A DNA stretch of 34,314 nt from assembly GCA_934436245.1 (NCBI GenBank), contig CAKSAM010000028.1, positions 1 to 34,314 of the forward strand, given 5' to 3'. Below the pieces are notes generated by a model that made no database searches, was not told the DNA's origin, and was given only the letters and a program-made list of their open reading frames with translations. The position numbers and the translations under genes were made by a program. This document shows positions 1 to 34,314 of this stretch, piece by piece. The DNA is from an uncultured Acetatifactor sp. GTDB lineage: Bacteria > Bacillota > Clostridia > Lachnospirales > Lachnospiraceae. The first letter of the stretch is position 1. Each line of letters opens with the position of its first letter.

Positions 1-79
1 GCGATTTGTGCGCAAGCGCCCATCGCTGTCCTCACTATGCCTATGCGCGGCTCATTGCTCGCGTAACTTTCAAGTTAGC

Positions 80-130
80 AAAACAAAAATACCGCCCAGG
101 GAGTATATCACAAAACTCTCCGGGCGGTAT
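80..130 (-). terminator. Intrinsic terminator of the L25 gene
   Basis: An inverted repeat (ATACCGCCC at 89-97 and GGGCGGTAT at 122-130, extended by partly paired bases inward) lies just past the L25 stop codon. On the minus strand the stem is followed by a U-rich run (complement of 80-90). This is a typical rho-independent terminator. The first 79 bases of the window hold nothing else I can support. Confidence 0.85.
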
Positions 131-161
131 TCAAGGAACGATCAACGATTGCTGCAGTGGG

Positions 162-743
162 TTATTTCGTCTCGTCAGCGGCTTCGGCCTCTTCGCTCTC
201 TTCCTGACCATACTCTCCGATGTGGAATAACTGCTGTTCGCCGGAAGTGGTAACATGTACACCCTTCTCATCCAGTTTCAGATCTTTGACATACATGGTT
301 TTTGTAGTCTGGGGCAGGGCAGCCAGGTCAATCTCAATGGGCTCCAACAAATGAGCGGGATCTGCTTTGTAATGTACTTCCGAAAGCTCTGCTTCGAAAA
401 TACCCTGTACCTTGTCCTCGTTCAAATAGACAATGGGAACAGTGGCGGATACGACTTCTCCGGCTACCAGTGCCTGAAAGTCCAGAGCCATGTATTTTTT
501 GGTAAGAGGATCAAAATCAATGTTTTTTACCAGAACATCAACATTTTTACCATCCAGTTCCAGATAAGCCTGTGTACCTTCTTTTGCATTCTTAATGAAA
601 GCAGCTGCATCTTTTTCGGTAAATTTCAAAGATATGTTTTCTTTCATTTCTTTTCCGTACAGAACACCGGTGATAAAACCGTCTCTTCTTAATTTCTTTG
701 CCTTTTCATCAGCATTTCTTTTTTCAGCTTTTAATGTCAACAT
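162..743 (-). CDS. rplY: 50S ribosomal protein L25 / general stress protein Ctc
   Basis: This protein of about 193 residues binds 5S rRNA in the large ribosomal subunit. It is the long Ctc form: an N-terminal L25 domain (residues 1 to about 90, beginning MLTLKAEKR and containing the GFITGVLYG segment) followed by a C-terminal TL5/Ctc beta domain (to about residue 180) and an acidic tail rich in Glu and Ala. The start at 743 is chosen because an AGGAGGT ribosome site lies directly upstream and because L25 proteins start here; the upstream in-frame ATG at 812 has no ribosome site and would add a non-conserved leader. It is the only minus-strand gene in the window and is transcribed alone, between the extended -10 promoter at 820-848 and the terminator at 80-130. 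In Bacillus, ctc is a stress-induced gene; nothing here shows that type of control. Confidence 0.95.
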   Translation of the reverse strand: MLTLKAEKRNADEKAKKLRRDGFITGVLYGKEMKENISLKFTEKDAAAFIKNAKEGTQAYLELDGKNVDVLVKNIDFDPLTKKYMALDFQALVAGEVVSATVPIVYLNEDKVQGIFEAELSEVHYKADPAHLLEPIEIDLAALPQTTKTMYVKDLKLDEKGVHVTTSGEQQLFHIGEYGQEESEEAEAADETK

Positions 744-819
744 AATGATGACCTCCTCGATCTCTACGTTTGTTTCGTGTAGATGAGAGCTTATGAGAAG
801 TTCTTTTTGCACTATGGTT

Positions 820-848
820 ATTATAGCACATATAGAACAAAGTAAACA
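820..848 (-). promoter_or_regulatory. Extended -10 promoter for the L25 gene
   Basis: On the minus strand TATAAT (complement of 820-825) is preceded by TGC, giving an extended -10 element. A weak -35 (TGTTTA, complement of 843-848) sits 17 bases upstream. The predicted start of transcription, near 812, gives a leader of about 70 bases before the L25 ATG. Confidence 0.6.
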
Positions 849-880
849 GCAAAAATGTCACAAAAATATTGCTGGAAAAG

Positions 881-902
881 TGAAATTTACATGCAAATTT
901 CA
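881..902. repeat. Perfect 8-base inverted repeat in the divergent gap
   Basis: TGAAATTT at 881-888 is mirrored by AAATTTCA at 895-902 with a 6-base loop. It lies upstream of the L25 promoter in the 387-base gap between L25 and thrH. It could be an operator, but the region is AT-rich and such a repeat may arise by chance. Apart from this repeat and the two promoters I see nothing else in 744-1130. Confidence 0.35.
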
Positions 903-1056
903 GAAAAACACTGAGAAACAGCCCACTTTAATGCTTACATAACGACAATATGCGAACCACCTTGACACATTCGTTTTAAAATTGTGATGAGGCAGCGTTA
1001 CATCCCCAAAAACATAACTGCATTACGAGAACACGTTACAACAATAAAGTAAACAG

Positions 1057-1085
1057 TTGCATGGCAGAATAAAATAGGTTATACT
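1057..1085 (+). promoter_or_regulatory. Sigma-A promoter for thrH
   Basis: TTGCAT (1057-1062) and TATACT (1080-1085) are separated by exactly 17 bases. Transcription would begin near 1092, about 40 bases upstream of the coding start. Confidence 0.65.
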
Positions 1086-1130
1086 TGCTACAAACACAAT
1101 TGAACCTATTTGGAGGACATGAGGATGGAT

Positions 1131-1730
1131 ATGAATATTGTATGCCTTGATCTGGAGGGAGTACTGGTGCCTGAAATCTGGATTGCATTCGCGGAAGCAA
1201 GTGGGATTCCTGAATTGAAGAGAACTACCAGAGATGAACCGGATTATGACAAATTGATGAAATGGAGACTGGAGATTCTGAAGGAACATGGACTTGGTCT
1301 GAAAGAAATCCAGGATACCATCGCAAAAATTGATCCTATTCCCGGCGCAAAAGAATTTCTGGATGAATTGCGTTCTATCACACAGGTAATCATTATCAGT
1401 GATACATTTTCACAGTTTGCGGGTCCTCTGATGAAAAAGCTGGGTTATCCCACGATTTTCTGCAATTCGCTGGAGGTCGCAGACAATGGAGAAATCACCG
1501 GATTCAGGATGCGTGTGGAGAATTCCAAATATACGACGGTGAAAGCATTACAGTCCATAGGCTTCCAGACCATTGCCAGCGGTGACAGTCATAATGATCT
1601 GGGAATGATCCAGGCCAGCAAGGCAGGTTTCCTCTTCAAGAGCACTGAACAGATCAAGAAAGATCATCCGGAACTGCCTGCCTATGAAACTTATGAGGAA
1701 CTGATGACCGCAATTAAGAAGGCATTGTAA
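1131..1730 (+). CDS. thrH: ThrH-type phosphoserine phosphatase / homoserine phosphotransferase
   Basis: This HAD-superfamily phosphatase of 199 residues closely resembles Pseudomonas ThrH, which hydrolyses phosphoserine and can pass the phosphate to homoserine, linking serine and threonine synthesis. HAD motif I reads CLDLEGVLVPE, with the nucleophile Asp7 and Glu9 in place of the usual second Asp, as in ThrH. Motif II is SDTF, and motif IV is GDSHND. The length matches the family. The start at 1131 (MNIVCLDLEG) fits the ThrH N-terminus and has GAGG six bases upstream. ATG at 1125, with GGAGG eight bases upstream, is equally good mechanically; the TTG at 1110 overlaps the ribosome site and is rejected. 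The gene is monocistronic between its own promoter and a perfect terminator. Which of the two activities matters here is not visible from sequence. Confidence 0.88.
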   Translation: MNIVCLDLEGVLVPEIWIAFAEASGIPELKRTTRDEPDYDKLMKWRLEILKEHGLGLKEIQDTIAKIDPIPGAKEFLDELRSITQVIIISDTFSQFAGPLMKKLGYPTIFCNSLEVADNGEITGFRMRVENSKYTTVKALQSIGFQTIASGDSHNDLGMIQASKAGFLFKSTEQIKKDHPELPAYETYEELMTAIKKAL

Positions 1731-1748
1731 ATCCCATAGAGAATACAT

Positions 1749-1788
1749 AAAAAGCGTGGACATTCAGAAAGCTGTCCACGCTTTTTGC
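1749..1788 (+). terminator. Intrinsic terminator after thrH
   Basis: A perfect 14-base stem (1749-1762 with 1773-1786) encloses a 10-base loop. The stem ends in a run of five T on the descending side and five A on the ascending side, so it may work in both directions. Confidence 0.92.
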
Positions 1789-1821
1789 CTATAAGAATCT
1801 GTATTTGCCGTAGATAGAAAG

Positions 1822-1850
1822 TGGACAAGGGTATTTAAAATAGATATAAT
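1822..1850 (+). promoter_or_regulatory. Sigma-A promoter for the RsmH-like gene
   Basis: TGGACA (1822-1827) and TATAAT (1845-1850) are spaced by 17 bases, immediately after the thrH terminator. It would drive the methyltransferase and probably the small gene at 3056. Confidence 0.75.
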
Positions 1851-1905
1851 AAAATCAAAATGAACGGACAGATCCGATAGATCCGGATTGGAAAACGAGG
1901 TAATC

Positions 1906-2961
1906 ATGGGAATGGACCAGGAACAGACACCCCATAAACGCCGGGTGCGTTATAAGGGAAAATATCCAAGAAAATTTGAGGAAAAATATAAGGAATTACA
2001 GCCGGAAAAATATGGGGATACCATTGCCCATGTCATTCAAAAAGGCAATACACCTGCCGGGATGCACATTTCTATCATGGTAAAAGAAATTCTGGACTTT
2101 TTGAAAATCCAACCGGGAGAAACAGGATTTGATGCTACTCTGGGTTATGGTGGACATACAAAAGCTATGCTGGAGCAGCTGCAGGGAAAAGGACATATCT
2201 ATGCAACGGATGTGGATCCGGAGGAATCCGCCAAGACAAAAAAGCGACTGGCGGATGCCGGTTATGGAGAAGAAATTCTGACCATAAAGCTGCAAAATTT
2301 CTGTACCATTGACGAAATCGCAAAGGAGGCCGGTGGTTTTGATTTTATCCTGGCAGATCTCGGGGTATCTTCCATGCAGATCGATAATCCCGGGAGAGGT
2401 TTCTCCTTTAAGGCAGATGGACCACTGGATCTGAGATTGAATCAGCAGCAGGGCATCAGCGCAGCAGAACGGCTGGATACTATTTCCAGAGAAGAACTGG
2501 CGGGAATGCTTATGGAAAATTCGGATGAACCATATAGTGAGGAACTGGCGAAGGCAATTACGGATGAAATCCGCCGCGGACACCGGATTGATACCACCAC
2601 AAAACTTCGTGAGGTAATAGAAAAAACATTGGATTTTCTTCCGGAAAAAGAGAAAAAAGATACAATTAAAAAGACTTGCCAGAGGACATTTCAGGCATTG
2701 CGTATTGATGTGAACCGCGAGTTTGAAGTATTGTATGAATTCATGGAAAAGCTGCCGGGGGCTTTGAAACCCGGAGGAAGAGCAGCTATTCTGACGTTTC
2801 ATTCCGGCGAAGATAAGCTGGTGAAACGGGCATTGAAGGAAGGGTACCGTGACGGAATCTACACAGATTATGCGAAGGACGTGATCCGGCCTTCCACAGA
2901 GGAATGTGTACAGAACGGCAGAGCCCGTTCCACGAAAATGCGTTGGGCAATCAGAGCCTGA
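1906..2961 (+). CDS. rsmH: RsmH-like 16S rRNA (cytosine-N4) methyltransferase, outside the division cluster
   Basis: This protein of 351 residues belongs to the MraW/RsmH family, which methylates N4 of C1402 in 16S rRNA using S-adenosylmethionine. The SAM site reads DATLGYGGH (from residue 76). The family blocks DLGVSSMQID, RGFSFKADGPLDLR and FQALRIDVNREFE follow in order, and TFHSGEDKLVK occurs around residue 299. Two things differ from the classic enzyme: a basic N-terminal extension of about 50 residues rich in Lys, Arg and Tyr, and Gly in the HSxED block where RsmH usually has Leu. The gene is not next to mraZ, ftsL or pbp genes, the usual RsmH location, so it is probably a second copy with a shifted target. 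ATG at 1906, with GAGG five bases upstream, is preferred over TTG at 1888. Confidence 0.85.
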   Translation: MGMDQEQTPHKRRVRYKGKYPRKFEEKYKELQPEKYGDTIAHVIQKGNTPAGMHISIMVKEILDFLKIQPGETGFDATLGYGGHTKAMLEQLQGKGHIYATDVDPEESAKTKKRLADAGYGEEILTIKLQNFCTIDEIAKEAGGFDFILADLGVSSMQIDNPGRGFSFKADGPLDLRLNQQQGISAAERLDTISREELAGMLMENSDEPYSEELAKAITDEIRRGHRIDTTTKLREVIEKTLDFLPEKEKKDTIKKTCQRTFQALRIDVNREFEVLYEFMEKLPGALKPGGRAAILTFHSGEDKLVKRALKEGYRDGIYTDYAKDVIRPSTEECVQNGRARSTKMRWAIRA

Positions 2962-3055
2962 CACAGAGATACAGGAGCGGAAATACTACGAATCCATAGG
3001 TGTATTCCGTATCCGGATATGAGGATAGCAGGATAGAAGAGAGGAGGCGCGGAAG

Positions 3056-3430
3056 ATGACAGTTATGGAGTATATTAATGCCCACAGAGAGGACATGGAA
3101 CCCTGTGAGTGTGTGATTTTGCCGGATGGCAGTGTACAGGAACCGCAGCCTTCCCATATAAAAAAACTGGAACAAATCTCCGGCGAAGACAAATTGACAC
3201 TGAACAGCCGGATGGAAAAGAGTATGGAACCTATTTTCTTTATGGTGGAATACACCGGCTGCATGCTGGTATGGAGTACTCGTGTGGTGGTACCCTCTCA
3301 TCCGACGCAGGCGCAGGAAGATACACTGGAAACTTTGTATTTTGCGGCAATGCTGGCTCCCGGGTACCATAGGGAACAGGCAGGAACCACTTACGAGGAA
3401 TGTGTGAAAAAGGCAAAAGAAATGAAGTAA
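3056..3430 (+). CDS. Conserved small protein of unknown function
   Basis: I do not recognise this protein of 124 residues. It has no signal peptide or membrane segment and looks like a soluble, slightly acidic alpha/beta protein. The N-terminal third includes CECVILPDGSVQEPQPSH, and the middle contains an FFMVEYTGCMLVWSTRVVVP segment likely to form beta strands. A GGAGG ribosome site eight bases before ATG 3056 supports translation. It follows the RsmH-like gene by 94 bases with no terminator between, so it is probably co-transcribed with it. dnaE downstream has its own promoter. Confidence 0.7.
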   Translation: MTVMEYINAHREDMEPCECVILPDGSVQEPQPSHIKKLEQISGEDKLTLNSRMEKSMEPIFFMVEYTGCMLVWSTRVVVPSHPTQAQEDTLETLYFAAMLAPGYHREQAGTTYEECVKKAKEMK

Positions 3431-3447
3431 ACCATCTGCCGGTTCTA

Positions 3448-3476
3448 TTTACAAAACTTCAGAATTTTGCTATGAT
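3448..3476 (+). promoter_or_regulatory. Extended -10 promoter for dnaE
   Basis: TTTACA (3448-3453) and TATGAT (3471-3476) lie 17 bases apart, and TGC immediately precedes the -10, giving an extended -10 element. The leader to the dnaE start would be about 40 bases. Confidence 0.75.
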
Positions 3477-3521
3477 AAAGTACGTTACAGAACATATATT
3501 CGATGGAAGGAAGCAACATAA

Positions 3522-6500
3522 ATGGCATTTACACATCTTCATGTGCATACAGAATATTCATTGCTTGATGGTTCTAATAAGATCAAGGAATACGTAGCCA
3601 GGGTAAAGGAACTGGGTATGAACAGTGCGGCAATCACTGATCATGGAGTCATGTACGGAGTCATCGATTTTTATCGTGCTGCAAGAGAAGCCGGTATCAG
3701 GCCGATCCTGGGATGTGAAGTCTATGTTGCTCCGAATTCCCGGTTTGACAAGGAAGCGGCCGGTGGAGAGGAGCGCTATCATCATCTGGTGCTGCTGGCG
3801 GAAAATAATACCGGCTATGCGAATCTGATCAAGATCGTGAGCCGTGGTTTTACGGAAGGATATTATTATAAACCCCGTGTGGACATGGAAGTGCTGCAGA
3901 AATACCATGAGGGAATCATTGCGTTGTCTGCCTGCCTGGCGGGAGAAGTGCCGTCCTTCATCCTGAAGGGTATGAAGGAAGAGGCGAGAAAAGCTGCGAA
4001 AAAGTATGAAGCCTGCTTCGGTAAAGGTAATTATTTCCTGGAATTACAGGATCACGGCATTCCGGAGCAGCGTACGGTGAATATGGAACTACTCCAGATG
4101 AGCAGGGAACTGGACATTCCCTTAGTGACCACCAATGATGTGCATTACACTTATGCGGAAGATGCCATCCCCCACGATATTCTGCTGTGCCTGCAGACCG
4201 GGAAAAAACTGGCGGATGAAGATCGTATGCGTTATGAGGGCGGCCAGTATTATGTGAAAAGCGAAGAAGAAATGAAGGGATTGTTCCCCTATGCCTGGGA
4301 AGCGGTGGAGAACACCCAGAGAATCGCAGACCGTTGTAATGTGGAGATCGAGTTTGGTGTGACAAAGCTGCCGAAATACGATGTACCGGAAGGGTATGAT
4401 TCCTGGAGCTATCTGAACAGACTCTGTGATGACGGACTGGCAGAGCGCTATGGTGACGGTAATCAGCCGGCAGGGGAGACTGGTCAGACCCTGCGGGAAC
4501 GGCTGGACTATGAGCTGGGCGTTATCCGCAGAATGGGATATGTGGATTATTTCCTGATTGTATGGGATTTCATTAATTATGCCAAGGAAAACGGTATTCC
4601 TGTGGGACCGGGACGAGGTTCCGCCGCAGGAAGTATTGTGGCATATTGTCTGAAGATCACTAATATCGATCCCATTCATTATAATCTGCTGTTTGAACGT
4701 TTTCTGAATCCGGAACGTGTATCCATGCCCGATATTGATGTGGATTTCTGCTTCGAGAGACGACAGGAGGTTATTGATTATGTAGGCAGAAAATATGGTT
4801 CCGACAAGGTGGTGCAGATCGTTACCTTTGGAACCCTGGCGGCCAAGGGAGTCATCCGCGATGTGGGACGTGTTATGGATCTGCCCTATGCTTTTGTGGA
4901 TTCTATTGCCAAAATGGTTCCCAATGAGCTTAATATCACATTGAGTAAGGCTCTGGAGATGAATCCGGAATTCCGTAAGCTCTATCAGGAGGACGAGCAG
5001 GTACATCATCTGATCGATATGTGCAAACGACTGGAGGGTCTGCCCAGACATACCTCCATGCATGCAGCCGGCGTCGTGATCTGCCAGAAGGCAGCAGACG
5101 AATTTGTCCCTTTATCCAGGGGCTCCGATGGCTCTATCGTCACCCAGTTTACCATGACCACGCTGGAAGAACTGGGATTGTTGAAAATGGACTTTCTGGG
5201 ATTGCGAACCCTGACCGTGATCCATGATGCGGTAAAATTCATCGAGAATACCACCGGCAGACACATTGACGTGGATAACATTGACTACAATGATCCCAAA
5301 GTGCTGGCATCCATCGGTACCGGTAGGACGGAGGGGATATTCCAGCTGGAAAGTGCCGGAATGAAAAACTTTATGAAAGAGCTTCGCCCGCAGAATCTAG
5401 AGGATGTGGTGGCAGGTATTTCACTGTATCGTCCGGGTCCTATGGACTTTATTCCGAAGTATATTCAGGGTAAAAATCACCCGGATGCAGTAACTTATGC
5501 CTGTCCGCAGCTGGAGCCGATCTTGAAGCCTACTTACGGCTGTATCGTGTACCAGGAGCAGGTAATGCAGATCGTTCGTGATCTGGCAGGATATACACTG
5601 GGACGAAGCGATCTGGTGCGCCGTGCCATGAGTAAAAAGAAGCAGTCTGTCATGGAAAAAGAGCGTACCAACTTTATCTATGGTAATCCGGAGGAAAACG
5701 TTCCCGGATGTATTGCGGGCGGTATTGATGAGCAGACTGCAGGTCAGATCTATGATATGATGATGGATTTTGCGAAATATGCCTTTAATAAGTCCCATGC
5801 GGCATGCTACGCAGTGGTTGCTTATCAGACGGCCTATTTAAAATATTATTATCCGGTAGAATTTATGGCGGCACTTATGACTTCTGTCATTGATAATCCG
5901 AAGAAGGTATCGGAGTATATTTTAAACTGTCGCAATATGGATATTGCCATTCTTCCTCCGGATGTGAATGCAGGTGAAGCCGGATTTTCCGTGGCAGACG
6001 GAAAGATAAGATACGCACTGACTGCCATTAAAGGCGTTGGACGGCCGGTTATCGACAGTCTGGTACAGGAACGGAAAGAGAGAGGACCTTTTACAAATCT
6101 GAAAGATTTTATTTCCAGAATGTCCGATAAAAAGGAAATGAATAAGCGGGCCATCGAGAATCTGATCAAGGCAGGAGCACTGGACGGGCTGGGAGGCACC
6201 AGAAAACAGTTTATGAGTATATATGTACAGATTGCGGATCATATTGCCCATGACAAGAAAAATAATCTGGCAGGTCAGATTTCACTGTTTGATATTGCAG
6301 GAGAAGAGGACAAAGAAGAATTTGACATCCGCATGCCGGATGTGGGAGAGTACAGCAAAGAGATGATGCTGGGGTTTGAAAAAGAGGTACTGGGAGTCTA
6401 TGTCAGCGGTCATCCGCTGGAGGAGTATCAGGAATTGTGGCAGAACTGCATCAGTAATACCGCCGGTGATTTTGCACTGGATGAGGAGACAGGTACAGTA

Positions 6501-7247
6501 CTCACGGTTCAGGATCAGGCCTATGCAGTCATTGGAGGGTTGATCGCTGATAAGACCGTGAAGTATACAAAGAATGATAAAATCATGGCATTTTTAAATC
6601 TGGAGGATCTGATCGGTAATGTGGAGGTTGTTGTATTTCCGCAAGTATATGAGCGTTACAACACTCTGCTTACAGAGGATGCCAAGGTATTTATCCGGGG
6701 AAGAGTATCGCTGGAGGAAGACAAGGATGGCAAACTGATCTGCGATCAGATCCTGAGCTTTGAGGACGCACAGACCGCAGTAGAGGCTAAACAGCCCCTG
6801 TTCCCCCGAAATTACGGCAGCAGCCGCAACGGATCTTATGGAAACGGCAGTGTCGGTGGATATCGGAATACCGGAAAAGGGCAGTATCAGAGCAGGGCAT
6901 CGTCCGGGGGGGCATCCGGTGGACAGACAGGGCAGATGCAGACAGAACAGCGGCCACAGACGAACGCAGCACCACAGAAGGGAATGCCTGCAGGCGTCTG
7001 GATACAGTTTCAAAATGTGGATGCCTATAAGGAGAGAGAACAGGAGTTACTCCGGGTTCTGTCGGATTCCGATGGAAATGATAATGTGATAATCTTCCTG
7101 AGGGATACGAAAAATTACAAAATTCTGCCTGCAAATCTTCGTGTAAAAGCGGATGAAACGCTGTGGGAAAAATTGTATACACAGTTTGGAAAAGAAAATG
7201 TTAAATTTATAACGAAACCTATTGAAAACCGCACAAAAATAGATTAA
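3522..7247 (+). CDS. dnaE: DNA polymerase III subunit alpha (DnaE)
   Basis: This C-family replicative polymerase has 1241 residues. In Firmicutes DnaE usually works beside PolC, extending primers on the lagging strand. The N-terminal PHP domain (residues 1 to about 280) begins with HLHVHTEYSLLDG and keeps the metal-ligand pattern (HxH, DHG, GCEVYV, NDVHY), so it may be an active proofreading exonuclease. The palm has VGPGRGSAAGS (about 360-370), the catalytic pair Asp404 and Asp406 in PDIDVDF, and the third catalytic Asp557 in KMDFLGL. Helix-hairpin-helix and OB-fold regions (VIGGLIADK onward, about 1005-1080) follow. An unusual Gly/Ser/Gln-rich linker covers about 1090-1145 and leads into a small C-terminal domain, making the protein longer than a typical clostridial DnaE. 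GGAAGGAAG precedes the ATG. pfkA follows. Confidence 0.97.
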   Translation: MAFTHLHVHTEYSLLDGSNKIKEYVARVKELGMNSAAITDHGVMYGVIDFYRAAREAGIRPILGCEVYVAPNSRFDKEAAGGEERYHHLVLLAENNTGYANLIKIVSRGFTEGYYYKPRVDMEVLQKYHEGIIALSACLAGEVPSFILKGMKEEARKAAKKYEACFGKGNYFLELQDHGIPEQRTVNMELLQMSRELDIPLVTTNDVHYTYAEDAIPHDILLCLQTGKKLADEDRMRYEGGQYYVKSEEEMKGLFPYAWEAVENTQRIADRCNVEIEFGVTKLPKYDVPEGYDSWSYLNRLCDDGLAERYGDGNQPAGETGQTLRERLDYELGVIRRMGYVDYFLIVWDFINYAKENGIPVGPGRGSAAGSIVAYCLKITNIDPIHYNLLFERFLNPERVSMPDIDVDFCFERRQEVIDYVGRKYGSDKVVQIVTFGTLAAKGVIRDVGRVMDLPYAFVDSIAKMVPNELNITLSKALEMNPEFRKLYQEDEQVHHLIDMCKRLEGLPRHTSMHAAGVVICQKAADEFVPLSRGSDGSIVTQFTMTTLEELGLLKMDFLGLRTLTVIHDAVKFIENTTGRHIDVDNIDYNDPKVLASIGTGRTEGIFQLESAGMKNFMKELRPQNLEDVVAGISLYRPGPMDFIPKYIQGKNHPDAVTYACPQLEPILKPTYGCIVYQEQVMQIVRDLAGYTLGRSDLVRRAMSKKKQSVMEKERTNFIYGNPEENVPGCIAGGIDEQTAGQIYDMMMDFAKYAFNKSHAACYAVVAYQTAYLKYYYPVEFMAALMTSVIDNPKKVSEYILNCRNMDIAILPPDVNAGEAGFSVADGKIRYALTAIKGVGRPVIDSLVQERKERGPFTNLKDFISRMSDKKEMNKRAIENLIKAGALDGLGGTRKQFMSIYVQIADHIAHDKKNNLAGQISLFDIAGEEDKEEFDIRMPDVGEYSKEMMLGFEKEVLGVYVSGHPLEEYQELWQNCISNTAGDFALDEETGTVLTVQDQAYAVIGGLIADKTVKYTKNDKIMAFLNLEDLIGNVEVVVFPQVYERYNTLLTEDAKVFIRGRVSLEEDKDGKLICDQILSFEDAQTAVEAKQPLFPRNYGSSRNGSYGNGSVGGYRNTGKGQYQSRASSGGASGGQTGQMQTEQRPQTNAAPQKGMPAGVWIQFQNVDAYKEREQELLRVLSDSDGNDNVIIFLRDTKNYKILPANLRVKADETLWEKLYTQFGKENVKFITKPIENRTKID

Positions 7248-7250
7248 AAT
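7222..7250 (+). promoter_or_regulatory. Promoter for pfkA overlapping the end of dnaE
   Basis: TTGAAA (7222-7227) and TAAAAT (7245-7250), each matching five of six consensus bases, are separated by 17 bases. The -35 is inside the last dnaE codons. Transcription would start about 45 bases before the pfkA ATG. Confidence 0.6.
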
Positions 7251-7302
7251 AGAAAATCGAGAAGAGAAAACTATTCGTTCGTTTACTTAGGAGGTAACAG
7301 TC

Positions 7303-8277
7303 ATGGCAAAGGAAATTAAGACCATCGGCGTATTGACCAGCGGCGGTGATGCACCGGGAATGAATGCTGCTATTCGTGCAGTTGTTCGTACAGCAATTGC
7401 AAGAGGACTGAAGGTTAAGGGAATCAAAAAAGGCTATCAGGGTCTTTTGAATGAAGAGATCATAGATATGGAAGCCAAGGACGTGTCTGATATCATCCAG
7501 CGTGGTGGTACTATTTTGGGAACCGCACGTTGCCTGGAGTTCAAGGAAGCAGAAGGTCAGAAGAAGGGTGCAGAAATCTGCAAAAAGCACGGCATTGATG
7601 GTATTGTTGTCATCGGTGGTGACGGTTCTTATCGTGGTGCGCAGGCACTGTCCAGACTGGGTATTAACACCATTGGTCTTCCCGGAACCATTGACCTGGA
7701 TATTGCATGTACTGAGTATACCATTGGCTTTGATACCGCAGTCAACACAGCAATGCAGGCAATCGACAAGGTCAAGGATACCTCTTCCTCTCATGAGAGA
7801 TGCAGTATCATTGAGGTTATGGGTAGAAATGCCGGATATATTGCTCTGTGGTGTGGTATTGCCAACGGCGCTGAGGATATCCTGCTTCCTGAAAAGTACG
7901 ATTACAACGAACAGAATATTATCAATAATATCATTACCAATCGTAAGCATGGTAAGACCCATCATATCATCATCAATGCTGAGGGAATCGGACACTCCAC
8001 TTCCATGGCACGTCGTATCGAGGCGGCTACCGGTATTGAGACCCGGGCAACCATCTTAGGTTACATGCAGCGTGGCGGAAGCCCCACAGCCAAGGATCGC
8101 TACTACGCATCTATCATGGGGGCTTATGCGGTTGATATTATGCTGGAAGGCAAGACCAACCGTGTCGTGGGTTATCAGCATGGCGAGTTTATTGATTTCG
8201 ATATCGAGGATGCACTGCAGATGGAGAAGGGAATCAATGACTACCAGTTCGAGGTATCTCATCTGCTGTCTATCTAA
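7303..8277 (+). CDS. pfkA: ATP-dependent 6-phosphofructokinase
   Basis: This enzyme phosphorylates fructose-6-phosphate to fructose-1,6-bisphosphate in glycolysis; at 324 residues it has the usual bacterial length. The nucleotide-binding start reads IGVLTSGGDAPGMNAAIRA, with the Arg pair used for effector binding in allosteric PFKs (IRAVVRT). GGDGSYRGA (about 105-113) has Gly after the Asp, as in ATP users rather than pyrophosphate users. The catalytic motif is TIDLD (129-133): the base Asp131 and Asp133 are kept, but the usual Asn between them is Leu. EVMGRNAGY and GYMQRGG follow. AGGAGGT lies eight bases before the ATG. The gene follows dnaE, a pairing common in Firmicutes, and ends at a terminator at 8365. 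Confidence 0.96.
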   Translation: MAKEIKTIGVLTSGGDAPGMNAAIRAVVRTAIARGLKVKGIKKGYQGLLNEEIIDMEAKDVSDIIQRGGTILGTARCLEFKEAEGQKKGAEICKKHGIDGIVVIGGDGSYRGAQALSRLGINTIGLPGTIDLDIACTEYTIGFDTAVNTAMQAIDKVKDTSSSHERCSIIEVMGRNAGYIALWCGIANGAEDILLPEKYDYNEQNIINNIITNRKHGKTHHIIINAEGIGHSTSMARRIEAATGIETRATILGYMQRGGSPTAKDRYYASIMGAYAVDIMLEGKTNRVVGYQHGEFIDFDIEDALQMEKGINDYQFEVSHLLSI

Positions 8278-8364
8278 TTTAATATTCAGTAGTTCAGTCG
8301 TTGGCGGCGTTGACTGCGAAGCTGGCATCTTTATGAATTAGAGTGCCTGAACGGATATGAAGAC

Positions 8365-8398
8365 AAAGGCGTTTCCCATTGCGTGGGAACGCCTTTTT
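8365..8398 (+). terminator. Intrinsic terminator after pfkA
   Basis: AAAGGCGTTTCCCA (8365-8378) pairs with TGGGAACGCCTTT (8384-8396) with one bulged T, followed by a T run. It lies 87 bases after the pfkA stop codon; the stretch between holds no feature I can support. Confidence 0.85.
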
Positions 8399-8422
8399 GA
8401 CTATAATAAACTCATCCATAAA

Positions 8423-8459
8423 AAGGTATCTCCGACTGCTTGCAGGTGGGGGATACCTT
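8423..8459. other. Second hairpin in the pfkA downstream gap
   Basis: AAGGTATCTCC (8423-8433) pairs with GGGGATACCTT (8449-8459), again with one bulged base. On the plus strand no U run follows, but on the minus strand the stem runs into a T stretch. It could be a reverse terminator or a leader structure for the methyltransferase gene. The rest of 8278-8589 shows only a possible -10 (TATAAT at 8402-8407) with a poor -35. Confidence 0.4.
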
Positions 8460-8589
8460 CTATGAGAGGAGTAAACAGACATGAGTATGAAGGACGGTAG
8501 TCCGGAATACGAATGGATGTTGCGATTTTGAGAGTGCACAGCACGAAAAAATCACGTTATTATGGCTGGATAGCAGGGAGCAAACCGAT

Positions 8590-9390
8590 ATGATTACAAG
8601 CAACAATAATGCAAAGGTAAAACAGGTCGTACAGTGGCAGACGAAGGCGAAGGAGCGACGCAGGGATCGTGTATTCCTGGCAGAGGGTGTCAGAATGTGT
8701 GAAGAGGCTCCGGTAGAAAATGTGAGGGAAGTATACCTGACGGAAGAACTGGAGCAGAAGATAAAACTGAATGCGCAGAGCGGAGATACTGTGTTCTGGG
8801 ACAAATTGCAACAGACCGGCTACGAGACCGTGTCCCCGGAGGTATTTGCTAAAATGGCGGATACCCAGACTCCACAAGGCATTCTGACTGTATTGGAACA
8901 GCCGTCTTATAAACTGACACAGCTGTTAGAACAATCGGATCCTTTGTTTTTGATGCTGGAGAATCTCCAGGATCCCGGAAATCTGGGTACTATGATACGA
9001 ACCGGAGAGGGAGCAGGAATAACGGGCGTTATTATGAATGACCGGACCGTTGACGTATTTAATCCCAAGACCATAAGAGCTACTATGGGATCCATTTTCC
9101 GGGTGCCTTTTGTCTACGTTCCGGATCTGTCACCGGTACTTACCCAGATGCATGAGAAAGGGATCCATACTTATGCAGCGCATTTAAAGGGACAGAAATA
9201 TTATGATACCTTTTCTTTCCGGGAACCTACTGCTTTTTTGATCGGCAACGAAGGAAACGGATTAACCAAAGAAATTTCTGATCAGGCAGGACAATACCTG
9301 AAGATCCCCATGGAGGGAAAGGTGGAATCCCTGAACGCCTCCATCGCAGCGGCACTTCTGATGTATGAAGCTCACAGACAGAGAAGTTAA
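8590..9390 (+). CDS. TrmH/SpoU-family RNA 2'-O-methyltransferase
   Basis: This 266-residue SPOUT-class enzyme transfers a methyl group from SAM to a ribose 2'-OH in rRNA or tRNA. The N-terminal part (residues 1 to about 90) resembles the substrate-binding domain of RlmB/TsnR-type enzymes. The knotted catalytic domain follows, with all three SpoU motifs: ENLQDPGNLGTMIRT (motif 1), FLIGNEGNGL (motif 2) and IPMEGKVESLNASIAAAL (motif 3). The exact RNA target cannot be told from sequence. AGGGAG stands nine bases before the ATG. proC follows after 38 bases with no terminator, so the two are likely co-transcribed. Confidence 0.9.
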   Translation: MITSNNNAKVKQVVQWQTKAKERRRDRVFLAEGVRMCEEAPVENVREVYLTEELEQKIKLNAQSGDTVFWDKLQQTGYETVSPEVFAKMADTQTPQGILTVLEQPSYKLTQLLEQSDPLFLMLENLQDPGNLGTMIRTGEGAGITGVIMNDRTVDVFNPKTIRATMGSIFRVPFVYVPDLSPVLTQMHEKGIHTYAAHLKGQKYYDTFSFREPTAFLIGNEGNGLTKEISDQAGQYLKIPMEGKVESLNASIAAALLMYEAHRQRS

Positions 9391-9428
9391 ATCAATAAAT
9401 TAGAAAATAAATCAGGAGGATGAAAAGC

Positions 9429-10226
9429 ATGAAGATCGGATTTATCGGACTTGGAAATATGGCAACAGCAATGATTGGAGGCATGCTGCAAAAGAAAATC
9501 GCATTACCGGAAGATATCATAGGTTCCGCCAAAACACAGGCAACCGTTGAAAAAGTTAAAACAAAATTTAATATTAATGCAACAACAGATAACAGGACAG
9601 TAGCAGCAGAGGCAGATATCCTGTTTCTGGCAGTAAAACCTATTTTTTTCCCGGAAGTGATTGCCCAGATTAAAGATATTGTGGATGCCCACACATTGAT
9701 TGTCAGTATTGCGGCCGGACGGAATCTGGATTATTTGAAAACGGCCTTCGACAGACCGGAATTAAAGCTGATCCGTTGCATGCCGAATACACCGGCACTG
9801 GTGCTGGAGGGATGTACCGGAGTCTGTGCAGGAGAGAATGTCACCGAAGAAGAACTGGAGAAAGTGCTGACACTGCTTCAATCCTTCGGAATTGCCAGTG
9901 TGGTACCGGAGAGACTGATGGATGTGGTGGTAGGAGTCAGTGGAAGTTCTCCGGCCTATGTTTTTATGTTCATCGAAGCGATGGCTGACGAAGCCGTGGC
10001 AGCCGGAATGCCCAGAAAACAGGCTTATGAATTCGCAGCACAGTCTGTTCTCGGAAGCGCAAAAATGGTTTTGGAGACAGGAAAACATCCCGGAGAATTA
10101 AAGGATATGGTATGTTCTCCCGGTGGAACCACGATCCAGGCAGTTAAAGTTCTGGAAGAAAAGGGTATGCGTGCCGCAGTTATGGATGCAATGGATGCCT
10201 GCATTGAAAAATCAAAATTGATGTAA
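9429..10226 (+). CDS. proC: Pyrroline-5-carboxylate reductase
   Basis: This 265-residue enzyme performs the last step of proline synthesis, reducing pyrroline-5-carboxylate with NAD(P)H. The N-terminal Rossmann fold opens with GFIGLGNMATAM, followed by FLAVKP, and RCMPNTPALV. The C-terminal dimerisation domain carries VGVSGSSPAYVFMFIEAMAD and the substrate-binding CSPGGTTIQAV. AGGAGG at 9414-9419 would overlap the ATG at 9420, so the ATG at 9429, nine bases away and matching the family N-terminus (MKIGFIG), is taken as the start. Other proline genes (proA, proB) are not in the window. Confidence 0.95.
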   Translation: MKIGFIGLGNMATAMIGGMLQKKIALPEDIIGSAKTQATVEKVKTKFNINATTDNRTVAAEADILFLAVKPIFFPEVIAQIKDIVDAHTLIVSIAAGRNLDYLKTAFDRPELKLIRCMPNTPALVLEGCTGVCAGENVTEEELEKVLTLLQSFGIASVVPERLMDVVVGVSGSSPAYVFMFIEAMADEAVAAGMPRKQAYEFAAQSVLGSAKMVLETGKHPGELKDMVCSPGGTTIQAVKVLEEKGMRAAVMDAMDACIEKSKLM

Positions 10227-10248
10227 TTGTGTGCCAAAATTCCAAAAC

Positions 10249-10277
10249 TTGACAAAAAAATTGTCATCTGATATGAT
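10249..10277 (+). promoter_or_regulatory. Strong promoter for the wall hydrolase
   Basis: TTGACA (10249-10254) and TATGAT (10272-10277) are 17 bases apart, and TGA directly before the -10 adds an extended element. A short inverted repeat (GACAA at 10251-10255, TTGTC at 10261-10265) overlaps the -35 and could be a repressor site. The leader is about 130 bases long, with no terminator seen after proC. Confidence 0.8.
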
Positions 10278-10415
10278 ATCTCGCGTAACAAATTTAATAT
10301 TTATGTAACAAATCGGTGAAAATCTTAATAATTGAAGCATATACTATTCACTGATGATAACCGCAGGTATATCCGTACTGAAGGAAAGCTTCCTGTGGGA
10401 AAGGCGTGTATCAAG

Positions 10416-11495
10416 ATGACAAAAAGCAGAAGAATACTGGTTGTATGCGTAGGACTGCTCTGTTCTTTCTTCCTGAGCATGCAGATGAGCATGACCGCGC
10501 AGGCGGGTAATACAAAAAATTATGTGAATGATCTGAACGGTGGTATAGCATCCATTCTGGATCCCGGTTCTAAAAACAGTGCTGAAGTAATTAATGCTAC
10601 GGTGAAGGCACTGAATCTGACATTTCCGTCTGAGGAAGAAGTCAGTTCCGGACTGGTCATGGCCAATGTAAGAGATGCTGTGAATGTAAGGAGCGATGCC
10701 AGCGAAGAATCTTCCAAGGTCGGTAAGCTTTACAAGGACTGTGGAGGTACGGTTCTGGAACGCAGGGATGGCTGGACAAAGATCCAGTCCGGTACACTGG
10801 TCGGCTGGGCAAAGGACGAATACCTTTTATTCGGTGATGATGCCAAAGCACTGGCCAATGATGTGGGTCGAATGATCGCCCAGATCAATACCGAAACCCT
10901 TCGGGTAAGAACAGAAGCAAGCCAGGATGCCGGAGTACTGGGACTTCTGCCCAAGGGAGATATTGTAGATGTCGTGGACAGCAGTAACCCCGAATGGGTC
11001 TGCATTGACTATGAAGGTGCAGACGGTTATGTGTCTGCAGAGTATATAACTCTGGATTTCCAGATTGATACCGGTGAGACACTGGAAGAAATCAAGGCAA
11101 GGGAAGCAGCAGAACGTGAAGCAAAACGTCACGTGAACTATGGGGAATACACCACCGATGCGGATACGACGCAGCTGCTGGCAGCACTGGTGCAGTGTGA
11201 AGCAGGATGTGAGAGTTACGAGGGTCAGCTTGCGGTAGCATCCGTAGTTATGAACCGTGTACGCAGCGGAGCATATCCCAACAGTATTCACGGAGTTATT
11301 TATGCATCCGGTCAGTTTACCCCGGCATTGAACGGTAAGGTAAATAATGTGTATGAATCCGGCCGGATCAACCCAAGTTGTGTGAAGGCTGCCGAGGAAG
11401 CAATCTCCGGAGTATCCAACGTAGGAGATATGACCCACTTCAGACGTAACAACGGCCGTGACGGTCTGGTAATCGGCAATCATGTATTTTACTAA
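10416..11495 (+). CDS. Secreted SH3-domain cell-wall hydrolase, SleB-like
   Basis: This exported protein of 359 residues probably cleaves peptidoglycan. An N-terminal signal peptide (MTKSRR, then a hydrophobic core ending in TAQA at about residue 28) is followed by two bacterial SH3 domains (about 78-140 and 156-215, each with an LRVR- or VNVR-type start and a VGWAKDEYL- or GYVSAEYI-type end). A charged linker leads to a C-terminal Hydrolase_2 domain (about 250-359) of the SleB/CwlJ type. This domain has CEAGCESYEGQLAVASVV with the likely catalytic Glu, and ends in GNHVFY. SleB family members degrade spore cortex or vegetative wall; the SH3 domains suggest wall anchoring. ATG 10416 is chosen because it fits the signal peptide; a TTG at 10332 has no ribosome site, and GTG 10395 is possible. 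Confidence 0.85.
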   Translation: MTKSRRILVVCVGLLCSFFLSMQMSMTAQAGNTKNYVNDLNGGIASILDPGSKNSAEVINATVKALNLTFPSEEEVSSGLVMANVRDAVNVRSDASEESSKVGKLYKDCGGTVLERRDGWTKIQSGTLVGWAKDEYLLFGDDAKALANDVGRMIAQINTETLRVRTEASQDAGVLGLLPKGDIVDVVDSSNPEWVCIDYEGADGYVSAEYITLDFQIDTGETLEEIKAREAAEREAKRHVNYGEYTTDADTTQLLAALVQCEAGCESYEGQLAVASVVMNRVRSGAYPNSIHGVIYASGQFTPALNGKVNNVYESGRINPSCVKAAEEAISGVSNVGDMTHFRRNNGRDGLVIGNHVFY

Positions 11496-11517
11496 CAGAT
11501 AAAGGAACAGAGCATAC

Positions 11518-11562
11518 AAAGGAGGCGGTGCCGGGATCCGGCAGCGTCTCCTTTTCAATTTC
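11518..11562 (+). terminator. Intrinsic terminator after the wall hydrolase
   Basis: A 17-base stem (11518-11534 with 11538-11554) with one mismatch and one G-U pair closes on a 3-base loop, followed by a short T-rich run. Confidence 0.85.
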
Positions 11563-11638
11563 AAGGGGCGGATACAGATTGTGTCTGCCAGAGAAGCCGG
11601 ATAGCACAATAGAATGCGGTATCGTGCGGTAAATCCAG

Positions 11639-11667
11639 TTGCTACTCTGTATGATTTGTAGTACACT
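11639..11667 (+). promoter_or_regulatory. Possible promoter for the NfeD/SPFH pair
   Basis: TTGCTA (11639-11644) and TACACT (11662-11667) are 17 bases apart; each matches four of six consensus bases. It is the best candidate between the preceding terminator and the NfeD gene. Confidence 0.4.
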
Positions 11668-11699
11668 GGAAACAACTACAAAACCGAAGGAGTGATTAC

Positions 11700-12179
11700 A
11701 TGAGTGAAATGATAACCTTGTGGCTTGTGGTATTGATCGTATCGATCGGTGTGGAGGTCGCAACACTTGGTCTGACATCCATCTGGTTTGCCGGCGGAGC
11801 AATCGCTGCTGTGATCGTGGCTGCATTCCATGCACCGGTCTGGCTGCAGATTCTGTTATTTTTTGCAGTGTCTCTGCTGCTGTTGTTTTTCACCAGACCT
11901 ATTGCAGTCAAATATTTCAATAAGGACCGCATAAGAACGAATGTGGAAAGCATGATCGGCAGACAGGCCATCGTCATCAGTGAGATCGACAATCTGCAGG
12001 GCATCGGACAAGTGACGGTAGGCGGCCAGGAATGGAGTGCCAGAACAGAAAAGGATGGTCTGAATCTCCAGCCCGGAACGGTGGTGGATATTGTAGCGGT
12101 CAGCGGTGTGAAGCTGATCGTTAAGGTAGATCCACAGATGGAAGACATCACTGAAAAGGTATCGGAGCCGCAAAATTAA
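11700..12179 (+). CDS. NfeD-family membrane protein
   Basis: This protein of 159 residues is the short (NfeD1b-like) form. Two to three membrane segments fill residues 5 to about 65, rich in Val, Ile, Leu and Ala. The cytosolic C-terminal half (about 80-145) has the OB-like NfeD fold with the SMIGRQAIV and GIGQVTVGGQEWSAR segments. NfeD proteins partner with SPFH proteins in membrane microdomains, and the next gene is such a protein. AAGGAG lies upstream of the ATG. The last residues (EKVSEPQN) are polar and non-conserved. Confidence 0.88.
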   Translation: MSEMITLWLVVLIVSIGVEVATLGLTSIWFAGGAIAAVIVAAFHAPVWLQILLFFAVSLLLLFFTRPIAVKYFNKDRIRTNVESMIGRQAIVISEIDNLQGIGQVTVGGQEWSARTEKDGLNLQPGTVVDIVAVSGVKLIVKVDPQMEDITEKVSEPQN

Positions 12180-12239
12180 AATCATGTAAAAATGCGGTGG
12201 GGATACCGGACTGCAAATACATGAGGGAGTGCGTATGGA

Positions 12240-12284
12240 ATGCCACAGAATGGCATGTAGTGCGCAGCGTACGGAGCAGTACGC
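12240..12284 (+). repeat. Two short hairpins between NfeD and SPFH genes
   Basis: ATGCCA/TGGCAT (12240-12245 and 12251-12256) and GCGTAC/GTACGC (12267-12272 and 12279-12284) are perfect 6-base stems with loops of five and six bases. They sit side by side just before the SPFH ribosome site (AGGAGG). They could stabilise the downstream message or tune its translation. Confidence 0.4.
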
Positions 12285-12297
12285 AGAAGGAGGAAAA

Positions 12298-13224
12298 ATG
12301 GGAGCAATATTGATCGTTGTAGTTGTTTTGATTTTATGGATTTTTGTATCCTGTATCAAGATCGTGCCGCAGGCACAGGCATATGTTATCGAACGTCTGG
12401 GTGCTTATCAGGCAACCTGGAATGTAGGATTTAACCTGAAAATACCTTTTATCGACAGAGTTGCCAGAAGGGTCAACTTAAAAGAGCAGGTAGCTGATTT
12501 CCCACCCCAGCCCGTAATTACCAAAGATAACGTAACCATGAGAATTGATACTGTAGTATTTTACCAGATCACGGACCCCAAGCTGTTTACCTATGGTGTG
12601 GAAAATCCTATGATGGCTATTGAGAATCTGACCGCCACCACCCTGCGTAATATCATCGGTGATCTGGAGCTGGATCAGACTCTGACATCCCGTGAGACCA
12701 TTAATACCAAGATGCGTGCGGCGCTGGATATCGCCACCGACCCCTGGGGGATCAAGGTGAACCGTGTGGAACTGAAGAATATCATCCCTCCCGCAGAGAT
12801 CCAGAATGCTATGGAGAAACAGATGAAGGCAGAGCGTGAGAGACGTGAGGCCGTTACCCGTGCAGAAGGTGAGAAGAAGGCTAAGATCCTGGAGGCAGAA
12901 GGTGCCAAGGAGTCTGCAATCCTTCGTGCAGAGGCAGATAAACAGGCCGCTATCCTGCGTGCGGAAGCTGAGAAAGAGAAGATGATCCGTGAGGCAGAAG
13001 GTGAAGCTGAAGCTATCCTCAAGGTACAACAGGCAAACGCTGACGGTATCAAGATGCTGAAGGAAGCAGGCGCAGATGCTGCAGTCCTGAAGTTAAAGAG
13101 CCTGGAAGCTTTCGAAAAGGTAGCTGACGGTCAGGCCACCACGATCCTGCTCCCGGCAGAGCTGCAGGGTATTGCCAGTGTAGCGGAGACTTTCAAGGCA
13201 GCTGCAGGCAAGAAGGCAGAATAA
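12298..13224 (+). CDS. SPFH/Band 7 (stomatin-like, QmcA-type) membrane protein
   Basis: This 308-residue scaffold protein organises membrane microdomains. One N-terminal membrane segment (residues 2 to about 20) is followed by the SPFH domain (about 20-190), with VPQAQAYVIERLGAYQATW and LKNIIPPAEIQNAMEKQMKA as family hallmarks. A long Ala/Glu/Lys-rich coiled coil (about 190-260) contains repeats such as AILRAEADKQ and AILRAEAEKE. The C-terminus ends in TILLPAELQGIASVAETF, typical of QmcA/paraslipin proteins. ATG 12298 is chosen because AGGAGG lies immediately upstream; an earlier in-frame ATG at 12229 would add a Cys/His-containing leader before the membrane segment. It forms a pair with the NfeD gene and ends at a terminator. 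Confidence 0.92.
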   Translation: MGAILIVVVVLILWIFVSCIKIVPQAQAYVIERLGAYQATWNVGFNLKIPFIDRVARRVNLKEQVADFPPQPVITKDNVTMRIDTVVFYQITDPKLFTYGVENPMMAIENLTATTLRNIIGDLELDQTLTSRETINTKMRAALDIATDPWGIKVNRVELKNIIPPAEIQNAMEKQMKAERERREAVTRAEGEKKAKILEAEGAKESAILRAEADKQAAILRAEAEKEKMIREAEGEAEAILKVQQANADGIKMLKEAGADAAVLKLKSLEAFEKVADGQATTILLPAELQGIASVAETFKAAAGKKAE

Positions 13225-13264
13225 GAAGCAGACACATACAGGTAAAAATCAGTGTAATTAAGAG

Positions 13265-13299
13265 AATCGGATCTTTCTTGAGAGAAAGGTCCGATTTTG
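13265..13299 (+). terminator. Intrinsic terminator after the SPFH gene
   Basis: A 14-base stem with one T-G wobble (13265-13278 with 13283-13296) and a 4-base loop, followed by T residues. It separates the NfeD/SPFH pair from the two-component operon. Confidence 0.88.
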
Positions 13300-13313
13300 T
13301 AATTTCCGGCGGA

Positions 13314-13342
13314 TTGAATTGTCAGGACAGGTTGTGTATACT
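13314..13342 (+). promoter_or_regulatory. Promoter for the two-component operon
   Basis: TTGAAT (13314-13319) and TATACT (13337-13342) are 17 bases apart, placing transcription start about 15 bases before the GAGGAGG ribosome site of the kinase gene. Confidence 0.65.
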
Positions 13343-13364
13343 GTTAGGAAAAGAGGAGGGCAAA

Positions 13365-15062
13365 ATGAAAAAGAAAGAGGAAATCCGTTCTTTTAAAGAT
13401 AATTTAAAAAGCCTGTTGCTACGCCATTCCTTTCGTCCGGCAATGCAAATGGAGATCATATGCATTCTGTTGGTGGTGGTGATCGGCGGCTGGTGGGGAA
13501 TCGCCAATAATCGGGAGACCAGCATCCATGTGTGTGAAGCTCTGGAACAGACCATAATGGTATACGGAGAACTGCTGGATCAGCTGGCATCGGAAGACCA
13601 TATCATCAATCCGGAGACTTCCCTGACGAGACGCACCATCATTCTAAAAAGCCTGTATACCGCCAGTGCCAGAGCAGGATATGAAGCAAACATGTATATC
13701 CTCGATCCGGAGGGCAACATTCTGGTGAGCAGCAGAGAGACCGTATCGGACGAGGAAAAAGTGCTGGTCCGCAATTGGAAGATCCTGGAACAGCTAAAAG
13801 AATCCCCGGAACAGATACAAGTGGATGTCTCTCGTGGCAGCAACCGGACACTCCTTTTGGCAAAAGCGGTGATGGCGGATGACCAACTGCAGGGAAGCAT
13901 TGTGATACAGGTGGGTGGCAACGTCTATGGCAAACTTCTTTCAGCAAATGTAGGCAAAACGGTGATTGTCCAGAAAGATTACTGGGTGCTGACCACCAAC
14001 GGCTACCAGTTCGCCGATTCCATTGGAAAACTGGTCAGCACCATGAGAGAGGCACAGGGGCTGAAAATTTTTGAAAAAGGCATTTATTATGTGAGACATC
14101 AGGAAGTAGGTGACGGCAATCTGGAGGTCTATACCTTTTTTGACTATACGGATACGGTCCGGGTGCTGGTTATGGTGCTTCTGACGGGAATTGTGGTGCT
14201 GGCCTTTCTGTTTTTTGCAGGTCTGTCCAATACGGAAAAAATGGCGGTAAAAGCCACTGAGGACATATCAACGTTGAACGAAGCATTTCTGGCGGTGACG
14301 GAAGGAGATCTCAGGGCACAATTGGAGATCCATAGCAGTACGGAGTTTAAAAATATCGGCAACGGATTCAACCAGATGATCCGGAGCCTGAACCGGCAGA
14401 TGGAAGAGAACAGGGAACTGGCGGAGATCGTAGCGGAGGAACAGGTAAAACGTCTTGCCAGTCAGTTTAGCTCACATTTTCTTTTTAACACATTGGATAA
14501 TATCCGTTTTATTTGTCGGATCGCACCGGAGATTGCCGAGAATATGGTCATCATGCTTTCGGAACTGCTGCGTTACAACACAGCAGATCCTAATGAGAGA
14601 GTGACAATAGCGGAAGATCTTGATTATATTGAAAAATACTTTGAAATCTTCAAGATTCGCGTGGGAGACGGCTTTGATTATGAAATATCGGTGGTGGAAG
14701 ACATTAAGGAATGTCTGATTCTGCGGCTTTTGGTGCAGCCCATCGTGGAGAATGCCATGAAATACGCACAAGGCAACAGAGAACATTTGAAAGTCAGTGT
14801 GAAGGCTTACCGCAGTGGAGAGGATATCTGCATAGAATGTAAAGATAACGGAGAAGGAATGGCTCCCGAACTACTGCAGAAACTGCAGGAGAATCTGAAA
14901 AAACAGGAGAACGAAACGGCACATCTGGGATTATATAATGTGCACCGTAGATTACAGCTGACCTATGGGGAAAAGTATGGGATCCATCTGGAAAACTGTA
15001 ATGGTCTGCGGGTCACGGTCACTTTTCCTGCACAGACCGAGGAACCCCTGGAGGAGTATTGA
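13365..15062 (+). CDS. YesM/LytS-type sensor histidine kinase
   Basis: This membrane kinase of 565 residues has two membrane segments (about 25-45 and 265-288) flanking an extracytoplasmic sensor domain of some 215 residues, then a HAMP linker, a His_kinase domain (PF06580 type) and an ATPase domain. The phosphorylated residue is probably His371 in SHFLFNTLDNI. The usual Pro before this His in the family (PHFLYNTL) is Ser. The N box is QPIVENAMKYA, and the G box includes DNGEGM and GLYNVHRRL. The start at 13365 has GAGGAGG upstream; a longer in-frame reading begins at 13278 within the preceding terminator and is rejected. The stop codon overlaps the regulator start (TGATG), so the two are translationally coupled. 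The ligand is unknown, but the transporter next door suggests it senses that substrate. Confidence 0.92.
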   Translation: MKKKEEIRSFKDNLKSLLLRHSFRPAMQMEIICILLVVVIGGWWGIANNRETSIHVCEALEQTIMVYGELLDQLASEDHIINPETSLTRRTIILKSLYTASARAGYEANMYILDPEGNILVSSRETVSDEEKVLVRNWKILEQLKESPEQIQVDVSRGSNRTLLLAKAVMADDQLQGSIVIQVGGNVYGKLLSANVGKTVIVQKDYWVLTTNGYQFADSIGKLVSTMREAQGLKIFEKGIYYVRHQEVGDGNLEVYTFFDYTDTVRVLVMVLLTGIVVLAFLFFAGLSNTEKMAVKATEDISTLNEAFLAVTEGDLRAQLEIHSSTEFKNIGNGFNQMIRSLNRQMEENRELAEIVAEEQVKRLASQFSSHFLFNTLDNIRFICRIAPEIAENMVIMLSELLRYNTADPNERVTIAEDLDYIEKYFEIFKIRVGDGFDYEISVVEDIKECLILRLLVQPIVENAMKYAQGNREHLKVSVKAYRSGEDICIECKDNGEGMAPELLQKLQENLKKQENETAHLGLYNVHRRLQLTYGEKYGIHLENCNGLRVTVTFPAQTEEPLEEY

Positions 15063-15826
15063 TGGAAACGCTTAGAATTGTAGTAGTGGAAGATGAATAT
15101 TATGTCCGTAAAGGGATCATACAGTCCTTTGACTGGGAAAAGGTGGACTGTGAGATCGTAGGGGAAGCCGCTAACGGAAAAACGGGAATCGAAGTGGTGG
15201 AGGAAACTAAGCCGGATCTGGTCATTGTGGATGTGGAAATGCCGGTGATGGACGGACTGGAGATGGTAAGGCATCTGAAAAGCAGAAAGTGCATGGCGGA
15301 ATTCGTATTTCTGACGGCACACCAGCAGTTTACCTATATCCACAGCGCCCTGAAGCTGGAAGCGGTGGACTATCTGCTGAAACCTTTCCGGTTCGAGGAC
15401 TTGGAAGAGTGCATCCGCAAGGTAAGACTGAAGGTACATAAGGCAGATACTCCGCTGGAAGAACAGATCCTGTTCAGTAAGGAATTGCAGGTCAAGAACA
15501 GTTACATCAAAAATGCCATCACCTATGTGCGGAAACATTACGCAGAGGAGATCTCCAGCGTAATGGTGGCGGAGGAACTGGATATCAATCCGGCCTATTT
15601 CTGCCGGCTGTTCAAAAAGGAGACTGGTTATACCTTCGGACAGTATCTGACGAACTACCGGATCCATGTGGCGGAAGGACTTCTCAATAATTTTGATCTG
15701 CGGATCAATGAGGTGGCGGAACAGGTGGGAATCCCCGACAGCAACTATTTTTCCCAGATTTTCAAGAAGAATATCGGAATGACACCCAAGGAGTATCAGG
15801 ACACCAGAGGAATGTCAAAAATTTAA
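15062..15826 (+). CDS. AraC-type response regulator (YesN family)
   Basis: This 254-residue regulator has an N-terminal receiver domain (1 to about 120), with acidic residues Glu10-Asp11-Glu12, the phosphorylation site Asp57 in VIVDVEMP, the conserved Thr in FLTAH, and Lys in LLKPF. The C-terminal AraC DNA-binding domain (about 150-250) has two helix-turn-helix units; the second includes VAEQVGIPDSNYFSQIFKK and GMTPKEYQ. The start ATG 15062 overlaps the kinase stop codon; GGAGGAG lies five bases upstream, and the TTG just before is not needed. It probably activates the binding-protein promoter directly downstream, where two direct repeats 21 bases apart begin inside its own last codons. Confidence 0.94.
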   Translation: METLRIVVVEDEYYVRKGIIQSFDWEKVDCEIVGEAANGKTGIEVVEETKPDLVIVDVEMPVMDGLEMVRHLKSRKCMAEFVFLTAHQQFTYIHSALKLEAVDYLLKPFRFEDLEECIRKVRLKVHKADTPLEEQILFSKELQVKNSYIKNAITYVRKHYAEEISSVMVAEELDINPAYFCRLFKKETGYTFGQYLTNYRIHVAEGLLNNFDLRINEVAEQVGIPDSNYFSQIFKKNIGMTPKEYQDTRGMSKI

Positions 15827-15842
15827 AGAGAAAAGTCAAAAA
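15814..15842 (+). promoter_or_regulatory. Direct repeats, likely AraC-regulator binding site
   Basis: GTCAAAAA occurs at 15814-15821 and again at 15835-15842, exactly 21 bases apart (two helix turns). The second copy ends six bases before the -35 of the binding-protein promoter. AraC-type proteins bind such paired direct repeats and contact RNA polymerase at the -35. The identity of the binding protein is inferred from position. Confidence 0.6.
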
Positions 15843-15848
15843 CCTCTA

Positions 15849-15877
15849 TTAGAAAACCGAAGCCTTCCGGATATAAT
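15849..15877 (+). promoter_or_regulatory. Promoter of the ABC transporter operon
   Basis: TTAGAA (15849-15854) and a perfect TATAAT (15872-15877) are 17 bases apart. The weak -35 beside the direct repeats fits an activator-dependent promoter. Confidence 0.65.
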
Positions 15878-15923
15878 GAATCTATCAGGAAACACAAAAA
15901 CTGATGAAAAGGGAGGTTAACTT

Positions 15924-17165
15924 ATGAGAGCAAAAAAATGGATCAGTCTTATGATGGCAGGAGCCATGGCAATGTCCCTGGCAGGATGTGGATCACAGGA
16001 AGCACCAACATCCGCAGAGACCACAGGAACCGTACAGGCAAGTAGTGAGCAGTCTCAGGCAGCCACGGAGGCAGCTGAGGCGACAACAGATGATATGACA
16101 CTGGATGAGCTGATTGCGGCCGCACAGGCAGAGGCCAGCGCATCTGATGCAGGAACCTTTATGGTATATGCACCTACCAGCCGTATTGAGAAAGCCTTGA
16201 ATGCTTTTGCCGAAGAATATGGCATTCAGGGGGAATATTACAACGAGAGTGGTCAGGATCTGTACACCAAGCTTACAACCGAGCTGGAAGCCGGCGTGAA
16301 GGATACCGCAGACGTAGCTCTGTTACAGGATTCCTACCTGTTCCAGACACAGTTACAAAACTATGATTATATTACCAATTATGTTCCGCCTTATCTGAAA
16401 GACGACATCTATGCAGACGATCAGGAACCGTTGGTATGCTATTACTACAACAAGCTGTTCATCTTCAACAACACGGATGGAATGACCGGTATCACCAATG
16501 TATGGGAACTGGCCGATCCTGCCAATGCCGGCAAGACTTTCATGAAAGATATCAGTAAGGAATCCGTCAACAAGAATTTCCTGGCAATGCTCACCGAGCA
16601 GAAATGGGCAGATAAGCTGGCAACCGCTTACAAGGATTACTACGGCAAGGACATTGAACTGGATGAGGATTGCCCAAATGCCGGTTATCAGTATATCAAG
16701 AATCTGTTGGCTAATGTAACCTTCGGATCTGGCGACGGTGATATTGCAACCGAGCTGGCAAACGGCAAGGGCGGTAATGTCGGATTGTTTGTATATTCCA
16801 AACTTCGTGATGACAGCGTAACACAGGAAAACCTGACCGTAGCCGCATATCAGGATACACAGCCAGAAGGTTTCTCCGGATTTATGTATCCCATGTATTT
16901 ACAGATGATCAGCAGCACCGATCGTCCTTATACAGCAAAACTGTTCATCTATTTCCTGATGACGGAAAAGGGCTTTACTTCCGCATTCCAGACCAAGGCA
17001 GCAGATATCGGAACCTATTCCGCTAACAGCACCATCGCTTCTCTGGAAGGCGACAAGGATCTGTCTTTCTGGAAGGACTGCCTGGTATGTGAAGAGCCTC
17101 AGTATCTGCAGGAGGCATATGCATCAGGTATCCTTGACTTTATCACTTATTGCACCAACAAATAA
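15924..17165 (+). CDS. ABC transporter substrate-binding lipoprotein (FbpA/AfuA-like)
   Basis: This 413-residue binding protein is anchored to the membrane by a lipid. The signal peptide ends in the lipobox LAGC with Cys22. A Thr/Ala/Glu-rich spacer (about 23-65) leads into a class II periplasmic-binding fold, beginning TFMVYAPTSRIEKALNAF. The fold and the matching fused permease place it in the family of ferric iron, sugar-phosphate (AfuA) and phosphonate binding proteins; the substrate cannot be fixed from sequence. Many Tyr and Asp residues in the likely binding face (for example YYYNKLFIFNN) do not distinguish iron from organic ligands. GGGAGG lies upstream of the ATG. A leaky terminator separates it from the permease, so it is probably made in excess over the membrane parts. 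Confidence 0.88.
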   Translation: MRAKKWISLMMAGAMAMSLAGCGSQEAPTSAETTGTVQASSEQSQAATEAAEATTDDMTLDELIAAAQAEASASDAGTFMVYAPTSRIEKALNAFAEEYGIQGEYYNESGQDLYTKLTTELEAGVKDTADVALLQDSYLFQTQLQNYDYITNYVPPYLKDDIYADDQEPLVCYYYNKLFIFNNTDGMTGITNVWELADPANAGKTFMKDISKESVNKNFLAMLTEQKWADKLATAYKDYYGKDIELDEDCPNAGYQYIKNLLANVTFGSGDGDIATELANGKGGNVGLFVYSKLRDDSVTQENLTVAAYQDTQPEGFSGFMYPMYLQMISSTDRPYTAKLFIYFLMTEKGFTSAFQTKAADIGTYSANSTIASLEGDKDLSFWKDCLVCEEPQYLQEAYASGILDFITYCTNK

Positions 17166-17184
17166 GACTTTGCGGAAATGACAG

Positions 17185-17234
17185 AGAGCACTGTAAAAGA
17201 CGATGCGATTTTGCAGTGCTCTATTTTTATCTTT
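17185..17234 (+). terminator. Partial terminator between binding protein and permease
   Basis: AGAGCACTGTAAAA (17185-17198) pairs with TTTTGCAGTGCTCT (17209-17222) with one wobble and is followed by a T-rich stretch to 17234. No promoter is seen before the permease, so read-through is expected. Such hairpins commonly set binding protein above permease expression. Confidence 0.8.
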
Positions 17235-17253
17235 TCTGCGGAAGGGAGAAGAC

Positions 17254-19050
17254 ATGACAAAATATCGGAATCGGATCAAAGCCTTTTTTTCCAAGCCGGC
17301 CAATATCATTCTGGTGATATTTGCTGTGCTGCTGGCACTGCTTACGCTCTATCCTCTGATCGAACTGGTCCGGCATACTTTTGTGATCCATGCGACGGAT
17401 GCCACTATATTTCCGGGGACGAGAAAAGGTGATTTCAGCCTGAAAAGCTGGTCAAAGCTTCTGTTTACGGAGGCAAACAAATACAGCTTCATCAACTTTT
17501 ACAAGCCTATGCTCAACTCCATTACCCTGGCAGTGCTTTCCGCACTGTTTGCCCTGATATTCGGAGGCACCGTGGCATGGCTGGTTACCAGAAGTAATAT
17601 GAAAGCCAAGAAGTTCATTTCAGCGGCCTTTATTTTCCCCTACATAATGCCCTCATGGACGTTGGCATTGTTCTGGCTGAATATGTTCAAGAATCCCAAT
17701 GTGGGTACGGGATCCGCAGGATTCGTCTATTCCCTGACCGGCCTGTGCGCTCCCCAGTGGTTCGTCTACGGACTGTTCCCACTGGTGGTGGTATCGGGAC
17801 TTCACTATGCACCCTTTGCCTATATTTTTATTGGGGGCATTCTGCGGAACATGGATGCCAATCTGGAAGAGGCAGCAACGATCTTAAAATCTTCCAAGAG
17901 AAGGATTCTGTTACGGATCACACTTCCCATTGTAAAGCCGGCGATCCTGTCCACCTTCCTTCTGGTGTTCGCAAGTGTCATGGGTTCTTATGCGGTTCCC
18001 ATTTATCTGGGATCTCCCGTGAACTTCTACGTGCTGACCACCAAGATGAAGACCCTGCAGACCACCGCTATCGGGCAGGCTTACATTATTGCATTGTTCA
18101 TGGTAGTGCTGGGAGCATTGATCATGCTGTTTAACAATTTGTTTACCGGCAGCAGAAAATCCTATACCACCGTTACCGGTAAATCTTCCCAGATCTCTCT
18201 TGTGAATCTGAAGGCCGGAAAATATATCGTGGCCGGTATCCTGTGCGCTATTTTGTTCTTCGTATGTATCATGCCATTAATTTCCTTCGGACTGGAATCT
18301 GTGATCATCAAGGCCGGTGACTATTCTCTGTCCAATATGACCATGAACTACTGGATCGGCGATGCCGGATCGGTATCTACCACCATCGGCAACAGTGGTA
18401 TTCTGAAAGACCTCGCCATCTGGAGTGCTATGGGCAACTCCCTGAAGCTGTCCGTGATCTGCGCATTGATTGCCGGAAGCTGCGGTGTCATCATTGGATA
18501 TGCTGTAGTCCGCAGAAGAGGAACCAAGCTTTCTGCATGGGTAAGCGGACTGTCCTTCTTCCCTTACCTGGTACCGGCAATGGCATTCAGTGCGATCTAC
18601 CTGGCAATTTCCACGAACTTCCCGTTCCTGACCAATTCCTTCCTGATTCTGGTACTGGTGGGATCCGTGAAGTATCTTCCATTTGCCACGAAAGCCGGAA
18701 CTAACTCCATGCTACAGCTCTCTCCGGAGATCGAGGAGGCAGCGGCCATCTACGGTGTGCCATGGATTCGTAGAATGACACAGATCATCATTCCCATCCA
18801 GAAGACCAGTATTATCTCAGGATTCCTGCTTCCGTTCGTATCCTGTATGAGAGAATTGTCACTGTTCGTCATGCTGGTAAGTTCCAAGACCCAGACACTG
18901 ACCACGATGCTCATGACCTATAATGAAAAGGGTGCTTCCCAGTACGGTAATGCCATCAACCTGCTGATCATTCTGATCGTACTGTTTGTCAATTTTACCG
19001 TGAATAAAGTTACGGGAGCGTCCATAGATAAAGGAGTAGGAGGTAACTAA
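17254..19050 (+). CDS. ABC transporter permease, two fused domains (FbpB-like)
   Basis: This protein of 598 residues has about 12 membrane segments in two homologous halves, so one chain supplies both transmembrane domains. Each half carries an EAA loop that contacts the ATPase: EEAATILKSSKRRILL near residue 205 and EEAAAIYGVPWIRRM near residue 493. This layout is typical of FbpB/AfuB/PhnV-like permeases for ferric iron, sugar phosphates or phosphonates. The start at 17254 (MTKYRNR) is chosen over an in-frame start at 17203, which lies inside the terminator stem; GGGAG stands upstream. The ATPase gene begins two bases after its stop codon. Confidence 0.92.
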   Translation: MTKYRNRIKAFFSKPANIILVIFAVLLALLTLYPLIELVRHTFVIHATDATIFPGTRKGDFSLKSWSKLLFTEANKYSFINFYKPMLNSITLAVLSALFALIFGGTVAWLVTRSNMKAKKFISAAFIFPYIMPSWTLALFWLNMFKNPNVGTGSAGFVYSLTGLCAPQWFVYGLFPLVVVSGLHYAPFAYIFIGGILRNMDANLEEAATILKSSKRRILLRITLPIVKPAILSTFLLVFASVMGSYAVPIYLGSPVNFYVLTTKMKTLQTTAIGQAYIIALFMVVLGALIMLFNNLFTGSRKSYTTVTGKSSQISLVNLKAGKYIVAGILCAILFFVCIMPLISFGLESVIIKAGDYSLSNMTMNYWIGDAGSVSTTIGNSGILKDLAIWSAMGNSLKLSVICALIAGSCGVIIGYAVVRRRGTKLSAWVSGLSFFPYLVPAMAFSAIYLAISTNFPFLTNSFLILVLVGSVKYLPFATKAGTNSMLQLSPEIEEAAAIYGVPWIRRMTQIIIPIQKTSIISGFLLPFVSCMRELSLFVMLVSSKTQTLTTMLMTYNEKGASQYGNAINLLIILIVLFVNFTVNKVTGASIDKGVGGN

Positions 19051-19051
19051 T

Positions 19052-20176
19052 ATGCCGGAGATCATTTTAAAAAATGTAAAAAAAGAATTTGGAAATAAAT
19101 TTGTGGCTGTAGATAATCTGAACATGGTGATTGAGGACAGATCGTTCATTACCCTTTTAGGGCCTTCCGGATGCGGTAAGACGACAACGCTGCGTATGAT
19201 TGCCGGATTGGAGACACCCACATCCGGGCAGATCATTATCGATGGTGTGACGGTATTCGATGCAGAGAAAGGTATCAACGTCCCCCCCGACAAGAGAGAT
19301 GTGGGATTTCTGTTCCAAAACTATGCTCTGTGGCCTCATATGACTGTATATAAAAACATAGCCTTCGGTCTGGAAAATCTAAAATGGCCCAAAAACAAAA
19401 TCGCCGAACGGGTAGAGGAACTGTTAAAGATGCTGAAGATAGAGCAGTTCGGAAACCGTTATCCCAGTGAATTGTCCGGCGGACAGCAGCAGAGAGTGGC
19501 CATCGCCAGAACCCTGGCGCCGAGACCGAGAGTCCTATTCATGGATGAGCCCCTGTCCAATCTGGATGCCAAGCTTCGTGGAGAGATGCGTACAGAGTTA
19601 AAACGGTTGCATGTGGATACCAATTCCACTTTTATCTATGTAACTCATGACCAGCTGGAAGCCATGACCCTGTCTACCAAAGTCTGCCTGATGGAAAACG
19701 GCAAGCTCAGACAGTTTGCGCCACCTTTGGAGATTTACAAACGTCCGGACAATATTTTCGTGGCGGATTTCATGGGCAATCCTACGATGAACTTCTTGGA
19801 TGCCACCATGAAAAAGACCGGGGAGAACACGGCGGAGCTTACGTTTGGCGGTATACGGACCAGATATATGGCGGAGGCTGCATTGCCGGAGAAGCTTGAA
19901 AATGTAGTACTGGGAATCCGCCCGGAACATATCGGTATTCTGGAGAACGGCAGCATAAAGGCATCCATCTATACCACACTTCCCACCGGTATGGAGACTA
20001 CGGTCAAGATCCGTCTGGGAGAGCAGATCCTGTCCGCAGTTGTATTCGGCAGCGTGGATTATGCGGTGGATCAGTCCATAGCGCTCCGGTTCCTGGACAG
20101 TCAGATCCTGTTGTTCGATAAGGCTACGGGAGACCGGATCGCAGTAGGAAAACTGGAGGAAATTGTCCATGAATGA
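19052..20176 (+). CDS. ABC transporter ATP-binding protein (FbpC/PotA-like)
   Basis: This 374-residue ATPase powers the transporter above. The nucleotide-binding domain (1 to about 235) has Walker A GPSGCGKTTT (37-46), the Q loop LFQNYALWPHMT, the signature LSGGQQQRVAIARTL (about 140), Walker B VLFMDEP, the D loop SNLDAKLR and the switch His in YVTHDQLEAM. A C-terminal TOBE-type domain (about 275-365), with VLGIRPEHI, is typical of the polyamine/iron/sugar (CUT1-like) class. AGGAGG precedes the ATG, which follows the permease stop by one base. The gene overlaps the MgtC gene start by eight bases. Confidence 0.95.
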   Translation: MPEIILKNVKKEFGNKFVAVDNLNMVIEDRSFITLLGPSGCGKTTTLRMIAGLETPTSGQIIIDGVTVFDAEKGINVPPDKRDVGFLFQNYALWPHMTVYKNIAFGLENLKWPKNKIAERVEELLKMLKIEQFGNRYPSELSGGQQQRVAIARTLAPRPRVLFMDEPLSNLDAKLRGEMRTELKRLHVDTNSTFIYVTHDQLEAMTLSTKVCLMENGKLRQFAPPLEIYKRPDNIFVADFMGNPTMNFLDATMKKTGENTAELTFGGIRTRYMAEAALPEKLENVVLGIRPEHIGILENGSIKASIYTTLPTGMETTVKIRLGEQILSAVVFGSVDYAVDQSIALRFLDSQILLFDKATGDRIAVGKLEEIVHE

Positions 20177-20846
20177 ATGGCTGACGGAACAGGGGATTTT
20201 TCTGCTCCGGGTCATTGTGGCGGGTGTGTGCGGACTGGCAATCGGTATTGAGAGACAGAGCCGTATGAAAACAGCGGGTGTGCGGACGCATTTTATGGTG
20301 TCAGTGGCATCTGCTGTGATGATGTTGATCTCCAAATATGGTTTTATGGATGTGCTGAGTATTGACGGCATCAGCGTGGATGCGTCCCGTGTGGCTGCAG
20401 GTATCATTACAGGAATCGGTATCCTGGGCGGTGGTCTGATCTTCACTGGCAAACAGGGATTAGTCAGCGGTATGACTACCGCAGCCGGGATCTGGGTAAC
20501 GGTCGGTGTGGGAATGGCGGTCGGAAGCGGTATGTATGCGTTGGGAATTGCGGTGACAATATTGACACTGGCAGCGCAGTTCGTATTCCACCGCAATCTT
20601 AAAATCTGCAGAGAGCCTCTTCGTGGTCAGATCGTATTCTCTGTAGCCAACTCACCGGAAGCCATAGAGAATGTGATCAAACAGTTGGAGACGCTGGACA
20701 TGGAAGTGGTTCGGATCAAAACGGAGATCAAGGATCGGAAGACCTGCCTGGTACGCTGCTCGGTAGCGTTAAAGCCGGAGAGCGGAAGAAAAGAATTTGC
20801 GACACAGATCGCAGGTCTGGGACAACTCGTGTCCTATGAGATCTAA
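20169..20846 (+). CDS. MgtC/SapB-family membrane protein
   Basis: This protein of 225 residues has an N-terminal membrane domain of four to five segments (to about residue 140) with the family blocks GLAIGIERQ, TAGVRTHFMVSVASA, GIGILGGGLIF and GMTTAAGIWVTVGVGMAVG. A soluble C-terminal ACT-like domain covers about 150-225. MgtC proteins are linked to growth at low magnesium and to phosphate and ATP balance; their direct biochemical role is debated. GGAGGA lies eight bases before ATG 20169, and the start overlaps the ATPase gene, so it is translated as part of the transporter operon. A strong terminator follows. Its link to the transported substrate is an inference. Confidence 0.9.
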   Translation: MNEWLTEQGIFLLRVIVAGVCGLAIGIERQSRMKTAGVRTHFMVSVASAVMMLISKYGFMDVLSIDGISVDASRVAAGIITGIGILGGGLIFTGKQGLVSGMTTAAGIWVTVGVGMAVGSGMYALGIAVTILTLAAQFVFHRNLKICREPLRGQIVFSVANSPEAIENVIKQLETLDMEVVRIKTEIKDRKTCLVRCSVALKPESGRKEFATQIAGLGQLVSYEI

Positions 20847-20851
20847 AAATC

Positions 20852-20897
20852 AAAAATCGTTTCTGTGGGAAGAAGAAACCGCAGAAACGATTTTTTG
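20852..20897 (+). terminator. Intrinsic terminator after the transporter/MgtC operon
   Basis: A 17-base stem with one wobble, AAAAATCGTTTCTG on the rising side (from 20852) and CAGAAACGATTTTT on the falling side (to 20895), is followed by more T. It ends the operon that starts near 15884. Confidence 0.93.
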
Positions 20898-20918
20898 CTG
20901 CCTCGCAGCAGCCATGGG

Positions 20919-20947
20919 TTGAAAAACATAGAATAATGAAGTATATT
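20919..20947 (+). promoter_or_regulatory. Promoter for the argF operon
   Basis: TTGAAA (20919-20924) and TATATT (20942-20947), each with five of six consensus bases, are separated by 17 bases. Transcription would start near 20954, giving a leader of about 105 bases before argF. Confidence 0.6.
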
Positions 20948-20994
20948 GATTACATATAGCCTGTTATCGGTAATATTCGTAACATGGAGATTAA

Positions 20995-21006
20995 TGAATA
21001 AAATCA
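20995..21006 (+). promoter_or_regulatory. Possible ArgR half-site in the argF leader
   Basis: TGAATAAAATCA resembles the arginine-repressor box (TGAAT, A/T-rich centre, ATTCA) with one base missing. It lies about 40 bases downstream of the predicted transcription start, a position suited to repression. Only one imperfect copy is seen. Confidence 0.3.
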
Positions 21007-21058
21007 GAAAACAGAGGCTGTGGGCGTAAGCTTAAAAGCTTCGGAAAAGAGGAGTATT

Positions 21059-22042
21059 ATGGATTTAAAGGGACGCGATTTTTTGAAATTACTGGACTTT
21101 ACACCGGAAGAGATCGAATATCTGCTGGATCTGGCGGCAGACCTGAAAGATAAGAAGAAAAAGGGAATCCCTGTAGATACTCTCCGAGGCAGGAATGTAG
21201 CGCTGATCTTCGAGAAGACCAGTACCCGTACCAGATGCGCCTTTGAAGTGGCAGCCCACGATCTGGGAATGGGAACGACCTATCTGGATCCCACCGGATC
21301 CCAGATAGGCAAAAAAGAAAGCATCGCCGATACTGCAAGAGTACTGGCTGGTATGTTCGAGGGCATCGAATACCGTGGCTTTGGACAGGATATCGTGGAA
21401 GAACTGGCAAAATATTCCAAGGTTCCCGTATGGAACGGCCTGACCAATGAGTTCCATCCTACCCAGATGCTGGCAGATCTGTTGACTATCCGGGAACATT
21501 TCGGACATCTGAAGGGCATTCGCATGACTTACATGGGAGATGCCCGTTATAATATGGGTAATTCTCTGATGGTGGCCTGTGCGAAGATGGGCATGCACTT
21601 TACCGCATGTACCACTGCAAAATATTTTCCGGCAAAGGAGCTGGTGACCGAATGTGAAGCAATTGCGGCACAGACCGGCGGCAGTATCACCCTGACTGAG
21701 GATGTAAAGGCCGGCACAAAGAATGTGGATGTGATCTATACTGATGTATGGGTATCCATGGGTGAGCCCGATGAAGTATGGACTGAGCGTATCAGGGAGC
21801 TGTCTCCTTATCAGGTCAATCAAGCGGTCATGGACAATGCCGGTGAGCAGGCCATCTTCATGCATTGTCTCCCTGCGTTCCACGATCTGAAGACCAAGAT
21901 CGGTGCCCAGATGGGTGAACGTTTCGGTATCACAGAGATGGAAGTCACCGATGAAGTATTTGAATCCGGACAGTCTCTGGTATTTGAAGAAGCAGAGAAC
22001 CGTATGCATACGATCAAGGCAGTAATGGCGGCAACTTTATGA
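21059..22042 (+). CDS. argF: Ornithine carbamoyltransferase
   Basis: This 327-residue enzyme joins carbamoyl phosphate and ornithine to give citrulline in arginine synthesis; in some clostridia the same fold runs backward in the arginine deiminase pathway. The carbamoyl-phosphate loop is STRTR (55-59), followed by HPTQ and, near the C-terminus, the ornithine-side HCLP block. Length and motifs are normal. The start MDLKGRDF at 21059 has GAGGAG upstream; a longer in-frame reading from 21020 lacks a ribosome site. No other arginine genes are present, so it is a stand-alone copy at the head of an operon with birA and coaX. It overlaps birA by four bases (ATGA). Confidence 0.96.
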
Positions 22043-23082
22043 GTATGAAAGCAAAGATTTTAGAGCTCCTTCGGGAAAAAAAGGAGCAGGCGGCAGCAGG
22101 GGCACCGGAAAGCGTTTCTTATGTCTCCGGACAGGAGCTCTGTGAACAGTTTGGCGTGTCCAGGACTGCCGTATGGAAAGCAATCGGACAACTGAAAAAA
22201 GAAGGTTATGTCATTGAAGCGGTGCCAAACCGCGGTTATCGACTGGTGGATCAGGCGGAGGAAGTCTATAATCAGGCGGATATTCAGAGCAGATTGAAGA
22301 CAAAATGGGTAGGACATCCTTTACTTTTTTTTGATACCATTGATTCCACCAATATCCGGGCAAAACAGGAAGCGGAGCAGGGAGCCGACAGCGGTCTTCT
22401 GGTGGTGGCGGACCGGCAGACGGCAGGCCGTGGCAGGAGAGGCCGTGGCTGGGAGAGCCCTGCAGGTATCAATATTTATTATACGTTATTGTTGAAACCT
22501 GATTTTTCAGCGGACTGTGCACCGATGTTGACGTTAGTCATGGCTCTGGCAGTGGCGAAGGGCATCCGGCAGACACTGGGGCGTGACAATGGGGAGGCAG
22601 CAGCCAAAGTGGGCATCAAATGGCCGAATGACATTGTGGTGGACGGGAAAAAGGTCTGTGGCATCCTTACCGAAATGAGTATGGAGCAGAATTACATTCA
22701 GCATATCGTGATTGGCGTGGGAATCAATGTACGTAAGCAGGAATTCCCGGAAGAGATCAGAGACCGGGCAGCAGCCATTGATGAACAATGTGGTTATCTG
22801 ATCTCCCGCAGCCAGCTGATTGCGGATATCATGGAAGCCTTCGAGGAAGATTATGCGATTTTTTTACAGACCTGTAATCTGAAGGAACTGCGGTCATCCT
22901 ATGCAGACCTGTTGGTAAATCAGGACAGAGAAGTCTGCGTGCTGGATCCCAAGGGAGAGTATCGCGGTATCGCCAGAGGAATCAATGACCAGGGAGAACT
23001 TCTCGTAGAGAGACCGGATGGTACCGTGGAAGAGGTCTATGCCGGAGAAGTATCGGTCAGAGGTGTTTACGGATATGTATAG
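22039..23082 (+). CDS. birA: Biotin--protein ligase / biotin operon repressor
   Basis: This bifunctional 347-residue protein has an N-terminal winged helix-turn-helix (to about residue 75; [19 protein letters not shown]), a central ligase domain and a small C-terminal beta domain. The ligase carries STNIRAK, the biotinyl-AMP loop GRGRRGRGW (about 129-139) and [17 protein letters not shown] (from about 194). It attaches biotin to carboxylases and, with the DNA-binding domain present, probably represses biotin genes when biotin is plentiful. It has no clear ribosome site and shares ATGA with argF, so it depends on translational coupling. Confidence 0.95.
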
Positions 23083-23172
23083 AATCTATTTATGACAGGA
23101 AATACCGGCCGGACGGCGACAGAGCAGTCCGGCTTGTTTGAAAAGACAAGAAACAGAACAGGATATAGCAAT

Positions 23173-23535
23173 ATGGATGAGAATAAGATCGTACTCTGCG
23201 GCGCCAATGCCTATGAGAAAAAATATTATTTTAACGAAGAACAATTCAAAATGATCCCGGAATCTATCAAGGAGGAGCTTCATGTAATCTGTGTGCTTTT
23301 CACTGAGGAAGTGGGTGGTATCTTTACCATAGCTTTCGAAGAAGACGGGAATGTGGTCATGGAAACCAATGCGGATGATGACGATATCTATTATGATGAG
23401 ATTTCTTCCGGTCTGTTGATTTCCGAGATCCGCAGGAACAGACAGGAACTGTTTGAATCCCTAAGCCTGTATTACCGTGTGTTTATCAAAAAGGAAGATG
23501 TATCCGCATTGTTGGACGAGGAGGATGAGGAATGA
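23173..23535 (+). CDS. Small acidic protein (DUF6145-like)
   Basis: This protein of 120 residues starts [20 protein letters not shown]. It is strongly acidic, with runs such as NADDDD and a C-terminal DEEDEE, and has no membrane segment. I recall this family as DUF6145, found in Lachnospiraceae; I could not search to confirm it. Function is unknown. The start at 23173 is chosen for its match to that N-terminus; its ribosome site (AGGA) is weak, and an in-frame ATG at 23092 has none. The stop overlaps the coaX start (ATGA), suggesting coupled translation. Confidence 0.75.
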
Positions 23536-24302
23536 TTTTTGTCGTTGATGTAGGCAATACGAATATGACGATGGGTGTCTTTCAGGGAAAGAAACTTGCA
23601 GCCACCTTCCGGATCATGACCAAGACTCCCAGAACCTCCGATGAATACGGAATCATGATTACACAGTTGTTGAAAAATAACGGTATTGCGGCAGCGGATA
23701 TAGAAGGTGCCATAATTGCCAGTGTAGTGCCGGATGTAATGCACTCTCTGACCAGTGCAATTATCAGATATTTGAAAACAAAACCGCTGATCGTGGGACC
23801 CGGTGTGAAGAGTGGGATTAAAGTCGCAACAGAGGATCCAAGAGGAATCGGTGCGGATCGTATTGTGGATGCTGTGGCGGCATACGTCAAATATGGCGGG
23901 CCGGTGCTGGTGCTGGATTTCGGTACTGCTACCACCTACGACCTGATTACGGAGGACGGACGATTTACGGCGGGAATCACTGCGCCCGGTATCCGGATCA
24001 GTTCCGAGGCACTGTGGAGAGAGACCGCAAAATTACCGAATATTGAGATTCGTAAGCCCAAGTCGATCCTGGCACAGGAGACCATTACCAGTATGCAGGC
24101 CGGATTGATGTATGGTCAGATCGGCCAGACGGAATACATCATCCGCAAGGTAAAGGAAGAGAGCGGACTTACCAACCTGAAAGTGGTAGCTACCGGAGGT
24201 CTGGGCAGAGTCATTGCGGACGAGACTGACAGTATTGATATTTACGACAGTTCTCTGACATTGGACGGACTGCGGATCATCTATGATAAAAACAGGCACT
24301 GA
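23532..24302 (+). CDS. coaX: Type III pantothenate kinase
   Basis: This 256-residue enzyme phosphorylates pantothenate in the first step of coenzyme A synthesis. It is the CoaX form: the phosphate loop [12 protein letters not shown] (from Asp6), the GADRIVDA block and the DFGTATTYD block are all in place. CoaX is not inhibited by CoA, unlike CoaA. GAGGAGGATGAGG lies before the ATG, within the end of the upstream gene. In related genomes birA, coaX and dusB are neighbours, as I recall; here four membrane genes lie between coaX and dusB. Confidence 0.96.
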
Positions 24303-24317
24303 TGAGGGGCACACAAT

Positions 24318-25877
24318 ATGATAAAGCTGGAAAAAGCGGCAACTAAGATCATGGCAGTCATCGGAACAGCAGTAATGCTGTTCCTGGTATTTTATTCCTG
24401 GAGATATACGAAAAGGTTCGTGGAGCTGGAGTATTATCTGGATGAAAAAGACAGTATCTTTTATAACCTTATTTTTAGTATGGTTGTTCTATTTCTGTGC
24501 AGTATGTTCTCAGGAATAGTTCAGAGGATTCCTGAAAAAGTCTTGCATCTGTTGGCAATTCTCGGAGCTGTGGCAGTGACCGGGTTTGGCATTTACTTTG
24601 CCCGTGCTGCCAGAGCTGTAGTAATATCAGATCAATATTATGTGGAACGTGCTGCAGAGGCTATGGCTACCGGTGATCTGGAATGGATAATTGCACAGGA
24701 ATATTACAGATTGTATCCTTTTCAACTGGGGATTGCGCAAATCTATACATTTTTATTCCGGCTTGCAGATTCTACGGACTTGATAGTACTACAGCAGATA
24801 CAGGCAGTCTGTGCTGGGATTACTTTGTATGCCGGTTTTAGAATCGTGAGGGAATTGTCAGGAAAGAGAATGGCAGAACTTCTGTATCTCATGGCAGAGA
24901 TTGTATTTTTGCCAATATATTGTTATGTGTTGTTTGTATATGGAGAGAGCCTGGGAATCTGTAGTGTAGTATGTGCAACATGGTGTTATCTTGTTGCCGG
25001 CAGATCAGGTGGTAACAAATGGAAAAAAATTGTACTCTGGTGTGTTATTGGATTGTTAATGACTCTTGCTTACGTGGTAAGGAGTGCGCTGCTAGTGGTA
25101 TGGATTGCTATGTTTATCATGCAGATTTTGCTAGTATTGAGAGAAAGACGCTGGAAGGGAATCTTTGCACTTGGTGGTGTACTGGCAGTGATGCTTGTAG
25201 GGCAAAACATTTTATGCAATATGGCAGAACAACAGATTGGACGTGATTACGGTTCCGGTGCACCGTATATTATGTGGGTTGCCATGGGAATGCAGGATAA
25301 TCCGGAACCGCAAAAGGGACCGGGAACCTGGAACGGTTATAATACTGATATTTATGAACAGGTTGGATATGACAGCCGGGAAGCTGCAAGCATAGCAAAG
25401 CAAAATCTTCGGGAACGATTTTCTGAATGGAGTAGAAATCCCAAAGAAGCCATAACATTTTTCAAGGAGAAATTACTGATTCAGTGGATCGAACCCACAT
25501 GCGGTGGGTTTGTTCTGACCAGATATCTGGATGAGCCGGAGGAATGGGTGCAGGAACTCTATTTCGGACAGAACAATGAGAAGGCATTATCTTTCCTGAA
25601 CCGGTATCAGGCAATCCTGTATCTGGCGATTCTGGGATATTATCTGGAAATCCTTTTCGGAAGAGTAAATGGGGTTAAAATCCTTCCGGGGATCATTTTT
25701 TTGGGAGGATTTTTTATCACTGTTCTCTGGGAGGCCAAGAGCCGTTATGTGTATCCCTATATCGTCATGATACTGCCCTGTGCGGCATGCAGTTTGGAAT
25801 ATTACAGTATTCTGATGCAAAACGGGCTGAAGAAAATAAGACAGGGAATTGTGGAACATATCAAAAGAGAAAAGTAG
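24318..25877 (+). CDS. Putative GT-C membrane glycosyltransferase, paralog 1 of 4
   Basis: This integral membrane protein of 519 residues has about 11-13 hydrophobic segments. Asp105-Gln106 sit in the first large external loop, followed by EYYRLYPFQLG. Further blocks are YAGFRIVREL, FVYGESLGICS, GSGAPYIMWVAMGMQ with GTWNGYN, FFKEKLLIQW and, from Trp471, WEAKSRYVYPY. The early external acidic residue and this loop and helix order are typical of GT-C enzymes (PMT/ArnT type), which move a sugar from a polyprenyl-phosphate carrier to an acceptor outside the membrane. No specific family can be assigned by eye. GAGGGG precedes the ATG, 15 bases after coaX. Donor and acceptor are unknown; a non-enzymatic membrane role is possible. 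Confidence 0.65.
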   Translation: MIKLEKAATKIMAVIGTAVMLFLVFYSWRYTKRFVELEYYLDEKDSIFYNLIFSMVVLFLCSMFSGIVQRIPEKVLHLLAILGAVAVTGFGIYFARAARAVVISDQYYVERAAEAMATGDLEWIIAQEYYRLYPFQLGIAQIYTFLFRLADSTDLIVLQQIQAVCAGITLYAGFRIVRELSGKRMAELLYLMAEIVFLPIYCYVLFVYGESLGICSVVCATWCYLVAGRSGGNKWKKIVLWCVIGLLMTLAYVVRSALLVVWIAMFIMQILLVLRERRWKGIFALGGVLAVMLVGQNILCNMAEQQIGRDYGSGAPYIMWVAMGMQDNPEPQKGPGTWNGYNTDIYEQVGYDSREAASIAKQNLRERFSEWSRNPKEAITFFKEKLLIQWIEPTCGGFVLTRYLDEPEEWVQELYFGQNNEKALSFLNRYQAILYLAILGYYLEILFGRVNGVKILPGIIFLGGFFITVLWEAKSRYVYPYIVMILPCAACSLEYYSILMQNGLKKIRQGIVEHIKREK

Positions 25878-25886
25878 AGTGAATCA

Positions 25887-27455
25887 ATGGACAAGTTGGA
25901 AAAAGCAGCAGTAAAGATCATGGCAGTTATCGGGACAGCAGTGATGTTGTTTCTGGTATTTTATTCCTGGAGATATACCAAGAATCTGGTTAGACCGGAA
26001 TACTACCTTGATGAGAAGGACAGTGTCTTATTTAACTTCCTTCTTTGCGCTGTTCTATTGCTGTTGAGCGGTATCCTGACGAAAGCAGTACAAAAAATTC
26101 CTGCGAGAGTGACGCATTTGCTGGCAATGATAGCTGCGGTGGCAGCGGCAGCGTTTGGAATTTGGCTGGCGAGAGCTGCCGGAGCGGTAAGCGATGCAGA
26201 CCAGTACTGTGTACAGAGAGCAGCAAAAGCTCTGGTGGACGGGGATATGGAATGGGTGTTGCAGCAGGATTACTTTGGAATTTACCGTTTCCAGTTGGGA
26301 CTGGCAGAGATCTTTTCTTTTTTCTTCCGGGTGATGGGGAATACGGAAGCAATCGCGGTTCAACAGATACAGGCAATCTTCGGTGGAATTACTTTGTATG
26401 TGGGATTTCGGATTGTCCGGGAACTTTCGGGGCAACGTCTGGCGGAATTGCTTTATCTACTGGCAGAAATAACTTTTTTGCCAATGTATTGCTATATGCT
26501 GTTTGTGTATGGAGAGAGTCTTGGAGTCTGCAGTGCGGTATGCGCCATCTGGTGCTACCTTATTGTCAGCAGACCGGGCGGAAAAACATGGACGAAATGC
26601 ATGTACTGGGCGGCAATCGGTTTCCTGATGACTTTGGCTTATGTGGCAAAAAGTGTGCTGCTTGTGGTATGGATTGCCATGTTTATCATGCAGATTCTGT
26701 TGGCGCTGAAAAACAAAAGCTGGAAAGGAATTATTGCGCTCTGTGGGGTACTGGCAGTGATGCTTGCCGGGGAAGAATTATTATGCAGTATGGCGGAACG
26801 GCAGATCGGGCAGGAGTACGGTTCGGGTGCTCCATATATTTTGTGGGTCGCCATGGGAACGCAGGAAAACGATGATCCCCAACGGGGACCGGGCACCTGG
26901 AATGGTTATAATGCAGATACTTATGTGCAGGCAGGATATGACGGTCGGGAGGCTGCAAGAATAGCGAAGGATGATCTTAAAAAACAGTATGCGGAATGGA
27001 GTGCAAATCCCGGACAGGCTATAACGTTTTACAAGGAAAAAATACTGATCCAGTGGATCGAACCTACCTATGGCGGATTTGTTATGACAGGTTCTCTGAA
27101 TGGTCCAAAGCATTGGGTGAATGAACTCTATTTTGGACAGGCCAATGAAAGAGCACTATCCTTCCTGAACCGGTATCAGGCAGTTCTGTATCTGGCAATT
27201 CTGGGATATTATTTAAGAATTCTTTCCGGAAAAGTAGATGGTGTCAAGATTCTTCCCGGAATTATTTTTCTGGGCGGATTTTTCATTACAATCTTCTGGG
27301 AGGCCAAGAGTCGTTATGTGTATCCCTATATCGTCATGATACTGCCCTGTGCGGCATGCAGTATAGAATATTATGGTGCGCTGGCGCAAAGTGGCCTGAA
27401 GAAGCTAAGACAGAGATTGATGGATTCCACCAATAGAAAAGAACAGGGGAAATAA
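25887..27455 (+). CDS. Putative GT-C membrane glycosyltransferase, paralog 2 of 4
   Basis: This 522-residue membrane protein is the closest relative of paralog 1, with the same layout along the whole length. It keeps Asp105-Gln106, YRFQLGLAEI, FVYGESLGVCS, GSGAPYILWVAMGTQ, GTWNGYN, FYKEKILIQWIEPTYGGF and WEAKSRYVYPY from Trp471. The first 30 residues (VIGTAVMLFLVFYSWRYTK) match paralogs 1 and 3 almost exactly, also at the DNA level. It starts nine bases after the stop codon of paralog 1 with a poor ribosome site, so it relies on coupling. Differences from paralog 1 are concentrated in residues 30-100 and in the loop after Asp105, regions that could set donor or acceptor choice (inference). 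Confidence 0.65.
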   Translation: MDKLEKAAVKIMAVIGTAVMLFLVFYSWRYTKNLVRPEYYLDEKDSVLFNFLLCAVLLLLSGILTKAVQKIPARVTHLLAMIAAVAAAAFGIWLARAAGAVSDADQYCVQRAAKALVDGDMEWVLQQDYFGIYRFQLGLAEIFSFFFRVMGNTEAIAVQQIQAIFGGITLYVGFRIVRELSGQRLAELLYLLAEITFLPMYCYMLFVYGESLGVCSAVCAIWCYLIVSRPGGKTWTKCMYWAAIGFLMTLAYVAKSVLLVVWIAMFIMQILLALKNKSWKGIIALCGVLAVMLAGEELLCSMAERQIGQEYGSGAPYILWVAMGTQENDDPQRGPGTWNGYNADTYVQAGYDGREAARIAKDDLKKQYAEWSANPGQAITFYKEKILIQWIEPTYGGFVMTGSLNGPKHWVNELYFGQANERALSFLNRYQAVLYLAILGYYLRILSGKVDGVKILPGIIFLGGFFITIFWEAKSRYVYPYIVMILPCAACSIEYYGALAQSGLKKLRQRLMDSTNRKEQGK

Positions 27456-29000
27456 ATGGACAAGTTGGAAAAAACGGCAACAAAGATCATGGCAGTTATC
27501 GGAACAGCGGTCATGCTGTTTCTGGTATTTTATTCCTGGAGATATACGAAAATATTATTTTCAAATGAAGTTTTTCAGAATGAAAAGGATAGTATCCTTT
27601 GGAATCTACTTCTCTTTGTGGGCATATTTGTTCTGACAGGCGTTCTGGCAACATTCCTGAGCAGGGTGCCCAAAGGGGTAATGCATGTGGCGGCGATAGT
27701 CTGCTCAGTGGTGGCAGTGATTTTCAGCCTCTGGCTGATCAGGGATGCAAGAGCTTATTGCGTGGGAGACCAATACCATTCTTTTCTGGCGGCACAGGCG
27801 CTTTTTAACGGTGACACGGAGTGGATGAGGGACTATCATTATTTTCAGATGTTTCCTTTTCAGTTAGGACTTTCGGCAATTTACTCCCTTTTTTTTCGTA
27901 TTGCCGGGCAGGCAGACTGGGTGATCCTTCAGAACATGCAGGCTATATGCGCAGGTGCAATTCTGTATGCCGGATATCGCATTGTAAGACAATTGTTTCA
28001 GAACAGAGCAGCGGAAGCAATCTATCTGATTCTGGAGTTACTGTTTGTACCGTTGTATTGCTACACCTTGTTTATTTATGGAGAAACTATCGGTACCTGT
28101 AGCGCTGTGCTCGCCATCTGGTTTTATCTGGAGGCCAACCGGACGGATAGAAAAAAGGGGAGCAGACTATTGTTCTGGGTGTTGACAGCACTTATGCTCT
28201 CTGTGATGTATTTGGCTCGCAGCGGACTTCTTGTGATATGGATCGCTATGGTGATCATGCAACTTCTGGTATTCTGTCAAAACAGGAACCTAAAATGGTT
28301 TTTAACGGGAGTGGTTGCACTGGCAAGTGTATTTTTATTGTCTCAATTTGTATATTCCACTATAGAAAAACAGATTGGAACAAAATTTGATTCCGGTGCT
28401 CCTTACATTTTATGGATCGCTATGGGAATGCAGGAAGATGTTCCGGAGAGAGGTCCCGGTGCCTACAATGGTTATAATGAGGTGATCTATGGGGAAGTGG
28501 AAGGTGACACGAAAGCCGCCTCAGACATTGCAAAAGAATATTTATCTGAAAGATGGGGAGACTGGTTGCACCATCCCGGACAAATGATCAGCTTTTTTAA
28601 GGATAAGAGCCTGTTTGAATGGAATGACCCCACTTACGGCTGCTTTATGATGACCTGTTACATGGATGAACCGGAACAATGGGTGAATGACTGTTATAAC
28701 GGTTCCGGATATGAACGGATCAGAGGATTTCTGAACCGCTACCAGGCAATGATTTATCTGGCGGTTCTGGGATATTTTGTGATGATATTCACTGGAAAAT
28801 TACGGGGAGTACAAATTCTTCCGGGGATCATTTTGCTGGGTGGTTTTTTCTTCACCATGATCTGGGAGGCCAAGAGCAGGTATGTGTACCCCTATATCGT
28901 CATGATATTGCCCTGTGCGGCGTACAGCGTGGTATATTATGTGGGATGGTTTCAAACGTTGTTGATGAAGCAGGTGGCTAAAAGGAGAGCGTATGAATAA
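27456..29000 (+). CDS. Putative GT-C membrane glycosyltransferase, paralog 3 of 4
   Basis: This 514-residue protein shares the N-terminal segment of paralogs 1 and 2 but is more diverged after it. It retains Asp105-Gln106, FPFQLGLSAIY, YAGYRIVRQL, FIYGETIGTCS, SGAPYILWIAMGMQ, GAYNGYN, FFKDKSLFEWNDPTYGCF and WEAKSRYVYPY from Trp470. The start codon follows the stop of paralog 2 with no gap; AGGGGA lies five bases upstream, inside the previous gene. The changes WNDPT for WIEPT and GAYNGYN for GTWNGYN are shared in part with paralog 4. Function as for paralog 1. Confidence 0.65.
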   Translation: MDKLEKTATKIMAVIGTAVMLFLVFYSWRYTKILFSNEVFQNEKDSILWNLLLFVGIFVLTGVLATFLSRVPKGVMHVAAIVCSVVAVIFSLWLIRDARAYCVGDQYHSFLAAQALFNGDTEWMRDYHYFQMFPFQLGLSAIYSLFFRIAGQADWVILQNMQAICAGAILYAGYRIVRQLFQNRAAEAIYLILELLFVPLYCYTLFIYGETIGTCSAVLAIWFYLEANRTDRKKGSRLLFWVLTALMLSVMYLARSGLLVIWIAMVIMQLLVFCQNRNLKWFLTGVVALASVFLLSQFVYSTIEKQIGTKFDSGAPYILWIAMGMQEDVPERGPGAYNGYNEVIYGEVEGDTKAASDIAKEYLSERWGDWLHHPGQMISFFKDKSLFEWNDPTYGCFMMTCYMDEPEQWVNDCYNGSGYERIRGFLNRYQAMIYLAVLGYFVMIFTGKLRGVQILPGIILLGGFFFTMIWEAKSRYVYPYIVMILPCAAYSVVYYVGWFQTLLMKQVAKRRAYE

Positions 29001-30540
29001 AATACTGGTTTTTTGCGAAAAAGTAATAGCAGTGGTCGGATGCTTGATTTTTGCAGTATTGAGTTATTATTCTTTTCGCTACACTCTTTTAAAGCAATAT
29101 AATAGTACTATGCTTGAAAATCGTGACAATTTGCCGGTGCATTTTTTGGCAGTGGCGGTAATGCTTGTTATTTCCTGCGTTTTATATCGTATAAGCCATA
29201 AAATATCCGCAAAAGCTGTACATGTGATGGCGGTGCTGCTTTCCGGATTGGTATTTTTTGTTTGTATTGCTATCTATATGAGTGCAGAATTTCTGCCTAT
29301 TGTGGATCAGGGACATGTTTATATGAATGCCGTAGCTATTGCGGATAAAGAAGTCGGTCATATTATAGAGCCGGAATACTATATTTTATACAGCTTTCAG
29401 ATTGGTTTGACGGAGCTGATGGCATTGGCCATGAAACTTACCGGTAATACGACAGTAGGAATGCTTGAAATCATACAATCCCTGTTTTCCGGAATGGCTA
29501 CATATGCCGGATTTCGAATTACCAGAGAACTTTTTCACAGGACTAATATAGAGGTAATCTATTTGTTGTTGACAATTCTGTTTTTACCACAATATCTGTA
29601 TGCCATGTTTATATATGGGGAAAGTCTGGGAATTTGTGCCACTATGTATGCGTGCTTATTTTTCCTGCTGGCAAACAGGAAAAAAATGTCGATCTTAAGG
29701 TCAGTATGGTATTACGCAGCAATGATATTATGTATGGATGCTGCATACCTTGCCAGGGGTGCTATGATGATAGCATGCATTGCAATGTTGATACTGCAGA
29801 TTATGTTCTGTCTGAAACAGAAAAAATATTATCGTTTGCTCCCAGTACTTATGCTTTTCCCGGTTCTTATTATGACGGGAAAAGGAATGACAGCCTTAGC
29901 AGAGAGACAATCGCAGTTTGATTACGGTGACGGATGCCCCAAGATCATGTGGGTAGCCATGGGATTACAGGAAAATGAAGGCGATCCGCAATGCCCTGGT
30001 ACTTATAACGGTTTCAATGCGGATACTTACAGTGCCTGTGATTATGATGCAAAAACAACGGCAGAGATCGGTAAAGATGAAATCAGGAAGATTTTGGGAG
30101 AATGGGGTCGAAATCCAGGAAAAATGTTGAACTTTTTTAAACGCAAGATGGTTTATCAATGGAATGATCCTTCCTATGACGCTTTTTTTTCCACTTATTA
30201 TATGGAAAATCAGAAAGAGTGGTTGGATAGAGTATATTTTGATGATGCCGTACATTCCAGGGTGGTTCAATTTATGAATAACTACCAGTTTCTGGTATAC
30301 CTTATGCTGTTGATGTATTTTCTGAAAAACTTGTCAGGAAAAAATGAGATTGAGGCACTGCTTCCGGTTCTGATACTCATTGGTGGATTTTTATTCAGTC
30401 TGATCTGGGAAGGAAGAAGCCGTTATGTATATCCATATATTGTGATCGCACTGCCATGCGCAGCGGCGGGAATTCATTATACGGAGCAGTGGATAGAAAG
30501 AATACTGTATAATTGCGGAAAAAAACGGAGACGTCAGTAA
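28993..30540 (+). CDS. Putative GT-C membrane glycosyltransferase, paralog 4 of 4
   Basis: This 515-residue protein is the most divergent of the four. It has its own N-terminus (VVGCLIFAVLSYYSFRYTL) but the same hydrophobic profile. It still has Asp105-Gln106, YSFQIGLTEL, YAGFRITREL, FIYGESLGICA, PKIMWVAMGLQ, GTYNGFN, FFKRKMVYQWNDPSYDAF and, from Trp472, WEGRSRYVYPY, where Glu-Gly-Arg replaces Glu-Ala-Lys. It overlaps paralog 3 by eight bases and has AAGGAG six bases before the ATG. Its codons look more AT-rich than those of dusB downstream. It ends 33 bases before dusB with no terminator between. Confidence 0.62.
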   Translation: MNKILVFCEKVIAVVGCLIFAVLSYYSFRYTLLKQYNSTMLENRDNLPVHFLAVAVMLVISCVLYRISHKISAKAVHVMAVLLSGLVFFVCIAIYMSAEFLPIVDQGHVYMNAVAIADKEVGHIIEPEYYILYSFQIGLTELMALAMKLTGNTTVGMLEIIQSLFSGMATYAGFRITRELFHRTNIEVIYLLLTILFLPQYLYAMFIYGESLGICATMYACLFFLLANRKKMSILRSVWYYAAMILCMDAAYLARGAMMIACIAMLILQIMFCLKQKKYYRLLPVLMLFPVLIMTGKGMTALAERQSQFDYGDGCPKIMWVAMGLQENEGDPQCPGTYNGFNADTYSACDYDAKTTAEIGKDEIRKILGEWGRNPGKMLNFFKRKMVYQWNDPSYDAFFSTYYMENQKEWLDRVYFDDAVHSRVVQFMNNYQFLVYLMLLMYFLKNLSGKNEIEALLPVLILIGGFLFSLIWEGRSRYVYPYIVIALPCAAAGIHYTEQWIERILYNCGKKRRRQ

Positions 30541-30573
30541 GGGCGGATAAGAAAAGACAGAAATGAGGAAGAT

Positions 30574-31548
30574 ATGAATAAATTACAGATTGGCAACGTG
30601 ACTCTGGACAATCCCGTTATCCTGGCACCCATGGCAGGCGTATCCGACCTGCCATTTCGTCTGCTCTGCAGAGAAATGGGAGCAGCTCTGGTGTGCATGG
30701 AGATGGTCAGCGCCAAGGCCATATATTATCACAATAAAAATACGGATAGTCTCATGGAGATTCATCCGGATGAAGTGCCTGCATCACTGCAGTTGTTCGG
30801 CTCGGATCCGCAGATTCTTTCAGAGATGGCGAAACGTATTGAGGAACGGCCTTTTTCCATTCTGGATCTGAACATGGGATGCCCGGTGCCAAAGGTCGTG
30901 AACAACGGAGAGGGCTCTGCGCTGATGAAGGATCCGAAGCTGGTGGAGCAGATTCTGACGGCGCTGGTAAAGGCTATCCACAAGCCGGTGACGGTGAAGA
31001 TCCGCAAGGGATTTGACGATGATCATGTGAATGCCGTGGAGATCGCAAAGATCGCAGAAGCCTGCGGTGTGGCAGCCGTGGCGGTACACGGACGGACCAG
31101 AGCACAGTACTACAGCGGACAGGCAGACTGGGATATTATTGCACAGGTGAAAAATGCAGTTAAGATCCCTGTCATCGGCAACGGCGATGTGGATACTCCC
31201 CAGAAGGCCAGGGCCATTCTGGAACAGACCGGCTGCGATGGTGTCATGATCGGCCGGGCGGCAGAGGGGAACCCCTGGATTTTCCGGGAGGTGGTATCGT
31301 ACCTTACGAACGGAACAATCCCGGCGCGCCCCACCAACCGGGAGAAACGGGAACTGATCCTGCGCCATGCGGCACTGCAGCTGGAATACAAGGGGGAATA
31401 CACCGGTGTCCGGGAGATGCGCAAGCACCTGTCCTGGTATACGGTAGGAATGCCTCATTCCGCACATTTCCGCCAGACCATCAACACCATGGAAAAAATG
31501 GACGAGCTCATACAGGGGGTACAGGAGATTTTTCCTGATGAAGAGTAG
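30574..31548 (+). CDS. dusB: tRNA-dihydrouridine synthase B
   Basis: This 324-residue flavoenzyme reduces specific uridines in tRNA D-loops. The FMN-binding TIM barrel starts PVILAPMAGVSDLPFR. The catalytic Cys103 is in DLNMGCPVPK; VKIRKGF, VHGRTRAQYYSG, GNGDV and GVMIGRAAEGNPW follow. A C-terminal helical RNA-binding domain covers about 245-324. GAGGA is four bases before the ATG. It is 33 bases after the membrane-gene array, with no obvious promoter, so it may depend on transcription through the array or from upstream. Confidence 0.95.
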   Translation: MNKLQIGNVTLDNPVILAPMAGVSDLPFRLLCREMGAALVCMEMVSAKAIYYHNKNTDSLMEIHPDEVPASLQLFGSDPQILSEMAKRIEERPFSILDLNMGCPVPKVVNNGEGSALMKDPKLVEQILTALVKAIHKPVTVKIRKGFDDDHVNAVEIAKIAEACGVAAVAVHGRTRAQYYSGQADWDIIAQVKNAVKIPVIGNGDVDTPQKARAILEQTGCDGVMIGRAAEGNPWIFREVVSYLTNGTIPARPTNREKRELILRHAALQLEYKGEYTGVREMRKHLSWYTVGMPHSAHFRQTINTMEKMDELIQGVQEIFPDEE

Positions 31549-31632
31549 CTTGGAATTTTGTATATAAGCTATAATCATGCATGTGACGGTGACGAGGATG
31601 CATATTATTAGCCTTGCTGCATACAATGGAGC

Positions 31633-32577
31633 ATGGACACAATTTTATATCTCTATCCTGTACGAAAGACAACGGATTCTGTCCGGGAGCAGAGACAGAT
31701 CCGGAAGGAGAATTGTAAAGGTGGATGGTGGGGAAAACTTCGCACACACTTCCCCGGTCTGTGGATAACTACCGGGGATGACGGAGCGGAACAACCAGAA
31801 CTGCAGGTGATCCGGACAGAGTATTTTTTCCCGGAATATCGACTGGTAAAAGCTGCTGTCGCCGGATATGCCGGACATGGAGACCGCCGGGATGGAACCG
31901 TTGCAGTGAAATCCGGAAAAGAGTGGGGAAAAGACAGGAAATGGATGGAACGAAGAATTGAAGCACAATTGCGAGAACTGACAGAGGATCCGGATCACAC
32001 CTATGTTGTGTGCCGTGAGCCTCTTTCTTTTTATTTTGGAAGAGAATTCCGGGAATATCTGCAGCAGAATTGGGTGGAACATCTGCTACGGTATGGGGAG
32101 AAGGCGGATGGATGTCCCAAGTATCCTGATCTGGTGATTCTGGGACGAAATGCCTTTTTGACATATGTGGTGCTGCGATATGCGGAGAAGCTGCGCAGGG
32201 TGGGCTGGTATCTTACGGAGAGACAGTATCGAGAGGAAGAGGACTGGCTCGTGGAGGAACTGGAGGAAGAATACGGTCTGATTCCCGGACTTCATCTGCT
32301 GGCAACGGATTCGGATTATAGACGGATACGGCTGCAGGATACGGAACCTTGTGTAGTACTGGATTTTTGCGATAACGAAAAAATCTACGGAGCAGATCTG
32401 GGAAAGGGTAGTATCTGGCTGGATTTTACGGCCTCGGAGGAAAAGGAGAGAAGGTTTGCAATACAATGTCCCGGAATTCTCTATTTTTCGTTGAAAAAAG
32501 AATGGAAAGAACCCCGAAAAGCCTTGGAATACCTTGACACCATCAGTAAAAATGGGTATAATAACTCGGTTGATTAG
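31633..32577 (+). CDS. Unknown protein between dusB and greA
   Basis: I do not recognise this protein of 314 residues. It has no signal peptide or membrane segments and is rich in charged residues. An Arg/Lys- and Trp-rich N-terminal region (to about 110) is followed by a likely alpha/beta region with PLSFYFGREFREYLQQNW, YPDLVILGR, YAEKLRRVGWYLTER, GLHLLATDSDYRRIRL and CVVLDFCDNEKIYGADLGKG. The Asp-rich strand ends and the segment DLVILG hint at a nucleotide- or nucleic acid-related fold, but this is weak. The start has only GGAG one base away, so it may be further in. A -10-like TATAAT lies at 31570. Its last codons contain the greA promoter. Confidence 0.7.
   Translation: MDTILYLYPVRKTTDSVREQRQIRKENCKGGWWGKLRTHFPGLWITTGDDGAEQPELQVIRTEYFFPEYRLVKAAVAGYAGHGDRRDGTVAVKSGKEWGKDRKWMERRIEAQLRELTEDPDHTYVVCREPLSFYFGREFREYLQQNWVEHLLRYGEKADGCPKYPDLVILGRNAFLTYVVLRYAEKLRRVGWYLTERQYREEEDWLVEELEEEYGLIPGLHLLATDSDYRRIRLQDTEPCVVLDFCDNEKIYGADLGKGSIWLDFTASEEKERRFAIQCPGILYFSLKKEWKEPRKALEYLDTISKNGYNNSVD
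32534..32562 (+). promoter_or_regulatory. Full-consensus sigma-A promoter for greA-lysS
   Basis: TTGACA (32534-32539) and TATAAT (32557-32562) are separated by exactly 17 bases, a perfect match to consensus. The whole element sits inside the last codons of the upstream gene. Transcription would begin near 32569, giving a leader of about 70 bases before greA. Confidence 0.88.
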
Positions 32578-32638
32578 GCAGTTATGTTGCCGGGAGTGTC
32601 GGTAGCGCAAAATATAGAAAACAGGAAGGTGCGGTATC

Positions 32639-33127
32639 ATGCAGGAAAAGAAAAACATTTTGACCTACGAAGGCCTCAGAAAATATGAGGATGAGTTACA
32701 TGATCTGAAAGTGGTAAAACGTCAGGAAGTTGCCCAGAAGATCAAGGAAGCAAGAGAGCAGGGAGACCTGTCCGAGAACGCTGAGTACGATGCAGCGAAG
32801 GATGAGCAGAGAGACATCGAAGCCCGTATCGAAGAGCTGGAGAAGATCCTGAAGAATGCAGAAGTCGTAGTTGAGGATGAAGTAGATCTGGATAAGATCA
32901 ACATCGGCTGCCAGGTCAAGATCCTGGATATCGAATACAGCGAAGAGCTGGATTACAAGATCGTAGGTTCCACCGAGGCGAACAGCTTAAAGGGCAAGAT
33001 CTCCAACGAGAGCCCCGTAGGTAAGGCACTGATCGGCCATAAGGTCGGCGATACCGTAGAAGTAGAGACACCCGCAGGTGTATTCGCATATAAGATTCTG
33101 GAGATCCAGAGAAGTAACGTTGAGTAA
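32639..33127 (+). CDS. greA: Transcription elongation factor GreA
   Basis: This 162-residue factor rescues backtracked RNA polymerase by stimulating transcript cleavage. The N-terminal coiled coil (to about 80) carries the acidic tip in [16 protein letters not shown], and the C-terminal FKBP-like domain contains [18 protein letters not shown]. Length is standard. AGGAAGGT lies eight bases before ATG 32639. lysS follows after 27 bases, an arrangement common in Firmicutes; both are probably transcribed from the promoter at 32534. Confidence 0.97.
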
Positions 33128-33154
33128 GTAAGATAGAGTAAGGAGTGGAAAAAA

Positions 33155-34314
33155 GTGGCAGATACACAGAACACAAAGGTACAGGAACAGGACATCCACC
33201 AGCTGCTTAAGGTAAAGCGCGAGAAGCTGGCGAACCTGCAGCAGGCAGGCAAGGATCCTTTTCAGATCACCAAATATGATGTGACCCATCACAGCACCGA
33301 TATCAAGAATAATTTCGAGGAACTGGAAGGCAAGACCGTCCGCATCGCCGGACGTGTGATGTCCAAACGTGTCATGGGTAAGGCATCCTTCTGTAATGTA
33401 CAGGATCTGCCCGGCAATATCCAGGTATATGTAGCAAGAGACAGCATCGGAGAAGAGTCCTATGCGGATTTCAAGAAGTACGATGTAGGTGATATCGTAG
33501 GTATCGAAGGTGAAGTCTTCAAGACCAAGACCGGTGAGATCTCCGTACATGCAGCAAAGGTTACATTGCTGTCCAAGAGCTTACAGATCCTGCCTGAGAA
33601 ATTCCACGGCCTGACCAATACCGATATCCGTTATCGTCAGCGTTATACCGACCTGATCATGAATCAGGACGTTAAGGATACTTTCGTAAAGCGTTCCAAA
33701 ATTATCAGCGCCATCCGCCGTTATCTGGACGGACAGGGTTTCCTGGAGGTAGAGACCCCTATGCTGGTATCCAATGCCGGCGGTGCGGCAGCAAGACCTT
33801 TCGAGACCCATTACAATGCGCTGGATGAGGACGTGAAGCTGCGTATCTCCCTGGAATTGTATCTGAAGAGACTGATCGTCGGTGGCATGGAGCGTGTCTT
33901 CGAAATCGGCCGAGTATTCCGTAACGAAGGTCTGGACACCAGACACAATCCGGAATTCACACTGATGGAGCTGTACCAGGCATACACCGACTACTACGGA
34001 ATGATGGATCTGACCGAGAACATGTTCCGCTATGTGGCACAGGAAGTATGCGGTACTACCGTAATCCCTTATGAAGAAGAGACCATTGACCTGGGCAAGC
34101 CTTTTGAGAGACTGACCATGGTAGATGCTGTCAAGAAATACGCAGGCGTTGACTTCGATCAGATTCCCGATACCGCTGCAGCGAAGAAGCTGGCAGACGA
34201 GAAGGGTGTACACTACGAAGAACGTCATGCCAAGGGCGATATCCTGAACCTGTTCTTCGAGGAGTTCGTAGAAGAGCATCTGATCCAGCCCGTATTCATC
34301 ATGGATCATCCGGT
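33155..34314 (+). CDS. lysS: Lysyl-tRNA synthetase, class II (5' part, runs off the window)
   Basis: The first 386 codons are present; the gene continues past the end of the window. It starts with GTG at 33155 (reads MADTQNTKVQEQD), nine bases after AGGAG. The N-terminal anticodon-binding OB domain (about 55-160; VRIAGRVMSKRVMGKASF) is followed by the class II catalytic core. Motif 1 is in GFLEVETPML, followed by GGAAARPFETHYNAL, and motif 2 is GRVFRNEGLDTRHNPEFT. Motif 3 is not yet reached. The enzyme charges tRNA-Lys. Confidence 0.97.
   Translation, partial: MADTQNTKVQEQDIHQLLKVKREKLANLQQAGKDPFQITKYDVTHHSTDIKNNFEELEGKTVRIAGRVMSKRVMGKASFCNVQDLPGNIQVYVARDSIGEESYADFKKYDVGDIVGIEGEVFKTKTGEISVHAAKVTLLSKSLQILPEKFHGLTNTDIRYRQRYTDLIMNQDVKDTFVKRSKIISAIRRYLDGQGFLEVETPMLVSNAGGAAARPFETHYNALDEDVKLRISLELYLKRLIVGGMERVFEIGRVFRNEGLDTRHNPEFTLMELYQAYTDYYGMMDLTENMFRYVAQEVCGTTVIPYEEETIDLGKPFERLTMVDAVKKYAGVDFDQIPDTAAAKKLADEKGVHYEERHAKGDILNLFFEEFVEEHLIQPVFIMDHP

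Follow-up and report, generated by a model that had tools for sequence, protein, structure and literature searches.

Array organization and flanking genes

Why do four related membrane protein genes lie head to tail among housekeeping genes, and what do their products do? The window, meaning the whole 34,314-nucleotide stretch of DNA that was analysed, carries four such genes, G1 to G4, between coaX and a dihydrouridine synthase (dus) gene (Table 1). The sequence-only reading had placed four tandem genes of 514-522 residues between these two neighbours, and this is borne out by the ORF coordinates and by the PF03309 and PF01207 matches of the flanking genes. Nine bases separate G1 from G2, G3 starts directly after G2 (gap 0), and G3 and G4 overlap by 8 bases. 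The four are paralogues; G1 and G4 match one another with a BLASTP E value of 3e-116, so their likeness is not due to chance.

Genes for a biotin ligase, a DUF6145 protein and coaX lie upstream of G1. Because 15 bases separate the end of coaX from the start of G1, and 33 bases the end of G4 from the start of dus, these three upstream genes, the array and dus are likely expressed as one transcript. Promoter-like counts (25 vs 23.3 expected, sd 4.5) have no bearing either way on a single transcript. Elsewhere in the window, a Clostridiales-1 RNA (RF01699) was found at 8402-8564 on the plus strand (96 bits vs a gathering score of 48), and the ORFs at 15924-17165, 31633-32577 and 33581-34309 (413, 314 and 242 aa) have no Pfam match at E<=0.01.

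Table 1. Coordinates of the array, its neighbours and its repeats within the window
Feature	Position	Strand	Description	Basis
coaX	23532..24302	+	Type III pantothenate kinase, upstream neighbour	PF03309
G1	24318..25877	+	GT-C transferase paralogue, 519 aa	ORF
Asp105-Gln106 of G1	24630..24635	+	Proposed catalytic Asp, first outer loop of core	Conservation
G2	25887..27455	+	GT-C transferase paralogue, 522 aa, 68% identity to G1	ORF; PMT_2
G3	27456..29000	+	GT-C transferase paralogue, 514 aa, 49% identity to G1	ORF; TIGR03766
G4	28993..30540	+	GT-C transferase paralogue, 515 aa, 35% identity to G1	ORF
dus	30574..31548	+	Dihydrouridine synthase, downstream neighbour	PF01207
5' repeat common to G1, G2, G3	24324..24620; 25893-26189 (70%); 27462-27758 (63%)	+		Sequence comparison
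3' repeat common to G1, G2, G3	25593..25804; 27162-27373 (86%); 28728-28939 (78%)	+		Sequence comparison

Fold and conserved residues

The sequence-only reading had staked its assignment beforehand on a GT-C fold and on an outer position of Asp105, and both points held. Predicted structures of G1 and G4 have the GT-C membrane bundle, with Asp105 directly after helix 73-98 (G1) or 73-96 (G4). The loop charges of all four proteins fit an outer Asp105 loop, with sides assigned from the G1 and G4 models. In structural comparisons ArnT ranks first for G1 and, for G4, lies within 1 Z unit of Pmt4.

In GT-C enzymes of the ArnT, PMT and STT3 kind the first outer loop carries a conserved Asp, and Asp105 fits this pattern. 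Asp-Gln occupies residues 105-106 in each of the four proteins, as had been claimed. The other blocks named earlier are also present with one correction: the FQ(L/I)G block (YPFQLG, YRFQLG, FPFQLG and YSFQIG in G1 to G4), the NGYN loop (NGFN in G4), the FFKEK..W segment and its variants, and WE..SRYVYPY, starting at residue 471 in G1 and G2, 470 in G3 and 472 in G4, stand as described, while the block given as (F/I)YGE truly reads F(V/I)YGE (FVYGE in G1 and G2, FIYGE in G3 and G4). Ten residues, D105, Y129, Y208, G336, K385, W390, G463, W471, E472 and Y477, are invariant in 82/82 aligned proteins (alignment A2). Among 58 of 67 genomic copies, those 440-760 aa long, the first seven are present in all 58, E472 and Y477 in 57, and W471 in 54. 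The motif at Asp105 reads DQx, the first Asp only of DxD; a conserved DxD or modified DxD in the first outer loop is described for GT-C transferases in PMC8035078. We propose Asp105 as the putative catalytic residue, likened to the Asp of ArnT and PMT from aligned ranges only.

PMT_2 (PF13231, gathering score 26.1 bits) matches G2 at 26.8 and G1 at 21.7 bits and has no match in G3 or G4; at E<=1e-3 it is matched by 22/82 aligned family members. TIGR03766 (XrtG-associated glycosyltransferase), the nearest named sequence family, is matched by 31/82 at the same threshold, but only weakly by the window proteins (23.6-33.8 bits vs a curated cut-off of 500); the match is near full length in G3 (residues 10-489, 23.6 bits) and G4. 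The ArnT family is absent from NCBIfam matches of the window proteins at E<=1. Precomputed Pfam annotation assigns PF27792 to many relatives. A sequence search of solved structures with G4 gave no match, and one with the A2 profile gave no GT-C match, only six weak unrelated chains. Outer GT-C enzymes are described as hard to detect by sequence in PMC8035078.

Distribution and history

The closest record found to the window is Lachnospiraceae bacterium GAM79 (G001), with 94.5% (coaX), 96.3% (dus) and 96.9% (greA) identity. GAM79 has the same neighbours and one copy (534 aa, 64% identity to G2) where the window has four. Further, remote family members lie at other GAM79 sites, three by profile A1 (22-29% identity) and four by A2. 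With GAM79 included in each count, A1 at E<=1e-10 matched 40/61 genomes of its 'genus' group and 18/150 of its 'family' group (kinship within these groups is not given), and A2 at E<=1e-20 matched 9/299 genomes of its phylum. The family is frequent in one sampled group and patchy beyond it. None of 81 stretches of viral contigs fitting the patterns encodes a relative.

At E<=1e-85, 13/138 genomes match. Three of these have same-strand arrays (three copies in G002, two each in G243 and G279), and eight (G002, G003, G046, G243, G256, G279, G281 and G285) carry the gene in a stretch that starts with glnA, ends with dapL and includes dapF in six cases; the names glnA, dapF and dapL are readings of the sequences, not family calls. 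GAM79 alone among the 13 has the family gene at the coaX-dus site. In L059 (G155) a family member adjoins a dus gene, and in L103 the protein after dapL is a DUF6056 protein. Two of the four units of L003 are joined in one 1028-residue protein, and four in a row is the largest array seen. The third copy of the three-copy array in L002 (9579-10979) stops at 466 aa without the WE..RY end. In other loci the family GT-C domain is joined in one long frame to a C-terminal GDSL acylhydrolase domain (L070 6427-9486, L072 7613-10750) or CotH kinase domain (L071 6321-9674). Family members in L061, L064, L067, L075, L085, L086, L091 and L093 adjoin a conserved cluster whose L061 member is uridine-kinase-like; a sigma-70-factor cluster, typed in L061, is nearby in seven of the eight.

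A 58-row tree separates the window copies into three groups, each with support of 100/99 or 100/100. G4 groups with P0001, P0002, P0003 and P0005; G3 with P0033, P0064, P0065, P0067, P0068, P0069 and P0070; and G1 and G2 fall in a third group that includes the GAM79 copy. The tree is midpoint-rooted and has long branches; two L002 copies and the pieces of L003 are among these and of unsure place. Proteins closely related to G3 and G4 (75-99% identity) occur in other sources, and the two copies of the G243 and G279 arrays pair as orthologs. Recent amplification of the window copies was considered and rejected (the tree requires 4 changes for them, and they are united in 0% of 200 bootstrap replicates). 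As read from the tree, the array members predate the divergence of the sources under comparison, and GAM79 would, most simply, have lost G3 and G4; transfer could also have produced the difference.

Repeats at the gene ends

G1, G2 and G3 share repeats at both ends (Table 1). Over residues 1-32, any pair among them is alike at 30/32 positions, vs 46-66% over the remainder. P0065, of the G3 group, is identical to the GAM79 copy over residues 1-32 (32/32) and 48% identical elsewhere, and its sister P0069 matches that copy at 20/32. P0054, a close G2 relative, has four differences from G2, of which two, both G1-like, fall in the first nine residues; P0067 diverges from G3 from residue 496 onward. 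For these P proteins no neighbouring genes are on record, and some lie on short contigs (2341 bases for P0054). Together the patterns suggest exchange at gene ends. Against it speak this lack of context, the synonymous sites of the window treated below, and selection on the first helix, which probably explains part of the 5' likeness.

A recent conversion event between the window genes at their common 5' end is not supported: fourfold-site identity there, compared with the rest of the gene, was not significantly raised for G1-G3 (9/13 vs 33/70, p 0.23), G1-G2 (7/12 vs 63/114, p 1.0) or G2-G3 (7/11 vs 31/76, p 0.20). The 5' likeness would therefore come from protein-level selection or older exchange. 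A terminator-like hairpin pattern with a T-rich stretch after it is found at codons 16-23 of G1 (24363-24384), G2 (25932-25953) and G3 (27501-27522). Pairing is possible in all three and in the GAM79 copy, whose stem is the same as that of G1. We make no claim of a selected RNA hairpin: minimum-energy folding gives the structure for G1 and GAM79, only in part for G3, and not for G2, and terminator-like matches in the region show a mild excess (16 vs 10.7 by chance, sd 2.9).

The array might be a glycan-diversifying cassette locus, where recombination between like ends alters transferase content at one chromosomal site. We regard this as doubtful. If true, surface decoration, and hence phage or host recognition, would shift by gene content, with four genes here and one in GAM79.

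Donor supply

A GT-C enzyme set of this kind would need a donor. The sequence-only reading had seen no polyprenyl-phosphate sugar synthase, flippase or polymerase nearby, and a Pfam scan agrees: the 20 other window ORFs scanned gave no match to a GT2, GtrA, flippase or polymerase family (three matchless ORFs were scanned twice, and several ORFs of at most 255 aa fell outside the scan). Its corollary, that the donor supply lies elsewhere, is supported by analogy with GAM79, where candidate donor genes are encoded away from the array. GAM79 has 28 PF00535 places, some within one gene, and PF00535 proteins with at least two predicted C-terminal TM helices occur in L131, L137, L138 and L143. Read within the larger loci L158 and L160, the L131 and L137 proteins have matches to ArnC and PgfS below curated cut-offs (ArnC E 3.2e-46 in L158 and 2.5e-34 in L160). 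GtrA places over the cut-off number one in GAM79, two in G002, four in G243 and two in G279.

Some relatives do have a GT2-type gene close by. Of 47 loci surrounding family members, 13 hold a GT2-type cluster, 17 proteins in all; PF00535 is matched by the three members tested, and 16/17 have at least two C-terminal TM helices. Nine rows from L103-L109 stood outside the clustering, and no gene there is like this cluster. The GT2-type gene is the direct same-strand neighbour of a family member in L006, L007, L077 and L083 (gaps of -41, 7, -4 and 12) and a divergent neighbour in four further loci. The four same-strand neighbours speak indirectly for the use of a polyprenyl-linked sugar. At position 476 the window copies have Arg (RY), whereas the four same-strand GT2-paired members have Gln (QY). 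Same-strand pairing was seen in 0/48 Arg476 rows vs 4/9 Gln476 rows (Fisher p 0.0003, a contrast picked post hoc and uncorrected for kinship, with one gapped row dropped). Because all four paired relatives have Gln476, they may form a distinct branch, and GT2 pairing is perhaps not transferable to the window copies.

Proposed function and acceptor

We conclude, with a probability of roughly 0.7, that G1-G4 are outer-face GT-C enzymes with divided roles, which transfer single sugars from a polyprenyl-phosphate sugar to a surface acceptor. A GT2 enzyme encoded elsewhere would make the polyprenyl-phosphate-sugar donor inside the cell, and a GtrA-type flippase would turn it outward. Each of G1-G4 would then move one sugar from the donor to a cell-surface acceptor at the outer face of the cytoplasmic membrane, with Asp105 as a base or acceptor-activating residue. 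Together they may decorate one or a few envelope polymers, of the lipoteichoic-acid type or another secondary wall polymer.

Possible acceptors are polymers of the lipoteichoic type, other wall polymers and surface proteins. GAM79 has eight sulfatase-family places, of which seven have 4-5 predicted N-terminal TM helices and one (L146) none. Four of the seven were scanned: one matched LtaS (E 3.3e-18, 65.6 bits vs a cut-off of 970), one weakly matched YejM, and two had no match at E<=1e-5. G002 and G279 each contribute one protein with an LtaS match below the cut-off. DltD was not found in any of the four relatives searched. With DltD not found and LtaS matched by one of four sulfatases, a lipoteichoic-type acceptor is a guess. 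In GAM79, L153 1514-6612 holds a tandem of three proteins of the sulfatase family that carry N-terminal TM helices; the first residues of two of these are nearly the same.

G1-G4 could instead glycosylate exported proteins, in the manner of PMT or Pgf systems, and we consider this unlikely. The fold is undecisive here, with ArnT, which modifies a lipid glycan, first for G1 and less than a Z unit from Pmt4 for G4, and no candidate protein substrate lies beside the array.

Within our preferred reading of outer-face sugar transfer, the acceptor position, the linkage or the donor most likely varies among G1-G4, because the copies are old, separately kept paralogues. The suggestion that the set carries different specificities thus gains indirect support from the tree. 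Functional redundancy, with copies kept for dosage or drifting, would fit the single copy at the same site in GAM79 and the shortened 466-aa copy in L002. We hold it very improbable, as none of the four window genes is shortened or lacks an invariant residue, and G3 and G4 have close relatives at 75-99% identity in other sources, the groups being long separate. To O-antigen-type ligases or polymerases, or inactive GT-C-fold proteins, in place of single-sugar transferases we give scarcely any credence, the Wzy_C (O-antigen ligase) match of G1 reaching 16.2 bits vs a gathering score of 31.7 and G2-G4 having none.

To our knowledge, Lachnospiraceae envelope glycans are poorly charted, and this family sits among housekeeping genes, off the path of glycan gene searches. 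Old tandem paralogues are a natural set for mapping the residues that set acceptor or sugar choice; clade-specific residue positions were identified among the paralogue groups.

Comparison with known systems

ArnT (GT83; 5f15/5ezm) shares 10% identity with the window proteins over the aligned part and is set apart by two extra N-terminal helices. The protein O-mannosyltransferases Pmt4 and Pmt1-Pmt2 (GT39) share 8-10%. The same inferred scheme, a donor GT2 with a flippase and an outer GT-C, applies to CsbB/GtcA/YfhO, CsdA-F with CflA, GtsABC, and SccN/M/P/Q of S. mutans. The one GtrA and several GT2 candidates of GAM79 resemble Lactococcus, where a single flippase serves several GT-A/GT-C pairs according to PMC8035078.

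The sequence-only reading knew of no described system of this form. A four-copy array of this kind was indeed not found among the listed titles and abstract beginnings of open-access papers, although the enzyme class and scheme are well described (PMC8035078). Multi-component systems with several GT-C enzymes per cell or per polymer are on record in PMC8035078 and PMC11754754; unlike them, the window array has four GT-C genes in a row among housekeeping genes, with GT2 and flippase genes not found adjoining. G1-G4 are a known enzyme class, the outer GT-C transferases, in an unusual setting of four old paralogues within housekeeping surroundings.
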